A stretch of DNA of 64,000 nt from Candidatus Aminicenantota bacterium. GTDB lineage: Bacteria; Acidobacteriota; Aminicenantia; Aminicenantales; UBA4085. The stretch covers positions 1-64,000 of the forward strand of contig PLMN01000003.1 in the NCBI GenBank assembly GCA_003141555.1, in the 5' to 3' direction. The translations under genes were made by a program, and so were the position numbers. Under the pieces are notes generated by a model. It searched no databases, was not told the DNA's origin, and saw nothing but the letters and a program-made list of their open reading frames with translations. This document shows, piece by piece, positions 1 through 64,000 of this stretch. Each line of letters begins with the position of its first letter. Within the stretch, counting starts at the first letter, position 1.

Positions 1-83
1 TTCGCTATCATGCTACCTTTTTCTCCCCTTTGCCCCTATTTTGTGGAAGATAGAGTGCCGATTTGGTAAGATTCCACACGCCG

Positions 84-1598
84 ATGCGGATAAAGGAAAG
101 CAGCACACCAAGTAAGGCGGGGGAGATCGCTCTTGACCCCCTCCCCGCCCGGTTCGATGTCGCCGTGATCGGCGGCGGGGTGGTGGGCTGCGCCGTCCTG
201 CGCGAGCTCTCCCGCTACCGCCTCGAGCTCCTCCTCCTTGAAAAGGAAGCCGACCTGGCCGAGGGGATCAGCAAGGGCAACAGCGGCGTCATCCACGCCG
301 GCTTCAACGTGCCGACGGGAACGCTCAAGGCTAAGGCGAACATCGATGGGCTGTATCGCACCTACAAGCTCGCCCGCGAGCTCGGCGTGCCGCATCGCAG
401 GACGGGAAAGCTCGTGGTGGCCCTCGACGCCTCCGACCGGCCCCGCCTCGAGGAGCTCAAGGCCCAAGGTGACCGGAACGGAACCCCCGGCCTCGAGATC
501 GTGGACGAGAGCGCGATCCGCTCCCTGGCCCCCAACGTCCGCGGCTTGTGGGCGCTGTCGTCGCCCCATACGGGCATCATCTCGCCTTACGAATTCACTC
601 TCGCCCTGGCCGCGTGTGCCCTGGCGAATGGCGCCCGGATCCTCGCCGGCACGCCCCTCACGGGCGTCGCCATCCGGCCGGAGGGATATCTCCTCGCCAC
701 GCCGCGCGGGCGATTTACGGCCCGCTGGGTTGTCAACTGCGCCGGGCTTTGGGCCGACGACGTCGCCGCCCTGGCCGGGATCGAGGGCTACAGGATATAC
801 GCCTATCGCGGCGAATACCTGATCGCGGACCGGGAGGCGGGCTCGGTGCTCGACATCCCGGTCTACCCGGTCCCGGCCCGGGACGATTCGTTCCTGGGAG
901 TCCATCTCACGCCCACGCTCCACGGCAACGTCCTCCTCGGCCCGAGCTCGGCCTATGTGGAGGACAAGGGCGACGCGGCCACGACCCGGGCCATGATGGA
1001 TCGGCTGAAAGCCGAAGCGTTCGAGCTCGTCCCGGCGCTCCGGCGGTTCCCGTTCATCCACGCCTACGCCGGGCTCCGGCCCAAGCTGACCGACCCCCAG
1101 GGGAAGGTCAAGTTGGCCGATTTCATCGTCGAGGAGAGCCGGCTCCGGCCGCGCTGGGTGAATCTGGTCGGCATCGAATCGCCGGGGCTGACCGCCGCGC
1201 CGTCGCTCGCGGCGATGATCGCCGACATCATCGGCGCCCGCGAGGATATCGCCTTGCGCCCCGATTCCGTCGCCGAGCGGCCGGCCGTCCCCGCATTCGC
1301 CGACGAGGACGATGCCGGGCGGGCCGCCCGTGTCGCGGCGGACCCGGACTGGGGCGAGATGATCTGCCGCTGCGAGCATGTGACCCGGGCCGAGGTCCTG
1401 GCTGCCGTCCGGAACCCGTTCGGGGCGGTCAACCTGGACGCCGTCAAGCGCCGAACGCGCTGCGGCATGGGCCGCTGCCAGGGCGGGTTCTGCGGGCCGC
1501 GGATCGTCGAGATTCTGCAAGCCGAGGGCGTGCCGGTCGAGCGGATCGCAAAGCGCGGCCCGGGCTCCGAGCTCTTCTACGGGAGAAACAAGCCATGA
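84..1598 (+). CDS. FAD-dependent glycerol-3-phosphate dehydrogenase-like oxidoreductase with BFD [2Fe-2S] domain
   Basis: The 504-aa protein opens with a dinucleotide-binding stretch (DVAVIGGGVVG, near residues 25-35), followed by a DAO-type FAD oxidoreductase body. It ends in a BFD-like [2Fe-2S] module with cysteines at about 428, 430, 460, 465 and 470 (CRC, then CGMGRC and GGFC). This is the GlpA-type arrangement, expected to oxidise glycerol 3-phosphate or a similar hydroxyacid and pass electrons to the next two gene products. The stop overlaps the next start (ATGA), so the genes are translationally coupled. An in-frame TTG lies 21 nt upstream; the ATG is chosen because the fold begins soon after it, although neither start has a strong ribosome site. 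The substrate is inferred from family and operon. No glycerol kinase gene is seen nearby. Confidence 0.85.
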   Translation: MRIKESSTPSKAGEIALDPLPARFDVAVIGGGVVGCAVLRELSRYRLELLLLEKEADLAEGISKGNSGVIHAGFNVPTGTLKAKANIDGLYRTYKLARELGVPHRRTGKLVVALDASDRPRLEELKAQGDRNGTPGLEIVDESAIRSLAPNVRGLWALSSPHTGIISPYEFTLALAACALANGARILAGTPLTGVAIRPEGYLLATPRGRFTARWVVNCAGLWADDVAALAGIEGYRIYAYRGEYLIADREAGSVLDIPVYPVPARDDSFLGVHLTPTLHGNVLLGPSSAYVEDKGDAATTRAMMDRLKAEAFELVPALRRFPFIHAYAGLRPKLTDPQGKVKLADFIVEESRLRPRWVNLVGIESPGLTAAPSLAAMIADIIGAREDIALRPDSVAERPAVPAFADEDDAGRAARVAADPDWGEMICRCEHVTRAEVLAAVRNPFGAVNLDAVKRRTRCGMGRCQGGFCGPRIVEILQAEGVPVERIAKRGPGSELFYGRNKP

Positions 1599-2845
1599 AG
1601 GCCCCGGTCGTTGAGGAACGGGGCGTCGTCGTCATCGGCGGGGGGCCGGCCGGCCTGGCCGCGGCCCTCGGCGCCCGGCGGGCGGGCGCGGAGGATGTCC
1701 TCGTCCTTGAGCGCGAGCATCGCCTGGGCGGCATCCTCCCTCAATGCATCCACGACGGCTTCGGCCTCTTTCTTTACAAAGAGACGATCTCCGGGCCGGA
1801 ATACGCCGAGCGCCTGGCCGAGGACGCCGTTCGCGAGGGCGTGCTCGCGGAGACCGGGGCCATGGTCCTGGACCTGACGCCGGACCGCCTCCTGCGCGTG
1901 AACTCGGCCGGCGGCTACCGGTTGATCAAGGCCGGGGCCGTCGTCCTGGCCATGGGCTGCCGCGAGCGGACGCGGGAGATGATCGAGATCCCCGGCACGC
2001 GGCCGGCAGGGATCTTCACGGCGGGCAGCGCCCAGAACCTGGTCAACCTCCAGAACCTTCGGATCGGAAACGAGGTCGTCATCCTCGGCTCGGGCGACAT
2101 CGGCCTGATCATGGCCCGGCGGCTGACCTTCGAGGGCATGAAGGTCAGGGGCGTGTTCGAGCTCATGCCCTGGCCGAACGGCCTGGAGCGGAACGTCCGC
2201 CAGTGCCTCCGCGATTTCGGCATCCCGCTCGAGCTCTCGAGCACGGTCGTCGAAGTCCGCGGGCGCGACCGCGTTGCGGGCGTCGTCACGGCCCGCGTGG
2301 ACGAATTCTTTCGTCCGGTCGCCGGGACCGAGCGCGAAGTGGCCTGCGACACGCTCCTCTTATCGGTGGGGCTCATCCCCGAAAACGAGCTTTCCAAGCG
2401 GGCCGGCGTCGAGCTCTCGCCTCTCACCGGCGGGGCGGTCGTGGATGAGACGCTGATGACGTCCGTCCCCGGGATCTTCTCCTGTGGGAACGTCCTCCAC
2501 ATCCATGATGTGGCGGATTGGGCGTCCTTCGAAGGGTTCGAAGCGGGCCGGCACGCGGCCGGGTTCCTGGTCTGCGGGGCGGCCGCGGGCCCGAGGGTCA
2601 GGATCACGCCCGGAGAAAACGTCCGCTACGTCCTTCCCCAGGCCGCGGCGTCGGGCGCGGCCGGCCTCGAGCTGAGCTTCCGGGTGACGGCTCCCGCCCG
2701 GGGGATGTGGGTCACGGCCCGGGGGGCGGCGACCGGGGCGTCCTATTATCGGAAGAAGTTTGCGCGGCTCGTCCCGTCGGAGATGCAGAAGATCAAGATA
2801 AGGAAGGCCGTGGGCGAAGATATCGAGGTCGCCTGCCATGGATGA
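1595..2845 (+). CDS. NAD(P)/FAD-dependent oxidoreductase, pyridine-nucleotide-disulfide type
   Basis: The 416-aa protein has an N-terminal FAD-binding motif (VVVIGGGPAGLAAA) and a second Rossmann motif in the middle (VVILGSGDIGLIMARR). A late GIFSCGNV motif is typical of this flavoprotein class. No redox-active CxxC is visible, which fits the 'FAD-dependent oxidoreductase' subunit that accompanies GlpA-like proteins and DUF1667 proteins. It probably carries electrons between the dehydrogenase and an acceptor. The start is an ATG overlapping the upstream stop. A long in-frame extension upstream lies entirely over the previous gene and is rejected. The 3' end overlaps the next gene by 8 nt. Confidence 0.85.
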   Translation: MKAPVVEERGVVVIGGGPAGLAAALGARRAGAEDVLVLEREHRLGGILPQCIHDGFGLFLYKETISGPEYAERLAEDAVREGVLAETGAMVLDLTPDRLLRVNSAGGYRLIKAGAVVLAMGCRERTREMIEIPGTRPAGIFTAGSAQNLVNLQNLRIGNEVVILGSGDIGLIMARRLTFEGMKVRGVFELMPWPNGLERNVRQCLRDFGIPLELSSTVVEVRGRDRVAGVVTARVDEFFRPVAGTEREVACDTLLLSVGLIPENELSKRAGVELSPLTGGAVVDETLMTSVPGIFSCGNVLHIHDVADWASFEGFEAGRHAAGFLVCGAAAGPRVRITPGENVRYVLPQAAASGAAGLELSFRVTAPARGMWVTARGAATGASYYRKKFARLVPSEMQKIKIRKAVGEDIEVACHG

Positions 2846-3194
2846 CCGCCTGACCTGCATCCTGTGCCCCATCGGCTGCGAGCTCGAGGTGAGCCGCGTC
2901 GGCGACAAGTTCGAGGTCAAGGGCAACGAGTGCGACAAGGGCCTGGCTTTCGCCGCCGACGAAGTGCTTCATCCTAAACGAAATCTGGCCACGTCGGTTC
3001 CAGCGTCGGGCACTACCGCGCGTATGATTTCCGTGCGGCTGACCGGCGGGGTCCCGCGCGAGATGATCTTCCCCATCCTGGCCGAGATCGCCAAGCTCCG
3101 GCCGGCGCTGTCCGTGCGGCGTGGTCAGGTGCTGATCGCAAACGTGCTGGGGACGGGCGTCGACGTCATTGCCACGCGGACGCTCCTCTTTTAG
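2838..3194 (+). CDS. DUF1667 small cysteine protein
   Basis: A 118-aa protein beginning with a compact cysteine cluster (C7, C10, C14, then C32 in a GNECDKG context). This is the hallmark of DUF1667 proteins, which occur as the third gene after a GlpA-like dehydrogenase and an FAD oxidoreductase. The cysteines probably bind a metal or Fe-S centre. The gene overlaps the preceding one by 8 nt and completes a three-gene operon; its exact role in the electron-transfer complex is not established. A convergent gene ends 33 nt downstream. Confidence 0.8.
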   Translation: MDDRLTCILCPIGCELEVSRVGDKFEVKGNECDKGLAFAADEVLHPKRNLATSVPASGTTARMISVRLTGGVPREMIFPILAEIAKLRPALSVRRGQVLIANVLGTGVDVIATRTLLF

Positions 3195-3227
3195 GCCGAA
3201 TCGGCCATCGGGACTTCGCTGCGAATC

Positions 3228-4523
3228 CTAAAAACCCAACCAGGCGAGCGGAGGCTTGATGTCGCCCGCGATCTCGCGGAGGACGCGGCCCGCGAGAGGC
3301 GCGCGGAGCGCGCCTACGGAGAAGATCGTCACCGCGGTCATCTTCCCGCTCGGGAATTGGGAAAATTGGATGGCTAAACACTCCGTCGAGCCAGTCCTCT
3401 GGCCCGCGATCGCGATCTTGGCCCCGGGGATATAGTACACCCCCCATCCTATCGACCAGCCGAAGGCTGGGGGCAGGTCCAGACGCCCGCTCAGGCGCGG
3501 CGGCTCGAGGATAGACGGCGAACGAATGACCGTTTGGGGATAGTGGAGGGGGAGCCCGATATAGGGATTGGCGAAGCCGCCGCCTTGCATGTTGACGTTC
3601 ATTATGAAATGCAGATAGTCCGCCGCGCTTGCATAAAATGACGACGCGACGGCAGGCGGCGAGCCTCCTCCGTCGGCTTCGAACGTTCCCGCGATCCGCC
3701 CCTCGAAGGACGGTCCGACAACGAAGCCCATATGCCTCAGGGAGAGCCTGTCGAAGACGACGGAACGAGCGAGGGTCTCGAGCGTCCGTCCGGTCTTCTC
3801 CTCGATCACCATCCTGAGGAACCGTAGTCTCTGCGAGGAATAGCCGAAATAGCCGCCTGCCGCCCGCTCGAAAGCTGAATCCGGCCGCGACCGAGCGGCC
3901 CGCGAATCCGCGAGTCCACTCCACTGGGTCAGGACGTGCCGCGCGGTCAATATCTGGGAAAGTGAGTCCCCGAGGAGGTCGGCAAACTCGGGGTATTCCG
4001 CCATCGGCTTCGCGAGCTGTTTGACTAGCGGCTGGTCCAGATCGAACATCTTGAGGTCGGCGAGTTTTAGGACGAGGTATCCGAAGACGGGATCGGCCAG
4101 GCGGCCGGCCGGAAAGACCGTATCGCGATCGAGGGGCCTCTTTTCCCCGGGATCAGCGAAGCCGAGATTGAAGAGGTAGGTCTCCGGCTGTTCCAGCCAG
4201 CTCTTGGCTTGGCAGACGGCGACGGCAATGCCGCGCGCGCCGGATTCTCCCATGGCTTTCCGAAGGAAATCCCACGTTCGCGGATAGTTACGGATCTGGT
4301 CGTCGACCGTCGTCCATGTCCAGCTCGCCTCGGCGGCGGTCGGGACCGGGATCTCCTTAACGTTCGGCGCATCTGCGCCGGCGGAGACCTCGGGCTGGGG
4401 AGGAGCCGTCGCCGGGGGAGCGGTAGAGCAGCAGAACGAACCGATTAGGGCCGCCAATACGGCTCCCAGCGCCGTAGCGCGGATGCGTGCCCCCCGGATC
4501 ATCCTCGAACAGGATATCCGCAT
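3228..4523 (-). CDS. Exported class C beta-lactamase-fold protein with degenerate active site
   Basis: The 431-aa protein has an N-terminal hydrophobic export segment ending in Cys-Cys (possible lipoprotein) and a proline-rich linker. The body reads as a beta-lactamase/penicillin-binding-protein-like serine hydrolase. All three catalytic motifs are altered: the SxxK position reads GRLAD, the YxN position reads YSS, and the third motif (usually HxG or KTG) reads GQRTG. This suggests a non-catalytic homologue. The ATG start has a GGAGG ribosome site 6 nt upstream (about 4530-4534); a TTG one codon earlier is less likely. It is a single gene facing the oxidoreductase operon. The fold call rests on motif spacing and the overall pattern and is moderately sure. 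Confidence 0.65.
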   Translation of the reverse strand: MRISCSRMIRGARIRATALGAVLAALIGSFCCSTAPPATAPPQPEVSAGADAPNVKEIPVPTAAEASWTWTTVDDQIRNYPRTWDFLRKAMGESGARGIAVAVCQAKSWLEQPETYLFNLGFADPGEKRPLDRDTVFPAGRLADPVFGYLVLKLADLKMFDLDQPLVKQLAKPMAEYPEFADLLGDSLSQILTARHVLTQWSGLADSRAARSRPDSAFERAAGGYFGYSSQRLRFLRMVIEEKTGRTLETLARSVVFDRLSLRHMGFVVGPSFEGRIAGTFEADGGGSPPAVASSFYASAADYLHFIMNVNMQGGGFANPYIGLPLHYPQTVIRSPSILEPPRLSGRLDLPPAFGWSIGWGVYYIPGAKIAIAGQRTGSTECLAIQFSQFPSGKMTAVTIFSVGALRAPLAGRVLREIAGDIKPPLAWLGF

Positions 4524-4714
4524 CAATATCCTCCCCTCAAATATGATAGCCCGTCTTCCAGGATCTGCAAGACCTAAGAGTCACCCAAGGTACAGCAAGA
4601 ACGGGGCCAGAGCGGTCAAATGCGGCGTGCTTGTAACCATAATATTTTCAGGCGGATGGACTCGGGCGTGGCGTCTGGGCCCAGGGCCGATGTCAAAGAG
4701 CTTAGCGAGATCCT
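4524..4714. other. Intergenic region between the serine-hydrolase-like gene and the fusion gene
   Basis: About 190 bp without a convincing open frame. It holds the GGAGG ribosome site of the serine-hydrolase-like gene (about 4530-4534). No clear promoter hexamers or terminator stem stand out. Confidence 0.4.
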
Positions 4715-6526
4715 TTACTTCAGCTCCCTGAGCGCTTCGAGGAGGAAGTCGTCGTCCGCCTTGTCGCGAACCGTCAACCGGACCCAGGAGCCGCTTTCGA
4801 ATCCGCGCTTTTCGGCCAGGTCCTTGATGAAAATCCAACGCTTCCGAATGAGCGCCTCGGCCAGCTTTCCCGACGTCCAGGGCGCTTTCACCTCGCACAA
4901 AATATAGTTGGCCTTCGAGGGCAGAGGTCGTAGGAATGGGACGCGCTCGAGCTCGGCCGCGAACCGGGTGCGCTCCTCCTCGATCCGATGGCAGGCGGCC
5001 TGAAAAGCACCCTTGTACTTGTCGATGATCTGGAGGAAATTCTCGCCGAAGGAGTTGATATTCCAGATCGAGAGATTTTTCCGGGTCCGGGCGATTGTCC
5101 CGGCGTCCGAGGAGGCCAGGATGCCGAGTCGGGCGCCCGGCACGCCGTAGGACTTGCTGATGCTCTTGACGACGATCAGGTTGGGGTATTTTTCGAGGAT
5201 GCCGTTCTCGAGGCAGCTATGGTCCGCCGTCCCGTCGACGAAGTCGGCGAACGATTCGTCGAGGACAAGGCGGATGCCCTTCTCTTGGAAGCCGTCCAGG
5301 AGGCTTAGGACGTCGGCCCGCGGGAGGAAGTGGCCCGAGGGGTTGTCGGGGTTGATCAGGATATACGTTCCGAGCCCGTTCGCCGCGGCGAATTCGCGGA
5401 TGTCGTCCGTCGTGTAGCGGAAATCCTCGCGCGCCGGCTTGAATTCCATCAGTTGGCCGGGCCGGAGGCAGGCTGCGTACTCGTCGAAGGTCGGGGTATG
5501 GAGACCGACCTTGCCCTCGATCTCGCGGAGGAGCGCTTTGATCAGCTCCGCCGCGCCATTCCCGACGAGGTAGTGATCGATGTTCCCGTTGTACATCTTG
5601 GCCGCGAGCAGGTTTTGGACGCTCTGGCCCGAGGGGTAGCTCGTCAGGAGGACGGGCAAGTTCTGGCCGAGCTCGAGGAGCATGCGCTGCGTCGGGAAAT
5701 AGGGATTGACGAGATAGCAGAAGTCCTTGAGGACGGGGAAGCGCCAGTAGCCGCCGTAGCGCTTCTTGAGCAGGGCTAGGCGGTCCTCCTCCCGGGAGAA
5801 CAGGATGGAGGCGATGTCCAGATCCTGGATGTCGTCGATCTCGTACCAGTGCCGGCCGCCCATCTCGAAGGCTTTGAGCGCGCCCGAGTCGATGAAGGTC
5901 AGGATTTTCAAGACCTCCTCATAATATTCGTTGACGCCCTTGGTTTGGATGTAGGTCCCCAGGAACGGCAGGAAATGGCTCCGGCAGAACGTCCGGGAAA
6001 GCTTGTAGATATTGACCGTCTTGTAATACCCGCCCTGGTCGGCCCAATCGATCTTCTTCCTGGGGATGATGCTGGTGATGTTGTCCCCGGCGTCCATCGT
6101 GGCCACGGTCCCGTCCATCCAGGACTGGAACTTGGCCACGACGGCCAGGTTCTCGGCTTCGCGGGCCCGGACCTCCTTCAGCAGGTTCCGGTCGAAGATG
6201 ATGTCGCTCTCGAGGAGGAGCGTGTCGTCCTCTTCCATGTAGTCCTTGGCCAGGTAGAGCGAGTAGATGTTGTTGGTCCTGGCGTAGATGGGGTTTTCGA
6301 CGTAGGTCACCGCTACGCCGCGGAACGAGGCCCCCAGGAAGCGGCGGACTTCCTCGGCTCCGTGCCCGACGACCATGATCGCCCGCCCGACGCCCGCTTC
6401 GGCCAGGGCTTCGAACGTGTAGTCGATGAGCTTCCGGCCGTTGAGCTCGACCATGCATTTCGTGGAGGTCTTGGTGAGATACCCGAGGCGCTTCCCGACG
6501 CCGGCGGCTAAGATGACGGCCTGCAT
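4715..6526 (-). CDS. Bifunctional nucleotidyltransferase / PLP aminotransferase-fold fusion
   Basis: The 603-aa protein joins two enzymes. Residues 1-245 are a LicC/PntC-type cytidylyltransferase: AAGVGKRL near residue 7, an acidic pair at D108 (ESD) and D231 (YEIDD). Residues 270-603 are a class I/II PLP enzyme with N395 in INPDNPSG, D423 in VLDESF, the PLP lysine K458 in SISKSYG, and R466. Related fusions and gene pairs activate aminoalkyl headgroups such as 2-aminoethylphosphonate or ethanolamine/serinol phosphate with CTP. The PLP half would make the amine and the N-terminal half its CMP/CDP derivative for lipid or polysaccharide decoration. No phosphoenolpyruvate mutase gene is present here, so the headgroup is open. 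A DUF2284 gene lies 24 nt upstream on the same strand. Confidence 0.85.
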   Translation of the reverse strand: MQAVILAAGVGKRLGYLTKTSTKCMVELNGRKLIDYTFEALAEAGVGRAIMVVGHGAEEVRRFLGASFRGVAVTYVENPIYARTNNIYSLYLAKDYMEEDDTLLLESDIIFDRNLLKEVRAREAENLAVVAKFQSWMDGTVATMDAGDNITSIIPRKKIDWADQGGYYKTVNIYKLSRTFCRSHFLPFLGTYIQTKGVNEYYEEVLKILTFIDSGALKAFEMGGRHWYEIDDIQDLDIASILFSREEDRLALLKKRYGGYWRFPVLKDFCYLVNPYFPTQRMLLELGQNLPVLLTSYPSGQSVQNLLAAKMYNGNIDHYLVGNGAAELIKALLREIEGKVGLHTPTFDEYAACLRPGQLMEFKPAREDFRYTTDDIREFAAANGLGTYILINPDNPSGHFLPRADVLSLLDGFQEKGIRLVLDESFADFVDGTADHSCLENGILEKYPNLIVVKSISKSYGVPGARLGILASSDAGTIARTRKNLSIWNINSFGENFLQIIDKYKGAFQAACHRIEEERTRFAAELERVPFLRPLPSKANYILCEVKAPWTSGKLAEALIRKRWIFIKDLAEKRGFESGSWVRLTVRDKADDDFLLEALRELK

Positions 6527-6550
6527 GTCGATCGTTCCCTGCGGAACGCC

Positions 6551-7090
6551 TTACGCGACGAGGAGGATCGCGTAGCGGTTCATCTGCTGCTTGTAGTCGT
6601 GGAGGACTTCGATGGGGTATCCGGCCTTGAGGACCGTGGAGAAGACGTCGATGGCCATGGCGTCGGGCGAGGGCCGGGCCAGCTTAGGCTTCTTGCACTC
6701 CGCCCGCGAGCTTGCGCACTTGGGGCAGAGGTTGCAGCTGTCCATGAACATCAAAAAGACTTTGACGTGGCCCGAGAGGAAGACTTCCTGCTCCAGGTCC
6801 AGGAGGTCGGCGTTGATGCCGCGCGACCAGGCGTGCCGGTCCTCGGGCTTGTCCACCGACTTCGCGAAGTGGAAGAGGACCGCCGATTTGTACTCCTGGA
6901 AGAAGCGGGCGCACTCCTCGACGGGCGGGGCATTGGGAGGACAGCAGGGGCTCTGGCCGTAGTCGGGGCAGCCGAAGCGGCACTTCATCCGGACCCATTC
7001 GGCGACGACGATCTCCTTCGGATCGATCCACTTGAAATCCGTGAACCCGTGCTTCTGGATCATCGTCTCGAGCTTCTTGATGTCGGTCAT
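6551..7090 (-). CDS. DUF2284 predicted metal-binding protein
   Basis: A 179-aa cytosolic protein with two cysteine clusters: C37, C41, C49, C50 and C60 (KCRFGC, SPCCPPNAPP), and C119, C122, C125 and C132 (CNLCPKC). This cysteine pattern defines the DUF2284 family, thought to bind an Fe-S cluster or other metal. No enzymatic role is assigned. AAAGGA lies about 7 nt before the ATG. It is probably cotranscribed with the downstream fusion gene (24-nt gap), but a functional link is only inferred. Confidence 0.8.
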   Translation of the reverse strand: MTDIKKLETMIQKHGFTDFKWIDPKEIVVAEWVRMKCRFGCPDYGQSPCCPPNAPPVEECARFFQEYKSAVLFHFAKSVDKPEDRHAWSRGINADLLDLEQEVFLSGHVKVFLMFMDSCNLCPKCASSRAECKKPKLARPSPDAMAIDVFSTVLKAGYPIEVLHDYKQQMNRYAILLVA

Positions 7091-7241
7091 GGGATGTCCT
7101 TTCCAGTCCGAATTTCCCTCATCTTATTCCGAATGGGGCGAAAGTCAATCCGGAGGAATGGAAGAGGCCGACCGGGCGGCAGGACCGGTTTCCCAGCGGG
7201 CCGGGAGGCCAATCCCCGTGCCGACAGGGAGGAAATTAAGC

Positions 7242-7254
7242 TATAATGCCCGCA
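7242..7254 (+). promoter_or_regulatory. Perfect -10 box directly at a start codon
   Basis: TATAAT at 7242-7247 is followed by only six bases before the ATG at 7254. A transcript from it would start at or next to the A of the ATG. No convincing TTGACA-like -35 is seen at 16-18 bp. The GGGAGG at about 7227-7232 is too far upstream to act as ribosome site. Confidence 0.5.
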
Positions 7255-8033
7255 TGATCGCCGTGATCCTGGCCCGGCCGGAGAACCCTGAGAACATCGG
7301 GCTCGCCGCCCGGGCCATGAAGAACACCGGCTTCCGCGACCTCCGTTTGGCGGGCGTCCGCCGCATCCGGGTCAAGGCGTTCGCCGCGGCCGTCCACGCC
7401 GCCGATATCCTCGAGAGCGCCCGGCTGTTTCCCGACCTGCCGTCCGCCGCGGCCGACCTCCACGTCGTCTTCGCCGCCACGGCCCGGCCCCGGTCGAACT
7501 TCCCGGCCCTGACACTCGACGAGGCGGTCGCCCGGATCCGGAGCTATCCGTCCTCGACCCGGATCGGATTGCTCTTCGGCAACGAGCGGACGGGCTTGAC
7601 CACGGAGGAGATGCGGACCTCGAGCTTCCGCTTTTCGATCCCCCAGGCGGGGCGCCAGCCTTCCTACAACCTGGCTTCGGCCGTGCTCCTGACCTTATTC
7701 CCTCTGTTCGCCGCCGCGGCTTCTGGGACGACCAGGCCGTCCGCTTCCGCCTCGCCGGCCGCCGTCCCTGCCGACCCGCCGCTCGCCCGCGCCACCCAGG
7801 ACGCGGTCATCGGGCGGATCCTGAGCATCCTCGAGGATCGGGGATTTCTCCACGACACCAACCGCCGCCACGTGACCGACGTGGCCTTCGAATTATTCGG
7901 CCGGCTGGCCATGACCGCGAAGGACCGGAACCTGCTTCTGGCGATTTTCCACAAGGGCGCCGGAGCGGGGCCGGCTTCCGGAGGGCGCGGCGCGCCGGCC
8001 TATTCTCGAAAGGAGTCAAGATCCCGTGGATGA
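7254..8033 (+). CDS. SpoU/TrmH-family RNA 2'-O-methyltransferase, TrmJ-like
   Basis: The 259-aa protein has the three SPOUT signatures: an N-terminal PENPENIGLAARAMKNTGF segment, LLFGNERTGL in the middle, and SYNLASAVLL toward the end. These form the knotted S-adenosylmethionine site. The PENxGxxAR opening and the C-terminal helical extension resemble TrmJ, which methylates tRNA position 32, but another tRNA or rRNA target is possible. The start follows the TATAAT box so closely that the mRNA may be leaderless. The stop overlaps the start of the OsmC gene by 8 nt. Confidence 0.85.
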   Translation: MIAVILARPENPENIGLAARAMKNTGFRDLRLAGVRRIRVKAFAAAVHAADILESARLFPDLPSAAADLHVVFAATARPRSNFPALTLDEAVARIRSYPSSTRIGLLFGNERTGLTTEEMRTSSFRFSIPQAGRQPSYNLASAVLLTLFPLFAAAASGTTRPSASASPAAVPADPPLARATQDAVIGRILSILEDRGFLHDTNRRHVTDVAFELFGRLAMTAKDRNLLLAIFHKGAGAGPASGGRGAPAYSRKESRSRG

Positions 8034-8430
8034 ACCGATCAAGGTGACTTTTCCGGGCGGCGTCCGGGTGGACGCCTCCTTCAAGGGCTTCACGTTCAAG
8101 ACCGACCAGCCGGCCTATGCCGGTGGGACGGGAACGCAGCCTTCGCCCTTCGACCTGTTCCTGGCCTCGCTCGCCACGTGCGCGGGCTATTACGTTGTCT
8201 CGTTCTTCGAGGAGCGGAATATCCCGTCCGATGGGCTGGAGATCACGATGCGCACGGAGCGCGATCCCGCTACGCGGCGGATCGGTCTTGTGGCCATCGA
8301 TATCTCCCTGCCGCAGGGGTTTCCCGTGAAGTACAGGACGGCCGCGGTCAAGGCGGCCGACCAGTGCACGGTCAAGAAGCTTATCTTAAATCCCCCGGAT
8401 TTCGAGATTACGGCCGCCGTCAGGTCTTGA
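8026..8430 (+). CDS. OsmC/Ohr-family protein
   Basis: A 134-aa protein with the OsmC fold signature: a PSPFDLFLASLATCAG helix carrying C52, and a second conserved cysteine C114 in ADQCTVKK. In this family the two cysteines reduce organic hydroperoxides using a dithiol donor. The GTG start is supported by AAGGAG about 10 nt upstream (8010-8015) and overlaps the end of the methyltransferase gene, implying coupling. It is probably an oxidative-stress protein; whether it favours peroxides or other reactive sulfur species cannot be told from sequence. Confidence 0.88.
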   Translation: MDEPIKVTFPGGVRVDASFKGFTFKTDQPAYAGGTGTQPSPFDLFLASLATCAGYYVVSFFEERNIPSDGLEITMRTERDPATRRIGLVAIDISLPQGFPVKYRTAAVKAADQCTVKKLILNPPDFEITAAVRS

Positions 8431-9412
8431 GGCCGGGCCAGCTCAGGGCCTCCCCCGGCTCGGGGCCGGGCCAGCTGGACTTGCCCCGCGGACCGATCAC
8501 GCGGAGGGCGTCGGGAATGACGCGGAGGTCAACGCTTTCCCGGGGCGCGAGGGCCTCCCCATTGTACTGGATGTGCAGGTTCCGGCCGCGGACGACGATC
8601 CGCTTGACCTTGAAGTGCTTGAGGATCCGCTGGTAGCGACCGAAATAGATCAAGGGAAAATAGAACAGATAGCTGTAAGCCCGGTTGTCGAACAAGGTCA
8701 CGTCGAGGTAGCCGTCGTTGATCCGGGCCTTGGGGGCGATGAGCCAGTTGTAGCCGAAGTGGTTCGTTTTGTTGACCACGCAGTCGAAGATCCTGAGCTT
8801 CAGGGATTTCCGCTGGAACGCCTCGCCTTTGTCGTCGACCCCGTCGAAGAGCTCGATCTCCATCTCGTCGCGGGGGTGCAAGAGCAGGCTGCGGGAGGCG
8901 AGGGCGTGTCCCACGATGCCGCGGATGGAGGACTGGGCCGTCTTGAGGGTGGTCATGGCCGTGGCTCCGATGCTGACCATGCTCGCGACCCGGCCCTCGA
9001 AATCGATCAGGTCGATCGGCCGAGGCGTCCCGAACTTGACGATCCGCATGGCCTTGGCGATGACCTTGGGGATGCCCATCGATCTCCGGATGGCGTTGCC
9101 GCTCCCCAGGGGGACGATCCCGATCAGGACATCCGCGGCCCGTCCCGCTTCCATGACGCCCTGCATGACGTCGGCCAGGGTGCCGTCGCCGCCCAGAATG
9201 ATGAGGACATCGTTTACGAGACTGAGGCGGCGGGCCAGGGCGATCATCCCCGGCTTGGCGACGGCCTCGTCATGGATGCGGCCCTGGAACTTGCGCCGCA
9301 TGTACCGCTGGATCTTCTCGTACCTCTGCCATTTCCGGCGGGCGGACATGGGATTGACGAGGACGGCGACGCGCTTGTTAGCGATGATGGAACGGGGATT
9401 CTTGCGCGACAT
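8420..9412 (-). CDS. Diacylglycerol kinase-family lipid kinase (YegS/DagK-like)
   Basis: The 330-aa protein carries the lipid-kinase nucleotide motif LGGDGTLADV and the following PLGSGNAIRRSMG motif, with a C-terminal beta-sandwich region. It would phosphorylate a lipid hydroxyl such as diacylglycerol or sphingoid base on the cytosolic face of the membrane. The chosen ATG begins MSRKNPRS; an in-frame GTG nine codons upstream is possible. The 3' end overlaps the convergent OsmC gene by about 11 bp. The exact lipid substrate is unknown. Confidence 0.85.
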   Translation of the reverse strand: MSRKNPRSIIANKRVAVLVNPMSARRKWQRYEKIQRYMRRKFQGRIHDEAVAKPGMIALARRLSLVNDVLIILGGDGTLADVMQGVMEAGRAADVLIGIVPLGSGNAIRRSMGIPKVIAKAMRIVKFGTPRPIDLIDFEGRVASMVSIGATAMTTLKTAQSSIRGIVGHALASRSLLLHPRDEMEIELFDGVDDKGEAFQRKSLKLRIFDCVVNKTNHFGYNWLIAPKARINDGYLDVTLFDNRAYSYLFYFPLIYFGRYQRILKHFKVKRIVVRGRNLHIQYNGEALAPRESVDLRVIPDALRVIGPRGKSSWPGPEPGEALSWPGLKT

Positions 9413-9540
9413 ATCGAGCCCGACAACCAAAATTAGCACGTTCCCGGCGGCAAGTCAAAGAACCTACCCTATTGGACAGGGATCAAGTCGCTTCCTTGGC
9501 TGTTCCGCGGCGCTTTGAGCGGCGGCCGGGTCCCTAGGGT

Positions 9541-9579
9541 TTGCATCGACTCCGGCCTTCGCATAGAATCAGAATCGCA
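9541..9579 (+). promoter_or_regulatory. Vegetative promoter abutting a start codon
   Basis: TTGCAT at 9541-9546, a 17-bp spacer and TAGAAT at 9564-9569 make a good sigma-70-type promoter. The ATG at 9579 lies only nine bases after the -10 box, so the message would have a leader of about three bases at most. No ribosome site precedes the ATG. Confidence 0.6.
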
Positions 9580-10544
9580 TGCTGCCCTCTCCCCGGATCC
9601 TCACCTTGCCCGGCCGGCGGTTTCTCCTCAAGATCGAGGATTCCGCCTCGGCCTCGGATTACGGCAAGTACGAGGAGCTCCGCCAGGAAATATGGGGGTT
9701 TCCCCAGGACGCCCTGGCCGGTCCCCGGAACCTGGAATGCGAGAGCTTCCTTCATGAGGGAAGCAGCCTCTTCCTGGCGGTCTACGTGGGGGACGAGGCC
9801 GGCGGATTTCCCGAGGATGCCGCCCACTTGGCCGGATTTTCCTACGGCTTCGTCGGGCTGAAGGATCCTACGGCCGGTTTCCGGTCTCCCGATAACCTCT
9901 GGTTCTACTCCCAATACACGGGCGTCCGGCCCGAGTATCAGGGCCTCGGCCTCGGCGTCCCGCTGAAGGAGTTCCAGCGCGATGTCCTCATGGAGACGCT
10001 GGGCATCTTCACGGTCGTCTGCACCTATGATCCCCTGACCGCGATCAACGCCCGGCGCAATGTCGGCCGCTTCGGGATGGACGTGGTCGAATACCGGCCG
10101 GCGACGTACGGCCCGTTCGGCGGGCTTCTGAACCGGGTCGACATCCCCAGCGACCGGTTTTTCATGAGCTGGGACCTTCGCCGCGAGCTCCGGCGGCCGC
10201 CGCTCCGGCTCGACGAGGCGCTCGCGGCCGGCGCCGGGCTCGTCGAGGCGGAGGACGTCGTCGTGGAGGGGCGCCGCGGACCGGTCGTGCTCGAGGCCCT
10301 GCGCGGGCTCAAGCCGGACGAGGGGCGGGACCTGGTTCTGGTCCGGATTCCCCGGGATTTCTACGCGATGCTTCGTGAGACGGACGTCGCCGCCCCATCG
10401 GTCCGGGGAATCCCGGTCGAATGGCGGGCCGCGACCCGCGGGGCGTTCCAGGGACTGCTGGCCAAGGGCTATCGAGTGGTCGATTTCGGGGATGCCGGCG
10501 TCCCACGCCCCGCGCCCTACTATGTCCTCAGGCGGCCTTCATGA
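9579..10544 (+). CDS. GNAT-superfamily acetyltransferase-like protein (COG3375 type)
   Basis: A 321-aa protein. The N-terminal half holds a GNAT core with the acetyl-CoA-binding region around YTGVRPEYQGLGLGVPLKEFQ (the usual V-R-P-E-x-Q-G-x-G-x pattern). It is longer than a simple GNAT domain, with a C-terminal half of about 140 residues typical of COG3375. The acceptor is unknown. The last codons overlap the start of the permease gene (ATGA), so the two are coupled. Its promoter suggests a leaderless transcript. Confidence 0.75.
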   Translation: MLPSPRILTLPGRRFLLKIEDSASASDYGKYEELRQEIWGFPQDALAGPRNLECESFLHEGSSLFLAVYVGDEAGGFPEDAAHLAGFSYGFVGLKDPTAGFRSPDNLWFYSQYTGVRPEYQGLGLGVPLKEFQRDVLMETLGIFTVVCTYDPLTAINARRNVGRFGMDVVEYRPATYGPFGGLLNRVDIPSDRFFMSWDLRRELRRPPLRLDEALAAGAGLVEAEDVVVEGRRGPVVLEALRGLKPDEGRDLVLVRIPRDFYAMLRETDVAAPSVRGIPVEWRAATRGAFQGLLAKGYRVVDFGDAGVPRPAPYYVLRRPS

Positions 10545-11905
10545 GGTTTTCCGAATACCTGGATTTCGCCGCGGCCAATCTCCGGGAGATGAAGCTCCGG
10601 ACCGCCCTGACCGCGTTCGGCGTCACGGTCGGCATCGGCGCGCTGGTGGCCATGGTCGGGTTCGGCCAGGGGCTCCAGCGGAACGTGGCCGAGAGCTTCG
10701 AGAAGCTCGATCTCCTCAATTCCATCACCGTCCTTCCCCAAGGCGGGCTCACGGGGGCGCTGGAATTCGGGGGGAGGAGAGCCGGAGGCCGGCGCCGGCC
10801 TTCGCCCACGGCAACCGGCCCGGCGCTCGACGACGCCGCGATCCGGAAATTCGAGGCGCTGAAGGGCGTCGAGACCGTGTTCCCCGAAGTCCGGTTTCCG
10901 GCCCTGGTGGCCGTCGGCGAGGCCGAGGAATTCCGGCTGGCGCAGGTCATCCCGGCCCGCATCGCGGCCTCGAAGCTCATCACGCTCGCGGCCGGGACAC
11001 CGTTCGCCCGCGACGATGAGGACGCGGTCATCGTCGGCCGCTCGCTTGCGCGGTCCCTCGGCTTCGCCGATCCCGCGGCGGCGGTAGGCCGGACGCTGCG
11101 GCTCTCGTCGATCGCCCTCGACTTCGCGGGCTTCAATCCGGCGAATCTGGGCGAGATGCTGGCCGGACGGAAGCTGCCCATCGCCAAGGAGACCTACGAG
11201 TTCCGGATCGTCGGGGTCACCGACAACATCGGCTTCGGCGGGCCGACGCCGATCCAGAGCGACGTCTATCTTCCGCCGGGCCCGGCCGGCCGGATCAAGA
11301 AACTCCCGTTCACGAACATCTGGGACCTGTTCCGGGCCGGGGCCGGCGGGACGGGCTACTCCGCCCTGAACGTCCGCCTCTCCTCGCCCGCTTACGCCGA
11401 CGCGGTGAAAGCCGAGGCCGCGGACCTGGGCTTCACGACGTTCGCCCTGATCGACCAATTCGCCCAGATCAAGACGAGCTTCGTCTTCATGGACATGGCC
11501 CTGGCCGCCGTCGGCATGATCGCCATCTTCGTGGCCGCCCTGGGCATCATCAACACCATGGTCATGTCGATCCTGGAACGATATGCCGAGATCGGGGTGA
11601 TGAAGGCCGTCGGTGCAAGGCCCGGCGTCATCAAAAAGATCTTCCTCGTGGAATCGGCGGCGATCGGCTTCCTGGGCGGCGTGGGCGGGCTGGCCCTCGG
11701 CTGGGCGGTGAGCCGGGTCATCAACCGCGTGGTCAACTATTTCCTCGCCCGGCAGGGGATCCCCCATATCGAATATTTCCGCTACCCGCTCTGGCTGTGC
11801 CTGGGGGCGATCGGGTTCGCCGTCGGCGTAAGTCTCCTGGCCGGGATCTATCCCGCCCGGCGCGCGGCGCGCGTCAACCCCGTCGTCGCCCTGCGCCACG
11901 AATGA
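10541..11905 (+). CDS. MacB/FtsX-type ABC transporter permease
   Basis: The 454-aa protein has one N-terminal transmembrane helix (LTAFGVTVGIGALVAMVGFG), a large periplasmic MacB-type domain, and three C-terminal helices of the FtsX domain ending near the ARRAARVNPVVALRHE motif typical of this class. Such permeases work in mechanotransmission or export of lipoproteins or peptides with a partner ATPase. No ATPase gene is next to it; its only operon partner is the GNAT gene. The partner must be encoded elsewhere if the protein is functional. Confidence 0.85.
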   Translation: MRFSEYLDFAAANLREMKLRTALTAFGVTVGIGALVAMVGFGQGLQRNVAESFEKLDLLNSITVLPQGGLTGALEFGGRRAGGRRRPSPTATGPALDDAAIRKFEALKGVETVFPEVRFPALVAVGEAEEFRLAQVIPARIAASKLITLAAGTPFARDDEDAVIVGRSLARSLGFADPAAAVGRTLRLSSIALDFAGFNPANLGEMLAGRKLPIAKETYEFRIVGVTDNIGFGGPTPIQSDVYLPPGPAGRIKKLPFTNIWDLFRAGAGGTGYSALNVRLSSPAYADAVKAEAADLGFTTFALIDQFAQIKTSFVFMDMALAAVGMIAIFVAALGIINTMVMSILERYAEIGVMKAVGARPGVIKKIFLVESAAIGFLGGVGGLALGWAVSRVINRVVNYFLARQGIPHIEYFRYPLWLCLGAIGFAVGVSLLAGIYPARRAARVNPVVALRHE

Positions 11906-11907
11906 GT

Positions 11908-11998
11908 CGGAAATCGGTGATAGCCGAAAATCGGTGACACGATCCCAAATCAAGAGAATTGGGTCGCGTCACCGATTTTCGGCTATCACCGATTTCCG
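11908..11998. repeat. Long near-perfect palindrome, TCGGTGACA repeat family
   Basis: Two arms of about 40 bp (CGGAAATCGGTGATAGCCG... and its complement) enclose a short centre around AATCAAGAG. The arms contain the ATCGGTGA unit shared with repeats near 31.3, 32.9, 39.4, 52.0, 54.1 and 57.5 kb. It starts just after the permease stop codon and could also fold in RNA as a terminator-like hairpin. Confidence 0.85.
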
Positions 11999-12009
11999 CG
12001 GGGCGCGGC

Positions 12010-12039
12010 TTGCGCCCGCATCGGTCTTATTGATATAAA
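12010..12039 (+). promoter_or_regulatory. Candidate vegetative promoter for the dipeptidase gene
   Basis: TTGCGC at 12010-12015 and TATAAA at 12034-12039 are separated by 18 bp. The predicted leader of about 40 nt carries AAAGGAG before the ATG at 12089. Confidence 0.45.
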
Positions 12040-12088
12040 ATACCGGTTTCATGACGCCCGTCCCCGATATCCAGAAAGGAGCCCGCCG

Positions 12089-13363
12089 ATGAAAAGAACA
12101 TCCGCTCTCATTTTTCTCCTCGGCCTCGTCGCCCTGATCTCCGCGGCCGCCTGTGCGCCGTCCGCCGTCAACCTCGACGACAAGAGCCTTGAGGCCCGCG
12201 CCTGGGCCGTCCAGGCCAAGGTCCTGTCCGTCGACACTCATTGCGACACGGCCATGATGATGACCCGGTCCACCTGGGACGTCGGCGAGCGCCACGAGCC
12301 CGGAAAGCCGGGCAGCGGCCTGATCGATCTGCCCCGGATGAAGGAAGGCGGCCTGGACGCCCTTTTCTTCGGCTGCTTCGTCGGGCAGGGCCCGCTGACG
12401 CCCGAGGGATATGCGAAGGCGAAGGAGAGGGTCCTGGCCATGCTCGACGCGGTGGACAGGATGTGCCAGAAGTATCCCAATCTCGTCGGCCCGGCCCGCA
12501 CGCCCGCGGATGCCTACCGCCTGAAAGCCGAGGGCAAGCGGGCGGCTTTCATCGGCATGGAGAACGGCTATCCGGTCGGCAAGGATCTCGCGCTCCTCGA
12601 TCTCTACGCCAAGCGCGGCGTCCGCTATCTCACCCTCGTCCATACTTCGGATAACGACATCTGTGACTCGTCCACCGACCGCCAGCGCAAGCCCGGCCAG
12701 GAGCGCGGCCTGACCGCTTTCGGCCGCGAGGTCGTGGCCGCTTGCAACCGCCTCGGCATCATGGTCGACGTCTCGCACATGTCGGACAGGTCGTTCTATG
12801 ACGTCCTGAAAGCGAGCCAGGCGCCGATGTTCGCCTCGCACTCCTGCTGCCGGGCCCTGTGCGACAATCCCCGCAACCTGACCGACGACATGATCCGGGC
12901 GCTGGCCAAGAGCGGCGGCGTCCTCCAGATGTGCTTCCTCTCGGACTACCTCAAGGCGCCGATAGCCAATCCCGAGCAGGAGAAGGCCCTCAAAGAGCTC
13001 GAGGCCAAGTACGGCCCGCGCCGGAACGTGCCCTCGATCGCGGACGAGGCGCTCCGGGCCAAGGCTCAGCAGGAGTTCCGGGCCGTTATGCAAAAGTATC
13101 CCGCCCCGCGGGCCACGGTGAAGGACGTCGTCGACCACATCGACCACATCGTCAAGCTCGTCGGCGACGATTACGCCGGCATCGGCACGGATTTCGACGG
13201 CGGCGGCGGCGTGACGGGCTGCTCCGATGTCAGCCAGATGTTCCATGTGACCATGGAGATGCTCCGGCGCGGCTACTCCGAGAAGACCATTCGCAAGATC
13301 TGGGGCGGCAACGCGATGCGCGTCCTCCAGAAGACCATCGACCTGGCCGCGGCGCCTAAATAG
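12089..13363 (+). CDS. Secreted membrane dipeptidase, peptidase family M19
   Basis: The 424-aa protein begins with an export signal ending at a cysteine (residues 1-22, possible lipoprotein). The M19 metal ligands are visible: D49-T-H51-C-D53, the bridging glutamate in GMENG (about 157), histidines in DVSHMSD and ASHS, and the terminal GTDFDG loop. It should hydrolyse dipeptides outside the cytoplasmic membrane with a binuclear zinc centre. AAAGGAG is well placed before the ATG. It appears to be a single-gene unit between a palindromic repeat and a non-coding stretch. Confidence 0.92.
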   Translation: MKRTSALIFLLGLVALISAAACAPSAVNLDDKSLEARAWAVQAKVLSVDTHCDTAMMMTRSTWDVGERHEPGKPGSGLIDLPRMKEGGLDALFFGCFVGQGPLTPEGYAKAKERVLAMLDAVDRMCQKYPNLVGPARTPADAYRLKAEGKRAAFIGMENGYPVGKDLALLDLYAKRGVRYLTLVHTSDNDICDSSTDRQRKPGQERGLTAFGREVVAACNRLGIMVDVSHMSDRSFYDVLKASQAPMFASHSCCRALCDNPRNLTDDMIRALAKSGGVLQMCFLSDYLKAPIANPEQEKALKELEAKYGPRRNVPSIADEALRAKAQQEFRAVMQKYPAPRATVKDVVDHIDHIVKLVGDDYAGIGTDFDGGGGVTGCSDVSQMFHVTMEMLRRGYSEKTIRKIWGGNAMRVLQKTIDLAAAPK

Positions 13364-13834
13364 GCTCGGGGGCTGCTCGGGGGGAGAAGGCCGGCGGCAC
13401 GCCGGTTTCCCCGGCGCGGAAACCGGCTCGGGGTTACGGCTCGCCGCCAGCGCCGCTTCGCGTCGCTGGTCCATGCCGGCTCGCCTCCACACCGGCCGCC
13501 TTGCCCTCTCCCCCCTCGCCTTGGGGAAGTTCGCAATCGTACGCTTCTCCCTTCGTCCCTTGGCGCCATACGGCGAAGGGACAAGATCAAGTGCCGGACT
13601 TTTTATACGGCGAGGGGGATGGGGCGCAACGACCACGAGGAGGCTCAGCCGTCAGCGGCTCCGTTTTTGAGGGAACCCTCCGCGCAACCAAGGGCGCCGC
13701 TGCTGTCTGAGCCGCTGAGGATGAGGGGGGAAGGTGAGGCACTAGCCGCCGGACTTAGAGCGGGTGGCGCTGGCCGGCGACAGGACCCGCTCCTCAAGAA
13801 CCGGCGTGCCGATGGCCCTCTCCCCCTGAGCCTC
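13364..13834. other. Non-coding stretch with degenerate inverted repeats
   Basis: No frame here looks like a protein. It holds imperfect inverted repeats such as TCAGCGGCTC (13652-13661) against GAGCCGCTGA (13709-13718), and CCCTCGCC/GGCGAGGGGG-type runs near 13513 and 13610. It looks like decayed repeat DNA rather than a lost gene. Confidence 0.5.
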
Positions 13835-13875
13835 TTGTAAAATATATTTACAACCCAGAACATTGAGCCTATACT
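13835..13875 (+). promoter_or_regulatory. Enhancer-like dyad overlapping a sigma-70-type promoter
   Basis: TTGTAAAATATATTTACAA at 13835-13853 has perfect 7-bp arms around a 5-bp centre. Its right half is also the -35 (TTTACA, 13847-13852) of a promoter with a 17-bp spacer and TATACT at 13870-13875. The dyad centre lies 83 bp before the -24 GG of the sigma-54 promoter at 13925. The same dyad recurs at 19812. It is a candidate binding site for the NtrC-type regulator encoded in this operon, able to enhance the sigma-54 promoter and block the sigma-70 one. Confidence 0.6.
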
Positions 13876-13924
13876 CCTACCATGGGCAGCGGATTGATAT
13901 CATTGAGGTTGGCGGCCGCAGGGC

Positions 13925-13941
13925 TTGGCATAAACCTTGCT
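13925..13941 (+). promoter_or_regulatory. Sigma-54 promoter of the sensor operon
   Basis: TTGGCATAAACCTTGCT matches the TGGCAY-N5-TTGCW consensus. The -24 GG (13927-13928) and -12 GC (13939-13940) are separated by exactly 10 bp. The predicted start is near 13952, giving a leader of about 34 nt to the ATG at 13986. Confidence 0.75.
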
Positions 13942-13985
13942 CAATCATCATCCGGCGATCCTTCCTTCGGGAGACTCAACAGGGC

Positions 13986-15623
13986 ATGAAAGCCGATTTG
14001 CGCCGCCGAGAAATCCAGCCTGGCTCCGCGATCGGAATTCTGGCGGCCGCGGTTGTGTTCGCCGCCGCGCTCTTCTCAGACGCCCGCATCCAGGATCCCG
14101 CCCCTCAGCCGGGCGGCACGCTTCGGGTGCGCGGGTTCGCCGAGTCTCCCAAGCCCGACCTCGACCCCGCGTCGGGCCGATGGGTGTTCGTTACCGAGCA
14201 GATTTACGACGGCCTGGTCCGGCTCGACGAGAAGCTCGAGCCGACCCCCCGGCTCGCCCAGTACTGGACCATCTCCAAGGACGGCCGGACCTACGTCTTC
14301 GACCTGCGCCCGGGAGTGAAGTTCCACAATGGCGATGACCTGACCTCCGCGGACGTGAAGTTCTCGCTCGAGCGGTTGCTCCGGCGCGAGACGAACTCCC
14401 CGGTCCGCGATTACTTCCTGGCCCGGATCGCCGGGGCCCGCGAGTTCGCCGAGGGGAGGGCAGAAGGCGTGGCCGGGTTCCGCTGCCCCAACGACGCCAA
14501 GTTCGAGATCCAATGGTTGAACCCCGAGGTGTCGGCCCTCACCCTCCTGAGCCTGAGCTTCTGCAAGATTTTGCCGCGCAAAGCCGTCCTCGCGGGCGGC
14601 GCCTCGTTCTTCTACAAGCCCGCCGGGACGGGGCCGTTCAGGTTCGATTCCTACGTCCTCAGCCCCAAGGGCGAGATCATGGGCGTCCGGATGGAGCGCA
14701 ACCCCGACTATTACGGGAGGAAGGCGTACCTCGACGCGATCGAGTTCAGCCCCTATTATACGGTCGAGCATTTCCTGAGCCGGGAGATCGATATCATCCC
14801 CTTCCTGTCGGACCGTCTGGCGCTCGGCAATAATCCCGTCCTGGACGCCGGCCCCGGCCCGGTGAGCTACCTCCTGATGAGCTGCGCCAATCCGCCCCTC
14901 GACCGCCCTCTGGTCCGCAAGGCCCTGGCCTTGGCCATCGACAAGGGGAAGCTGGTCGCCGCGGTGCCCGACCGCGAATTCGTCCAGAGGCCGACCAACA
15001 ACTTCATCCCGCCCCGCTGGCCGGACTTCTATCCGCTCGACGACCCGTCGCTCTTCGACCGGGCCAAGGGCCGCCAGATGCTCGAGGATATGAGCTACTT
15101 CTTCGACAAGCCGTTCCCGCGACTCCTCGTCCTGCTCCCGGCGTCAATGCGGGACTCGGGGGCCGGGGCCAGGTTCTTCGATGAGCTGGCGTCGCAGTTC
15201 GGGAAGATCGAGGTCCCGCTGAGCCTGAAGTATTATCAATCGCTCCGCGAGGTCAAGGACTACCGCCAGCCGTTCCTGGCGCTCGCCGAGTGGGCCCCGG
15301 ATTTCCCCGATCCCGAGAGTGTCCTCCGCCCGCTCTTCCATTCCCGTTCGGAGATCAACCTCGCCAATGGGCGCTATGCCAACCCCCGGGTCGACGCCTT
15401 GCTCGAAGAGGCGGTCCAGGAGACGAGCCTGAGCCGCCGCAACGAGCTGTTCCGGCGGATCGAGCTCCTCCTCGGCGAGGACGTCCCCGCCGTCCCGCTC
15501 TACTCCAACGATCCGCGGATCGTCGTCCAGTCCACTGTCCGCGGGATCAAGATCCCGCTGATGGGCTTCGCCTATCTCGACGCCCGGGACATCTGGCTCG
15601 CCCGGAGGGACCTGCCCCAGTGA
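13986..15623 (+). CDS. Extracellular solute-binding protein, family 5 (DppA/OppA-like)
   Basis: The 545-aa protein has a short charged N-terminus, a hydrophobic export or anchor segment (about residues 17-35), and the SBP_bac_5 fold: GGTLRVRG at the start, VTEQIYDGLVRLD, WTISKDGRTYVFDLRPGVKFHNGDDLTSADVKFSLER, and a late YSNDPRIVVQ region. Such proteins normally deliver oligopeptides or similar ligands to ABC permeases, but no permease or ATPase gene is here. The next genes are a histidine kinase (GTGA overlap) and its regulator, so it probably acts as a ligand-sensing partner of the kinase. The ATG is chosen because it directly precedes the signal segment and lies after the predicted sigma-54 start. 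Confidence 0.85.
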   Translation: MKADLRRREIQPGSAIGILAAAVVFAAALFSDARIQDPAPQPGGTLRVRGFAESPKPDLDPASGRWVFVTEQIYDGLVRLDEKLEPTPRLAQYWTISKDGRTYVFDLRPGVKFHNGDDLTSADVKFSLERLLRRETNSPVRDYFLARIAGAREFAEGRAEGVAGFRCPNDAKFEIQWLNPEVSALTLLSLSFCKILPRKAVLAGGASFFYKPAGTGPFRFDSYVLSPKGEIMGVRMERNPDYYGRKAYLDAIEFSPYYTVEHFLSREIDIIPFLSDRLALGNNPVLDAGPGPVSYLLMSCANPPLDRPLVRKALALAIDKGKLVAAVPDREFVQRPTNNFIPPRWPDFYPLDDPSLFDRAKGRQMLEDMSYFFDKPFPRLLVLLPASMRDSGAGARFFDELASQFGKIEVPLSLKYYQSLREVKDYRQPFLALAEWAPDFPDPESVLRPLFHSRSEINLANGRYANPRVDALLEEAVQETSLSRRNELFRRIELLLGEDVPAVPLYSNDPRIVVQSTVRGIKIPLMGFAYLDARDIWLARRDLPQ

Positions 15624-17077
15624 AGCTGACGATGACCCTTCCCCGGCGGTTCACCTTGTGGATCGCCTTCCTGCTGGTCATCCTCGTCGGGGCGATCACC
15701 TGGGTGACGGAGCGGCGGGAGGTCAGCACCATCTACGAGGAGACGAAGAACAAGGGCGTCCTGATCGCCAAGAACCTCATCGACCACAATCTCCGCTACC
15801 TCCTCAACTACGACTACGACGGCCTCCAGACCGGCATTCGGGAGCAGCTCGACGACCGGCTCCTCTACGTCGTCTTCTACGACAAGTTCGCGACGGCCAT
15901 CGCCTATAACCGCGAGATCGCCGAATTGAACGCGGTCTACTGCTGCAGCCGCCTCCAGGGCGACAACCGGCCGGACAGCGTCGCCGCCCAGGCCAAGGAC
16001 GTGGCCCTCGGCGGGAAGCTCCGCCCCGTGATCGAGATCGAGATCCCGATCTTCATCCACGGCTCGTCCGACCGCTGGGGCTCGGTCAAGGTCGGCCTGT
16101 CGCTCGCCGAGATGCGGGCCGAGGTCCGCCGGACGCGCCTCGTCCTGATCCTGATGGGCCTCGTCGGCTTCCTCCTCGGCCTCGGCGGGGCGACCGTCCT
16201 CGCCCGCCGCATCTCCCGCCCCATCGAGAAGCTGGTCGAGGGGACGGTCCGCATCTCCCAGGGCGATTTCGACCATCGGATCGAGATCTCCTCCGAGGAT
16301 GAGATCGGGAACCTGGCTCGGAGCTTCAACGACATGACCGCCCGCCTTCTTGACGCCCGGGGGCAGATGGAAGACGCCCACCGCAAGCTCGTCCAGGCGG
16401 AGAAGCTCGCCTCGATCGGCCGGCTTGCGGCCACGATCGCCCACGAGATCCGCAACCCCCTCACCTCGGTCAAGCTCAACATCCAGAAGATCGTCGAGGA
16501 CGGCCGACTCGGCCCCCCCGAAACCGAGCACCTGGCCATTTCCCAGGAAGGCATCGCTCAGATTGAGAAGTTCATCAAGGAGCTCCTGAACTATACGCGC
16601 GTCGCGGAGCTCCATCCGGAACGCTTCCCCGTGGCTCTGATCCTCGAGGAATCGGCCAAGGTCCTGGCCGACGCCTTCCGCGAGAAGCGGATCGCGCTCG
16701 AGAAGCGGATCGAGGACGGCCTGCCCGAGATCCTCGTCGACGGCGACAAGATGCGGCAGGTCTTCCTCAACGTCCTGCGCAACAGCCTCGAGGCGACAAG
16801 CCCCGGGGGCCGGATCAAGGTGACCGCCGCCCGGGGCGAGGGCGCCGCCGCCGGGAAGGTTCGGGTCCGCATCTCGGACGGCGGCTGCGGCATTCCTGAG
16901 AAGGACTGGGAGAACATTTTCGAGCCCTTCTACACCACGAAATCCTCGGGGATCGGGCTGGGCCTGGCCATCTCCCGCAGGATCGTGGAGCAGCACAAGG
17001 GCACGATCCGCGTCGTCCGGAAGCGGGGTCCGGGGACGGCTTTCGAGATCCTCATCCCCGTCGAGGAGGCCTCATGA
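15620..17077 (+). CDS. Membrane sensor histidine kinase
   Basis: The 485-aa protein has a first transmembrane helix (about residues 14-30), a periplasmic region to about 172, a second helix (LVLILMGLVGFLLGLGG), then a HAMP domain with the downstream EDEIGNLARSFNDM motif. HisKA carries the phospho-acceptor in HEIRNPLTSVK (about H275). HATPase has NSLEA, DGGCGIP and GIGLGLAISRRI boxes. Its class matches NtrB/ZraS-type kinases. The GTG start overlaps the solute-binding-protein stop, and its stop overlaps the regulator start (ATGA), a tight three-gene unit. An ATG four codons later is an alternative start. Confidence 0.92.
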   Translation: MKLTMTLPRRFTLWIAFLLVILVGAITWVTERREVSTIYEETKNKGVLIAKNLIDHNLRYLLNYDYDGLQTGIREQLDDRLLYVVFYDKFATAIAYNREIAELNAVYCCSRLQGDNRPDSVAAQAKDVALGGKLRPVIEIEIPIFIHGSSDRWGSVKVGLSLAEMRAEVRRTRLVLILMGLVGFLLGLGGATVLARRISRPIEKLVEGTVRISQGDFDHRIEISSEDEIGNLARSFNDMTARLLDARGQMEDAHRKLVQAEKLASIGRLAATIAHEIRNPLTSVKLNIQKIVEDGRLGPPETEHLAISQEGIAQIEKFIKELLNYTRVAELHPERFPVALILEESAKVLADAFREKRIALEKRIEDGLPEILVDGDKMRQVFLNVLRNSLEATSPGGRIKVTAARGEGAAAGKVRVRISDGGCGIPEKDWENIFEPFYTTKSSGIGLGLAISRRIVEQHKGTIRVVRKRGPGTAFEILIPVEEAS

Positions 17078-18408
17078 AATCCATCCTGATCATCGACGAC
17101 GATGCGCTCATCCGGAGGACGCTCTCGGCCCGCCTGGCCAAGCAGGGCTTCGACGTCCGGACGGCCGAGGATGGGGAGTCCGGCCTCAAGGCCCATGCCG
17201 AGGGCTGCCCCGATCTCGTCCTCCTCGACATGCGCCTGCCGGACATCGACGGCCTCGACGTCCTCCGCAGGATCCGGGAGCGAGGCTCCCGGTCGGCCGT
17301 GGTCATCATGACCGCCTACGACGACATGAAGACCACGGTCGAGGCCATCAAGCTCGGGGCGTTCGAGTATCTGGTCAAGCCGCTCGACCACGTCGCCCTG
17401 GACCTGACCGTGTCCACGGCCTTCCAGGTGAAGGCCCTCGAAGAGAAGGTCAGCTACCTCGTCGAGGAGAAGAAGAAGGAATACACGATCGACGCCATCG
17501 TCGGCCGCTCGGCCCCGATGCGGGCCGTCTTCAAGCTCATCGGCTCCGTGGCCAACACCCGGGCGAACGTCCTCATCCAGGGCGAGAGCGGCACGGGCAA
17601 GGAGCTCGTGGCCAAGGCCATCCACTACAACAGCCCCACCCGCGATGAGCCGTTCATCGTCATCAACTGCTCGGCCATCCAGGACACGCTCCTCGAGAGC
17701 GAGCTCTTCGGCCATGTCAAGGGCGCGTTCACCGACGCGGTCTGCGAGACGAAGGGCAAGTTCGAGATCGCCGGCAAGGGCACGCTCTTCCTGGACGAGA
17801 TCGGGGACGTCTCGCCCAACCTCCAGTCGAAGCTCCTCCGGGTGATCGAGACGCGCGATTTCATGAAGGTCGGCGGGGAGCGCGTCCTCAAGACCGAGGC
17901 CCGGATCATCGCCGCCACGAACCAGAGCCTCCGGGCCCTGATCGAAAGCGGCCGGTTCCGCGAAGACCTGTTCTACCGGCTCCAGGTCGTGGAGATCAAC
18001 CTGCCCCCGCTCCGTGAGCGGCGGGAGGACATCCCCGGGCTCGCATCCTACCTCCTGGAGAAGATCAACCGCGAGCTGAGGAAGAACGTCAGCAAGGTCC
18101 CGCCGGAGGTCATGAAGATCCTGATCGAATCCCCCTGGAAAGGCAACGTCCGGGAGCTCGAGAATGCCCTCACCCGGGCGGCCATCCTGGCCAAGGGCGA
18201 CGTCGTCCTGAAGGAGAACCTGCCCCTGGAACCGGAGGAGCCCAAGCGCTTCTCCCCGGAAATGGTCTCGCTTGAGGATGTGGAGAAGGACTATATCCAG
18301 CACGTCTTGTCTGCGGTCAAGGGAAGCAAAACCCGGGCCAGCCAGATTCTCAAGATCAGCCGTCCCACCCTGGACAAGAAGATCAAGGACTTCAGCCTCG
18401 AGATCTGA
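17074..18408 (+). CDS. NtrC-family sigma-54-dependent response regulator
   Basis: The 444-aa protein has three domains. The receiver domain has its phospho-acceptor near D52 (LLDMRLPD), with TAYDD and VKPLD downstream. The AAA+ domain has Walker A GESGTGKE (about 170) and the sigma-54-contacting GAFTDA loop (about 217). A C-terminal Fis-type helix-turn-helix lies near 400-440 (TRASQILKISRPTLDKKIK). It should activate sigma-54 promoters when phosphorylated by the preceding kinase. Three such promoters lie nearby (13925, 18492, 19899). The gene overlaps the kinase by 4 nt. Confidence 0.95.
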   Translation: MKSILIIDDDALIRRTLSARLAKQGFDVRTAEDGESGLKAHAEGCPDLVLLDMRLPDIDGLDVLRRIRERGSRSAVVIMTAYDDMKTTVEAIKLGAFEYLVKPLDHVALDLTVSTAFQVKALEEKVSYLVEEKKKEYTIDAIVGRSAPMRAVFKLIGSVANTRANVLIQGESGTGKELVAKAIHYNSPTRDEPFIVINCSAIQDTLLESELFGHVKGAFTDAVCETKGKFEIAGKGTLFLDEIGDVSPNLQSKLLRVIETRDFMKVGGERVLKTEARIIAATNQSLRALIESGRFREDLFYRLQVVEINLPPLRERREDIPGLASYLLEKINRELRKNVSKVPPEVMKILIESPWKGNVRELENALTRAAILAKGDVVLKENLPLEPEEPKRFSPEMVSLEDVEKDYIQHVLSAVKGSKTRASQILKISRPTLDKKIKDFSLEI

Positions 18409-18416
18409 CCGCCCCT

Positions 18417-18433
18417 TTTACGTTCCTGTAAAC
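18417..18433 (+). promoter_or_regulatory. Weak dyad upstream of the second sigma-54 promoter
   Basis: TTTACGTTCCTGTAAAC contains TTTAC and GTAAA half-sites about 69 bp before the -24 GG at 18494. The half-sites resemble those at 13835 and 19812 but are arranged outward, so this is a weaker candidate activator site. Confidence 0.3.
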
Positions 18434-18440
18434 TTTTTTG

Positions 18441-18470
18441 GCCCGGCCGGCCCCTCGGCCGGCCGTTTCC
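18441..18470 (+). terminator. Possible terminator after the NtrC-type gene
   Basis: GGCCGGCC and GGCCGGCC arms separated by CCTC, followed by GTTTCCCC. The stem is strong but the T-run is short, so a terminator role is only likely. It would separate the sensor operon from the sigma-54-driven receiver gene. Confidence 0.4.
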
Positions 18471-18491
18471 CCTGATATTTCAGCCTCGGAA

Positions 18492-18508
18492 TTGGCACAA
18501 AACCGGCT
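18492..18508 (+). promoter_or_regulatory. Sigma-54 promoter of the receiver-domain gene
   Basis: TTGGCACAAAACCGGCT has a perfect -24 block (TGGCAC) and a GG-N10-GC spacing (18494-18495 and 18506-18507); the -12 block is CGGCT rather than TTGCT. The predicted start is near 18519, leaving a 28-nt leader with AAAGGA before the ATG at 18547. Confidence 0.65.
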
Positions 18509-18546
18509 CTTTAATGAAGCCTAGAACGAAATGAAAGGACATTCTC

Positions 18547-18933
18547 ATGCCAGGCCCCAAAATCGTCGTCGTCGATGACGAGGAAACCATCCGGAAGACG
18601 TTCTTCCTCATCCTCGGCAAGCAATACCGCGTCTATCTGGCGAAGGACGCGACCGAAGCCCTGTCCCGGTTCAAGAGCGCCGGCGTCGAGCTCATGATCA
18701 TCGATTACCGGCTCCCGGACATGACCGGGATCGAGCTCGTGACGGAGCTCCGCAAGGGCGGATACCGGGGCGACGTCATCCTTATCTCCGCCCATTCCGA
18801 TATGATCGAACCCGCCATCCTCAGCCGGCTTTCCATCAGTCATTTCTTCGCGAAGCCCCTGGACCTGAACGCCTTGAGCCGCTCGATCGACTACCTCCTC
18901 AGCCTGCGCACTCCGTCCGAAAAGCGGGCCTGA
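18547..18933 (+). CDS. Stand-alone receiver-domain response regulator
   Basis: A 128-aa single receiver domain with the acidic pair in VVVDDEET, the phospho-acceptor in MIIDYRLPD, the switch serine in LISAHSD and the lysine in FAKPLD. There is no output domain, so it must act through protein contacts or as a phosphate sink. It follows an NtrC-type operon and carries its own sigma-54 promoter, which makes it a probable output or feedback element of that system. AAAGGA lies 6 nt before the ATG. Confidence 0.9.
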   Translation: MPGPKIVVVDDEETIRKTFFLILGKQYRVYLAKDATEALSRFKSAGVELMIIDYRLPDMTGIELVTELRKGGYRGDVILISAHSDMIEPAILSRLSISHFFAKPLDLNALSRSIDYLLSLRTPSEKRA

Positions 18934-19023
18934 CCGCCGCCCCTGCCGCCGTGGAAAGCCGGCCTTTCCTCCCGCCGGAACGTGGGCTACAATACCCTTC
19001 CGGATCCGGAGGATGATCGACCC

Positions 19024-19758
19024 GTGACCATTCCGCTGCCGCTCGTCGTCGCGGTGGTCTTCGTCGCGGCCCTTGTCCGGGCGACGTTCGGCTTCGGCGA
19101 CGCGCTCGTCGGCATGCCCCTCCTCGCCCTGCTGATCCCCCTCCGGGCCGCCACGCCGCTCATGGCCATGGTCGCTCCGGTCCTCTCCGCGGGGCTCCTT
19201 GTCCGCGAGTGGCGCCATATGGATCTGCGGAGCTCGATGCGGCTCGTCCTTTCGACCGTGGCCGGCATTCCGCTGGGACTCTTCATCCTGGCCCACGTCG
19301 ATGAGAAGCCGGTCAACCTCGCCCTGGCGGCCGTGATCGTCCTGTTCGCCGCTTACAGCCTGGCCCGACCCGGGCTCCTCCGGCTCAAGACCGAGGCCTC
19401 GGCCCCGGCGTTCGGCTTCGTGGCGGGGATCCTGGGCGCGGCCTACAATACCAACGGTCCGCCCGTCGTCCTTTACGGGGCTTTGCGCGGATGGCCTCCG
19501 GAGAAGTTCCGGGCCACGCTCCAGGGCTACTTCCTGCCCACCGGACTGGCCATCCTGGCCGGGCAGGGGATCGCCGGACTGTGGACCAGGCCCGTGGTCA
19601 CGGCCTTCCTGGCCTCGCTGCCCGCCGCGGCCCTCGCCCTCTTCCTCGGCGCGGAGCTGGGCCGGAGAATCCCTGCGGCCCGCTTCAACCGCTATGTCTA
19701 TATCCTGATGCTAGCCTTGGGGCTGGCCCTGCTGATCAAGAATTTGGCGGGCTATTGA
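19024..19758 (+). CDS. TauE/SafE-family membrane permease
   Basis: The 244-aa protein is almost entirely hydrophobic with about 7-8 transmembrane helices. It shows the repeated TSUP motif, with the FGFGDALVGMPLLALLIPL segment near the start and GILGAAYNTNGPPVVLYGAL in the second half. The family exports or imports small sulfur-containing or organic anions across the cytoplasmic membrane; the substrate here is unknown. The GTG start is preferred because GGAGG lies 11 nt upstream and the first helix follows at once. A TACAAT -10-like box lies at 18990-18995. Confidence 0.8.
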   Translation: MTIPLPLVVAVVFVAALVRATFGFGDALVGMPLLALLIPLRAATPLMAMVAPVLSAGLLVREWRHMDLRSSMRLVLSTVAGIPLGLFILAHVDEKPVNLALAAVIVLFAAYSLARPGLLRLKTEASAPAFGFVAGILGAAYNTNGPPVVLYGALRGWPPEKFRATLQGYFLPTGLAILAGQGIAGLWTRPVVTAFLASLPAAALALFLGAELGRRIPAARFNRYVYILMLALGLALLIKNLAGY

Positions 19759-19811
19759 CGGGGCGAAGATTAAAGGGGACCCGAATTGCGCCGGCTGCTA
19801 CAGGAATTATT

Positions 19812-19830
19812 TTGTAAGAGATATTTACAT
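19812..19830 (+). promoter_or_regulatory. Second copy of the TTGTAA/TTTACA dyad
   Basis: TTGTAAGAGATATTTACAT matches the 13835 dyad at 15 of 19 positions. Its centre is 80 bp upstream of the -24 GG at 19901, almost the same offset as the 83 bp at the first site. This is the position expected of an NtrC-type enhancer. Confidence 0.55.
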
Positions 19831-19898
19831 TCTGAACGAAAGTTGACATTTTTTCCCGGGCTGTCTCCGTTGATCAGGGCAGAAGAGGAGGCTATCGG

Positions 19899-19915
19899 TT
19901 GGCACGATATATGCA
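19899..19915 (+). promoter_or_regulatory. Sigma-54 promoter in the permease/MerR intergenic region
   Basis: TTGGCACGATATATGCA has the -24 GG (19901-19902) and -12 GC (19913-19914) exactly 10 bp apart, and a full TTGGCACG -24 block. The predicted start is near 19926. No protein start lies within 200 bp. Confidence 0.72.
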
Positions 19916-19925
19916 ATTAAGATAA

Positions 19926-20035
19926 GCACTGAACGATCGGGCTGAATTAAACCCGGTGGTTCCTCTTCAACTCTCTTCCTTTCGGGGGGAGGCGACCCCG
20001 ATAATCCAATTCCTAAATCGCCTCCCCGTTTGTCC
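19926..20035 (+). ncRNA. Candidate sigma-54-driven small RNA
   Basis: Downstream of the sigma-54 promoter there is no reading frame. The sequence contains a small hairpin (CGGG/CCCG, 19938-19955), a CU-rich single-stranded stretch (TTCCTCTTC and CTCTTCCTTT, about 19959-19983) complementary to ribosome sites, and a 10-bp GC-rich stem (GGGGAGGCGA at 19986-19995 with TCGCCTCCCC at 20018-20027) followed by GTTTG. This layout resembles regulatory RNAs that pair with Shine-Dalgarno regions. It could instead be a long leader of the MerR gene, but that gene has its own TTGACA promoter further down. Confidence 0.45.
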
Positions 20036-20048
20036 GAATTATCATTCC

Positions 20049-20122
20049 TTGACAAGGCCATATTTATTATATATATGTATACGTACGTGATTAGTAAAAA
20101 ATGCTATAACCTATACGTATAG
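20049..20122 (+). promoter_or_regulatory. MerR gene promoter with two TATACGTA dyads
   Basis: TTGACA at 20049-20054 with TATATG at 20072-20077 (17-bp spacer) is a likely promoter. TATACGTA occurs at 20078-20085 and again inside the perfect 12-bp palindrome CTATACGTATAG (20111-20122), 34 bp apart and just before the start codon. These look like autoregulatory operators for the MerR-type protein. Confidence 0.45.
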
Positions 20123-20129
20123 AGGCATT

Positions 20130-20852
20130 ATGGAAGAAGACATTTTGACCAAACAAGATCTGTTGAGGAAGACGGGGATGGGGGAAGCGGACTTGGCCTC
20201 CTGGATCCGGGAAAAGATCGTCCGTCCGACGGGCTTCACGGACGACAAGGAGCCGCTCTTCGCCGCGGACATTACGGAGCGGATCGATTCCCTCCGCAAG
20301 CTGGCCGAGCTCGGCTACGGCTTGCCCGAGATCCACAAGATTATGAAGAAAGTCGGCCTTCCGAAGGATGGGAACGGCAAAAAGCCCCATCCCGAAAAAG
20401 ACCGCTATTTCACCGTCGGACAGCTTGCCGAGCGCTCGGGCGTCAGCCCCCGGACGATCAAACATTGGGAGGACAAGGGGATCATCGGGCCCGACATGCG
20501 GACCGAAGGCGGGTTCCGGCTCTATTCCGAGCCCTATGTCATGATCTGCCAGCTCGTCCTCGACCTCCAGCTCTTCGGCTACTCGCTCGAGGAGATCAAG
20601 GCCGTCTCCGACGACGTCCGGGGCATGCTGGCCCTCGAGGCCGAGGTCGAGGCGTTCCCGAAGCCCGAGGCTGAGGAGAAGCTCGCGGCCATGCTCCGCG
20701 AGATCCAAGGCCTGTTCGAAAAGATGAGGCTTTTTCGCGAGGGCGTCGACCGCTGGGAAGACCTCCTCAAGAAGAAAAGAAAGGACGTTCTGAGCCTCCG
20801 GGCCCGGAACCAGAAACGACCGGACCCGGTCAAGGACGAAGCCCATGCCTAA
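20130..20852 (+). CDS. MerR-family regulator with two tandem HTH domains
   Basis: The 240-aa protein contains two MerR-like winged-helix units. The first covers residues 6-75 (LTKQDLLRKTGM, then LAELGYGLPEIHKIMKK). The second covers about 88-160 (YFTVGQLAERSGVSPRTIKHWEDKGII, then FRLYSEPY and LFGYSLEEIKAV). The second is canonical; the first is more diverged. The C-terminal helix could dimerise, and no cysteine effector loop is seen. It overlaps the B12-radical SAM gene by 8 nt, implying they work together. Palindromes upstream suggest autoregulation. Confidence 0.8.
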   Translation: MEEDILTKQDLLRKTGMGEADLASWIREKIVRPTGFTDDKEPLFAADITERIDSLRKLAELGYGLPEIHKIMKKVGLPKDGNGKKPHPEKDRYFTVGQLAERSGVSPRTIKHWEDKGIIGPDMRTEGGFRLYSEPYVMICQLVLDLQLFGYSLEEIKAVSDDVRGMLALEAEVEAFPKPEAEEKLAAMLREIQGLFEKMRLFREGVDRWEDLLKKKRKDVLSLRARNQKRPDPVKDEAHA

Positions 20853-22278
20853 GATCGTATTCATCGAGCCCCAGGCCACGAACCTGCACATCTTTTCCCA
20901 GTTTCCCCTGCCCCGGCTCGGCAGCCTGATCCTGGGGACGATGATGAAGGAGCGCGGCTGGGAGGTCGAGCTCTTCGTCGAGGAGCTCCGCAAGATCGAC
21001 TACGCCGTCCTGGAAGCGGCCGACCTCGTCGGCATCTCGACCATCACCTCCACGGCCCCGCGCGCTTACGCCATCGCCGACCGCGTCCGGGAGATGGGCG
21101 TTCCCGTCCTCATGGGCGGTCCGCACGTGACCTTTCTGGCGGACGAGGCCCTCACCCACGCGGACTTCGTCGTCCGTGGCGAAGGGGAGCGGGCGCTTAT
21201 GGAATTCGTCGACGCCTGGGAAACGGGCAGCGGATTCTCCTCGGTCTCCAACCTGTCCTACATGGAGGCCGGCGTCGCCGTCCACAACCCGATTCTCCCC
21301 GTCGCCGGGGACCTCGACCGGAATCCCTTTCCGGACCTCGGCCTCCTCAAGCCCGACCCCGGGCGGACGCGAACGATCCGGACAATCCCCGTCCAGACGT
21401 CCCGGGGCTGCCCCTTCGACTGCTCATTCTGTTCGGTCACGGGCATGTTCGGCAAGTCCTACCGCTTCCGGTCGACCGAGAACATCATTGCCGAGCTCCG
21501 CAAGTACGACGACCGCCGGAACTCGATCTTCTTCTACGACGACAACTTCGCCGCCAACCGGGCCCACACCAAGGAGCTGCTGCGGGCCATGATTCGCGAG
21601 CGGTTCAGGTTCACCTGGACGACCCAGGTCCGGGCCGACGTCGCCCGCGACCTTGAGCTCGTCCGCCTTATGAAGAAGGCGGGTTGCCACACCGTTTACG
21701 TCGGCTTCGAATCGCTCAATCCCGAGAGCCTGAAGGACATGAAGAAGCGGCAGACGGTCGAGGAGATCGATCAGTCCGTCCGGATCCTGCGCCGCAACGG
21801 GATCAAGATCCACGGGATGTTCGTCCTCGGCTTCGACCAGGACGACTGGGCCTCGGTCAAGCGCACGGTCAAGTTCGCCACCCGGGCCCGCCTGGCCACG
21901 ACCCAGTTCCTGATCCTGACCCCGCTGCCCGGCTCGGAATTTTACGAGAAAATGTGCGCGGAACATCGGATCGCCTTCCGCGACTGGTCGCTCTACGACG
22001 CCCACCATGTCGTTTTCAAGCCGATCGGGTTCACCCTTTTCGACTTGCAGAAGGCCCAGATGTTCTGCCATAAGAAATTCTACTCGATGAAGCAGACCGT
22101 CCGGAAGGTTTTCGCCCGCGAATGGCTGAGCGTCGCGGTCGCCCATTACGCCCGGAAGCTGAACCGGACGTGGAAAAAGCAGAACCGGACCTTCCTGCGC
22201 GTCGTCGAGCTCCTCCGGCCCAAGAAGGGATCAGAGATCTCGGTCGACTACCGGGAAAAGATCTCTCTCGAGCGCTGA
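20845..22278 (+). CDS. B12-binding-domain radical SAM enzyme
   Basis: The 477-aa protein has an N-terminal cobalamin-binding Rossmann-like domain (residues 1-150, with LVGISTITSTAPRAYAIAD and VLMGGPHVT). A radical SAM core follows with C189-x3-C193-x2-C196 (CPFDCSFC). The C-terminal part is short and basic. Members methylate or rearrange unactivated carbons in lipids, cofactors or peptides; the substrate cannot be named. It is coupled to the double-MerR regulator. Confidence 0.88.
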   Translation: MPKIVFIEPQATNLHIFSQFPLPRLGSLILGTMMKERGWEVELFVEELRKIDYAVLEAADLVGISTITSTAPRAYAIADRVREMGVPVLMGGPHVTFLADEALTHADFVVRGEGERALMEFVDAWETGSGFSSVSNLSYMEAGVAVHNPILPVAGDLDRNPFPDLGLLKPDPGRTRTIRTIPVQTSRGCPFDCSFCSVTGMFGKSYRFRSTENIIAELRKYDDRRNSIFFYDDNFAANRAHTKELLRAMIRERFRFTWTTQVRADVARDLELVRLMKKAGCHTVYVGFESLNPESLKDMKKRQTVEEIDQSVRILRRNGIKIHGMFVLGFDQDDWASVKRTVKFATRARLATTQFLILTPLPGSEFYEKMCAEHRIAFRDWSLYDAHHVVFKPIGFTLFDLQKAQMFCHKKFYSMKQTVRKVFAREWLSVAVAHYARKLNRTWKKQNRTFLRVVELLRPKKGSEISVDYREKISLER

Positions 22279-22377
22279 GCCGGCCGGGGCCGCTCCCCGC
22301 GGAAGAATTCCTTTGTATTTCCCCCGGGAGTGTGTTTAACTACGGCCCTTATTTGGAGCTATGAGAGGAGACTTGCC

Positions 22378-23397
22378 ATGAGAAAGATCCTGGTCCTGGC
22401 CGTCGTCGCGGTCGTCACCCTGGCCGGATGCTCGTCCAAGAAGGAGCCCACGGTGAAAGCCCCGGCCGGCACTCCCGCCTACGATCTGGCGAAAGAGCTG
22501 ATGAAGACCATCCCGGCCCTCGACCCGGCCAAGACGAGCCTCCTGGTCACGTCCAAGGGCTTCGATGTCTCGGCCGTCGATGTCCTTCAATTCCTGATCG
22601 ACCAGTACGGCGCGAACGCCGGCCAGCTCAAGACGCTCGACGTCGCCAGTTTGAAGAACGCCATCGAGCAGAGCGCCCAGCAGTTCGGAGAACGCAAGCT
22701 CCTCCTCGCCGCCGCGACGGAGGCCAAAACCGTCCCGACGCCCGAAGAGCTGAAGGTCGCCCTCAACGCCCAGTATGCCCAGGCCGGCGGCGAAGCCCAG
22801 TTCACGGAGATGCTCAAGTCGCGGAACCTGGATGCCGAGTTCGTCAAGAAGAGCATCGGCGAGGACCTCAAGATCCAGAAATATCTCCAGACCGTCCTGG
22901 CCCCCGCCGGCCAGGTGACGGACGACGACGTCAAGAAGGCCTACGCCGAGGACAAGACCGCCTCGGTCCGCCACATCCTACTCCTGACCAAGGACAAGAC
23001 CGAGGCCCAGAAGGCCGAGATCCGGGCGAAGATGGACGGCATCCTGGCCCGGGCGAAGAAGGGCGAGGACTTCGCCGCCCTGGCCAAGGAATTCACCGAG
23101 GACACCGGCTCCAAGGCGAACGGCGGCCTCTATGAGGATTTCGGCCGGGGGAAGATGGTCAAGGCCTTCGAGGAGGCCGCCTTCTCGGTTCCCGTCGGCC
23201 AGATCAGCGGCATCGTCGAGACGACCTACGGCTACCACATCATCAAGGTGGAAGGCCGGAAGAAGGAAACCGAGCCGTTCGACAAGGTCAAGGAGCAGAT
23301 CGCGGCCCAGCTCAAGGAGCAACGCCAGGCCGCCGCTTTTGATTCCTACCTTACGAAGCTGAAGGAAAAGGCCGGCTTCAAGGTCCAGGGCCTGTAA
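22378..23397 (+). CDS. PpiC/SurA-type peptidyl-prolyl isomerase lipoprotein
   Basis: The 339-aa protein starts with a lipoprotein signal (lipobox TLAGC, Cys about residue 19), has a SurA-N-like helical region, and then a parvulin domain ([47 protein letters not shown], and [11 protein letters not shown]). It probably folds exported proteins in the periplasm. GAGAGGAG lies 7 nt before the ATG. A convergent lipoprotein gene ends 17 nt downstream. Confidence 0.92.
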
Positions 23398-23413
23398 GCC
23401 CGGCGGCCGCCCG

Positions 23414-23815
23414 TCATAAGCCCCAGAATTCGATTTCGGCCCGGCGGGCCGTCCTAGCCAGCCGCTGGTAGTGGAAGTCGATTCTTCGGATTCGGCGCGC
23501 CCTTCCGGGAAGGTCGAAGGTCTGGCTGTCCCGGTTGGCGAGGAATTTCCCGTTGTAGTCGATCTCGTAGTCTTCGCCGTTTTCAAAGGCGATCCGGAGG
23601 CCGTCGATCTCCAGGTCATTCATCCGGACGACGAGGACCAGCTGGTGGAGAGGCTTCGTTCCCGCCGGGAAGATCAGAGCGTCGTGCTCCGTGGCGAACG
23701 TCACCTGGCGTTTTCCCAGAAATTCGGCTCCCGGCGGCACGAGGCGGGGCATGCAAGCGGTGAGCGTCAGACCGATCAAGGCCAGGAGGGTTATGCGGAG
23801 GACGGCGTTCTTCAT
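23414..23815 (-). CDS. Small predicted lipoprotein, beta-rich
   Basis: A 133-aa protein starting MKNAVLRITLLALIGLTLTAC, a clear lipoprotein signal with lipobox LTAC. The mature part is about 110 residues of predicted beta strands (FPAGTKPLHQLVLVVRMNDLEIDGLRIAFENGE). I do not recognise a catalytic motif; it resembles small beta-sandwich lipoproteins of unknown function. GAGGAAAG precedes the chosen ATG, and a longer upstream frame crosses a palindrome and is rejected. Confidence 0.65.
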   Translation of the reverse strand: MKNAVLRITLLALIGLTLTACMPRLVPPGAEFLGKRQVTFATEHDALIFPAGTKPLHQLVLVVRMNDLEIDGLRIAFENGEDYEIDYNGKFLANRDSQTFDLPGRARRIRRIDFHYQRLARTARRAEIEFWGL

Positions 23816-23874
23816 GATCTTTCCTCGAGGATCTCGCGCAGTTTCGCCGGGATTATGCCACAATAGTCCGGCCG

Positions 23875-23982
23875 TGTAAAACGACCGCATGCCGGGCATG
23901 CGGTCGTCCCGAGGCCTTGCGAGGGATCCCATTTGCCTCAACGGAAGCGTCAGGTCTTCAAAACGTGGATCCCTCGCCAAGT
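23875..23982. repeat. Cluster of palindromes containing GGGATCC repeats
   Basis: CGACCGCATGCC and its complement form a 25-bp hairpin at 23881-23905. It is followed by GCGAGGGATCC and a matching GGATCCCTCGC further on (about 23918-23979). The GAGGGATCCC unit is shared with the element at 53243. Confidence 0.6.
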
Positions 23983-24076
23983 TCCGGCCGTGACAATCTT
24001 TTTACGATCTTTTTGCCCTTGGATGACAATCGCCTTCCCGTTCCGGGCTATCTTGGGATCGACGGAGGTCAAAACC

Positions 24077-25168
24077 ATGAACATGAAAAAGGGCAAAGTC
24101 ACCAAGGGCGCGGGCCGGCGGGCCGTTCTGGCCTTCCTGGCCTTGGGCGCGGTTCTCGTCTTCGGCCGGAGCCTGTCATCCGCGGAGCCGGGGCCCGGCG
24201 GGCCCGTTCCCACTCTGATCAAGCTCCTCGAGGTCGGGCGTTCGACGTCCTACCGGGGCCTGGCCATCGTCCCGGTCTATCGGGTCGACCGGACGAAGCC
24301 GAGGGACCTGGTCATGCTGGACGACGCGATCAAGAACGGCTGGATCGAGATTGCCGAGCTTGACGGGGGCCGTGTTCCCCAGGTCCGGATCTCGAACCTG
24401 TCCTCGCGGACGATCTATCTCATGGGCGGCGAGATCCTGACCGGAGCCCGCCAGGACCGGCTCCTGGCCTCGGATTTGCTCCTCGCCCCCGGCACGAAAA
24501 ATCTCGTGGCCCCGGTGTTCTGCGTGGAGCACGGGCGCTGGACGGCGGTGACGCCGACGTTCACGACCAGGAACAACATCGGGACGTCCGAGCTGAGGGC
24601 CGCGGCCGCGGCCAAGGGCGGCGGCGCCCAGGCCGAGATCTGGGACAAGGTGGCCGAGCAGAACGCCCGGCTCAGCGTGGCCTCGCCGACCGGCGCCTAC
24701 CAGGACGCCTACGAGTCACCGGCGAATAAGGCGACGATCGCCGAGATCGAAGGGCGGATGGCCGGGATCCCCCGGCTGATGGAGGACACCGTGGGCGTCG
24801 TCATCGGGCTGGGAGGCAGGATCGTCAGCGCCGACGTGTTCGAAGACCCTTCGCTCTTCCGGAAACAATGGCCGAAGATCCTGCGCTCGGCGGCGCTCTC
24901 GGCCCTCGGCCTCAAGGTCCAGGGCGAATTGAAGCCCGAGGCGGCCGCCGACTTCCTAAAGGCGTTTGTCGACAAGCCCTACCAGTCTAAAAAGGGGCTC
25001 GACCTGGGGATGGAGTATTCCTGCCTCGACGAGGGCATCAACATCCAGGCCATCGCCCTGGATGGCGCCGTGGTCCATCTCGCCGCCTTCGCCCAGGAAG
25101 AAGGGAAGACGTGGCCGAAGGGGGAACAGCCGGAACCCCGCTTGAGGGTCATCCGGGACGGCTGCTGA
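24077..25168 (+). CDS. Exported DUF6569/ARPP-1-like domain protein
   Basis: The 363-aa protein has an N-terminal export signal (about residues 1-35). The core contains the ARPP-1-type pattern: VRISNLSSRTIYLMGGEILTGARQDRLL, then an LLLAPGTKNLVAPVFCVEHGRW segment with one cysteine. The family is widespread but has no defined biochemical role. GGAGG lies 8 nt before the ATG. The gene stands alone and ends at a strong terminator. Confidence 0.75.
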   Translation: MNMKKGKVTKGAGRRAVLAFLALGAVLVFGRSLSSAEPGPGGPVPTLIKLLEVGRSTSYRGLAIVPVYRVDRTKPRDLVMLDDAIKNGWIEIAELDGGRVPQVRISNLSSRTIYLMGGEILTGARQDRLLASDLLLAPGTKNLVAPVFCVEHGRWTAVTPTFTTRNNIGTSELRAAAAAKGGGAQAEIWDKVAEQNARLSVASPTGAYQDAYESPANKATIAEIEGRMAGIPRLMEDTVGVVIGLGGRIVSADVFEDPSLFRKQWPKILRSAALSALGLKVQGELKPEAAADFLKAFVDKPYQSKKGLDLGMEYSCLDEGINIQAIALDGAVVHLAAFAQEEGKTWPKGEQPEPRLRVIRDGC

Positions 25169-25178
25169 CGGTCGCGGT

Positions 25179-25232
25179 GCGGGTCCCGGGAGCGCGGACG
25201 GCCTCCACGCTCCCGGGACCCGCCCGTTTTTT
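25179..25232 (+). terminator. Rho-independent terminator
   Basis: A perfect 16-bp stem (GCGGGTCCCGGGAGCG at 25179-25194 with its complement at 25208-25223) is followed by CCG and six T residues (25227-25232). It ends the DUF6569-type gene. Confidence 0.9.
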
Positions 25233-25252
25233 CATAAGCAAAAGATTGGGGT

Positions 25253-25258
25253 TATAAT
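25253..25258 (+). promoter_or_regulatory. -10 box of the two-component pair
   Basis: A perfect TATAAT lies 37 nt before the kinase start. The -35 region falls in the T-run of the preceding terminator and is poor. AAAGGAG at about 25266 is too far from the ATG to serve it. Confidence 0.4.
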
Positions 25259-25295
25259 AGACGGCAAAGGAGATGCCCTCGGGCGAACGACGACC

Positions 25296-27197
25296 ATGAA
25301 CGCGCCCCGCCTTTCGAATCACTTGAGGCTCCTGTTCATCCTCGCCGTTCTGGCGCCGTGCGCCGTCCTCGCCTTCCTCTCCATCCGCTCGATCGACCGC
25401 GAGGAGGCGTTCCTGGAGAAGCGCCTTCAGGGGGCGCTCGACGCCGAAGTCAGCCATGCGGTATCGCTCATCCGCGAGGACCTTGGCCGCGTCCAGGATG
25501 ACTTGACGGCCGGGGCGCCGTCGGATGTGGGGGCCGATCCCCGCGCCGCCCTCGCGGCCTGGAAGAAGGCCGCGCCGCTCGTGGGCGTTCCGTTTCTCCT
25601 GTCCTCCGACTTCAGGATCCTGTGGCCGACGCGGGACGCGTACCTGGCCCAGGACGACCTTGCGTTTCTGAACTGGAACCGGGATTTCGTGACGGATGCC
25701 AAGGCCACTCCGATTTATCAGAACGTGGCTTTGCTCTACAAGGACCGGATCCCGGCGCCGGTTGGGGCTCAAGCCGCGGCGCCAGCCGCGCCCGAGACGG
25801 GCAGTGGAAACAAGGAGGCCAAACCCAAGACCCAGGACTTCCGCGTCGAGCAGCAGGCCCTGGCCGAGTTCGAGCTAAGCGACTCGGCCCGTAAGCGAGT
25901 TTACGACGAAGCCGCGCGCCAGGGCCAGAAGGCGGTTTCGCGGACGGTCTCGCCCCAAGCCGGCCTCCCGGCGAAGCCCGCGGCCGCCGAGAGCCGGGCG
26001 GAATCGATCTACATCTCGGAGCCGCGGAAGTTCAGCGAGATCATCGCCGGCCGGGAGGCGGGGCTCATCCCCCGGTTCATCGACGACAAGCTGAGCCTGT
26101 TGTTCTGGAAGCGCCTCGCTTCCGGCCGGATCGTCGGCTGCGTCGCCGACGACGCCGCGGTCCGGTCCCGGATCCTGGTCCGCCTGCCCGATGTCGTCTC
26201 GCAGGGCCGGATCCTGACCGTGCTCGACGAGAACGGCCGCCCGCTCGTCTCGCCCTCCGGCCAGGACAGCCGGGACTGGCGCCGGCCGCTCGTGGCTCGG
26301 GAGGTCAGCGAGACGCTGCCCCGCTGGGAAGTGGCCGCCTATCCCACCGACCCCGGGGCGATGGCCTCGCAGGTCCGGGCGACCCGGCTGATGATGGCCG
26401 TCCTCATCCTGGCCCTGTTCGCCGTGATTGCGGCCGCGGGGGCCTGGATCCTCCACACGCTCCAAAGCGAGATGATCTTAGCCCGGCAGAAGACGACGTT
26501 CGTGACCAATGTCTCGCACGAGCTCAAGACGCCGCTGACCTCGATCCGGATGTTCTCCGAGATGCTCAAGGAGGGGCGGCAGCCCGACCCGGCCAAGCAG
26601 CGGGCCTATCTCGGCCTGATGGCCGCCGAGACCGGGCGGCTGACCCGGCTCATCAACAACGTCCTCGATTTCTCCAAAATGGAGAAGGGGAAGCGGGCCT
26701 ACGCCCGCAAACGCCTGGACGCCGGCGTCCTCGTCGAGGCCATTGTGGAGAGCGAGTGCGTCCGGCTCGAGCACGACGGGTTCGCGGTGTTCTTCGCGAA
26801 CGCCGCCGGCCCCGCGCCCGTGGAGGCGGACGAGGAAGCGCTTGAGCAGGCCGTCCTCAACCTGCTGTCCAACGCCGAGAAATACTCGGCCGGGACGAAG
26901 CGCATCGAGGTCGAGATCGGCCGGGCGGACGGGAGAATTCGGATCGACGTCAAGGACCGCGGGATCGGGATCCCGGCGGCCGAAGCGAGCAAGATCTTCC
27001 GCGAATTCTACCGCGTGGACCGGACGCTCGCCGCCCCGGTCTCCGGGTCGGGCCTGGGGCTGACTATCGCCCGCCGGATCGCGCGCGACCAAGGCGGCGA
27101 CGTCGAATACCGGCCCCGGGAGGGCGGCGGGAGCGTCTTCCGGATCACGCTCCCCGAAGCGGCGAAGAGGGAAGCGAAGGCGGAGGCGAAGCCGTGA
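25296..27197 (+). CDS. Membrane sensor histidine kinase
   Basis: The 633-aa protein has a first transmembrane helix near residues 12-30, a long extracytoplasmic region to about 365 (with an Ala/Lys-rich linker near 150-180), and a second helix (MMAVLILALFAVIAAAGAWIL). No HAMP domain is evident. HisKA has SHELKTPLTSIRMFSEML (H about 408) and the HATPase domain has NLLSNAEKYS (about 525), KDRGIGIP and GSGLGLTIARRI. It is a PhoR/BaeS-type kinase with an OmpR-type partner overlapping its 3' end by 4 nt. Confidence 0.92.
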   Translation: MNAPRLSNHLRLLFILAVLAPCAVLAFLSIRSIDREEAFLEKRLQGALDAEVSHAVSLIREDLGRVQDDLTAGAPSDVGADPRAALAAWKKAAPLVGVPFLLSSDFRILWPTRDAYLAQDDLAFLNWNRDFVTDAKATPIYQNVALLYKDRIPAPVGAQAAAPAAPETGSGNKEAKPKTQDFRVEQQALAEFELSDSARKRVYDEAARQGQKAVSRTVSPQAGLPAKPAAAESRAESIYISEPRKFSEIIAGREAGLIPRFIDDKLSLLFWKRLASGRIVGCVADDAAVRSRILVRLPDVVSQGRILTVLDENGRPLVSPSGQDSRDWRRPLVAREVSETLPRWEVAAYPTDPGAMASQVRATRLMMAVLILALFAVIAAAGAWILHTLQSEMILARQKTTFVTNVSHELKTPLTSIRMFSEMLKEGRQPDPAKQRAYLGLMAAETGRLTRLINNVLDFSKMEKGKRAYARKRLDAGVLVEAIVESECVRLEHDGFAVFFANAAGPAPVEADEEALEQAVLNLLSNAEKYSAGTKRIEVEIGRADGRIRIDVKDRGIGIPAAEASKIFREFYRVDRTLAAPVSGSGLGLTIARRIARDQGGDVEYRPREGGGSVFRITLPEAAKREAKAEAKP

Positions 27198-27886
27198 AAG
27201 AGATGATTCTCGTCGTCGAGGACGACCCGGCCATCCTGACCGGGCTCGAGGATTTGCTCGAGGGCGAAGGATTCGAGGTCAGGTCGGCCCGGGACGGGAT
27301 CGCCGCCCTGAAGGCGTACCGGGCCGAACCACCCGCCCTCGTCCTCCTCGACGTCATGATTCCGCAGCTGAGCGGCCTCGATGTCTGCCGGGAGATCCGG
27401 AAAAAGGACGCCCTGACGCCCATCCTGATGCTGACGGCCAAGGGCCAGGAAGTGGACAAGGTGGTGGGCCTCGAGCTGGGGGCCGACGATTATATCGTCA
27501 AGCCGTTCGGCGTCGGGGAGCTCGTCGCCCGCGTCCGGGCGGCCCTGCGGCGGGCGGCAGCCCGAGCGACCAAGGCGCGCGACGCCGGCCCGATCGAGTT
27601 CGCCGACGTCCGGATCGATCCGAAGACGTTCACCGGGACCAAGAGCGGCAGGAGCTTCGCGGTGACCGCCCGGGAGATCGAGTTGCTCCGTTTTTTCGCG
27701 GCGCGCGCCGGCGAAGTCGTCGATCGCTCCACCCTCCTCGACGAAATCTGGGGCGTCCGGTATGAGGGCACGACCCGGACTCTCGACCAGCACATCGCCA
27801 AGCTGCGGCAGAAGATCGAGGACAACCCCGCCGCGCCGCGCTTCATCCAAACGGTCTACGGCGTCGGCTACCGCTTTTCCCCTTGA
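27194..27886 (+). CDS. OmpR-family response regulator
   Basis: The 230-aa protein has an N-terminal receiver domain (VVEDDPAI, phospho-acceptor in LLDVMIPQ near D53, VKPFG) and a C-terminal winged-helix DNA-binding domain (FAVTAREIELLRFF, then TRTLDQHIAKLRQKIE and VYGVGYRF). It is the partner of the preceding kinase. The GTG start overlaps the kinase stop; an ATG three codons later is possible. Targets are unknown; the next operon is the large beta-propeller gene. Confidence 0.93.
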   Translation: MKEMILVVEDDPAILTGLEDLLEGEGFEVRSARDGIAALKAYRAEPPALVLLDVMIPQLSGLDVCREIRKKDALTPILMLTAKGQEVDKVVGLELGADDYIVKPFGVGELVARVRAALRRAAARATKARDAGPIEFADVRIDPKTFTGTKSGRSFAVTAREIELLRFFAARAGEVVDRSTLLDEIWGVRYEGTTRTLDQHIAKLRQKIEDNPAAPRFIQTVYGVGYRFSP

Positions 27887-27909
27887 TCCCCCAGGAGAAA
27901 GGCTGAGGG

Positions 27910-27938
27910 TTGAGACCCGATCCCTATTTCTATATAAT
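27910..27938 (+). promoter_or_regulatory. Strong sigma-70-type promoter for the beta-propeller gene
   Basis: TTGAGA at 27910-27915, 17-bp spacer, TATAAT at 27933-27938. The predicted start is near 27945, where an 18-codon frame begins with ATG. The main gene starts 164 nt further on. Confidence 0.65.
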
Positions 27939-27944
27939 TCGCCC

Positions 27945-28001
27945 ATGTCCCGCGCGCTTCGCGGAAGAATCCATCTCGTCACGGCGTCTAAGAAGTGGTG
28001 A
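27945..28001 (+). CDS. Possible 18-aa leader peptide
   Basis: An ATG at the predicted transcription start opens an 18-residue frame (MSRALRGRIHLVTASKKW, then stop). It is basic and has no ribosome site, so if translated it would be from a leaderless 5' end. It could be chance; it is listed because its start coincides with the predicted +1 of a strong promoter. Confidence 0.25.
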   Translation: MSRALRGRIHLVTASKKW

Positions 28002-28108
28002 AAACGTCTACCCTCGCGTCCATCCATCCGGCCCGTCCCGCCTTCGCGGCGCGCCGCGGCCGGAAATTTCCTTTCGTATCCCAATACAACCCAACAAGGA
28101 GGTCTGCC

Positions 28109-31100
28109 TTGAGCCCTAAAGCGCGTACGATCATCCGCTTCGCGGTCTTGGCGGCGTTCGTCCTGGCGATGTCCGGCCCGTTCTTCTCCCAGAACGCCGG
28201 CCCGGAGGCGAGCTTCGTCAAGGACCTGAAGTGGCGTAACATCGGCCCGGCCAACATGACCGGACGCATTTCGGCATTCGACGCCCTGGACAGGGATTTC
28301 ACCCAGGTCCTGATCGGCGGCGCGTCGGGCGGCGTCTGGAAATCGGTGAATGCCGGGACGACCTGGGAGCCCATCTTCGAGAAATACGGCACGTCGTCCA
28401 TCGGCGACGTGGCTTTTTTCCAGAAGGATCCGAATATCATCTGGGTGGGCACGGGCGAGGAGTGCGTTCGAAACAGCGTCGAGTGGGGCGACGGCGTCTA
28501 TAAATCCACCGACGGGGGCAAGACCTTCACCCGCATGGGCCTGGAGAACACCCAGACGATCGGTCGGGTGCTTCCCCATCCGACCGATCCGAACATCTGC
28601 TACGTCTCGGGCGCCGGCCATCCCTGGGGTTACACCGGGGACCGCGGCCTGTTCAAGACGATCGACGGTGGCAAGACCTGGCAGAAGCTCGGGGGCGGAC
28701 TTCCGAACGACGGCAAGGCGGGGGCCATGGACTGCGTCATGGACCCCGGCAATCCCGACGTCCTCTACGTCACCTTCTGGCAGCGGCTCCGCCAGCCGTG
28801 GCGCTTCGATTCCGGCGGCCCGGGCGGCGGCATCTATAAATCCACCGATGCCGGCAAGACCTGGAAGAAGATGACCAAGGGCCTGCCGACCGGCGATTTG
28901 GGCCGCGTCGGGATCGCCATCTCCCGGTCCAATCCCAAGGTCCTGGGGGCGGTGGTCGAGGCGAGCTTCCAGCCCGCGCGCCAGATCAGCACGCCCGAGG
29001 GCATGAAGGAAAATCCAGATTTCAAGAACATGGCCAAGCTCGGCACGGGGATCTACCGGTCCGAGGACGGCGGCGAGACTTGGATGTTCATGAACCGGAC
29101 GAACAGCCGCCCGTTCTACTACAGCCACATCTTCATCAACCCCCTCGACGACAAGCTCGTCTATTATTTGTCGGAAAGCCTGCAGTACTCCGAGGACGGC
29201 GGCCGGACGCTCAAGACCATCCCCGGCCTGCACCCCGACTACCACGCCCTGTGGCTCGATCCGACCAACAGGAACCGGTTCTACGTCGGCCAGGACGGCG
29301 GGGCGGCCCTGACCCACGACCACGGCAAGACGTTCATCTACTTCGATAACCTGGCCTTCTCCCAGTTCTACGCGGTGAGCGCCGACATGCGCGACCCGTA
29401 CTACGTCTACGGCGGCCTCCAGGACAACGGCACGTGGGGCGGCCCTTCGATGAGCCGCGAGGGCTCGATCCTGACCGACTTCTGGTTCAACATCGGCGGC
29501 GGCGACGGGTTCCACACCCAAAACGACCCCGTCGACTGGAAGACGGTCTACTGTGAGAGCCAGGGCGGGTCGGTTCAACGGGTGAACGCCGAAACGCGGG
29601 AGGCCCGGTCGATCCGTCCGACCCAGATGAACATCGTCAACTTCAAGGACATCTTCCCCAACGCCCCCGCTCCGGCGGCGGGCGGGCCCGGCGGCCCAGG
29701 CGGCCAGCGCGGGCAAGGCGGACAGGGCGGCCAGACGGCCCAGCCTCCGGCCCAGGGACAGCCGGGCCAACCTCCGGCGGCGGGCGGCCAGCGGGGTCAG
29801 GGTGCCGGCCAGACCGGCGCCGCGGGCGGTCCTCTCGGCGGCGGCCAGCGGGGCGGCCCGTTCCGGTTCAATTGGAGCACGCCGATCCTGCTTTCGTCCC
29901 ACAACCCCACGACCCTCTATTTCGGGGGCAACTACCTGTTCAAGTCGGTGGACCGGGGCGACCATTGGATGATCGTCAGCCCCGACCTCACGACCAACAA
30001 CCCCGATAAGAACAAGCCGAGCGGCGGCCTGACGATCGAGAACACCGGGGCCGAAACGCACTGCACGATCATCACCGTCTCGGAATCGCCGATCCGGCCC
30101 GGCCTGCTCTGGGTGGGCACGGACGACGGCAATGTCCAGATCTCGCGCAACGACGGCGGCACGTGGACCAACGTCCGGCTGAACGTGGCCGGCGTCCCGG
30201 CCAACACCTGGGTGAGCCGCGTGGCGGCCTCCCGCTTCGACGAGGGGACGTGCTACCTTTCGTTCGACGGGCACCGGAGCGACGACTTCAAGCCCTACGT
30301 CTTCAAGACGACGGACTACGGCAAGACCTGGACCAGCATCTCGGCCAATCTGCCGGACGGCGGCCCGGTCTACTGCGTCACCGAGGACCTGAAGAACAAG
30401 AACCTCCTCTTCGTCGGCACCCAGTTCGCGGTGTTCTGCACCCTCAACGGCGGCAAGTCGTGGACCAACCTGTCGCTCAACGCGCCGACCATGGCTTACC
30501 ACGACCTGATCATCCATCCCCGGGACAACGACCTGATCGCCGCGACCCACAGTCGGGGCATCTGGATCCTGGACGACATCTCGGCCCTCCAGCAGGCGAC
30601 CGACACCGTCCTCGGCGGCGACGCGTTCCTGTTCGCCAACAGCCGGCCGGCCACGCGCTGGCTCCGCCTCGGCCGGGGCGGCTACAGCCGCGGGAACCTC
30701 TACTTCAAGGGCGAGAACCCGCCGACCGGGGCCCTGATCCATTACTATCTCAAGGACAAGCCGGTCGGCCCGGTGACGATCGAGATCATGGACGTGACCG
30801 GCCAGCAGAAAGCCACCTACACGATCGACAATCCAAAGACCGGGATCAACCGGCTCATCTGGGACTTCCGCTTCGATCCGGCCCCGAGCATGGTTCCGGG
30901 CGCCATCAGTGCGATGAAGGCCCAGATCACCACCATTGCCGGCCGGGGCGAGCTGAATGACGAGCAGCGGGCGGCCGTCCAGGATGCGCTCAAGCAGTTC
31001 GACGCCGTCGGGGCGAACTATCGCAAGGCCCAGGAAATCCAGCAGGGCGTCATGCAGATGCTGGGCATGGGCGGAGGCGGCGGATTCGGAGGAGGCGGCG

Positions 31101-31234
31101 GCATGGGCGGCCGGGGCGGCATGGGTGCGAGCGTCGCGGATCCCGGCGTCTACGCCGTGAAGATGACGGTCGGCGGCAAGACGCTGACCGGCAAGGTCGC
31201 GGTCCGCCAGGACCCGATGCTCGACGGGAATTAA
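28109..31234 (+). CDS. Secreted VPS10/sortilin-type BNR beta-propeller protein
   Basis: The 1,041-aa protein has a signal peptide (about residues 1-30), then many BNR/Asp-box repeats (forms of SxDGGKTW: STDGGKTFTRM, TIDGGKTWQKL, STDAGKTWKKM, SEDGGETW, TTDYGKTWTSI, LNGGKSWTNL). These build one or two beta-propellers as in VPS10/sortilin-like and glycosidase-like exported proteins. A Gly/Gln/Pro-rich insert (about residues 555-620) separates the halves, and a Gly-rich run lies near the C-terminus. The TTG start is chosen because AAGGAGG lies 6 nt upstream and the signal peptide follows at once. The role is probably binding or degradation of extracellular polymers; the substrate is unknown. Confidence 0.85.
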   Translation: MSPKARTIIRFAVLAAFVLAMSGPFFSQNAGPEASFVKDLKWRNIGPANMTGRISAFDALDRDFTQVLIGGASGGVWKSVNAGTTWEPIFEKYGTSSIGDVAFFQKDPNIIWVGTGEECVRNSVEWGDGVYKSTDGGKTFTRMGLENTQTIGRVLPHPTDPNICYVSGAGHPWGYTGDRGLFKTIDGGKTWQKLGGGLPNDGKAGAMDCVMDPGNPDVLYVTFWQRLRQPWRFDSGGPGGGIYKSTDAGKTWKKMTKGLPTGDLGRVGIAISRSNPKVLGAVVEASFQPARQISTPEGMKENPDFKNMAKLGTGIYRSEDGGETWMFMNRTNSRPFYYSHIFINPLDDKLVYYLSESLQYSEDGGRTLKTIPGLHPDYHALWLDPTNRNRFYVGQDGGAALTHDHGKTFIYFDNLAFSQFYAVSADMRDPYYVYGGLQDNGTWGGPSMSREGSILTDFWFNIGGGDGFHTQNDPVDWKTVYCESQGGSVQRVNAETREARSIRPTQMNIVNFKDIFPNAPAPAAGGPGGPGGQRGQGGQGGQTAQPPAQGQPGQPPAAGGQRGQGAGQTGAAGGPLGGGQRGGPFRFNWSTPILLSSHNPTTLYFGGNYLFKSVDRGDHWMIVSPDLTTNNPDKNKPSGGLTIENTGAETHCTIITVSESPIRPGLLWVGTDDGNVQISRNDGGTWTNVRLNVAGVPANTWVSRVAASRFDEGTCYLSFDGHRSDDFKPYVFKTTDYGKTWTSISANLPDGGPVYCVTEDLKNKNLLFVGTQFAVFCTLNGGKSWTNLSLNAPTMAYHDLIIHPRDNDLIAATHSRGIWILDDISALQQATDTVLGGDAFLFANSRPATRWLRLGRGGYSRGNLYFKGENPPTGALIHYYLKDKPVGPVTIEIMDVTGQQKATYTIDNPKTGINRLIWDFRFDPAPSMVPGAISAMKAQITTIAGRGELNDEQRAAVQDALKQFDAVGANYRKAQEIQQGVMQMLGMGGGGGFGGGGGMGGRGGMGASVADPGVYAVKMTVGGKTLTGKVAVRQDPMLDGN

Positions 31235-31264
31235 GAAGCGAACGAGACGGATTTTTCGCCCTGT

Positions 31265-31300
31265 CCCCGGCGCCCACCGCGCCGAGAGCGGGGGCTTTTT
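31265..31300 (+). terminator. Rho-independent terminator after the beta-propeller gene
   Basis: CCCCG...CGGGG with an inner GCGC/GCGC pair forms a two-part stem, followed by CTTTTT at 31295-31300. Confidence 0.75.
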
Positions 31301-31459
31301 AATTGGTGACAGTAACCTGATTTCCGAATTGTTTTAGATAAAGCATTGAAAATTAGTAAGATATAGGAGTCCTTGGACAATCTTTGCTTAAGCTAAAAGT
31401 AGAATTCCCTTCTCAAATATGTAAATAAATTCGGAAATCAGGTTACTGTCACCGATTTA
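31301..31459. mobile_element. MITE-like element, TCGGTGACAGTAACCTGATTTCCGAAT terminal repeats
   Basis: About 28-bp inverted ends (left AATTGGTGACAGTAACC..., right its complement ending in GTCACCGATTT) enclose roughly 100 bp of AT-rich unique DNA with no reading frame. The same ends occur near 54.1 and 57.5 kb. It lies exactly between two convergent genes. Confidence 0.75.
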
Positions 31460-31702
31460 TTAGGGGGCGGCGTTCTTGAATTTCACGTACATCGCACAGC
31501 CGATCCCGACAAGGACGCGGGCGACGAAGCAGAAAAGGCCGACCGTGCCCGAGGCGAACAGCCTGGGGACAATAAGCGTCGCCGCGGCGAGGACGACGAT
31601 GACGATCCGGCCGCGTTCTTCCGCGGCCAGGAACCCCCGGACGATGAAGAAGCCGGCGATGACGTTGGCGATGAGCGCATAGGGGATCGGGATGATCGTC
31701 AA
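31460..31702 (-). CDS. Small hydrophobic membrane protein
   Basis: An 80-aa protein with about three transmembrane segments (LIANVIAGFFIVRGFL, IVIVVLAAATLIV, GLFCFVARVLVGIGCAMYV) and a short basic tail. The TTG start overlaps the stop of the upstream DUF362 gene (TTGA), a coupling signal that supports this start. I do not recognise the family. Its stop codon abuts the MITE-like element. Confidence 0.6.
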   Translation of the reverse strand: MTIIPIPYALIANVIAGFFIVRGFLAAEERGRIVIVVLAAATLIVPRLFASGTVGLFCFVARVLVGIGCAMYVKFKNAAP

Positions 31703-32835
31703 TACGATTCTCGGTCCGGCGCCGCCTTCCCCTTCCGGTCGCCGTACGCCTGGAAGAGCCGGCCCCATTCCGATTCGACCAGCCAGCGCTTGTAGATGCG
31801 CCCTTCCTTGAACGGCCAGTGGATTACGTCGTGGTAGAAGAACGAATAGAAGCTGCCGAGATAGAGGAGCGGCGGCCGGGTCAGGAGCTTCTGGAAAACG
31901 CGTGTCGGCCCGAACCAGGTGACCCAGCCGGCGAATCTGTGGAAGGACGGGCCGACGCGGAATCCCCAATTCTCGGCGGCTGCGCCGGGATCGCCCGCAA
32001 TTTCGATCTCCTCGGGGCGCCCCACGCCCAGCCCCGCCTCATGGGCCAGGCGGATGTAGGGGATGGACATGGGGTCGAAGCCCATCATCTTCGAGGCCAC
32101 GGCGTCGATCGCCACCTGGTCGGCCGAGGCGAGGAGGACGTCCTTCCGCACGGGCTTCATGATGCGCGGCCCCGGGCCGTTGCCGGCCATCGTGGCGTCC
32201 ATGAGGCAGAACAGCCCGGGGTGAATCTCTTTTTGGATGGCCAGCAGGTCCACGAGCGTCTCGTGGATATGGGTGTGCGTCTGGTGGCGCTTGTGGCTCA
32301 GCAGCCCTCCGAAGGCGTTCTTCATCGCCCCCGTCGTCGTCGTATAGATGTGGCACTTCGCCGTGGGCAGGTGGACGATGTTCTTCCCGGGGAGGAAATC
32401 GGGGATCGGGACGCTCTCGCCATAGATCCTGTCGAGGATGAGCATCTTCGCCTTCGGCCGGTACGGAATCCACTTCATATCCTCGTCCCGGAAATTGAAC
32501 TTAACCGGGATGCCGTAGGCGTCGAAGATGGGTCTGTAATGGTTCAGGTCCTCGCCCTTGAAGGCATCCGTCACCTCGGTCTTGTTCTGGACGCACGTGA
32601 GCCCGCCGAACCCGTGCTTCCGGAGCGCCAGGATGGCGCCTTCGAGCTGCCAGGGTGTGGTGTTGGCCGATGGGAACGGATAGTGCCAGCTGATGTTGTC
32701 CTTGATGATGGTCGGGGCGGCCTTGTCGAGCGCCCCCGGCCCGCCGCCGAGCTCGAACGCCCGGACGACGTCCTCGAGAACCGAGGCCGGGGTCGTGCGC
32801 AGGACCGCGACTTTCGCCTTGCTCATGCCCCTCAT
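31699..32835 (-). CDS. DUF362 domain protein
   Basis: The 378-aa protein matches the DUF362 family over most of its length (NIVHLPTAKCHIYTTTTGAMKNAFGGLLSHKRHQTH and VLLASADQVAIDAVASKMMGFDPMSIPYI are typical blocks). Members are cytosolic proteins often fused to ferredoxin domains; this one has no 4Fe-4S cysteine motif. The function is unknown. A second ATG three codons in is a possible start. It is coupled to a small membrane protein and lies after the pyrophosphatase terminator. Confidence 0.8.
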   Translation of the reverse strand: MRGMSKAKVAVLRTTPASVLEDVVRAFELGGGPGALDKAAPTIIKDNISWHYPFPSANTTPWQLEGAILALRKHGFGGLTCVQNKTEVTDAFKGEDLNHYRPIFDAYGIPVKFNFRDEDMKWIPYRPKAKMLILDRIYGESVPIPDFLPGKNIVHLPTAKCHIYTTTTGAMKNAFGGLLSHKRHQTHTHIHETLVDLLAIQKEIHPGLFCLMDATMAGNGPGPRIMKPVRKDVLLASADQVAIDAVASKMMGFDPMSIPYIRLAHEAGLGVGRPEEIEIAGDPGAAAENWGFRVGPSFHRFAGWVTWFGPTRVFQKLLTRPPLLYLGSFYSFFYHDVIHWPFKEGRIYKRWLVESEWGRLFQAYGDRKGKAAPDRESY

Positions 32836-32882
32836 TATCTTATTTAGGTGGCAGGCAAGGCAATACCGGAATTCGGGCTAAT

Positions 32883-32912
32883 AAAAAAGGGGGCGGCGCT
32901 GCCGCCGCCCCC
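32883..32912 (-). terminator. Rho-independent terminator of the pyrophosphatase gene
   Basis: Read on the minus strand, GGGGGCGGC and its complement form a 9-bp stem with a short loop, followed by TTTTTTAT. It ends the hppA transcript. Confidence 0.85.
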
Positions 32913-32931
32913 TATAAGAGCAGGGAAATAA

Positions 32932-32957
32932 GGAAATCAGGTTACTGACACCGAATT
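32932..32957. repeat. Solo end of the TCGGTGACAGTAACC repeat family
   Basis: GGAAATCAGGTTACTGACACCGAATTC is a single arm of the terminal repeat seen in the elements at 31.3 and 57.5 kb, with one base missing. It lies between the pyrophosphatase stop and its terminator. Confidence 0.7.
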
Positions 32958-35272
32958 CAGGAGGGGTCCTCCTCGAGCTTGCCCATGGGGCGCTTGCTCC
33001 GGCGGATGGCCCAGCCCACGGCGAGGAGCAGGGCCACGACCACGACGACGAGCCCGATCGACATGTGGCTGTACTTGACGATGATCGGCGCGGCGATCAG
33101 GCTGACCAGGTTGGCCACCTTGATCATAGGGTTCAGGGCCGGGCCGGCCGTGTCCTTGAGCGGGTCGCCGACCGTGTCGCCCACGACGGCGGCCTTGTGG
33201 CGCTCCGAGCCCTTGCCGGTGTTGGCCGCCAAGTCGCGCGGCTGGTCCTCGACGGATTTCTTGGCGTTATCCCACGCACCGCCCGTATTGGCCATGAACA
33301 CGGCCAGGAGCTGGCCGCTGAGGATGATCCCCGCCAGGAAGCCGCCCAGGGCCTCGACTTGGAGGATCAATCCGACCGCGATCGGCATGAGAACGGAAAT
33401 GGTGGCGAGAGGAACGAGCTCTTTCTGGGCCGCCCGGGTGGAAATGCCGACGACGCGGGCATAGTCGGGCTTGACCGTGCCCTCCATGATCCCCGGGATG
33501 CGGAACTGCCGCCGGACTTCATGGACGATCATGCCGGCCGCCCGGCTGACCGCCTTGATGGACAGCGAGCTGAACAGCCAGGGCAGCGCCCCGCCGAGCA
33601 GCAGGCCGATAAAGACTTTGGTCTCCGAGAGGCGGATGGCGCCCATCTTCACCACGCCGAGCTGCTCCTGGACGCGCCCCACGTCGGTGATGAACGAGGC
33701 GAAGAGGCTCATCGCGGCGATGACCGCCGAGGCGATGGCCACGCCCTTGGTGATGGCCTTGGTCGTATTGCCGACGGCGTCGAGGTCGGCCATGATCTGG
33801 CGGGCCTTCTGGGTCGCTTCGTCCTTCAGGTCGTGCCAAGCCATCTCCCCGATGCCGTTAGCGTTGTCCGAGATCGGGCCATAGGAGTCCATGGCCACGT
33901 TGTTGCCCGTATGGCTCAGCATCCCGATGCCGATCATGGCCACGGCGTAGAGGACGTAGGTCGCGCTGGCCTCGCCCCCGTAGAGGAGCAGGGCGAAAAT
34001 GAAGCTGACGACCACCGCCACGAGGGCCCAGACGCTCGACTCCATGCCGATCGACAGCCCGGAGAGGATGGTGGTCGCCGCGCCGGTCTTGGTCGATTCG
34101 ACGATCTCCTTGACCGGAGGCCGCTTGGTCGAGGTGAAGTAGGAGGTCAGGGGGTTGAAGGCCACCGCCAGGCCGACGCCGATGGCGGTCAGCATCCCCA
34201 TCCGCCAGTCGTGGGCGTAGAGGAAGGCCAGAAGGAAAGCGAAGGTGATGGTGTTGACGCTCGAAACTTCGTAGGACCGGAACATGGACTCTTCGGCGTC
34301 GTGGGCCCGGAGGAACTTGATCGGGAAGTGGGCCCAGATGGGGACGGTGAAGGTCCCCAGGATCGAGCTGATGACGCCGATGGCCCGGATGATCAGGGGG
34401 TAGACGATCCACTTCAAGGAGTGGCTCGGATCGACGGCCATCAGGGCCAGGCCCAGGATCAGGCCGGAGACGATGGTCACCTCATAGCTTTCGAAGATGT
34501 CGGCGGCCATGCCCGCGCAGTCGCCGACGTTGTCCCCAACGAGGTCGGCGATGACCGCGGCGTTCCGCGGGTCGTCCTCGGGGATGTCCTTCTCGACCTT
34601 GCCCACGAGGTCGGCGCCCACGTCGGCGGCTTTGGTGTAGATGCCGCCGCCCACCCGCATGAAGAGGGCGATCAGCGTGCCGCCGAAGCCGAAGCCGAGG
34701 AGGGCGTCGGGCGCGGCCTTGCCGAAGATGATGAAGATGACCGTGCCTCCGAAGAGGCCCAGGCCGTCGGTCAGCATCCCGGTCACCGTGCCGGCATAGT
34801 AGGCGATGGACAGAGCTTCGTTGAAGCTCCGGCGTGCGGCGGAAGCCGAGCGGACGTTGGCCTGGATGGCCATCCGCATGCCGAGCTGCCCGACGAGCAG
34901 GGAGAACGTCGCCCCGAGGATAAAGGCCAGCGTCCGGCCGATGGCGATGATGATCGTCGCGTTGGCCCCGAATTCGTGGGTGGCCTCCGCGCTCGGCGGG
35001 ACGATATAGACGCTCATGAACAGGACGAACGTCAGGGCCCCGATGAGGGGCAGGATCGTCTTGAGCTGGCGGCTCAGGTAGCTGTCCGCGCCGATGCGGA
35101 TGGCGTTCCAGACCTCCTGCATCTTGGCCGTCCCCTTGTCCTTCTTCATGACGCTGCCGCGCAGGAGCCAGGCATACAGCAGGCTGATGAAGGCGGTGCA
35201 GACGACGCCGAGGATGGCGATCTGCTCGAAGGTGTTCAGCCCGTGCCGGCTGGCGAGACCTAGGATATTCAT
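32957..35272 (-). CDS. hppA: Membrane-bound proton-pumping pyrophosphatase, K+-independent type
   Basis: The 771-aa protein has about 16 transmembrane helices and the catalytic loops of the family: DVGADLVGKVEKDIPEDDPRN, DNVGDCAGMAADIFESYEV, and a late TVGDPLKDTAGPALN. It couples hydrolysis of pyrophosphate to ion export across the cytoplasmic membrane. The diagnostic GNTTKA (lysine rather than alanine at that place) marks the K+-independent subfamily, whose characterised members pump protons. It is a single-gene unit with its own terminator. Confidence 0.95.
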   Translation of the reverse strand: MNILGLASRHGLNTFEQIAILGVVCTAFISLLYAWLLRGSVMKKDKGTAKMQEVWNAIRIGADSYLSRQLKTILPLIGALTFVLFMSVYIVPPSAEATHEFGANATIIIAIGRTLAFILGATFSLLVGQLGMRMAIQANVRSASAARRSFNEALSIAYYAGTVTGMLTDGLGLFGGTVIFIIFGKAAPDALLGFGFGGTLIALFMRVGGGIYTKAADVGADLVGKVEKDIPEDDPRNAAVIADLVGDNVGDCAGMAADIFESYEVTIVSGLILGLALMAVDPSHSLKWIVYPLIIRAIGVISSILGTFTVPIWAHFPIKFLRAHDAEESMFRSYEVSSVNTITFAFLLAFLYAHDWRMGMLTAIGVGLAVAFNPLTSYFTSTKRPPVKEIVESTKTGAATTILSGLSIGMESSVWALVAVVVSFIFALLLYGGEASATYVLYAVAMIGIGMLSHTGNNVAMDSYGPISDNANGIGEMAWHDLKDEATQKARQIMADLDAVGNTTKAITKGVAIASAVIAAMSLFASFITDVGRVQEQLGVVKMGAIRLSETKVFIGLLLGGALPWLFSSLSIKAVSRAAGMIVHEVRRQFRIPGIMEGTVKPDYARVVGISTRAAQKELVPLATISVLMPIAVGLILQVEALGGFLAGIILSGQLLAVFMANTGGAWDNAKKSVEDQPRDLAANTGKGSERHKAAVVGDTVGDPLKDTAGPALNPMIKVANLVSLIAAPIIVKYSHMSIGLVVVVVALLLAVGWAIRRSKRPMGKLEEDPS

Positions 35273-35393
35273 GCTTCCTCCACGCTGGATCGATGGCCGG
35301 AATTCGGAAATTCCGCGTACTTCATGCTTGTCCTGAGGACGCTCGAAGTATCTATCGAATCAAATAGTTACCTTTTATATCTGCATTCGGGAA
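35273..35393. other. Short intergenic region upstream of hppA
   Basis: About 120 bp, AT-richer than average, presumably holding the hppA promoter on the minus strand. No hexamer pair stands out clearly. Confidence 0.3.
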
Positions 35394-35573
35394 TCAAGTC
35401 AAGATGATGGCAAAGCCCAAAAGGGAACCTCCAGCCGCGCGCGTCATCCATATGGCCGCTTCATTCAGTGCCAGAGCGTACAGACGAATGGCCCAGACGG
35501 GAAAGAGGGAGCAGCAGATGCCGAAGAAGACCGCGGGGAAAAGGTTGATGGTGAAAAAGCGCCTTAAATTCAT
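35394..35573 (-). CDS. 59-aa membrane microprotein
   Basis: A 59-residue frame starting MNLRRFFTINLFPAVFF with a hydrophobic first half (FFTINLFPAVFFGICCSLFPVWAI) and a second hydrophobic stretch at the C-terminus (GSLLGFAIIL). A strong ribosome site (ACGGAGG, 5-nt spacing) precedes the ATG. It lies 30 nt after the CPBP protease gene on the same strand, so the two are probably cotranscribed. I do not recognise the family. Confidence 0.6.
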   Translation of the reverse strand: MNLRRFFTINLFPAVFFGICCSLFPVWAIRLYALALNEAAIWMTRAAGGSLLGFAIILT

Positions 35574-35602
35574 GGCGACCTCCGTTTGACGTCAATATGG
35601 CG

Positions 35603-36457
35603 CTACGGGCCGATCTTCATGGCGCCGGGGCGGCGGCTCGGTTTCCACCAAATCATGGCCGCCGCCGCAAAAAAGGCCATGGCCGCCATGCCTGTCAATT
35701 GATCGATCAATCCTCCACGGATGAGGGTCCCGGCGAACGAATTCGTCCAGTTGATCGTCGCGTGAAAGAGAACCGCCGCGAACAAGCTGCGGCCCGTTCG
35801 GATGTGCAGCCAGGTGAATACGACGGTGAGCGGGATGATCCATGCGGCAAAGAGCGCGAGCTCGACGATTGCTTTGCCGCGCGCGGCTTGCGCCGTCCCG
35901 GGGATGAAGAACAGGGGCCCATGCCAGAAGGCCCACGAAAGACCTAGGATCATGTTTGCGGCCCCGGGGCGCCATTTGCCTAAAAGTCGATCCAAGGCAA
36001 AGCCGCGCCATCCGAATTCCTCGGAAACCGCGCCGCCCAGGATCATCGCCATCGTGAATGCGACCAGACGAAGGGGTTGAGTCAGCAGCGGAGAGGCGAG
36101 AATCGTTCCTCCGCGCATCATATGCACGGCAAGGCGCAACCCCAGCATCATCATCGGGAGAAGCAGGATGACCCCATAGGAGCTCCAGCCAAGATTGAAT
36201 TGGAGAGCACGCCGCCATAGCTCGCGCAAGCCTGTTCGTCCGCCTGTTCGCCACGTCAAGAGGACCCCGGCGATGGATGGCGAGAATCCGCCGAGAAAGA
36301 ATAACAAGAGGCCGGGGCATGTCGGCGACGGAGATCCCGGGGTGGCAGACCCGCCGGGAATCTGATAAAGCGCCATCAATCCCCAGGTGAGGAGCATAAT
36401 GCCGTAGGTTAAGGCGAAAAACAGCCAGAGGCCTTTCGATTCACTTCTTTTTTCCAT
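35603..36457 (-). CDS. CPBP-family intramembrane metalloprotease
   Basis: The 284-aa protein has about eight transmembrane helices and the CPBP (Abi/CAAX-like) motifs: EEFGWRGFALD with the EExxxR ligands, FWHGPLFF with the conserved histidine, and a late HATINW histidine/asparagine motif. It probably cleaves peptides in the membrane, as in immunity or prenyl-protein processing. An ATG 72 nt further upstream is also open; this start fits the family better, but neither has a good ribosome site. A membrane microprotein follows it. Confidence 0.82.
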   Translation of the reverse strand: MEKRSESKGLWLFFALTYGIMLLTWGLMALYQIPGGSATPGSPSPTCPGLLLFFLGGFSPSIAGVLLTWRTGGRTGLRELWRRALQFNLGWSSYGVILLLPMMMLGLRLAVHMMRGGTILASPLLTQPLRLVAFTMAMILGGAVSEEFGWRGFALDRLLGKWRPGAANMILGLSWAFWHGPLFFIPGTAQAARGKAIVELALFAAWIIPLTVVFTWLHIRTGRSLFAAVLFHATINWTNSFAGTLIRGGLIDQLTGMAAMAFFAAAAMIWWKPSRRPGAMKIGP

Positions 36458-36627
36458 AAAATGAGTGCGGTCTAGAACGAGCGCCGCTGATTTTGAGCGC
36501 AGCCTCAAAATGGACTTTTCAAAGATCATCTCTCCCGCCCTGTTCCGAATCGGCCGCCCTCCACGAAATAACGGTATTTCGGCCGCCGATCGATGGAAAT
36601 CATAATCTGCTTTTTATTCCTATGGCT

Positions 36628-37038
36628 TTAAGCGATTTCCAAAAGATCTTCATGTTTCTTGCTTGGTTTTATCTTGGCCTTTTTTAGATTTTCAGCGACT
36701 CTGAACTTAACGATTTTGCTGATCAATGTCAGAGGCAGACGCTTGTCTATCGGAAATTTTAAGGAGCCCTTTGAGTTTTCATAGAGCGAAAGCTCCTTCT
36801 GGAACGCACGAATTCCGGAGGACGTCGGATAAAAGCCGATATGGTCTTTCCAGGCGGCAAAATAAACCAAAATGCCTTTCAGGGCGAACGCGGGCATTTG
36901 ATAGCTGATTCTCTCTTCCGCTCCGGGAGCGGCGGCTCCTATTGTCGTCCGTAATTCCCGCAGAATATTTTGTATTTCTACCGGGAAAGTCGCGATATAT
37001 TCGTCAATGGAAGCAATGCCGGTTTTTTTGCTTTTCAT
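36628..37038 (-). CDS. DUF1801 domain protein
   Basis: A 136-aa protein with the DUF1801 pattern (IDEYIATFPVEIQNILRELRTTI, then ISYQMPAFALKGILVYFAAWKDHIGFYP and KGSLKFPIDKRLPLTLISKIV). Members are small cytosolic proteins, some annotated as iron chaperone-like, without an established reaction. The gene is clearly AT-richer than its neighbours, which may mean recent acquisition. A GGGGGG run lies 4 nt before the ATG. Confidence 0.82.
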   Translation of the reverse strand: MKSKKTGIASIDEYIATFPVEIQNILRELRTTIGAAAPGAEERISYQMPAFALKGILVYFAAWKDHIGFYPTSSGIRAFQKELSLYENSKGSLKFPIDKRLPLTLISKIVKFRVAENLKKAKIKPSKKHEDLLEIA

Positions 37039-37083
37039 GAGGCCCCCCTTTGTTCTTGGAATTTATTGGTCTTTCCCTCCGTG

Positions 37084-39354
37084 CTACAGGCCGATCTTCA
37101 CCGCGAAGCCGCCGGCCAGGGGCAGGGCCTTGGTCTTGACGTGCAGCACGCCGCGGCGGTCCCGGGCGTCGAAGAACCAACCCTCGGCGGCCTTGTCGAA
37201 CTCTTCTTTCTTGTCCAGGCCGGGGAGCGCCTTGTCGTTGAGCCTGACGGCGGCCGGCTTGACCGGGATGTGGAGGTCCACCACGTAGGACCGCGTGGCC
37301 GGCATGTCGCGGTATTTGCCCTTAGCCGGACCGACCTTGACCGTGATCTCTTTGGCCGTGTCGATCATCTTCGGCGCGTCGACCTCGACGAGCGTCCGGG
37401 CAAAGTAGCCCGCCCGGTAGTCCTGGGTCACGCCGTCGTCCTCATAGAGCGAGAAGCTCGATTTGCCCGAGGGGAAGATATCTAAGGTCACGGGGTCTTT
37501 GGGCTTCTCCCTGTCGTGAAGCATCTCGGGATACATCGGGATGATCGCCCCGGCCTTGACGAAGACGGGCAGCTTCTCGAGGGGCGTCTCGAAGCCGTTC
37601 AGAACCGTCGGGCCGAAATACTCCTGGCCGTTCCAGTAATCGATCCATCGGCCGGCCGGAAGATAGATGTCGTTCCGGATGGGCGAGTCCTCGTAGACCG
37701 GCGCGACAAGGAGCGACTCGCCGCTCATGAACTGGTATTGGGTCCGCTTCGACCAGGTGACGGGGTCATCGGGATACTCGAGGACCATGGCCCGGACGGT
37801 CGGCACGCCGGTGTCGTAGGCTTCCCGGCAATACGAATAAATGTAGGGTGTGAGCCGCATCTTGAGCTTCATATAGCGGCGGTTGATGGAGGTATAGGGC
37901 TCACCGAAAATCCAGGGCTGCTTCATGAGGTTGGTCTGCTTGGACCAGCCGCTGATGATCATGTAGACGGGCGTGAAACACTTCCACTGGAGGTCCCGGA
38001 CCTGGGTCAGGGCCCCGCCGCCGAAGATGCCGTCCACGTCGCCCGTGGCCGCGTTGAAGGCCGAAAGCCCCGCCCCGAGGACCGACGGGATGTGGAAGCG
38101 GATGTACTCCCAGTTGCCCGACTGGTCGCCCGACCAGATCGTGGAATAGCGCTGGCCGCCGGCCCAGGCGCACGTCGTCCAGACGAAGCCGCGGGCGTCG
38201 CTGTTTTTCTCGATGCCCTCGTAGGCGTCCCGCATGCCGTTCATGGCGAACTGGTAGCCGGGCCCGACCCAGGCCACGTCGAGCTTCATGACCCGGGTGC
38301 CGATCTTGCCGACTTCGGCGGCGATCCGGTCGAGGCCTTTCTCCGTCCAGAGGCCGGTATAGAAGCCGCGCTTGGCGAGCTCCTGGACCGTGTACTCGAG
38401 GTCGGTGTAGCCGCAGCCGTAGCCGTCGTTCGGCAGGATCCAACCGCCGGGCATGTCGTTCGCCCGGTAGGCATCGGCCACCTTGGAGATGACATCCGGC
38501 GTCTTGCCCTTCTTGTTGTAGCAGTCGGCGTCGCCGAACTCCAGGCCCCAGCGGGGAGGGAAGAACGGCCGGCCGGTGATCAGGGTGTAGGCCTCGAGGA
38601 TCTTCTTGAGCGAGGGGCCGTAGAAATAGTAGGCGTCGAAGCGCGGCTCGTCGTGCGACAGGACAAGCGGCGACAGAAAATCGTATTTGCCCGGGGCCAT
38701 GGTGTTGCGGAAAACGCCGTAGCCGGCCGTGCTCATGTAGAAAGGCGCCGGGTTGGATGTCGTGCCGTCGCCCCAGCCGCGCGTGTTCAGCCGGATGTTG
38801 ACCGACGCGTCGCGGTGGGAGAAGTAGCCGTTCTGCATCCCGCAGCCGTAGAAGTTCTCGGCCTCGCCCCGGCGCAGCGTCTGGACGGTCGAGGGACCGT
38901 AGGCGAGCGGCCGGCTCTCCTGCCAGAGGACGGTCAGGTCGTCCTTGTCGAACATTGCGAAGCGGAGCGGCCGCTTGTAGACGCGCAGGACGCAGACCGG
39001 GCTCTGGATGCGGTAGTAGTCGGCCGTCTCCTTCCAGGCCTCGGCGACGGGCGCGCCCTTATAGACGACGATCGGCGCATCCTCGGGCTTGGCCGGGGTA
39101 TCGGCGAAGGCGCCGTCGGGCCCGAGCCAGATGCGGAAGATGTCGTCCCGATAGAAGATCACCCGGACGAGATCCGGCCCGGCCGCGATCTGGAAGATGT
39201 TGTCCTTCAACTCGAACGAAGTCAGGTCGCCGAGCGTGACGCTCCGGCCCCGGGGCGGGGCGGCCGGCTTCTGGCGGGCGAACGCGAAAGTGGCGCCGGC
39301 CGCCAGGATAAGGAGGGCGGCTGCCGGGACCCGGATGGGCGTTCGTGTCTTCAT
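37084..39354 (-). CDS. Secreted glycoside hydrolase family 31
   Basis: The 756-aa protein has a signal peptide (about residues 1-26), an N-terminal beta-sandwich, a TIM-barrel with the GH31 nucleophile region MKLDVAWVG (about D359) and the acid/base region WSGDQSGNW (about D410), then C-terminal beta-sandwich domains (YEDDGVTQDY). GH31 enzymes cleave alpha-glucosides or alpha-xylosides with retention. The secreted location suggests use of external polysaccharide or its fragments. A repeat element lies upstream. Confidence 0.93.
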   Translation of the reverse strand: MKTRTPIRVPAAALLILAAGATFAFARQKPAAPPRGRSVTLGDLTSFELKDNIFQIAAGPDLVRVIFYRDDIFRIWLGPDGAFADTPAKPEDAPIVVYKGAPVAEAWKETADYYRIQSPVCVLRVYKRPLRFAMFDKDDLTVLWQESRPLAYGPSTVQTLRRGEAENFYGCGMQNGYFSHRDASVNIRLNTRGWGDGTTSNPAPFYMSTAGYGVFRNTMAPGKYDFLSPLVLSHDEPRFDAYYFYGPSLKKILEAYTLITGRPFFPPRWGLEFGDADCYNKKGKTPDVISKVADAYRANDMPGGWILPNDGYGCGYTDLEYTVQELAKRGFYTGLWTEKGLDRIAAEVGKIGTRVMKLDVAWVGPGYQFAMNGMRDAYEGIEKNSDARGFVWTTCAWAGGQRYSTIWSGDQSGNWEYIRFHIPSVLGAGLSAFNAATGDVDGIFGGGALTQVRDLQWKCFTPVYMIISGWSKQTNLMKQPWIFGEPYTSINRRYMKLKMRLTPYIYSYCREAYDTGVPTVRAMVLEYPDDPVTWSKRTQYQFMSGESLLVAPVYEDSPIRNDIYLPAGRWIDYWNGQEYFGPTVLNGFETPLEKLPVFVKAGAIIPMYPEMLHDREKPKDPVTLDIFPSGKSSFSLYEDDGVTQDYRAGYFARTLVEVDAPKMIDTAKEITVKVGPAKGKYRDMPATRSYVVDLHIPVKPAAVRLNDKALPGLDKKEEFDKAAEGWFFDARDRRGVLHVKTKALPLAGGFAVKIGL

Positions 39355-39431
39355 GGCGTCTCCTTGGGGCGGAAAATGAGCAAAAGATCCACTCTATCTT
39401 AACGAAAAGCCGAAGCGAGTCAAAGCCCCCC

Positions 39432-39462
39432 AATTCGGTGACAGTAACCTGATTTCCGAATT
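39432..39462. repeat. Solo end of the TCGGTGACAGTAACC repeat family
   Basis: AATTCGGTGACAGTAACCTG and the following ATTTCCGAATTT match the terminal repeat of the elements at 31.3 and 57.5 kb exactly. No partner end is nearby. Confidence 0.75.
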
Positions 39463-39485
39463 TCCGGCCGACGGCGGTGGGGGCC

Positions 39486-39566
39486 CCGGGAGAAAATAGG
39501 GGACGGTTCTATTTTTCGTTGGATCTTGGGATAAATACGGAATAATAGAACCGTCCCCTTTTTTCT
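39486..39566. repeat. Palindromic GGGGACGGTTCTATT element
   Basis: GGGGACGGTTCTATT and its complement (15-bp arms, flanked by A-rich and T-rich ends) enclose about 35 bp. The A/T-flanked GGGGAC palindrome is a REP-like type; a second, different version lies at 46549. It sits 30 bp before the pgsB-like start. Confidence 0.75.
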
Positions 39567-39595
39567 TATAGAATGAGCGGCGGAGAGCAAACGGC

Positions 39596-40873
39596 ATGGA
39601 ATTCGCGGCGGGAAAGGTGCTGGCGGCCTCGGCGGCCTGCCTGGTGCTGTTGATCGCCTTTTGGGCCGCGGAACGGATTGTCCTCGCCAGGCGGCGCCGC
39701 GGCGTGCCGCTCCGGATCTGCGTCACGGGCACGCGCGGGAAGTCGACCGTCGTCCGCCTCCTGGCCTCGATCCTGCGTGCGGCGGGATACAAGGTCCTGG
39801 CCAAGACCACGGGCTCGAAGCCCGTCCTCATCCTTCCCGACGGCGCGGAGCGGGAGATCGCCCGCCCCGGCCGGCCTTCGATCCTCGAGCAGAAGCGCGT
39901 CCTGGCCCTCGCGGCCCGCCGGGGCGCGGACGCGATCGTGGCCGAGATGATGAGCATCCGGGGCGAGAACCTGCGGGCCGAGTCGGCGGCGATCTTCCGG
40001 CCGGGGATCTTGGCCGTCACCAACGTCCGGCTCGACCATCTCGACGACATGGGCCGGACGAAAAACGAGATCGCGGCGACGTTAGCCGCGGCCATGCCGG
40101 CGGCGGGCACGACGTTCGTCCTCGAGGAGGAATCGTATCCGGCGTTCGCCGAGGCGGCGCGGAAGCGGCCCGGCGCGCTCGTCAAGGTTCCGCGGGCCGG
40201 CGGGGCAATGGGCGACGGAGGAGGAATCGAACCGGGGCAAACGGAGGGCGGCGCGTTTCCGGAAAACATCCGGCTTGCGGCGGCGATCGCCGGCTCGCTC
40301 GGCATCGCCCCGGACATCGTCGCGGCCGGGATCAAGGCGGCGTCCCCGGATTTCGGCGCCTTGAAAGTCTGGAAGATTCAGGCCGCACCGCCAGCCCCCG
40401 CTTCTGCGCGCGCCGGCGGGCCCGCGATCTTCGCGGCCAGCGCCTTCGCGGCCAACGAGCCGGAGTCCTCGGCTCTCGTCCTCGACGCGCTCCGGCGGCG
40501 GCATCCCGGGCTGCCGCCTAAGACCCTCGCCCTGCTCAACCTGCGGGCCGACCGCGGCGACCGGACGGAGCAATGGCTCGAGGCGCTTCGGGACGGATTC
40601 TTCGCCTCCTTCGAACGGCTGGTGTTCATGGGCGATCACGCCCGGGCCCTCGGCCGGAGGAATTGGGCGAGCCGGGGCGGTCGGGGGCGTCGCGCCCGGG
40701 CGGAATTCCCGCATCCCTCGATTTCGGCCGTGGCCGACCGCGATCCGGCCCGCATCACGGCCGCCTTGTGCGAGCTCGTCGCCGGTGACGCGCTCATCGT
40801 CGGCCTGGGGAACATCGGCGGCGCGGGCGCGGCCCTGGTCGATCATTGGGCCCGCACGGGGGAGGCGTTGTGA
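39596..40873 (+). CDS. pgsB: Poly-gamma-glutamate synthase subunit PgsB/CapB
   Basis: The 425-aa protein has an N-terminal hydrophobic helix and a MurE/FPGS-like ATP-dependent ligase core with P-loop GTRGKSTVVRLLASIL (about residues 43-58). It also has MMSIRGENL and NVRLDHLDDMGRTKNEIA blocks typical of CapB. It would polymerise glutamate by amide ligation at the membrane. GGAG lies 10 nt before the ATG. It overlaps the capC gene by one base. Confidence 0.9.
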   Translation: MEFAAGKVLAASAACLVLLIAFWAAERIVLARRRRGVPLRICVTGTRGKSTVVRLLASILRAAGYKVLAKTTGSKPVLILPDGAEREIARPGRPSILEQKRVLALAARRGADAIVAEMMSIRGENLRAESAAIFRPGILAVTNVRLDHLDDMGRTKNEIAATLAAAMPAAGTTFVLEEESYPAFAEAARKRPGALVKVPRAGGAMGDGGGIEPGQTEGGAFPENIRLAAAIAGSLGIAPDIVAAGIKAASPDFGALKVWKIQAAPPAPASARAGGPAIFAASAFAANEPESSALVLDALRRRHPGLPPKTLALLNLRADRGDRTEQWLEALRDGFFASFERLVFMGDHARALGRRNWASRGGRGRRARAEFPHPSISAVADRDPARITAALCELVAGDALIVGLGNIGGAGAALVDHWARTGEAL

Positions 40874-41298
40874 TGACGGGCACGGTCATCATCGGGATCG
40901 CGGTCGCGCTCCTCTACGCCGAGATCACGGGCATCCTGCCCGGCGGGATCATCGTCCCGGCGTTCGCGGCGCTCTACCTCGATCAGCCGCTGCGGGTAGT
41001 GGCCACGGTCGCCGCGGCCCTCCTCAGCCTGGCCTGTTACAAAGCGCTCGCCCGCTATTTCCTGCTTTTCGGCCGGCGGCGCTTCGTCCTGCTGATCCTC
41101 CTCGGCGGGGTCTTCGGCCAGCTCTGGCTCCTGGTCTGGCCGCATCTCGGGCCGACGTCGCTCGACCTGCGCGTCGTGGGCTGGATCGTCCCCGGCCTGC
41201 TGGCCGGCAACCTCGAGCGCCAGAAGTTCCTGCCGACCCTGGCTTCGTTCGCCTCGGCCGCGGTCCTGACGTATTTCCTGGCCAAGCTCGTCCTCTGA
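40873..41298 (+). CDS. pgsC: Poly-gamma-glutamate biosynthesis protein PgsC/CapC
   Basis: The 141-aa protein is very hydrophobic, with about four or five transmembrane helices, and the family pattern GIAVALLYAEITGILPGGIIVPAFAALYLDQP near the start. It forms the membrane part of the polymerase with CapB. The ATG start shares its A with the upstream TGA. An in-frame GTG one codon earlier is possible. Confidence 0.9.
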   Translation: MTGTVIIGIAVALLYAEITGILPGGIIVPAFAALYLDQPLRVVATVAAALLSLACYKALARYFLLFGRRRFVLLILLGGVFGQLWLLVWPHLGPTSLDLRVVGWIVPGLLAGNLERQKFLPTLASFASAAVLTYFLAKLVL

Positions 41299-41303
41299 GC
41301 GAC

Positions 41304-42413
41304 ATGAAAAAAGAAAGGCTCCCGGCGATGGTCGCGCTCGTAAGCGTGGCCCTCTTCGCCGCATACAAGCTTGGGCCGGGCATGGGGAGAGTCGCCGGGG
41401 CTGCGAGCGGAGGGCCGGGCACGGTCGCCTCGGCCGCGGACGCCGAGATGCTGGCCGCTGCTCGCCTCATGGACGATGCGATCCGCGCGGTCCGCGGCTG
41501 CGCGGAGGCCGCCTGCGGCGGGATCGACGCGCGCACCGACATCAACCGGACGGGATTCATCGGGCTGGAGAATTCGCCCATCACCACGTCGCTCGGGCAT
41601 CTCGAGGCCAAGCGGACGGCGGCCAATCCCAATTTCGCCGCGGCCGTGGTGCGGATGCTGAAACAGGCGGGCGTCGGCCGAGGCGATGCTGTCGCGGTGG
41701 GCGCATCGGGCTCGTTCCCGGCGCTCGTCGCGGCTTCGCTGGCCGCCCTTCAGGCGATCGGGGCGAAGCCGCTCGTGATCGCCTCGCCCGGCGCCTCGAA
41801 CTGGGGGGCCAACGACCCGCGATTCACGCTCCTCGACATGCTCGATTGCCTGCGCGAAAAAGGCATCCTCGACGCCCGGCCGGCGGCTTTGGCCGTGGGC
41901 GGCGAGAACGACGACGGATCGGACATGACCCCCGAGGGGCAGGAGCTCGCCGCGCGCCGGATCGAAGCGCGCGGGCTGCCGATCGTCCGCGAGAAGACGC
42001 TGGCGGACGATGTCCGGCGGAGGATGGAGATCTACGAGGCGGCCGCGGGCGCGGCGCCGATCAAGGCGTTCATCAACGTCGGCGGGAGCTGGGCCAACAT
42101 GGGCACGGATTCGCGCGTGCTCGAGCTCAAGCCGGGGCTGACCGAGGTCGTGGCCATACCGGCGCCCGGGAAGCGGGGCGTCATCCAGGAGATGGCGGCC
42201 CGCCGCGTCCCCGTGATCCACCTTCTCTATGTCAAGGGGCTGGCCGAGCGCTACGGGCTTCCGTGGGATCCCGTGCCTCTGCCTAAGCCGGGGGAGGGCG
42301 CGCTGTTCGCAGGCGCGCCGGGGCCCGGAGGCCGGGGGCGATGGTTCCCGCTCGCGGCGGTCGTCCTGATCGCCGCGTGTTTCATTGTCCTTGCAAAGCG
42401 GTCCTCCTTGTAG
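41304..42413 (+). CDS. Poly-gamma-glutamate system protein (PgsW type)
   Basis: The 369-aa protein has an N-terminal signal-anchor helix, an extracytoplasmic domain, and a C-terminal hydrophobic helix followed by a short basic tail. It resembles the 'poly-gamma-glutamate system protein' family that accompanies capB-capC in some bacteria (blocks NRTGFIGLENSPITTSLGHLEAKRTAANPNFAA and FINVGGSWANMGTDS). Its role is not defined; it may aid export or anchoring. It starts 5 nt after the capC stop. No capA- or capD-like gene is in the window. Confidence 0.75.
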   Translation: MKKERLPAMVALVSVALFAAYKLGPGMGRVAGAASGGPGTVASAADAEMLAAARLMDDAIRAVRGCAEAACGGIDARTDINRTGFIGLENSPITTSLGHLEAKRTAANPNFAAAVVRMLKQAGVGRGDAVAVGASGSFPALVAASLAALQAIGAKPLVIASPGASNWGANDPRFTLLDMLDCLREKGILDARPAALAVGGENDDGSDMTPEGQELAARRIEARGLPIVREKTLADDVRRRMEIYEAAAGAAPIKAFINVGGSWANMGTDSRVLELKPGLTEVVAIPAPGKRGVIQEMAARRVPVIHLLYVKGLAERYGLPWDPVPLPKPGEGALFAGAPGPGGRGRWFPLAAVVLIAACFIVLAKRSSL

Positions 42414-42478
42414 AAGCGGAGATTGCTTCGTCGTCGCGCAAGCGCGCTCCTCCTCGCAAGGACATTTATTTTCCCCTC

Positions 42479-42527
42479 TTGACAAACGCCGGTGTTCGCC
42501 GTATTATTACTTTGCAACGCAAAGTAC
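42479..42527 (+). promoter_or_regulatory. Promoter and palindromic operator of the regulator/TonB operon
   Basis: TTGACA at 42479-42484, 17-bp spacer and TATTAT at 42502-42507 form a near-consensus promoter. TACTTTGC-AAC-GCAAAGTA, with perfect 8-bp arms, overlaps the -10/+1 region (about 42508-42526). This is where a repressor would block initiation; the winged-helix protein encoded second in the operon is the obvious candidate. Confidence 0.7.
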
Positions 42528-42550
42528 TTTGAACAATAAGGAGCCGTGAC

Positions 42551-43147
42551 ATGACCGAAGAGCAGGCCCGCGAGGACATCAAGATCATCAAGTCCATGCT
42601 TGAGAAGACGAAGAAGGCCACGGGCGAGGCCGTCGGGATCTTCATCGTTTGGGGCATCCTGATCACGGCCGCCATGGTCGTCAGCTATATTCTCTCGGTC
42701 GCCCGCCTTTACGACGCCCAGTGGATCATCTGGGCGGCCGCGGGCGGCGTCGGCTGGATCGCCAGCTTCATCTTCGGCTTTCGATATGCCCGCTGCGCCC
42801 ACGTGACGTCCTACGTTCAGACCGCCTTCCGCCACCTGTCCATCGCCTGCGGCGTGGGCTTCGCCCTCGTCTGCTTCGCCTTCCCGATGCTCAAGATCTA
42901 CGGCTACGAGAATATCCCGATGCTCTTTTCGGTCGTAGCCGGCATCCTGTTTTTCACCATGGGCGGCATCTACGAAAGCCCGGCCATGGTCTGGCTCGGC
43001 TTGCTCTGGTGGGTCGGCGGGACGGGCATGACGTTCATCAAGGGGGACCCGCGCGAGCTGGCTTTCGCCGTCCTCTTTCTCGTCGGCTACGACATCCCGG
43101 CCATCGCCCTCTGGCTCAAGAACCGCCGCGAGGCCGCAGCCAAATGA
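42551..43147 (+). CDS. Multi-pass membrane protein of unknown function
   Basis: The 198-aa protein has a short charged N-terminus and about five or six transmembrane segments (VGIFIVWGILITAAMVVSYIL, WIIWAAAGGVGWIASFIFGF, FALVCFAFPML, and more). I do not recognise a catalytic motif. AAGGAG precedes the ATG by 7 nt. It is first in an operon with a winged-helix regulator (ATGA overlap), which suggests it is a membrane partner or sensor for that regulator. Confidence 0.75.
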   Translation: MTEEQAREDIKIIKSMLEKTKKATGEAVGIFIVWGILITAAMVVSYILSVARLYDAQWIIWAAAGGVGWIASFIFGFRYARCAHVTSYVQTAFRHLSIACGVGFALVCFAFPMLKIYGYENIPMLFSVVAGILFFTMGGIYESPAMVWLGLLWWVGGTGMTFIKGDPRELAFAVLFLVGYDIPAIALWLKNRREAAAK

Positions 43148-43440
43148 GCCCCGAGAAGTTCGCGCCTCTCGATCCGGTGATCCATTCGCCGGTGCGGCTG
43201 GCCGTGCTGTCCGTCCTGGCCTCGGTCCGGCAGGCGGATTTCGGCTACTTGAAAGGGGCGACTGAGACGACGGACGGCAACCTCAGCACGCACCTCTCCA
43301 AGCTCGAGGAAAGCGGCTACATCGCCATCAAGAAGTCGTTCAAAGAGCGCAAGCCGTTCACGACCTGTTCCCTGACGGAGAAAGGCCGGACGGCGTTTCA
43401 AAATTACCTGAAAGCCCTGGAAAGCTATTTTCCAGCCTAG
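43144..43440 (+). CDS. Winged-helix transcriptional regulator (HTH_34-like)
   Basis: A 98-aa single-domain winged-helix protein: HSPVRLAVLSVLASVRQADFGYLKGATETTDGNLSTHLSKLEESGYIAIKKSFKERKPFTTCSLTEKG is the MarR/PadR-related pattern of stand-alone HTH_34 proteins. It most likely binds the ACTTTGC/GCAAAGT palindrome at the operon promoter. It is coupled to the membrane protein gene upstream and followed 9 nt later by the TPR-protein gene. Confidence 0.82.
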   Translation: MSPEKFAPLDPVIHSPVRLAVLSVLASVRQADFGYLKGATETTDGNLSTHLSKLEESGYIAIKKSFKERKPFTTCSLTEKGRTAFQNYLKALESYFPA

Positions 43441-43449
43441 GAGAATCGT

Positions 43450-44256
43450 ATGACCATCAACTCTCGCTTCATCATCAGGCTGGCGGCGGGACTTGTCGTC
43501 CTGTCGCTCTCCGCGGCCCTGCCGCTTCCCGCCCAGGACATCAAGGACCCCGGCGTCCTCCAGGCCCTGAAGGACGCCAAGGCCAAGCTGCAGGTTGGCC
43601 TCAACGCCTGGTCCGAAGAACAGATCCTGGCGGCCCGGGACGGTTTCCTCAAGGCCTGCGTCCTGAACAAGTCCGACCAGGCCGATCTTCTCTATTACGT
43701 CGCCCTCGTCGATTATCGCCTGACATCCTATTATCTGTCGGCGGGCAAGAACGCTGAAACCGAGCGTTTCGCCCTCGAGGGCAAGCAGTACGCCCAGAAG
43801 GCCATGTCCCTCGGGCCCAAGTCCGGCGAGCCGGACGCCCTCTACGCCAGCCTGATCGGAATGCAGCTGAGCGTCCATCCCGAAGACGCGATGACCCTCG
43901 GCATGGAAAGCTTCCAGTTCATGGCCCAGGCCGACCAGAAGGACCCCGGCAACCCGCGCGTCAACATGCTCCACGGTTCCTACATGCTCTATGTCCCCTC
44001 GGAATACGGCGGAGGCCCGGAGGCGGCTCGGGGCTATCTCGAGACGGCCGTGGCCCAGTTCGAAAAGGAGACCGGCGGCGATCCGATCAAGCCGGATTGG
44101 GGCAAGGACGAAGCGTTCTTCTATCTCGGACTCGTCTACAAGCAGCTGAACGAACCGGCCAAAGCCTTGGACATGCTGAAGAAAGCCCTGGCGGCCAACC
44201 CCGGCTACGGCCGGGCCAAATCCGAGATCGCGGCCTTGGAAAAGAACAAGAAGTAG
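43450..44256 (+). CDS. Periplasmic TPR-like protein
   Basis: The 268-aa protein has a signal peptide (about residues 1-29) and helical repeats resembling TPR motifs, clearest at the C-terminus (AFFYLGLVYKQLNEPAKALDMLKKALAANPGYGRA). It probably works in the periplasm as a scaffold. AGGAG lies 6 nt before the ATG. It sits between a regulator and a TonB-dependent receptor, suggesting a role with that receptor. Confidence 0.75.
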   Translation: MTINSRFIIRLAAGLVVLSLSAALPLPAQDIKDPGVLQALKDAKAKLQVGLNAWSEEQILAARDGFLKACVLNKSDQADLLYYVALVDYRLTSYYLSAGKNAETERFALEGKQYAQKAMSLGPKSGEPDALYASLIGMQLSVHPEDAMTLGMESFQFMAQADQKDPGNPRVNMLHGSYMLYVPSEYGGGPEAARGYLETAVAQFEKETGGDPIKPDWGKDEAFFYLGLVYKQLNEPAKALDMLKKALAANPGYGRAKSEIAALEKNKK

Positions 44257-44268
44257 GCGGTGCCGCAG

Positions 44269-44285
44269 CGCCTCGATTCGAGGCG
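44269..44285 (+). promoter_or_regulatory. Intercistronic hairpin
   Basis: CGCCTCGATTCGAGGCG is a perfect inverted repeat 24 nt before the receptor start. It could adjust expression of the receptor relative to the upstream genes. It is not followed by a T-run. Confidence 0.4.
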
Positions 44286-44309
44286 ACCTCCTCGCCGACG
44301 ATTGCCTGA

Positions 44310-46520
44310 ATGACCATGAACAAGACGACCGCCCTCTTTCTGGTCTTGATCGGGATCGCGAGCTTGCTCGGCGCCCCTTCCCAGGCCCGGGCCGAGACCG
44401 GGACTCGCGCGCAGGAAACCGCCTGGATCGAGGGCCGGATCTTCGACAGCGATACCAAGGACCCTCTTCCGGCCTACGTCCTGGCGGAGGACGGCCGCGG
44501 CTGCTCGGCCGACGGCCGAGGCCGCTTCCGGCTTGCGGTCGCGGGGAAGGCGGGCGCGGCGGTGAAGCTGTCGGTCTTCCTCATCGGCTATAAAAAGAAA
44601 GAGGTGACCGCCCGCATAGGCGAAACCCTGGCCATACCGCTCGATCTCGAGCCCCTCCCGGCTCGGGAGATCTCGGTCACGGCCGACAGCGGCCTGACGG
44701 ACGCGAAGAACGCGCGGACGGTCAAGCTGGACAAGATGGACGTCTACTCTCTTCCCGGGACGGCGGCCGATCCCATCCTCGCCAGCCAGGTTTTGCCGGG
44801 AGTGAATGCCCTTCCCGACACCTCGAGCCTACTCATCCGGGGCGGCGCGCCGGACGAGGTGACCTACTTCTTCGACGGCATCGAGATTCCCCACCCGTTC
44901 CTGAGCGAATCGCTTCACGAGAGCTATTTCAGCATCTTCGACAACCAGGTCATCCAAAGCTTCTCCGTGGCCACGAGCGGCTTCTCGCCCCGCTACGGCA
45001 ACGCCCTCTCCGGGATCATGGACCTCACGGCCAAGGACTCGCCGGCGAAGGGGGAAGGGGGGCTCGGCCTGTCGATCATGGGCCTGAGCAGCTACGTCGG
45101 CGTTCCGCTGAAAGGCTGGGGCAGCTTCGTCGGAAGCTACAACCGCAGCTTTTCCGATATCCTGACGGGGCTGAACGGCCGCCACGGCAACCGGTTCGGG
45201 AGCGAAAACGCCTTCGGGAAATTCAACATCCGCCTCGGTTCGGCCCACCAGATCAGGTTCTACGGCCTGTCCGACACCTATGATTATTACCAGAGCGGAG
45301 CGTTCGGCGTGGGCTCGGGCAATCTGATGGCGGCCGCCACCTGGACGGCGGCCTGGACCGGGCGGTTCGCGACCAAGGCGACGGCGGCCTGGACCCGCTA
45401 CGACGTCGACTATCGGGAGGTCGGGCTGGACGCCCGGACGCGCGATGAGGCCGTCCAGTCGCGCATGGACGCGATGTGGGACCTCGATCGCCACTACCTG
45501 GAGTTCGGGGCGGACATCATGGGCCGGCGCCTCGACGCAAACGCCGCAGGGACGGCGGTCGGGTTGACGGGAGGGAGCGATTCGGGAATGGCGGCGGGGG
45601 ATTACGCCACGCGGGTCGGGGCGACGCGCTTTGGGTTCTACGCCAACGACAAGTTTCGCCTGACGGACAAGCTCTTTCTCAACGCCGGCGGCCGGGCGGC
45701 GGCCCTCGACGTCCGCACGAGCTCGTGGGGCTTCGACCCCCGGCTCTCGATCGTCTATCTCTCGGGCCCGTCCGATGCCGTCCGCTTCTCGACCGGCCTC
45801 TATCATCAGTTCGGCGACCCGGCCACGCTCCGGGCGTACCCGTCCCTCAGCCCGAAATCGGCCGTCCACTTCGCCTTGAGCTTCGACCGCATCCGGGACG
45901 ACCTCGATCTTCGGGCGACGGTCTATGACAAGGAGTACCGGCATCTCTTCCTGACGGGCGAGGACGGAGCCGTCACGAACGGAGGGAAGGGCTACGCCCG
46001 GGGGGCCGAGCTTTTTCTTAAGAAAAAATTTAAATCGTTCGAGGCCCTGGTCGTCTACAACTTCCTCCATTCCCGGCGGATGGAGGACGATATCCGCTTC
46101 CTCGCCCCCTCTCCCTACGAAGTCATGCATTCCGCGACCGGAATCTTCCGCTGGATCTTCAAGGGGGGAGCGCTCGGCATCCGCTATTCCTACGCGTCCG
46201 GCCGCCCCTACACGCCGCTCGAGGGAATGGTCTATTCCGGCCAGGACGGAAACGGGACCGGGTCCGAGGCCGTCGCGACGCTCGTCTGGGGCGACCCGTT
46301 CAGCGCCCGCTATCCCGCCTATAAGAGAATGGACATCAACGGGAGCGCCAACATCAAGGCCTTCGGGCGGATGCTGGTCCTGTACTTCGGGATGACCAAC
46401 GTCTTCAACGACGTCAATATCCTGAGGTACGATTACGCCTCGGACACGGGTGTCCGGGCCGATCAGCAGTCGATTTTCGGCCGGACATTATTCATCGGCG
46501 CGTATATTCCGTTCTTTTAA
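44310..46520 (+). CDS. TonB-dependent outer-membrane receptor with carboxypeptidase-regulatory-like domain
   Basis: The 736-aa protein has a signal peptide (about residues 1-28), a CarboxypepD_reg-like beta domain (AWIEGRIFDSDTKDPLPAYVLAEDGRGCSADGRGRFRL), a plug domain (SLLIRGGAPDEVTYFFDGIEIPHPF), and a C-terminal beta-barrel ending in aromatic FIGAYIPFF, as needed for outer-membrane insertion. It imports a ligand using TonB energy; the ligand is unknown. A second ATG two codons downstream is an alternative start. It is last in the four-gene operon that begins at 42551. Confidence 0.9.
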   Translation: MTMNKTTALFLVLIGIASLLGAPSQARAETGTRAQETAWIEGRIFDSDTKDPLPAYVLAEDGRGCSADGRGRFRLAVAGKAGAAVKLSVFLIGYKKKEVTARIGETLAIPLDLEPLPAREISVTADSGLTDAKNARTVKLDKMDVYSLPGTAADPILASQVLPGVNALPDTSSLLIRGGAPDEVTYFFDGIEIPHPFLSESLHESYFSIFDNQVIQSFSVATSGFSPRYGNALSGIMDLTAKDSPAKGEGGLGLSIMGLSSYVGVPLKGWGSFVGSYNRSFSDILTGLNGRHGNRFGSENAFGKFNIRLGSAHQIRFYGLSDTYDYYQSGAFGVGSGNLMAAATWTAAWTGRFATKATAAWTRYDVDYREVGLDARTRDEAVQSRMDAMWDLDRHYLEFGADIMGRRLDANAAGTAVGLTGGSDSGMAAGDYATRVGATRFGFYANDKFRLTDKLFLNAGGRAAALDVRTSSWGFDPRLSIVYLSGPSDAVRFSTGLYHQFGDPATLRAYPSLSPKSAVHFALSFDRIRDDLDLRATVYDKEYRHLFLTGEDGAVTNGGKGYARGAELFLKKKFKSFEALVVYNFLHSRRMEDDIRFLAPSPYEVMHSATGIFRWIFKGGALGIRYSYASGRPYTPLEGMVYSGQDGNGTGSEAVATLVWGDPFSARYPAYKRMDINGSANIKAFGRMLVLYFGMTNVFNDVNILRYDYASDTGVRADQQSIFGRTLFIGAYIPFF

Positions 46521-46548
46521 GCGTCATCGACCAGCCCCCCGGCCTCCG

Positions 46549-46618
46549 GAAAAAGGGGACACAGAACCCCGTTGATTATTCGTTGAGAGTTGGCTGGCGT
46601 TCTGTGTCCCCTTTTTCA
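46549..46618. repeat. Palindromic GGGGACACAGAAC element
   Basis: GAAAAAGGGGACACAGAAC and its complement form perfect 19-bp arms around about 32 bp. It resembles the element at 39486 in layout (A-run, GGGGAC, short arm) but differs in the arm sequence. No transposase is nearby. Confidence 0.8.
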
Positions 46619-46801
46619 AACGACGAAGCAATCCCCTCATGGCGGAGGCGATCCCTCGCGAAGCCTCGGGATGACGACGATGCCCCCGCGGGTGGCATCG
46701 ACCGGGGCGCCCCAACGGCCGAAGCGAATGGGACCCTCGATAAGGGTGATGAGCGAGGCCGGTGGGGCTGGTCGATGACAGGACCCGCGCGGTACCCTTT
46801 G
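46619..46801. other. Intergenic remnant of a GCGAAGCAATC-type repeat
   Basis: No convincing gene. ACGAAGCAATCCCCTCATGG followed by GATCCCTCGCGAAGCCTCGGGATGACG resembles the element at 53243 and the stretch at 42415, suggesting dispersed copies of a third repeat family. Confidence 0.45.
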
Positions 46802-47920
46802 TCAGAAGCGGATGAGCACGCCGCCCAGGAGGCTGACTCCCGAGAAGTCGAAGACCGCCTTTTGCGCGTTCAGGCCCGCCGCCGCCGCGTCCGTCAGAAC
46901 GGCGATGCGGGCATACTTCTCGCCGGTGATGTTGTAAAGCGAGCCCGTCGTCTCGACGGTGTCGGTCGTTGTGACGGTGTACATCGTCTTCTCCGAGCCC
47001 GTCAGGTTCGTGAACCGCGCATACCGGGCGCGCGCCTCGACGATGAAGGCCACCTGCGAGTTCAGGCTGACGGCCAGGCTGACCCCGCCGTGGAGGCCCA
47101 GCGTGTTGCCCGTGGCCGATTGGTAATCCTCATCCTCGAACGTGCTCGTGAAGTAATCCCGGCTATAGGAGTAGGAGGCGTGGAAGAAGGCGGGCCCGCC
47201 GTGAAGGGACAGGCCGAGCCATGGCCGGAGAGGGATGTCGTAATAGGCCTCGACCCTGAAAGAATAGGCCGTGACGGCCGGGGTGTTCCAGAGCGTCTGG
47301 AAATACAGGCTGCTCTCGGCGAAGTGAATCGAACTGTCGGCCTTGGCCTTGAGGTAGCTCCCCCCGACGCCGATCGAGAACGTCGGGCTCATCCGGAAGA
47401 TGAGGTCCGCGCCGCCCTCCGGTCCCGCGGTGAAGGATTTCAGGTCGGTGCTCTGGATCGTATATCCCAAGGACGAGGTGAGATCGAGGCATTTGTTGAA
47501 CATCCCCTTGGCGGCCGGGTCGAAGTCCCCGCTCCCGAACAGGCCCCAGCCGCCCGTCAGCTTGATCGTCAGCCTCCCGCCCTTGAACGCGTCCACCGAC
47601 TCGTCGAAGTAGCCGGGCGTCTTCTCTGTCTTCTCCTCGATGACATCCACGTCGAAGCGCGAGATGTAGCCGGGGAGGACCTGGCCCCCTTGGCCCGTGG
47701 CGACGGTGATCATGTACCACTCGCCGTCGTAAAGGCTCGACTTGAACTCCGACCCCTTGGGCGACCAGGCGATGACCGGGCTTGTGGTGTCGCGGCTGCG
47801 GTGAATCTCGGCGCTGTTCGCCTTGACCCGGATCTTCCACTCTTTAGCCGGCTCCTGGCTCCAGAGGGACGCGGCCAGCGCCAGGACGACGGCGGCCGCG
47901 ACGATTATGGATCGCTTCAT
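46802..47920 (-). CDS. Outer-membrane beta-barrel protein with SH3-like N-terminal domain
   Basis: The 372-aa protein has a signal peptide (about residues 1-21), an SH3-like segment (IRVKANSAEIHRSRDTTSPVIAWSPKGSEFKSSLYDGEWYMI), and a C-terminal part rich in alternating-polarity strands that ends GGVLIRF, an outer-membrane barrel signature. It may bind peptidoglycan or another partner with the SH3-like domain. The function is unknown. The downstream boundary is the repeat region. Confidence 0.75.
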   Translation of the reverse strand: MKRSIIVAAAVVLALAASLWSQEPAKEWKIRVKANSAEIHRSRDTTSPVIAWSPKGSEFKSSLYDGEWYMITVATGQGGQVLPGYISRFDVDVIEEKTEKTPGYFDESVDAFKGGRLTIKLTGGWGLFGSGDFDPAAKGMFNKCLDLTSSLGYTIQSTDLKSFTAGPEGGADLIFRMSPTFSIGVGGSYLKAKADSSIHFAESSLYFQTLWNTPAVTAYSFRVEAYYDIPLRPWLGLSLHGGPAFFHASYSYSRDYFTSTFEDEDYQSATGNTLGLHGGVSLAVSLNSQVAFIVEARARYARFTNLTGSEKTMYTVTTTDTVETTGSLYNITGEKYARIAVLTDAAAAGLNAQKAVFDFSGVSLLGGVLIRF

Positions 47921-47944
47921 GATATTGTCCTTTCGCTCCGCCCC

Positions 47945-49282
47945 TCAGATGAGCTTCCGGGCCTCCAAATAGAATCTTTTCTCGGCGGCTTCGCCCATGG
48001 AAAACGTCTTTCGCGGCAGGGCGCCGTCGAGGATGACCGTCCGGAAAAGCTCCGTTTTCTTCATGGCCGGGAGGTAAAAGCCGATGTTCCCCGGCTTGGC
48101 GCCGAGGTGGGCGACGGATTCCGTGCCGTGGACGTAGTCGATCTCCCGCGCCCCCTCGGCTTTCATGAACGCGTCCAAGCAGCCCTGGAGCGTGCCGACC
48201 GGGAGGTTGGTGTCGGGCCTGTCGATCTCGGCCACGGCGCAGCCCGCAGCCGACACCAATCCCACCTTGTGGGGAACGCCGACTTGACCGTCGACGACGG
48301 CCTTCATCTCCTCGAGCCCCGACATGCCATAGCGCCGCCAGCTGCCGGAGTAGGTCTCGTTGATTTTGGCGAAGATGTCCGCGTCCGGCGCGACGTCGAA
48401 CAGCACCCGGTGGATCGGCTCGAAAATCAGGGCGTCGTCGTGGAGGTTGACGATCTCCACCATGGCGTAGCGTAGGGGCGAGGCCATGATCCCGGCCCGG
48501 TCCGAAGCGTGCTCCTTGGTCTTTTCCCAGATGGTCTTGGCCGTGGCCAGGGAATGGTTGCCGTCGCCCATGGCGTAGAGCAGCACGGGCGTGCCCTCGG
48601 CCAGGCCGTACCTCCGGCAGAACTCCGCGGGATCGGCCAGGGCTTTCAGGCCGTCGACGACGGCCCGCTCCCGCGCCTCGTCGCGCACCCGCCAGCCCCG
48701 CAGGTGGCCCGATCCCAGCATAAGCTCGAAGTCGTAGATCTTCGGGAGCTTGGCCTTGTTGGCCGCGAGCGGGCCGAGAACCATATCGCCCGGGTCGTCG
48801 ATGAGGACCATGATGTGGGGCAGCTCGAGGAGCGCGCCTTCGCGGATGCGGACCCTGGGCGGGATGCGCTCGAGGATCGTGCCTTCCGTCGCCCGGATCA
48901 GCGTCGTGGAGCTCTTCCGGTAATCGTAGTGCTCGAGGTCGAGGCAGATGACCAGCCCCTTGCGGGTCCGGCCGCCCGATTCGCGCTCGAGGTAGACGAA
49001 ACCCTCCTCCGCGTCGAATAGCCCCTGGTCGAGATAGCGGCGCATGCTCGATTGGATGCGGGCGATCCGCGTCCCGGGGTCCTTTTCGCCGAGGAACACT
49101 TCAGGATAGATGAGGTTCAGCGTGGACGGGGCGCCGCCGACGAGATCGGCGGCCTTCCGCCAATATTCCGGCTCGCTGGTGTACTGGTCGCAGGCGATGA
49201 CCGCCCACTTGGTCAGGTCCGTCCCTCTCTTGGGGATCAGCGCCTCGGGAACGCCGAGGCAGATGGAATCATAAGCGCGCAT
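47945..49282 (-). CDS. DUF1015 family protein
   Basis: The 445-aa cytosolic protein has the DUF1015 pattern: a WAVIACDQYTSEPEYWRKA block near the start and YAMGDGNHSLATAKTIWE in the middle. The family occurs widely, in some genomes near serine or amino-acid metabolism genes, without a settled reaction. The ATG is chosen over a GTG three codons upstream because AAGGAG lies 11 nt before it but only about 2 nt before the GTG. It lies 24 nt upstream of the outer-membrane protein gene, so they may be cotranscribed. Confidence 0.82.
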   Translation of the reverse strand: MRAYDSICLGVPEALIPKRGTDLTKWAVIACDQYTSEPEYWRKAADLVGGAPSTLNLIYPEVFLGEKDPGTRIARIQSSMRRYLDQGLFDAEEGFVYLERESGGRTRKGLVICLDLEHYDYRKSSTTLIRATEGTILERIPPRVRIREGALLELPHIMVLIDDPGDMVLGPLAANKAKLPKIYDFELMLGSGHLRGWRVRDEARERAVVDGLKALADPAEFCRRYGLAEGTPVLLYAMGDGNHSLATAKTIWEKTKEHASDRAGIMASPLRYAMVEIVNLHDDALIFEPIHRVLFDVAPDADIFAKINETYSGSWRRYGMSGLEEMKAVVDGQVGVPHKVGLVSAAGCAVAEIDRPDTNLPVGTLQGCLDAFMKAEGAREIDYVHGTESVAHLGAKPGNIGFYLPAMKKTELFRTVILDGALPRKTFSMGEAAEKRFYLEARKLI

Positions 49283-49331
49283 GAAGGCCACAGCTCCTTA
49301 TGGTATTAATCTCCGGGAGTCGCTCCTCGTT

Positions 49332-50486
49332 TCATTCATAGTAAATTTTCTTCGGATCGGACTTGGCCGGGTCGTGGAGGAATGCGCCCACGCCCTTTTG
49401 GATGATCTCGGCGTATTTGGGGACGCCGGTCATGATCACGGCCTTGTCGGCGTGGTCCGCGGACCAGACCGAGAGAACCTGGATCAGGGTCGAGCAATGG
49501 CGTCCCACCCGGACGTCGATCGGCCAGCCCTTTGCGTCGATCTTCTCGAACAGCAGTCCGCGCTTGCCCGCCCGGACGACGAAGTCGTCCTTGCCCTCGA
49601 GGAGCAGGCGCGCGTCCGTCCGGCCGCGCGTCGCGTCGAGAAACGGCTCGGGCGACTCGAAGAGGAGCGGGATGGCCTTGGTGAAATCGCCGATCTCGCG
49701 GTGCGATAGCCCGCGGAGCTCGGCCGGCGACTTCTCCATCCCGATCTTGAACTCCTCGTCGGAGAGGGTCATGGAAGCCATGGCCGCGATGTCGAGCCCC
49801 TTGGGGTGGGCGACGATGGTGCTGATGACGGGATACTGAAGCTCGGCCTCGTGGAGGTCGATCACGATGTCCACGGCCTCCTTGTTGATCAGCTGGATAA
49901 GGGCGTAGCACGTTTTTTCGGTCAGCGTGCCGTTCGGCCGGCCCGGCCAGTCGCGGTTCAGGTTGCGGATGTCCATGTAGGCCAGGTTCTGCTTCGAGGG
50001 GTAGTGAATGTACACCTCGGGGTCGGGCCATTGGTCGAGCGGGTTCGACCAGCGGTCGCCCATGCGGAACGTCTGCCCGCCCCAGTCGGTCTTGATGGTG
50101 TAGGTCGCCGGATACGCGCCGCTCGGCCGGGTGACGGTCGAGGCGCTCCGATTGGTCGAGTTGAGGACGATGATCCGCCCCTGATCGAGGACCGCGTTCT
50201 CGGCCAGGATCCACGTGGTCAGGCGGCCGGCGGGCTCCTCGGGGTGCGTGCCGCCGAGGACGAGGACCGTCCCGCCCGGCTTCGCCCCTTCGAGGAAGAA
50301 GACGTTGGCGTCGTTGGCCGTGCCCTTGATCGGGGCGAAGTACTCGCCCAGCGTCGCGACGCGCGCGACGCTCGGCCCGGCGACGACGGGCTCTTTCAGG
50401 AAGCGGCTCGCCCGGAACGAAATGCCGGCGAAGGCGGCCAGGACCAGGCCGAGGGCGATGATGATTGTCTTGCGGAGGGTGTTCAT
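49332..50486 (-). CDS. Succinylglutamate desuccinylase/aspartoacylase-like M14 metallohydrolase
   Basis: The 384-aa protein has an N-terminal signal-anchor helix and zinc-binding motifs GGTHPEEPAG (HxxE) and DLHEAE with a downstream histidine, plus NLNRDWPG as substrate-binding Asn-Arg. This fits the AstE/AspA branch of the M14 carboxypeptidase family, which removes acyl groups or cleaves amide bonds. The N-terminal anchor suggests periplasmic action. It is coupled (ATGA overlap) to a 49-aa membrane protein and follows a DctM-like permease gene, hinting at uptake of an acylated amino acid or peptide. Confidence 0.82.
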   Translation of the reverse strand: MNTLRKTIIIALGLVLAAFAGISFRASRFLKEPVVAGPSVARVATLGEYFAPIKGTANDANVFFLEGAKPGGTVLVLGGTHPEEPAGRLTTWILAENAVLDQGRIIVLNSTNRSASTVTRPSGAYPATYTIKTDWGGQTFRMGDRWSNPLDQWPDPEVYIHYPSKQNLAYMDIRNLNRDWPGRPNGTLTEKTCYALIQLINKEAVDIVIDLHEAELQYPVISTIVAHPKGLDIAAMASMTLSDEEFKIGMEKSPAELRGLSHREIGDFTKAIPLLFESPEPFLDATRGRTDARLLLEGKDDFVVRAGKRGLLFEKIDAKGWPIDVRVGRHCSTLIQVLSVWSADHADKAVIMTGVPKYAEIIQKGVGAFLHDPAKSDPKKIYYE

Positions 50487-50632
50487 TTGAGCCTCAGCAG
50501 TCTCAGGACGAAGGGCAGCAGGACGACGACATAGAGGACCTCCTCCTGCCACTTCCGGCTCCTGATCAGGTTCCAGACCATCAGGACCACGACATACGCC
50601 ACGAGCAGGTAATAGAGCCAGGTGATGATCAT
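50483..50632 (-). CDS. 49-aa membrane microprotein between permease and hydrolase
   Basis: A 49-residue protein (starts MIITWLYYLLVAYVVVLMVW) with two hydrophobic segments separated by a charged NLIRSRKWQEE loop. It starts 14 nt after the permease stop and its stop overlaps the hydrolase start by four bases, so it is tightly embedded in the operon. It may replace the small (DctQ-type) subunit expected beside a DctM-like permease, although DctQ proteins are about three times longer. Confidence 0.7.
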   Translation of the reverse strand: MIITWLYYLLVAYVVVLMVWNLIRSRKWQEEVLYVVVLLPFVLRLLRLK

Positions 50633-50646
50633 CGCGGTCTCCTCGC

Positions 50647-51951
50647 TCAAAACACCGTCAGGAAGGCCAGCTTCTTGCTGAAGACGACCATCAGCGTCCC
50701 GACGATGATGATCAGGATCGCCGGGACGATGCAGTACTTGAGGAACGTCCCGTACTTCTCCTTCATGCCGACCGTCTCGACGGTCAGGCGGCCGATGATG
50801 GCCGTGGGCGGAAGCGCGTCGCCGAGCGGCCAGATAATGCTCATCCCGGCCAGGGCGACGATGGGGTTGAGGTTGATCGTGTTGAAGAGCAGGACGAGCG
50901 GCACGCCGAGCACGGGCGCCGCGCCCCACATGAGGACGGTCTCGGAGATCGGGAGCGTCAGGAACAGGGTCAGGATGACGACCATCACGGGGAGGGTGAC
51001 GACCGAGATGGCGATCAGGCCGCGCGCGCCGGTCAGGGTCATGATCTGGACCAGGATGCCGACGCAGGTCAGCGTCCCGATGAGGGGCAGCAACTGGTGG
51101 ACGGTGCGGCGCGACACGTCGAGGACGTTGATATGCACGGGCGAAAGGGCCAGGGTGATGGCGGCGGCCGCGGCGAACATGAGCGGCAGGCCGAGGATCG
51201 GGAAGTCGAACGGCCAGATCCGGCCGGCGACGACCAGGGCGAAGAAGAGGAGGAACGGGAGGGCGATCTTGAACCAGCTCATGCCCGGCGGAGCCTCGGG
51301 CAGCTCCTTCAGGATCTGGTCCAGGTCGGCCGGCTTGGCCTTCCAGCCGAGGATGAAGATCGTGGCCAGGGCCAGGAGGAGGCAGGGGATCATGAGCGGC
51401 AGGAAGAAGCCTACATAGGGCATGTTGACCCCGGCAGCGGTGAGCATGGCCCATAGGCTGACGGGCGGGGCGGCGGCGCTCAGGCCGGCGATGACGAAGA
51501 CGATGGCCGCCGCCTTGGGCTTGGGGATGCCCATGTAGCCCAGGACGCTGGCCACCAGGCCGCCGACGATGAGCACGGTTACGCTGCCGGCGCCGGTCAG
51601 CATCCCGGGGATGAGCATCACCACGGCCAGCATGATGAAGAGGAGCGCCTTGCGATGGTGGAAGCGCTGGACGACGCGGCGGATGACGAAGGCGATGCCG
51701 CCCGCCTCCTTGAGGAGGTTCATGAAGAGGGTGGCGGTGATGAAGATCAGGCAGATGTCGAGGTAGGTGAAGGCTCCTTCGACGATGTGGCGGGCGGGGA
51801 TGCCGGCGCCGCCGATCAGGCCGCCGACGAGAGCCGCGGCCAGGATCGAGAGCTCCGTCGAGAGCTTGAGGATCTTGGCCAAGACGTACGCCGCCACCAT
51901 GGCCGCCAGGATGACGGTCGCCGAAGTGGTCATGCTCATGGTTGAGGTCAT
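50647..51951 (-). CDS. DctM-like (TRAP large subunit / ion-transporter superfamily) permease
   Basis: The 434-aa protein has about 11-12 transmembrane helices. Blocks such as LIPGMLTGAGSVTVLIVGGLVASVLGYMGIPKPKAAAIVFVIAGLSAAAPPVSLWAMLTAAGVN match the DctM/ion-transporter pattern. It would carry an organic acid or related solute. No periplasmic binding protein or normal DctQ gene is present, so it may work as a secondary carrier. AGGGAG lies 9 nt before the ATG. Confidence 0.75.
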   Translation of the reverse strand: MTSTMSMTTSATVILAAMVAAYVLAKILKLSTELSILAAALVGGLIGGAGIPARHIVEGAFTYLDICLIFITATLFMNLLKEAGGIAFVIRRVVQRFHHRKALLFIMLAVVMLIPGMLTGAGSVTVLIVGGLVASVLGYMGIPKPKAAAIVFVIAGLSAAAPPVSLWAMLTAAGVNMPYVGFFLPLMIPCLLLALATIFILGWKAKPADLDQILKELPEAPPGMSWFKIALPFLLFFALVVAGRIWPFDFPILGLPLMFAAAAAITLALSPVHINVLDVSRRTVHQLLPLIGTLTCVGILVQIMTLTGARGLIAISVVTLPVMVVILTLFLTLPISETVLMWGAAPVLGVPLVLLFNTINLNPIVALAGMSIIWPLGDALPPTAIIGRLTVETVGMKEKYGTFLKYCIVPAILIIIVGTLMVVFSKKLAFLTVF

Positions 51952-52040
51952 GGGCCGCGCTCCCTTGTCGTGGAAATGCCGGCGCGCCGGTAGATGAATA
52001 CTCTAGTCAAATCCGGCTAAATTATCAAATGCGGAGCGGG

Positions 52041-52167
52041 GAATTCGGTAACAGGCAGAAATCGGTGACAGACAGAAATCGGTGACGCCCGGAAATCGGT
52101 GACACGATCCCAATTCAAGAGAATTGGGTCATGTCACCGAATTCCGGAGATCGTGTCACCGATTTCC
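52041..52167. repeat. Composite TCGGTGAC palindrome array
   Basis: Three copies of GAAATCGGTGAC-type units in a row (52067-52102) lead into a palindrome: CGATCCCAATTC...GAATTGGGTC, with TCACCGAATTCC and GTGTCACCGATTTCCC closing it. It belongs to the same family as 11908-11998 and lies between divergent-end regions of two minus-strand genes. Confidence 0.75.
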
Positions 52168-52183
52168 CATCGAGGTCTCTCCC

Positions 52184-53146
52184 CTAATCGTAGAGGACGT
52201 ACGTCTCGCCCTTCTCCTTGATGTGGTTCTCGATCCAGGCGACCATGAGGTCCCGGCGGGCCATCATGGCCGCGATCTCGTTGTCGGTCAGGGTGTCGCC
52301 CACGATGTCGCGGATCGAGGCCGCGGTCAAGGCCTTGATCGCCTCGTAGAACTTCCGGGGAAGGGTGTCCATGATGAAATTTTTCCCTTCCTTGAAGTGC
52401 TCGTCGTAGATCAGGCTTTTGGTGAATTTCGGCGTCGTCTGGAACGTGCGGGAATGGTCGATGAGGATCATCCGCCAGTCCTCGGTGATCAGGTAGTTGC
52501 GCTGATGGCGGTCCTCGTTGGCGATCAGGTTGTCGAAGGCCCGCTGCAGGCAGAGCTCCCGTATGAAATACGTATATTTGATCCCCTTGGGCTGGAGCTT
52601 CTCCTTGGTGATGGCTTCGAAGTTCTTCCAGCTGTCCACCCACAGCTGGCAGGAGCCCTTGTCTCCCCGGAATTCGAGCTCCACGGTCGGCGGCACCATG
52701 TTCAGGCCGAGGGCTTTGCTCAGGCGGTAGGCGGCGATCTCCGTCTTCCAGCCCTCCTTGTGGCCTCCCATGATCCCGCTCACGTTCTTCCAAACGGCAT
52801 TCCTGGTCACGCCGTCTTTCTCCAAGGTCAGCTTCCAAGGCTGAGTGACGCCCTCGCTCTCGGGCAGTTGCTTCTGGTCGACGATCTTGGCCGTGGCGAG
52901 GAAATCCTCCCATTTGGCGAAGTCGGCGATCTCGTCGGACTTGAACTGCGGTGCGGCGATTGTCATGCCTTCGGCACATGCCGCTCCGCCCCGCGGAGCG
53001 GCGATGGTCGCGCCTTCGGCGCCTGCAGCTCCGCCCTGGGCGGTAGCGCGAATACCGAGCTTCGCCCCGGCCGTGTCGGGCTTCGCCACGCTTTGGCCGA
53101 GCGCCAGGAATCCGGCACAAATGAGGATCAGCGCGCATCTTTTCAT
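52184..53146 (-). CDS. Secreted kinase-fold protein (PI3/4K-, HipA- or FAM20-like)
   Basis: The 320-aa protein has a signal peptide (about residues 1-21) and a kinase-like catalytic end: AVWKN (K120, candidate ATP lysine), E136 in EIAAYRLSKALGLNMVPP, the N-E-D212-R-H214-x2-N217 loop in ANEDRHQRNYLI, and D230-H-S in LIDHSRTF as metal ligand. This D-R-H-x-x-N plus D pattern is shared by PI3/4-kinases, HipA and FAM20-type secreted kinases. The export signal would place phosphorylation outside the cytoplasm. GAGGAGGG precedes the ATG. Residues 38-66 contain a tandem copy of a 15-residue unit. Confidence 0.72.
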   Translation of the reverse strand: MKRCALILICAGFLALGQSVAKPDTAGAKLGIRATAQGGAAGAEGATIAAPRGGAACAEGMTIAAPQFKSDEIADFAKWEDFLATAKIVDQKQLPESEGVTQPWKLTLEKDGVTRNAVWKNVSGIMGGHKEGWKTEIAAYRLSKALGLNMVPPTVELEFRGDKGSCQLWVDSWKNFEAITKEKLQPKGIKYTYFIRELCLQRAFDNLIANEDRHQRNYLITEDWRMILIDHSRTFQTTPKFTKSLIYDEHFKEGKNFIMDTLPRKFYEAIKALTAASIRDIVGDTLTDNEIAAMMARRDLMVAWIENHIKEKGETYVLYD

Positions 53147-53242
53147 GATGTTCCCTCCTCTTTCCGACTGAAAGGCGGGGCCCATATAATTCCCCCTGAT
53201 GTCAGAAAAGATAGCATTAATTTTGGTGCCAGGCAAGACGGA

Positions 53243-53434
53243 GTCATTGCGAACGAAGTGAGGGATCCCCCTTCGGCAAGCTGTCATCCCGAAGCTTTGC
53301 CGAGGGATCCCCTCTTCCTAGTCGGAAGGATTCCCGCTAAAGAGGAGGAGATCCCTCACTTCGTTCGGGATGACGTTTAATCCACGCGATTGCTTCGCCC
53401 CACGTGCCGCCGCGGCACAGGGGCTCGCAATGAC
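53243..53434. repeat. 192-bp dispersed element with GTCATTGCGA/TCGCAATGAC ends
   Basis: GTCATTGCGA (53243-53252) and TCGCAATGAC (53425-53434) are perfect inverted ends. Inside are several GAGGGATCCC, ATCCCTC and CATCCCGAAGC units and two CTCACTTCGTTC-like runs. No gene is seen. Partial relatives lie at 42415-42470, 46619-46680 and about 23918. Confidence 0.7.
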
Positions 53435-53435
53435 C

Positions 53436-54032
53436 TTACTTCAGGATCTTTTCCAGCGCCGCGACCAGGTCCATGTTCTTCTCGGCCTCGACCAAGGGGA
53501 TCTTCTTGCCCTGGGAGATGGCCGTGAAGCGGCCGTCGGAGTTGCCGTCCTTGATGACTAGCAAGATGTCGGAGAAAGGGGCTACGGCATCGATGCTCTG
53601 CTCGTCGGTCGTATCGCCTGCGTCGGCGCCCTGCGCGCGGCGCTTCATGCCTTCGATGTGAGCGCCGATAATCGTGATTTTGGCCTTGTGGGCGGCGTCG
53701 ATGAGCTCGGCGATCCGCTTCAGCTCGTCGTCGATCGAGATCCCGGCCGCGCCCATGCCCTTGAGGCTCGAGCCCATGGTGACGATGATCGTTTTGTAGG
53801 GCTTGGTCTTGAGGTCCTGGGGCGTCGCCAGCGGGGTGATGTCGTAGTCGACGCCGACGCGCTTCAGAATGACGTTCAGCATGGCTGGGCCCTGGCTCTG
53901 GCCGCACGACGTGACGAGCACGGGGGGAGAAGCCTTCGGAGCCGCGCCTTGGCCGGCGGCGAGGGAGATCGCGCCCGCGGCCAGCAGGGCGGCGAGCAGG
54001 ACGAGAATCGACTTGGCGGCGATATGTTTCAT
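53436..54032 (-). CDS. Exported protein of unknown function, possibly DUF6305-like
   Basis: The 198-aa protein has a signal peptide (about residues 1-27) and a Rossmann-like alternation of strands and helices: PVLVTSCGQSQGPAMLNVILKR, YKTIIVTMGSSLKGM, KITIIGAHIEGMKRR. There is a single cysteine after the signal. The DUF6305 assignment is from memory of the VTSCGQSxG start and is tentative. A repeat element follows its stop directly. Confidence 0.6.
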   Translation of the reverse strand: MKHIAAKSILVLLAALLAAGAISLAAGQGAAPKASPPVLVTSCGQSQGPAMLNVILKRVGVDYDITPLATPQDLKTKPYKTIIVTMGSSLKGMGAAGISIDDELKRIAELIDAAHKAKITIIGAHIEGMKRRAQGADAGDTTDEQSIDAVAPFSDILLVIKDGNSDGRFTAISQGKKIPLVEAEKNMDLVAALEKILK

Positions 54033-54108
54033 GGCGCGCTCCTTTGATTCGGCGGATACCCGATTATCCTATTGCAATCGATTCCGAAGGTCAATTCAGC
54101 ACGCCGTA

Positions 54109-54190
54109 AATCGGTGACAGTAACTCCATTTCCTTATTAAGGTGCAGGTCAACCGAATGAATTCGGAAATCAGGTTACTGTCACCAATTA
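54109..54190. mobile_element. Short MITE-like element of the TCGGTGACAGTAAC family
   Basis: AATCGGTGACAGTAAC at the left and GGTTACTGTCACCAATT at the right are inverted ends around about 40 bp. The right end matches the 31.3-kb element exactly; the left end is diverged after GTAAC. Confidence 0.65.
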
Positions 54191-54254
54191 AGTGTCTTCC
54201 AATTCCGATAGAAATGATATAGAATAACCCCATTCGAAAGGAAAGGAGTTCTCC

Positions 54255-54779
54255 ATGAGAAAGCGTCAGCTCCGAATCTTCGCCGTCGCCTTGTTCGCCG
54301 CGGTCCTCGTCTTCGCCCTGGGCGCGTGCAAGGGCAGGACCGTCAGTAGCCGGCTGGGCGAAAAGAGCGTCGAGAACATGATTGAAAAGACCACGGGCGG
54401 CCAAGCCAAGGTCGATCTCAAGGACGGGACGATCAAGGTTAAGACCGCCGAGGGCGAGACCGAGATCGGCACCTCCAAGACGTGGCCGAACGACCTCCCC
54501 GCCGACGTGCTGAAGCCCGAGTCCGGCAAGATCACGGGCGTCGTCCGCTCGACCCAGGAAGAAAAGAAGTATTGGAACATCAGCTTCGAAGGCGCCGACG
54601 CCGCGGCGTTCGACAAGTACGCCGACGCGCTGAAGGCCGGCGGCTGGGACATCAAGATGACCACCAAGACCGGGGACGGCGGCCTGTTCCAGGCCGAGAA
54701 GGGCAAGCTGATGGTCGTGGCGACGTTCACCAACGCCGGCAAAAACGTCAATCTCGTCGTGACGAACCAGATCCAGTAG
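54255..54779 (+). CDS. Predicted lipoprotein of unknown function
   Basis: The 174-aa protein has a lipoprotein signal with lipobox LGAC (Cys about residue 25) and a beta-rich mature part (KVDLKDGTIKVKTAEGETEIG, WNISFEGADAAAFDKYADALKAGGWDIKM). No enzyme motif is visible. AAAGGAG lies 6 nt before the ATG. Its last 32 bp overlap, tail to tail, the 3' end of the convergent NtrC-type gene. Confidence 0.75.
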   Translation: MRKRQLRIFAVALFAAVLVFALGACKGRTVSSRLGEKSVENMIEKTTGGQAKVDLKDGTIKVKTAEGETEIGTSKTWPNDLPADVLKPESGKITGVVRSTQEEKKYWNISFEGADAAAFDKYADALKAGGWDIKMTTKTGDGGLFQAEKGKLMVVATFTNAGKNVNLVVTNQIQ

Positions 54780-56193
54780 TTATCTTCAGGGCCTTCATCT
54801 TGTTGAACAGCGTCTTGCGGCTCACGCCGAGCGCGCGGGCCGCGAGCGTCCTGTTCCCGCCCGAGTCCCGGAGCGCTTTCTCGATGAGGGTTTTCTCGGC
54901 ATTTTCCGCGGCCGCCTGAGCGGCTCCGCGGAGCGATGGGTCGGCGGCGCTCACGGCCGCCGCGACCGCGCCCGCCGCCGTCCCGGCCGCGCTCGTGCCC
55001 CCGCCCGCTTCCCCCGCTTCCCTCATTCGCGCCGGCAGGTCCTTCTCGTCGAGGACGCCCGCGCCGCCCTCGCTCATGACCATCGCCTCGTAGACCACGT
55101 TCTCGAGCTCGCGCACGTTCCCCGGCCAGCCGTAGAGCGACATCCGCCTCAGCGCCTTGTCCGAGACGCGCCGGATCTTCTTCTTGAGCGCGGCGCCGTA
55201 TTTTTTCAGGAAGTGCTCGCTCAACAGCGGGATGTCTTCGCGCCGCTCCCGCAGCGCCGGCAGGTGGATCGACAATACGGCCAGCCGGAAGAAGAGATCC
55301 TCGCGGAATCGGCTTCTCTTGATTTCCTCGTCCAAATTCTTGTTCGTAGCCGCGATCACCCGGACGTCGATCGGGATGGTCTTCGTCCCGCCGACCTTGA
55401 CGATCTCGCGCTCGCCGAGGGCCCGCAAAAGCTTGACCTGGGCGTCTTGCGATAAATCCCCGATCTCGTCCAGGAAGATCGTCCCCTTGTGGGCCAGCTC
55501 GAACTTGCCGGTGGTCTCGCCTTTGGCATCGGTGAAGGCGCCCTTGACGTGGCCGAAGAATTCGCTCTCGATCAGATCGCGCGGGATCGCGCCGCAGTTG
55601 ACCACGACGAACGGTCCGTCCTTGCGCGGCCCGGCGAAGTGGATTGCCCGCGCGACCAGCTCCTTGCCCGTTCCGCTCTCGCCCGTGATCAGCACCGTGC
55701 CGTCGACGCGCGCGACCTTGTGCATCATCTGGAAGACAGAGTTCATCACCCCGCTCGTCCCGACGATGTTCGAGAAGCTGTAGCGCGAAGTGAGCTCGGT
55801 CTTCAGCTCCTCGACCTCGGTCTCGAGCCGGTGGAGCTCGAGCGCCCGCGCGATCATCAGGAGCAGCTCCTCGTTGTCCACGGGCTTCTCGAGGTAGGCG
55901 AACGCGCCCAGCTTGGTCGCCTCCACGGCGTTCTTGATCGTGCCGTAGGCGGTGATGATGATCGTCCGGCAGCGCGGCAGGATCTCGCGCACGCGCGAAA
56001 GCACTTCGATCCCGGGCCGGTCGGGCAGGTTCATGTCGAGGAGCAGGACGTCGGGGGCAAACGAGGCGGCCTTGGCCAGGCCGGAGGCCGCGTCGACGGC
56101 GCACTCGACGGCGTAGCCCCGCTCCACGAGGAGCAGGTTGAAGATGTCGCGGATGTTCTTCTCGTCGTCGACGACCAGGATCTTGGATTTCAT
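54748..56193 (-). CDS. NtrC-family sigma-54-dependent response regulator (second copy)
   Basis: The 481-aa protein has a receiver domain (VVDDEKNI, LLDMNLPD, ITAYGTIK, LEKPVD), an AAA+ domain with GESGTGKE and the GAFTDAKGET loop, and a C-terminal Fis-type helix-turn-helix (NRTLAARALGVSRKTLFNKMKAL). An unusual Ala/Gly-rich linker (about residues 395-425) joins the last two. It is the partner of the GAF-domain kinase just upstream on the same strand, 43 nt apart. The tandem permeases further upstream, with a consensus sigma-54 promoter, are probable targets. Confidence 0.95.
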   Translation of the reverse strand: MKSKILVVDDEKNIRDIFNLLLVERGYAVECAVDAASGLAKAASFAPDVLLLDMNLPDRPGIEVLSRVREILPRCRTIIITAYGTIKNAVEATKLGAFAYLEKPVDNEELLLMIARALELHRLETEVEELKTELTSRYSFSNIVGTSGVMNSVFQMMHKVARVDGTVLITGESGTGKELVARAIHFAGPRKDGPFVVVNCGAIPRDLIESEFFGHVKGAFTDAKGETTGKFELAHKGTIFLDEIGDLSQDAQVKLLRALGEREIVKVGGTKTIPIDVRVIAATNKNLDEEIKRSRFREDLFFRLAVLSIHLPALRERREDIPLLSEHFLKKYGAALKKKIRRVSDKALRRMSLYGWPGNVRELENVVYEAMVMSEGGAGVLDEKDLPARMREAGEAGGGTSAAGTAAGAVAAAVSAADPSLRGAAQAAAENAEKTLIEKALRDSGGNRTLAARALGVSRKTLFNKMKALKITTGSGSSRRD

Positions 56194-56236
56194 GTCGCGG
56201 GCTCCATGTGCGTCCTTTGTAACGTGCCCATTTCCA

Positions 56237-57481
56237 TCAATACTGCGGGAGCGTGATCAGGATCGTCGTCCCCTGGCCGGGCCGGCTCCTGACCTCGATG
56301 TCGCCCCGGTGGGACTTGACGATGTTGTAGCCGATCGAGAGACCCAGCCCCGTGCCGCTCTTCTTGGTGGTGAAGAACGGGTCGAAGATCCGGTCCATGT
56401 TTTCCTCGGGAATGCCCTCGCCCGTGTCGGCCACGGTGACGGCGGCTTTCTGGCCGTCCTTCTGGCGCGCCTCGACCGCGAGCTCGCCGCCCTCCGCCAT
56501 GGCCTGGATGGCGTTGAGGAAGACGTTGAGGAAAAGCTGCTTGAGCTGCGATTTGTCGCCCTGGATCATGAGGGCCGCGTCCGGGAACCGGCGGTGCACG
56601 GCCACCTTGTTTTTTCGCGCTTGGAACGCGACGAGGTCCAGGCTCTCCTCGAGCACCTCGCGCAGGTCGTGGCGCTCGCGCTTGATCTCGGTCGGCCGGG
56701 AGAACGAGAGCAGGGCCGAGACGATCTCGTCGATCCGGCCGGTCTCCTCGATGGCCGCGGCCAGCAGCTTTTGCGACGTCTCGTCCTCGTGCTTGGACTG
56801 CAGATACTGGAGCGAAGACTTGATGGCCGTCAGCGGGTTGCGGATCTCGTGGGCCGCCCCGGCCGCGAGCTCGCCGATGGTCGCCAGGCGGTCGGCGCGC
56901 GACATGCGGCGGAAGCGCTCGCGCTGCTCCTTGAAGAGCAGGGCGTTTTCGAGGGCGATGCCGGCCTGGGGGAGGAGCGACGAGATGAAGGCCACGTCGT
57001 CTTTGGTGAGCGGCAGGCCGTCGTCCCTGGCCCCGACGAGGAGGATCCCGATCAGCCGGTTCATGGACATGAGCGGGAAGCAGAATTCGATCCCGAGGGC
57101 GGCGAGCGTCTCGGTCTCCTTGCGGGTGAGGTACTCGAGGACGCCCTGCTGGCGGCGGATCTCGAGGAAGGTCTCGTTGACCTTGAGCCATTTGACCAGG
57201 CGCGAGCTGCGGGGGAGGAAGATCGCCCGCTGCTCGTCGTCGGTGAGGCCGGAGGAGGCGGACGGGGCGAAGCGGCCGGCGTCGGGGTCGTGGATGAGGA
57301 GGAGGAGGCGCGGGACGCGGCAGACTTCCTTGACCCGGCCGAGGAAATTGCCGGCGATATGGTCGTAGTCCTCGATGAGGTTGAGGCTGTTCTCGAACTC
57401 GCGGAAGACGAGGAGGGGGAAGCCGGGCTCGGCCCGGCGGCCGGCGAGCCGGCGGCCCAGGGCGCGGATGGGATTCTTCAT
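56237..57481 (-). CDS. Cytosolic GAF-domain histidine kinase (NtrB-like)
   Basis: The 414-aa protein lacks transmembrane helices. Residues about 25-185 form a GAF-type sensor domain (LLLLIHDPDAGRFAPSASSG, then FPLMSMNRLIGILLVGAR). HisKA has AAHEIRNPLTAIKSSLQYL, and the HATPase domain has NVFLNAIQAM, DTGEGIP and GTGLGLSIGYNIVK. It senses an internal signal and phosphorylates the downstream NtrC-type regulator. A MITE-like element lies directly upstream. Confidence 0.93.
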   Translation of the reverse strand: MKNPIRALGRRLAGRRAEPGFPLLVFREFENSLNLIEDYDHIAGNFLGRVKEVCRVPRLLLLIHDPDAGRFAPSASSGLTDDEQRAIFLPRSSRLVKWLKVNETFLEIRRQQGVLEYLTRKETETLAALGIEFCFPLMSMNRLIGILLVGARDDGLPLTKDDVAFISSLLPQAGIALENALLFKEQRERFRRMSRADRLATIGELAAGAAHEIRNPLTAIKSSLQYLQSKHEDETSQKLLAAAIEETGRIDEIVSALLSFSRPTEIKRERHDLREVLEESLDLVAFQARKNKVAVHRRFPDAALMIQGDKSQLKQLFLNVFLNAIQAMAEGGELAVEARQKDGQKAAVTVADTGEGIPEENMDRIFDPFFTTKKSGTGLGLSIGYNIVKSHRGDIEVRSRPGQGTTILITLPQY

Positions 57482-57502
57482 CGCACCCTTAATTATAGCC
57501 GG

Positions 57503-57627
57503 AAAATCGGTGACAGTAACCTGATTTCCGCATTTCCCAATAATGACCTTGCCCTGTGAGATTCGGAAACTCAGGTTCGCGTCACGAATGAAATAATTCG
57601 GAAATCAGGTTACTGTCACCGATTTAT
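57503..57627. mobile_element. MITE-like element of the TCGGTGACAGTAACC family
   Basis: AAATCGGTGACAGTAACCTG and CAGGTTACTGTCACCGATTT are perfect inverted ends; the arms run on through GATTTCCG. The 60-bp middle contains a second, degenerate copy (GATTCGGAAACTCAGG...GTCACG). It ends at the stop codon of the permease gene. Confidence 0.8.
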
Positions 57628-59025
57628 TCAGCGGACGTCGTAGCGCACGAACAGCGCATACGCGGCGCCGTACGCCAGGCAGGCCATGATTGCCATGACC
57701 GCCGCGTAGGGCAGCGCCGCGCGCCCCCGCTCGCCCGCCGACATCGGCCGCTCTGCGAACTGGGGCACGATATCGAACGACACTTTCTCCCGCGTCGTGG
57801 ACACGTCCTCGTTCGGGTTGTACCAGTGCGGGCTCTTGGGGTCCTTGGCGTCGAGCGCCGTGAACCAATTCTGGAACTGCCCCTGGTAGACATGGATGTC
57901 GTCCCAATCCTTCCGGAACCGCGCGTACCCGCCCCCGACAACCGCCTCGGCCAGATACCCGAAGCTCGCCGCCGGCGAGATCGCCGTCACTCCCCGCGTC
58001 CGCTCGAACTGCCGGAACATCGTCCGGTAATAATCGTCCCGGATCGCCTTCTCGGCCGCCATCCGCTTCCGCTGCAGATTCGCCCGCAGCTCGTGCTGGG
58101 GCAGGAACGGATTGTTGCTTTGGCTCATCCAGCTGCCCGGCGGCGCCGCCTTGTTCAGGTCGTCGAACGCCTGGTTGATCTTCTTCTGTACCGCCTCCGC
58201 CTTCTCTATCGGATAGACCGTCTTCGCCACGAACCCGCTCGAGTTGGGGATGACCACCGCGAACAGCAGCCAGACGCACAGCGCCAGCAGCAGGCTGACG
58301 TTGGAGCTTCTCGCCAGTACGGAACAGAGCAACCCGAACGCGGCCATCACCGCCGCGAGCAGCGCCGCCGCCCCCACGAACGCCGCCGCTTCGATCGCGG
58401 TCGCGCTCCCCATCCCTGCTCCTCCCGTCGCGATCAATAACAACAAACTGACGACCGCGCCCACCGCCATAATCGCCGTCACCGACGCGACGGCGCTCAC
58501 ATATTTCCCGCCTAAAATCGCCGCCCTGGGCACCGGGTTGGCCAGCTCGAGCGACAGCGTCTTCGTCTCCTTCTCGCCCGACACGGCGTCGAACGTGAAT
58601 AGCAGCGCCACGAAGCTCACGAGCAGGGCCGCGATGAACGCCCAGGTCAGCTCGTCGTACTTGGCCAGCAGCGGGTTGGCGCTGTCGTTCCTGCTCTTGA
58701 TCCCGAACACGTTCCAGGCGCTGTAGATGATCGCATTGGGGAGGTACTTTTCCTTGGCGTCGTCCATGAACGCATTGTCCCGAGGCCGCAGGTCGAAGTT
58801 GCGCCGCCCGACGGCCAGCTGCGACGCGTTGCTGCCCGCGTCCTCCTGCATCGCCTTGACGGCCAGCGCCCGCGCCTCGCGGTAATTGCCGAGGGCCGCG
58901 GCCTGTCGCCGACCGAACGATAACGATCCCGCTGCCATAACGCCCAGCACCAGGACGAGCGACAGCAGGAATCGCAGGCTGTATAAGTTGTGCAGAATCT
59001 CCCGCTTAGCGATCACTCTCCACAC
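57628..59025 (-). CDS. ABC-2-type transporter permease (second of a tandem pair)
   Basis: The 465-aa protein has a transmembrane helix at the N-terminus, a long extracytoplasmic region, and about five further helices (LVSFVALLFTFDAVSGEKETKTLSLELANPVPRAAILGGKYVSA is the ABC-2 hallmark). It ends in YALFVRYDVR, matching the end of its upstream neighbour, and resembles DUF3526-type permeases that work with an ATPase. The GTG start follows GAGGTGA closely. It lies 82 nt after the first permease gene. Confidence 0.85.
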   Translation of the reverse strand: MWRVIAKREILHNLYSLRFLLSLVLVLGVMAAGSLSFGRRQAAALGNYREARALAVKAMQEDAGSNASQLAVGRRNFDLRPRDNAFMDDAKEKYLPNAIIYSAWNVFGIKSRNDSANPLLAKYDELTWAFIAALLVSFVALLFTFDAVSGEKETKTLSLELANPVPRAAILGGKYVSAVASVTAIMAVGAVVSLLLLIATGGAGMGSATAIEAAAFVGAAALLAAVMAAFGLLCSVLARSSNVSLLLALCVWLLFAVVIPNSSGFVAKTVYPIEKAEAVQKKINQAFDDLNKAAPPGSWMSQSNNPFLPQHELRANLQRKRMAAEKAIRDDYYRTMFRQFERTRGVTAISPAASFGYLAEAVVGGGYARFRKDWDDIHVYQGQFQNWFTALDAKDPKSPHWYNPNEDVSTTREKVSFDIVPQFAERPMSAGERGRAALPYAAVMAIMACLAYGAAYALFVRYDVR

Positions 59026-59107
59026 GGCTCACCTCATCTCTTCTTGCATCAACGGCCACCTTTCGTTCGCATATCCGCCGTCCCGCCTTCCGCATATCCG
59101 CCGTCCC

Positions 59108-60718
59108 TCATCTCACGTCGTACCGGATGAACGCCACGTACGCCAGCGCGAATAGCACCAGGCACTCGGCGGCCAGCAACCCAAGGCGCGCAACCGCCCC
59201 GCCCTCCAGGCTCCTGCCAACCCCCTCTCGCCTCTCTATATACCCCGGCATGTCGTTCGCCACGAGATACGGAAAATCGTCCGGCTGCCCGCCCGCGAGC
59301 TTGCCGACCCGCAGCACGTCCCACCTCGACTTGACGTCCGCTTGCTTGCCCGCCCAGGCGTCGTATGCTGCCAGCGTCTTGAACCGGCCGCCGCTCAGCT
59401 TCTCGATGATGGCGTCGGCCGTGATCATTTTCGCCGGCGGCGCAGCTGTGATCCATTCGTATTTCGACCAGATATCCTTCCCCCGCAGATACGAGATGAA
59501 CGTCTCCCGGTAGCGGCGCACGTCATCCAGGCGCCGCACGAGCGCCGCCCAATCCGTGCCGCACAAGGTCCCGGCCACCGCCCGGTAGATGCCGGCCGGC
59601 GAGATCATGGCCAGGTTGTCTGCGGCCCGGGCCTGCCGGCTCAAGCTCTCCAGATAGGCCGCCTGCGGGGCCCATTTTGTATCGGCGTTGTCGATCATCA
59701 TCGGGATCTCGATCGACGCCCGCTGCCGCTTGTACTCGAAAAACGAGGCCGAGCAGCCGTAGGATTCCTCGCGGCCGTCGTCCTGGCCGCTCATCCACCA
59801 GTTCATGTCCCAGTCCGCCCGCGGAAGCGATTTCGTCGCGGCCTCCTGCCGCTCCCGCAGCCCCCGGTCCATGTCCTTCGTCACGCTGGCCAGGTTGTCT
59901 CGCGATTTGGCCGGCACGAAGCTCTCGGCCGCGTAGGAGGCCATGTTCGGCACCACGAACACGAAAAAAACCCACAGGAAGAGGCAGAGCACCAGGCTCG
60001 AGACGGAGCTCCGAGTCCGGGCCGAGACGAACATCCCGACGAGGACGAATAGGACGAGGTAGCCCAGGCTGATCAGCGCCAGGAGCGCCAGGCGCCCCCA
60101 CTCGCGGGCCGAGAAGGAGAGGTCGCCCGAGAAGAGGATGATCAGCCCCCCGACGAGGAAGCAGAAGACGAGGATGGGGAGCAGGGTCATCAGGATGCCG
60201 ACGAGCTTGCCGGCGAGAAGCGTGGAGCGGGGGAGCGGGTTGGCCATCTGCTGGCGGAGCGTGCCGTCCTCCTTCTCCCGGCTCAGCGCGTCGTAGCTGA
60301 AGAGCAGGGCCAGGAGCGAGAGGACGATGGCCGCGATGTCCACGAAATCGACCGAGAAGAAAGAGGCCAGGAAGGGATTGTCGCGGGCGGCCGCCTTGCC
60401 CTCGGGCAGGAGCGGCTTCTCGCCGAGCCGGATTTTCACCTGGTTTCCAACCTGGCCGCTTATCCCCTTGCCGAAGATACCGAGCGGCTCGGGCGGAAAC
60501 ACGAGAATCGGGCGCAAATACGACCACGTCCGGATCTCCTTCATGGTCTTTTCGGCCGCGTCCCGGTCGATCCGGTACTGGCCCGCCTGGTCGCGGTAGT
60601 CGCCGATGCCGAGCAGCACGCTGAACGGGATCAGGACGAGGCAGAGCAGAAAGCCGATGGCGAAGCGCGCGGAGAGGAGGTTGTTATGGAATTCTTTGCG
60701 GGCGATATGAAGGAGCAT
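59108..60718 (-). CDS. ABC-2-type transporter permease (first of a tandem pair)
   Basis: The 536-aa protein has an N-terminal helix, then LLALLFSYDALSREKEDGTLRQQMANPLPRSTLLAGKLVGILMTLLPILVFCFLVGGL, a large extracytoplasmic segment, and a final helix ending AYVAFIRYDVR. It is a paralogue of the downstream permease; the two probably form a heterodimer. No ATPase gene is adjacent, so the nucleotide-binding subunit must be elsewhere. The ATG (MLLHIARKEF) is preferred over a longer frame because AGGAG lies about 10 nt upstream and the sigma-54 start falls just before it. Confidence 0.85.
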   Translation of the reverse strand: MLLHIARKEFHNNLLSARFAIGFLLCLVLIPFSVLLGIGDYRDQAGQYRIDRDAAEKTMKEIRTWSYLRPILVFPPEPLGIFGKGISGQVGNQVKIRLGEKPLLPEGKAAARDNPFLASFFSVDFVDIAAIVLSLLALLFSYDALSREKEDGTLRQQMANPLPRSTLLAGKLVGILMTLLPILVFCFLVGGLIILFSGDLSFSAREWGRLALLALISLGYLVLFVLVGMFVSARTRSSVSSLVLCLFLWVFFVFVVPNMASYAAESFVPAKSRDNLASVTKDMDRGLRERQEAATKSLPRADWDMNWWMSGQDDGREESYGCSASFFEYKRQRASIEIPMMIDNADTKWAPQAAYLESLSRQARAADNLAMISPAGIYRAVAGTLCGTDWAALVRRLDDVRRYRETFISYLRGKDIWSKYEWITAAPPAKMITADAIIEKLSGGRFKTLAAYDAWAGKQADVKSRWDVLRVGKLAGGQPDDFPYLVANDMPGYIERREGVGRSLEGGAVARLGLLAAECLVLFALAYVAFIRYDVR

Positions 60719-60748
60719 GATAAGCTGGTCTCCTGGGAGCTGATTAAA

Positions 60749-60764
60749 TGCAATTAATGTGCCA
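60749..60764 (-). promoter_or_regulatory. Consensus sigma-54 promoter of the tandem permeases
   Basis: On the minus strand TGGCACATTAATTGCA matches TGGCAC-N5-TTGCA completely, with GG and GC 10 bp apart. The predicted start is near 60738, giving a 20-nt leader with an AGGAG. The downstream genes on this strand include an NtrC-type regulator, the protein class required to activate it. Confidence 0.78.
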
Positions 60765-60939
60765 TTAGCCTTTTGAGAGTAAATGCCCTTGAAATTTGAT
60801 TCGACGGGTAAGCTGTTGCCCAATTCAAGGCATGAGGTTTCGCACAATCCCGCCAAGAACAAAGCGGTGCCGCTATTAGGCGTATGAAATCTCTCCATGA
60901 AGTATTATTTCATTGAAACAATGGGTGATTATCGATATA

Positions 60940-60969
60940 CTTGACAGCGAGTCAAGTATTGGCTATTCT
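60940..60969 (+). promoter_or_regulatory. Promoter with operator dyad for the HTH gene
   Basis: TTGACA (60941-60946), 17-bp spacer, TATTCT (60964-60969). TACTTGAC and GTCAAGTA are perfect 8-bp arms around AGCGA (60939-60959) covering the -35 box. The ATG at 60986 lies 16 bases after the -10, so the leader is very short. Confidence 0.65.
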
Positions 60970-60985
60970 GGAATCGTCAACAGCC

Positions 60986-61291
60986 ATGAGAAGAAAATAT
61001 GTTCCTCTCGAGAGCCGTATGAGGCAGGCCGACTGCCGGGATGATCTCGAAAAGCTGATCGACTCCGAGTTCGACTCGAGATATCAATTCTGCAAAAAGA
61101 CCGGCGTACCCCAGGACACGCTGTCCCGGATATTGAACAAAAAACGGGATCCTTCCCTTCGCCTCCTCAATGCCATTCTCGATTCCTTGGGCTACGAATT
61201 GGCATTCCAGCGAACAAAGCCTTCTCCTTCATCTTCTCGGGCCGATTCCCGCGAGGCGGATTCGTCTGTTCTGGAAGTCGAGCTTTTATAG
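60986..61291 (+). CDS. Small helix-turn-helix regulator (XRE-like)
   Basis: A 101-aa protein with one HTH: DDLEKLIDSEFDSRYQFCKKTGVPQDTLSRILNKKRDPSLRLLNAILDSLGYEL. The pattern resembles Cro/C1-type or antitoxin-like DNA-binding proteins, but no toxin gene is adjacent. The dyad over its own promoter suggests autoregulation. The C-terminal 25 residues are Ser-rich and probably disordered. Confidence 0.72.
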   Translation: MRRKYVPLESRMRQADCRDDLEKLIDSEFDSRYQFCKKTGVPQDTLSRILNKKRDPSLRLLNAILDSLGYELAFQRTKPSPSSSRADSREADSSVLEVELL

Positions 61292-61310
61292 ATAGCGCAG
61301 GTCCGGTTAA

Positions 61311-61340
61311 TTGACAAATGCCATCCCCCGGCCCTATAGT
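61311..61340 (+). promoter_or_regulatory. Promoter of the DUF2911 gene
   Basis: TTGACA at 61311-61316 and TATAGT at 61335-61340 with an 18-bp spacer. AAGGAGG (61368-61374) then precedes the ATG at 61381 by 6 nt. Confidence 0.65.
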
Positions 61341-61380
61341 CTCGGATGTAGGAATATCGTCAATTTTAAGGAGGTTTCGA

Positions 61381-62037
61381 ATGAAAATGCGCTCTTGGAT
61401 TTCAGTGATCGGCGGAATCGCGCTCATGGGGTGCCTGGCTCTCGCTCAGGAGACGATGCCGGCGCCGAAGCCCGCCCCGAAGCCGGCGAGCCCTGCTGGG
61501 ATGGCGGCCACCCAGGTCGCCGGGAAATACGTCCAGGTCGGGACGAACCAAAGATACCAGGACGGCAAGTGGATCGAGATCACCTACGGCCGGCCCATCA
61601 TACGCCAGCGGCAGAACATCTTTGGCGCGGGCGCCGACTACGGCAAGACGGTCAACGGCGGGGCGCCGGTCTGGCGCGCCGGGGCGAATCAAACGACCCG
61701 CCTCAAGACCGAGGTCCCGCTCGTCTTCGACGGGAAGACCCTCCCGGCCGGCGAATACGACGTCTTCGTCGACCTGAAGGAGACGGCCTGGACGATCATC
61801 TTCTCCACCTGGCCGGCCCAGGAGAAGTACGATCCCAAGAACAAAGAGGCCCTCTGGGGCTCCTACGGCTACACCCCGGACAAGGACGTCCTTCGCGCCC
61901 CGATGAAGGTCGAGACAATGCCGTACTCGATGGACCAGTTCACCATCGCCTTCGTCGACATGACCGCGGCCGACGGCAAGATCGCCATGATGTGGGACAA
62001 GACGATGGCGACCGTGGCCTTCAAGGTCGGGAGCTGA
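61381..62037 (+). CDS. Secreted DUF2911 domain protein
   Basis: The 218-aa protein has a signal peptide (about residues 1-22), a proline/alanine linker, and the DUF2911 core: ITYGRPIIRQRQNIFG, APVWRAGANQTTRLKTEVPLVFDGKTLPAGEYDVFVDL, WTIIFSTW and TIAFVDM. The family is common in Bacteroidota and Acidobacteriota-type genomes; the function is unknown. A perfect ribosome site fixes the start. Confidence 0.88.
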   Translation: MKMRSWISVIGGIALMGCLALAQETMPAPKPAPKPASPAGMAATQVAGKYVQVGTNQRYQDGKWIEITYGRPIIRQRQNIFGAGADYGKTVNGGAPVWRAGANQTTRLKTEVPLVFDGKTLPAGEYDVFVDLKETAWTIIFSTWPAQEKYDPKNKEALWGSYGYTPDKDVLRAPMKVETMPYSMDQFTIAFVDMTAADGKIAMMWDKTMATVAFKVGS

Positions 62038-62136
62038 GCCGACTGCTCGATCGTCCCATTTTTTCATTCTGACGGTTCGTGCCGGAGGGCGGCCGCCGTG
62101 GAGGCGGCCCTCTTTCGGCCGAAGTGCGAGTACATC

Positions 62137-64000
62137 ATGAAGTCGTGCATGCCGATTTTCCTGGGCGTCGCGTTCGCATTCGCCCTTGTCCTGCCGGCCC
62201 AAGCCCAGCAAGGCCAGATCCCCGACGGCGCGGAATTGGCCCTGGCTCTCCAGAAGCTCAATGTCCTCGGGACCGCCCTCTTCGTCGGCGCCCATCCGGA
62301 CGACGAGAATTCCTCCATCCTGGCCTATCTCTCGAAGGGCCGGAACCTCCGGTCCGCCTATCTTTCCGTCACCCGGGGAGAAGGCGGCCAGAATCTGATC
62401 GGCTCGGAAAAGGGGCCCGAGATCGGCCTCCTCCGGACGCAGGAGCTCCTGTCGGCCCGCCGGATCGACGGGGCCGAGCAGTTCTTCACCCGGGCCGTCG
62501 ATTTCGGCTACACCAAGACCTCCGAGGAGACCTTCGAATTCTGGGGCAAGGAGAAGATCCTGGGCGACATCGTCTGGGTGATCCGCATGTTCCGGCCGGA
62601 CGTCATCCTCACCCGCTTCACCCCCGAGAACAGCGGCGGGCACGGCCACCACATCGCCACCGGCCTGCTGATCAAGGAAGCGTTCCTCGCCTCCGCCGAC
62701 CCGAAGAGGTTTCCCGAGCAACTGAAATACGCGCCGGTCTGGAAGGCCAAGCGGCTGCTGTGGAATACCTTCCGCGCCCCTCAATCCCAAGGAGGCCAGT
62801 CACCCCTGCGGGTCGACACGGGCGAATACAATCCCTGGCTGGGGAAATCGTACACGGAAATCGCCGGCGAAAGCCGGTCCCAGCACAAGAGCCAGGGATT
62901 CGGCTCCGCCGGGCGGCGGGGGACCCAGATCGAGAGCTTCGACATTATGGATGGCGATCCTGCGACGACGGACATCTTCGACGGGGTCGACGTCACCTGG
63001 AACCGCGTCCCCGGCGGCGGGGCCGTCGGGAAGCTTCTGGCCGAAAGCCTGAAGTCCTTCGACCCCGGCCATCCTTCGAAATCGATACCCGGCCTGCTGG
63101 CCGCCTACGGGGAGATGAACAAGCTCGCCGCCGACGAATGGGTCCGGATCAAGAAGGCGGAATTGCTACGGGTCATCCAAGGCTGCGCCGGGCTCTGGAT
63201 GGAGGCCATCGTCGGCGATTACAGCGCCACCCCGGGCGACGCCGTCCAGATCAAGACGACGATCGTCAACCGATCGGACCAGGCCCTCACCCTCCACAGC
63301 CTCGGCTTCGCCGATCTCGCTCCGGAATCGATTGTCGACCGCGCTCTCAAGACCAACGAGCCCGCGGCGATCGACACGACGGTCCGGCTCCCCAAGGATT
63401 TTCCCCTCTCCCAGCCCTACTGGCTGAACGGCGCGCCGCAGGACGGCTTCTTCTTCTTCGGGGGCCAGAACGTCACCGGGCTGGCCGAGAATCCGCCGTC
63501 CCTCGGTGCGAAGATCGTCCTGGATGCCGGCGGACAACGGCTCGAATACCTCATCCCCGTGTCCTTCCGCTGGACGGATCAAGTCAATGGCGAGCTCTAC
63601 CGGGGCTTCGAGGTCCGGCCGCCGGTCACGATCCAGATCGAGGACAAGGTCAGCATTTTCCCGGGCGACGCTCCCAAGAGAATCAAAGTCAAGCTCCGGA
63701 GCAACTCCCAGAATGTCGCCGGCCAGGTCCGGCTCAAGGGGCCCGACGCGTGGAAGATCACGCCGGCCGTCCTTCCGTTCTCTCTCGCCGCCAAATACGA
63801 TGAAGCCGAGGTCGCGTTCGACATCGCCCCGCCGAAAGGCGCGGCCGAAGCGGACCTCATCGCCGAGGCCGAATTCGCCGGCGAGAAATGGAGCCGGGCC
63901 CTGGTGGAAGTCGTCTACCCCCACATCCATCGGCAGGTTTATTTTCCCGAGAGCCGGCTCCGGGTCGTCAAGCTGGACGTAAAGTCCGAAGGCAAAAAGA
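62137..64000 (+). CDS. PIG-L family deacetylase-like protein, truncated by the window end
   Basis: At least 621 residues are visible; the frame is open at the window edge. A signal peptide (MKSCMPIFLGVAFAFALVLPAQA) precedes the PIG-L domain with zinc motif AHPDDE (A52-E57), TRGEGGQNLIG and the histidine pair in GHGHH (about 169-172). C-terminal to about residue 290 the protein continues into beta-sandwich domains (ATPGDAVQIKTTIVNRSDQAL, FPGDAPKRIKVKLRS). It would de-N-acetylate an amino sugar or related substrate outside the cytoplasm. The ATG is preferred because the signal peptide starts there; no strong ribosome site is seen. Confidence 0.88.
   Translation, partial: MKSCMPIFLGVAFAFALVLPAQAQQGQIPDGAELALALQKLNVLGTALFVGAHPDDENSSILAYLSKGRNLRSAYLSVTRGEGGQNLIGSEKGPEIGLLRTQELLSARRIDGAEQFFTRAVDFGYTKTSEETFEFWGKEKILGDIVWVIRMFRPDVILTRFTPENSGGHGHHIATGLLIKEAFLASADPKRFPEQLKYAPVWKAKRLLWNTFRAPQSQGGQSPLRVDTGEYNPWLGKSYTEIAGESRSQHKSQGFGSAGRRGTQIESFDIMDGDPATTDIFDGVDVTWNRVPGGGAVGKLLAESLKSFDPGHPSKSIPGLLAAYGEMNKLAADEWVRIKKAELLRVIQGCAGLWMEAIVGDYSATPGDAVQIKTTIVNRSDQALTLHSLGFADLAPESIVDRALKTNEPAAIDTTVRLPKDFPLSQPYWLNGAPQDGFFFFGGQNVTGLAENPPSLGAKIVLDAGGQRLEYLIPVSFRWTDQVNGELYRGFEVRPPVTIQIEDKVSIFPGDAPKRIKVKLRSNSQNVAGQVRLKGPDAWKITPAVLPFSLAAKYDEAEVAFDIAPPKGAAEADLIAEAEFAGEKWSRALVEVVYPHIHRQVYFPESRLRVVKLDVKSEGKK

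Follow-up and report, generated by a model that had tools for sequence, protein, structure and literature searches.

NtrC-type two-component systems that activate sigma-54-dependent sRNA genes are known from Pseudomonas and Azotobacter, in which CbrA/CbrB controls CrcZ/CrcY (PMC6292655). In enterobacteria, QseE/QseF (GlrK/GlrR) and GlmY likewise combine an NtrC-family regulator, a sigma-54 promoter, and an adjoining sRNA gene, and GlmY serves as a decoy for RapZ (PMC8745638, PMC7073468). The csRNAs of streptococci are also under two-component control (CiaRH), and they have two stem-loops as well as an unpaired stretch complementary to the Shine-Dalgarno sequence and start codon (PMC3091779). 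Here, we describe a predicted sRNA in a 64-kb window, i.e., the whole stretch of DNA of an uncultured Candidatus Aminicenantes bacterium that was analysed, and compare it with these systems.

Promoter and activator site of the RNA gene

The first-pass annotation had proposed a sigma-54 promoter pointing into a non-coding stretch. This promoter, TTGGCACGATATATGCA, was found at 19899-19915 on the plus strand by a consensus scan and by comparison with relatives, and no other site in the 64 kb came within one mismatch of TTGGCACGNNNNTTGCW. Taken alone, the promoter was no more than suggestive, since matches to the sigma-54 consensus with up to three mismatches were as frequent in the window (19) as expected by chance (shuffle mean 18.3). 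The single-genome signals were not far above chance; the case for an RNA gene was settled by comparative evidence. The TGGCA...TGC promoter elements were unchanged across the 12 genomes of the family (f1); the loci read in these genomes carried TTGGCA-N7-TGC everywhere, with ATGGCA once. The predicted RNA start is at approximately 19926, 12 nt past the GC element. An upstream activator site (UAS), TGTAAGAGATATTTACA, is located at 19813-19829 on the plus strand and is centred 105 bp before the predicted start. It matched TGTAAA-N5-TTTACA at 11 of 12 positions, and none of 300 shuffles was equally good. In most relatives this palindrome also stands ahead of the RNA, mostly at -98 to -107.

Structure and conservation of the RNA

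The predicted RNA spans 19926-20036 on the plus strand, with an approximate 3' end, as judged from fold and conservation. Its predicted fold had a minimum free energy of -38.8 kcal/mol (z = -3.1), and z-scores over the RNA loci examined ranged from -3.1 to -6.1. A 5' hairpin (19936-19957; 19936-19941 with 19952-19957) is followed by a CU-rich core (19962-19983) and a 3' stem-loop (19986-20027), in which GGGGAGGCGA (19986-19995) pairs with TCGCCTCCCC (20018-20027). Both the short hairpin and the 10-bp GC stem of the first-pass annotation were thus recovered in place, and the CU-rich segment, which it had described as exposed, was predicted to be unpaired with a mean probability of 0.93 across 19963-19983; the values among RNA loci were 0.73-0.97. 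The unpaired Shine-Dalgarno-complementary segment between hairpins that marks the anti-Shine-Dalgarno class is present, and reads UCCUUUC in f1. The 3' stem is of the terminator type in relatives, where it ends in CGCCTCTTTTTTTT; this sequence was found at the RNA end in most genomes of genera g2 and g5. In the window genome the stem is followed by GTTTGTCC with no terminator U run, and a simple terminator scan of the window did not report it. We disfavoured a small-protein reading because the predicted transcript in the window genome contains no ATG.

A similarity search with 181 bp of the region against 59 related genomes matched the own genome and all 11 other f1 genomes, always on the CU-rich core. 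Outside the family, this BLAST-type search gave chance matches only (L013 onward). The core includes an invariant 14-nt sequence, ACUCUCUUCCUUUC, in 12/12 f1 genomes; in window coordinates, ACTCTCTTCCTTTC (19970-19983) was unchanged across the 12 genomes and five genera. The GAGGCG...CGCCTC stem was invariant among the f1 loci read. The 5' hairpin was present in g1, g2, and g5; g3 and g4 lack it, and their promoter lies directly next to the core. Paired changes were observed in g2/g5, one in the 5' hairpin (A-U to G-C) and two in the 3' stem (G-C to A-U, A-U to G-C). In total, 98.5% of alignment cells pair, and slid structures showed no two-sided change. The stems are therefore kept with some compensatory changes, which was the check that had been proposed, and covariation is present but modest, as only three pairs changed on both sides.

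A covariance model detected the RNA in 12/12 f1 genomes and in 2/2 genomes of family f7. The f7 core, TTCCCTCCTTTC, includes CCUCCUUUC, which we take to be the 16S rRNA tail. The f7 promoter, TTGGCATGTAAATTGCA, was read in the one f7 genome whose contig extends far enough. Across the order, class, and phylum sample, covariance models gave convincing matches in f1 and f7 only; the other matches inspected were coding-like or unrelated, except for a look-alike in g81. When 84,980 species genomes were scanned for the pattern, 10 Aminicenantes/Acidobacteriota contigs carried the full element, and the named records among them are Candidatus Aminicenantes or Acidobacteriota MAGs. Nine further contigs, which had neither the hairpin nor the promoter of the element, were judged to be chance matches, and so was a single viral contig. 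Rfam gave no match for the whole window at the gathering score and no relevant match for nine loci at E <= 1. Comparative sequence data thus confirmed a real, conserved sRNA gene of approximately 100 nt adjoining a two-component system, with a predicted transcript delimited by the conserved promoter and the terminator-type hairpin.

The look-alike in g81, which belongs to another class of the phylum (L078-L080), is a conserved element, ACACCTCCTTTCAGGGGGCGGCGGGG...CCCCGCCGCCCTTCCTTTT, in which CTCCTTTC can pair with the upstream GAAAGGAG. No sigma-54 promoter was visible at L078-L080. It was not counted because of this pairing and the lack of a visible promoter, and it may be an RNA in its own right that contains a Shine-Dalgarno/anti-Shine-Dalgarno switch.

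Two-component operon and its probable regulon

Upstream of the RNA and in the same orientation (plus strand), Pfam identified an operon encoding a solute-binding protein of family 5 (SBP_bac_5, 13986-15623), a sensor histidine kinase (HAMP-HisKA-HATPase, 15632-17077), an NtrC-type response regulator with receiver, sigma-54 activator AAA+, and Fis-type HTH domains (17074-18408), and a stand-alone receiver protein (18547-18933). The operon was seen upstream of the RNA wherever the contig reaches far enough, several draft contigs ending earlier; in G005, the two are separated by other genes. An ortholog of the sensor kinase was present in 82 of 93 genomes of the order. One palindrome, TGTAAA-N5-TTTACA, precedes both the operon (centre -108) and the RNA (-105). 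The operon copy, TGTAAAATATATTTACA (13836-13852, plus strand), is perfect (12/12), and a sigma-54 promoter, TTGGCATAAACCTTGCT, was found by consensus scan at 13925-13941 on the same strand. The enhancer site, a feature of the sigma-54/NtrC class of sRNAs, is hence shared by the RNA and the two-component operon. The genome encodes RpoN, and the NtrC-type regulator is the presumed activator of the RNA. Neither this controller (the adjacent two-component system and the UAS) nor the regulon was part of the first-pass annotation.

Within 18427-18508, the gene for the lone receiver appears to be preceded by a sigma-54 promoter of its own and a weak UAS: the consensus scan gave a sigma-54-like promoter, TTGGCACAAAACCGGCT, at 18492-18508 (plus strand), and the UAS matched at 9/12 positions. 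In most other loci examined, a UAS and sigma-54 pair also precedes the receiver gene and is stronger there. The lone receiver may act as a phosphate sink or second output.

The exact sequence GTAAA-N5-TTTAC occurs three times in the window genome, with a sigma-54 promoter after each. The promoter follows at 108 bp for the site of the two-component operon, at 85 bp for that of a secreted-looking protein on C18, and at 121 bp for that of a large protein on C19. In the 12 family genomes we found 51 exact UAS sites, 43 of which had an oriented sigma-54-like promoter 64-121 bp downstream. Orientation tests were positive in 44/104 cases (one site counted twice) versus 4% at random positions, with a promoter score cut-off that was the analyst's choice and identical for sites and control. 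The UAS-promoter distances were stepped at 10.6 bp (42 values, R = 0.80, 0/5000 random sets), which is the phasing expected if the activator must occupy one face of the helix.

Genes found behind the UAS sites include, besides those of the operon, two that recur, encoding a secreted-looking protein and a large protein with no match in Pfam, and others for an M16 peptidase and an ABC transporter ATPase. This content may suggest a role of the regulon in peptide or envelope homeostasis. The two recurrent families have no Pfam match, and many members have a signal-like N-terminus; judging from their upstream regions, they look like core regulon members. In the window genome, they are represented behind a UAS and sigma-54 promoter at G000:C18:53850-53864 (L103) and G000:C19:69779-69793 (L104), and their counterparts in the family are L135-L137, L142, L146, L150, L156-L158, L163, L166, and L167. 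The same arrangement was seen in one or two genera before the M16 peptidase (L159, L164) and the ABC ATPase (L160, L171), and likewise before proteins with ankyrin repeats (L140) and a beta-lactamase fold (L145). At G000:C7:164110-164124 (L109), a one-mismatch UAS is followed 139 bp on by a sigma-54-like site before a TonB-like protein.

Related elements in other families

We compared the layout of 40 kinase loci of other families; most of them contain a UAS and sigma-54 promoter dedicated to the receiver gene. An additional sigma-54 promoter follows the receiver gene in 14/14 loci of family f6 and 3/3 loci of g13, a genus of family f5. Of these 17 loci, 15 had a scored UAS, and the other two (G034 and G044) came from a looser scan without UAS scoring. 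Behind this promoter is a stretch without a credible gene that combines a strong hairpin with CU-rich cores. The element of G042 is, in addition, crossed by a frame of 273 codons, which we regard as incidental. The cores are AACCCTCCTTCTTT in g10 and g22 and CCCTCCCTTCCCTCCTTC in g13, and the anti-Shine-Dalgarno segment of f6 is CCUCCUUC. In g15, a pyrimidine-rich tract of approximately 50 nt with repeated GCCCTTCTTT was invariant in six species. The loci with this tract are L228, L233, L245, L249, L255, and L257, where a variable GGAGGGAG..CTCCCTCC hairpin precedes the repeated CCCTTCTTT units. The f3, f4, and 15 other f5 genomes examined showed no such element next to the system, and a pyrimidine-run scan of the hitless loci gave no further sRNA beside the system, save in two more f6 genomes.

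The f6 and g13 RNAs do not align readily with that of f1, and we therefore infer common descent from position, promoter, and design. It is conceivable, as a tentative generalization, that a nearly order-wide system keeps its own sigma-54-driven anti-Shine-Dalgarno sRNA in several families. The RNA sequence would turn over wholly, with promoter, enhancer, position, and CU-rich design kept, and the sensor would dampen the translation of many genes through RNAs resembling the 16S tail.

Mode of action

The main reading, to which we give a probability of roughly 0.65, is a stand-alone, trans-acting anti-Shine-Dalgarno sRNA of about 85-110 nt that is driven by the adjacent NtrC-type system via sigma-54. 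The comparative sequence data support the existence of the gene and its promoter, the activator site, the architecture, and the link to the system; we infer that the RNA is transcribed in vivo, that the NtrC-type regulator binds the UAS, and that the RNA acts by base-pairing and repression. The sensor kinase, perhaps together with the solute-binding protein of the operon, would phosphorylate the NtrC-type response regulator. The regulator would then bind TGTAAA-N5-TTTACA and activate sigma-54 polymerase at its own operon and at the RNA, as well as at the receiver gene in most families and at genes for secreted or peptide-related proteins. The RNA would display its CU-rich single-stranded core between the 5' hairpin and the terminator hairpin, and this core would pair with the Shine-Dalgarno regions of target mRNAs and block translation. 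In this way, the membrane sensor probably adjusts the translation of other genes through the RNA, the likeliest action of which is translational repression in trans. The RNA could even be a broad translational regulator. The CU-rich anti-Shine-Dalgarno reading is supported by the extreme conservation of the exposed segment and by cores in other families that look unrelated but are equally CU-rich. In addition, the reverse complement of several cores (f7, g10, g15) reads as a Shine-Dalgarno sequence, a spacer, and a start codon, as is reported for csRNAs (PMC3091779).

Target searches were made with two patterns in one family. The complement of the 20-nt core, with up to three mismatches, gave only two lone three-mismatch matches elsewhere in the 12 genomes, and AGGAAGAGA just before ATG in the f1 genomes gave no gene that recurred across genera as a credible start. 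Clustered matches were rejected, as they lay inside long reading frames or were confined to one genus. This null result is compatible with many short pairings, without demonstrating them. The missing long mRNA complement would also suit an RNA that acts as a decoy, in which the CU-rich core titrates an RNA-binding protein, be it Hfq-like or some other regulator that binds CU, in the manner of CrcZ and Hfq-Crc. The wiring of the system resembles CbrAB-CrcZ (PMC6292655), and the long invariant pyrimidine tract of g15, with its repeated CCCUUCUUU units, is what repeated protein sites would give. Furthermore, the genome encodes an Hfq-related protein of 136 aa with a long N-terminal extension (G000:C25:23538-23681, minus strand; L031:1450-1857), for which Pfam Hfq_1 scored above and Hfq below the cut-off. 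However, most versions of the RNA hold one or two short cores and no array, and every core reads as anti-Shine-Dalgarno, the complements in f7, g10, and g15 extending to the start codon. We consider a decoy unlikely.

A real sRNA with a non-Shine-Dalgarno target or another action, for example, one dedicated target per clade, would fit a core that is invariant within a clade and wholly changed between clades, with targets changing along with the RNA. This appears improbable: pairing with ribosome sites is the simpler explanation because the cores of all clades stay anti-Shine-Dalgarno in character.

The gene behind the RNA in the window encodes a MerR-family regulator (20130-20852, plus strand), which Pfam and synteny mark as a separate neighbour outside the system. 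The first-pass annotation had assigned it a TTGACA promoter of its own. The box is present at 20049-20054 with TATATG 17 bp further, giving a sigma-70-type promoter (TTGACA-17-TATATG) at 20049-20077 on the plus strand; a promoter scan of the window scored no sigma-70 promoter before MerR, and two relatives whose sequences were read have TTGACA-17-TATGAT and TTGACA-17-TATATT at the matching place. Since MerR is close behind the RNA, as in some relatives, and the terminator U run is weak, read-through into MerR is possible. It is nevertheless very improbable that the element is a 5' leader or attenuator of the following gene, a reading that had been considered at the outset and that we rejected on synteny, because the RNA is conserved while unrelated genes follow it (MerR in g1, g3, and g4; mostly Mur-ligase-like in g2, g5, and f7), a strong terminator with a long U run ends it in g2, g5, and f7, and a TTGACA promoter separates it from MerR in g1 and g4.

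Comparison with known systems

In the literature collection searched, no paper on Ca. Aminicenantes was found that also mentions small RNA or sigma-54. The locus adds to Ca. Aminicenantes, Acidobacteriota, a well-delimited sRNA with its promoter, enhancer, presumed activator, and co-regulated genes. The conserved UAS makes the regulon readable, and the constant layout with a changing RNA sequence means that sRNA evolution can be traced by promoter and position where homology search fails.

The CrcZ and GlmY/GlmZ families should be contained in Rfam release 15, and the RNA matched neither of them at the gathering score or, for nine loci, at E <= 1. To our knowledge, GlmY has no CU-rich core. 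As crcZ adjoins cbrB, so the RNA described here stands beside an NtrC-type system (PMC6292655). CrcZ differs in that it antagonises Hfq-Crc, whereas the present RNA is approximately 100 nt long with a CU-rich core. GlmY differs in its action on RapZ, and the QseF/GlrR site is TGTC-N10-GACA rather than TGTAAA-N5-TTTACA (PMC8745638, PMC7073468). The csRNAs are close in architecture but have CiaR-type promoters with TTTAAG repeats, occur in up to several copies per genome, and belong to Gram-positive hosts (PMC3091779). The promoter of the RNA is instead of the sigma-54 type, and no sequence relation with csRNAs was seen. RsaE and LhrC, UCCC-type CU-rich sRNAs of Firmicutes, are said to bind Shine-Dalgarno regions through exposed CU-rich segments; they are not known to be linked to sigma-54, and the RNA here matches no Rfam family. 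By sequence, the RNA is thus placed outside the CrcZ, GlmY, and csRNA families. The best reading by analogy is a wiring like that of CbrAB-CrcZ and QseEF-GlmY with an RNA like the csRNAs, so that sigma-54 control by a two-component system and anti-Shine-Dalgarno pairing, both known designs, would be joined in one locus.
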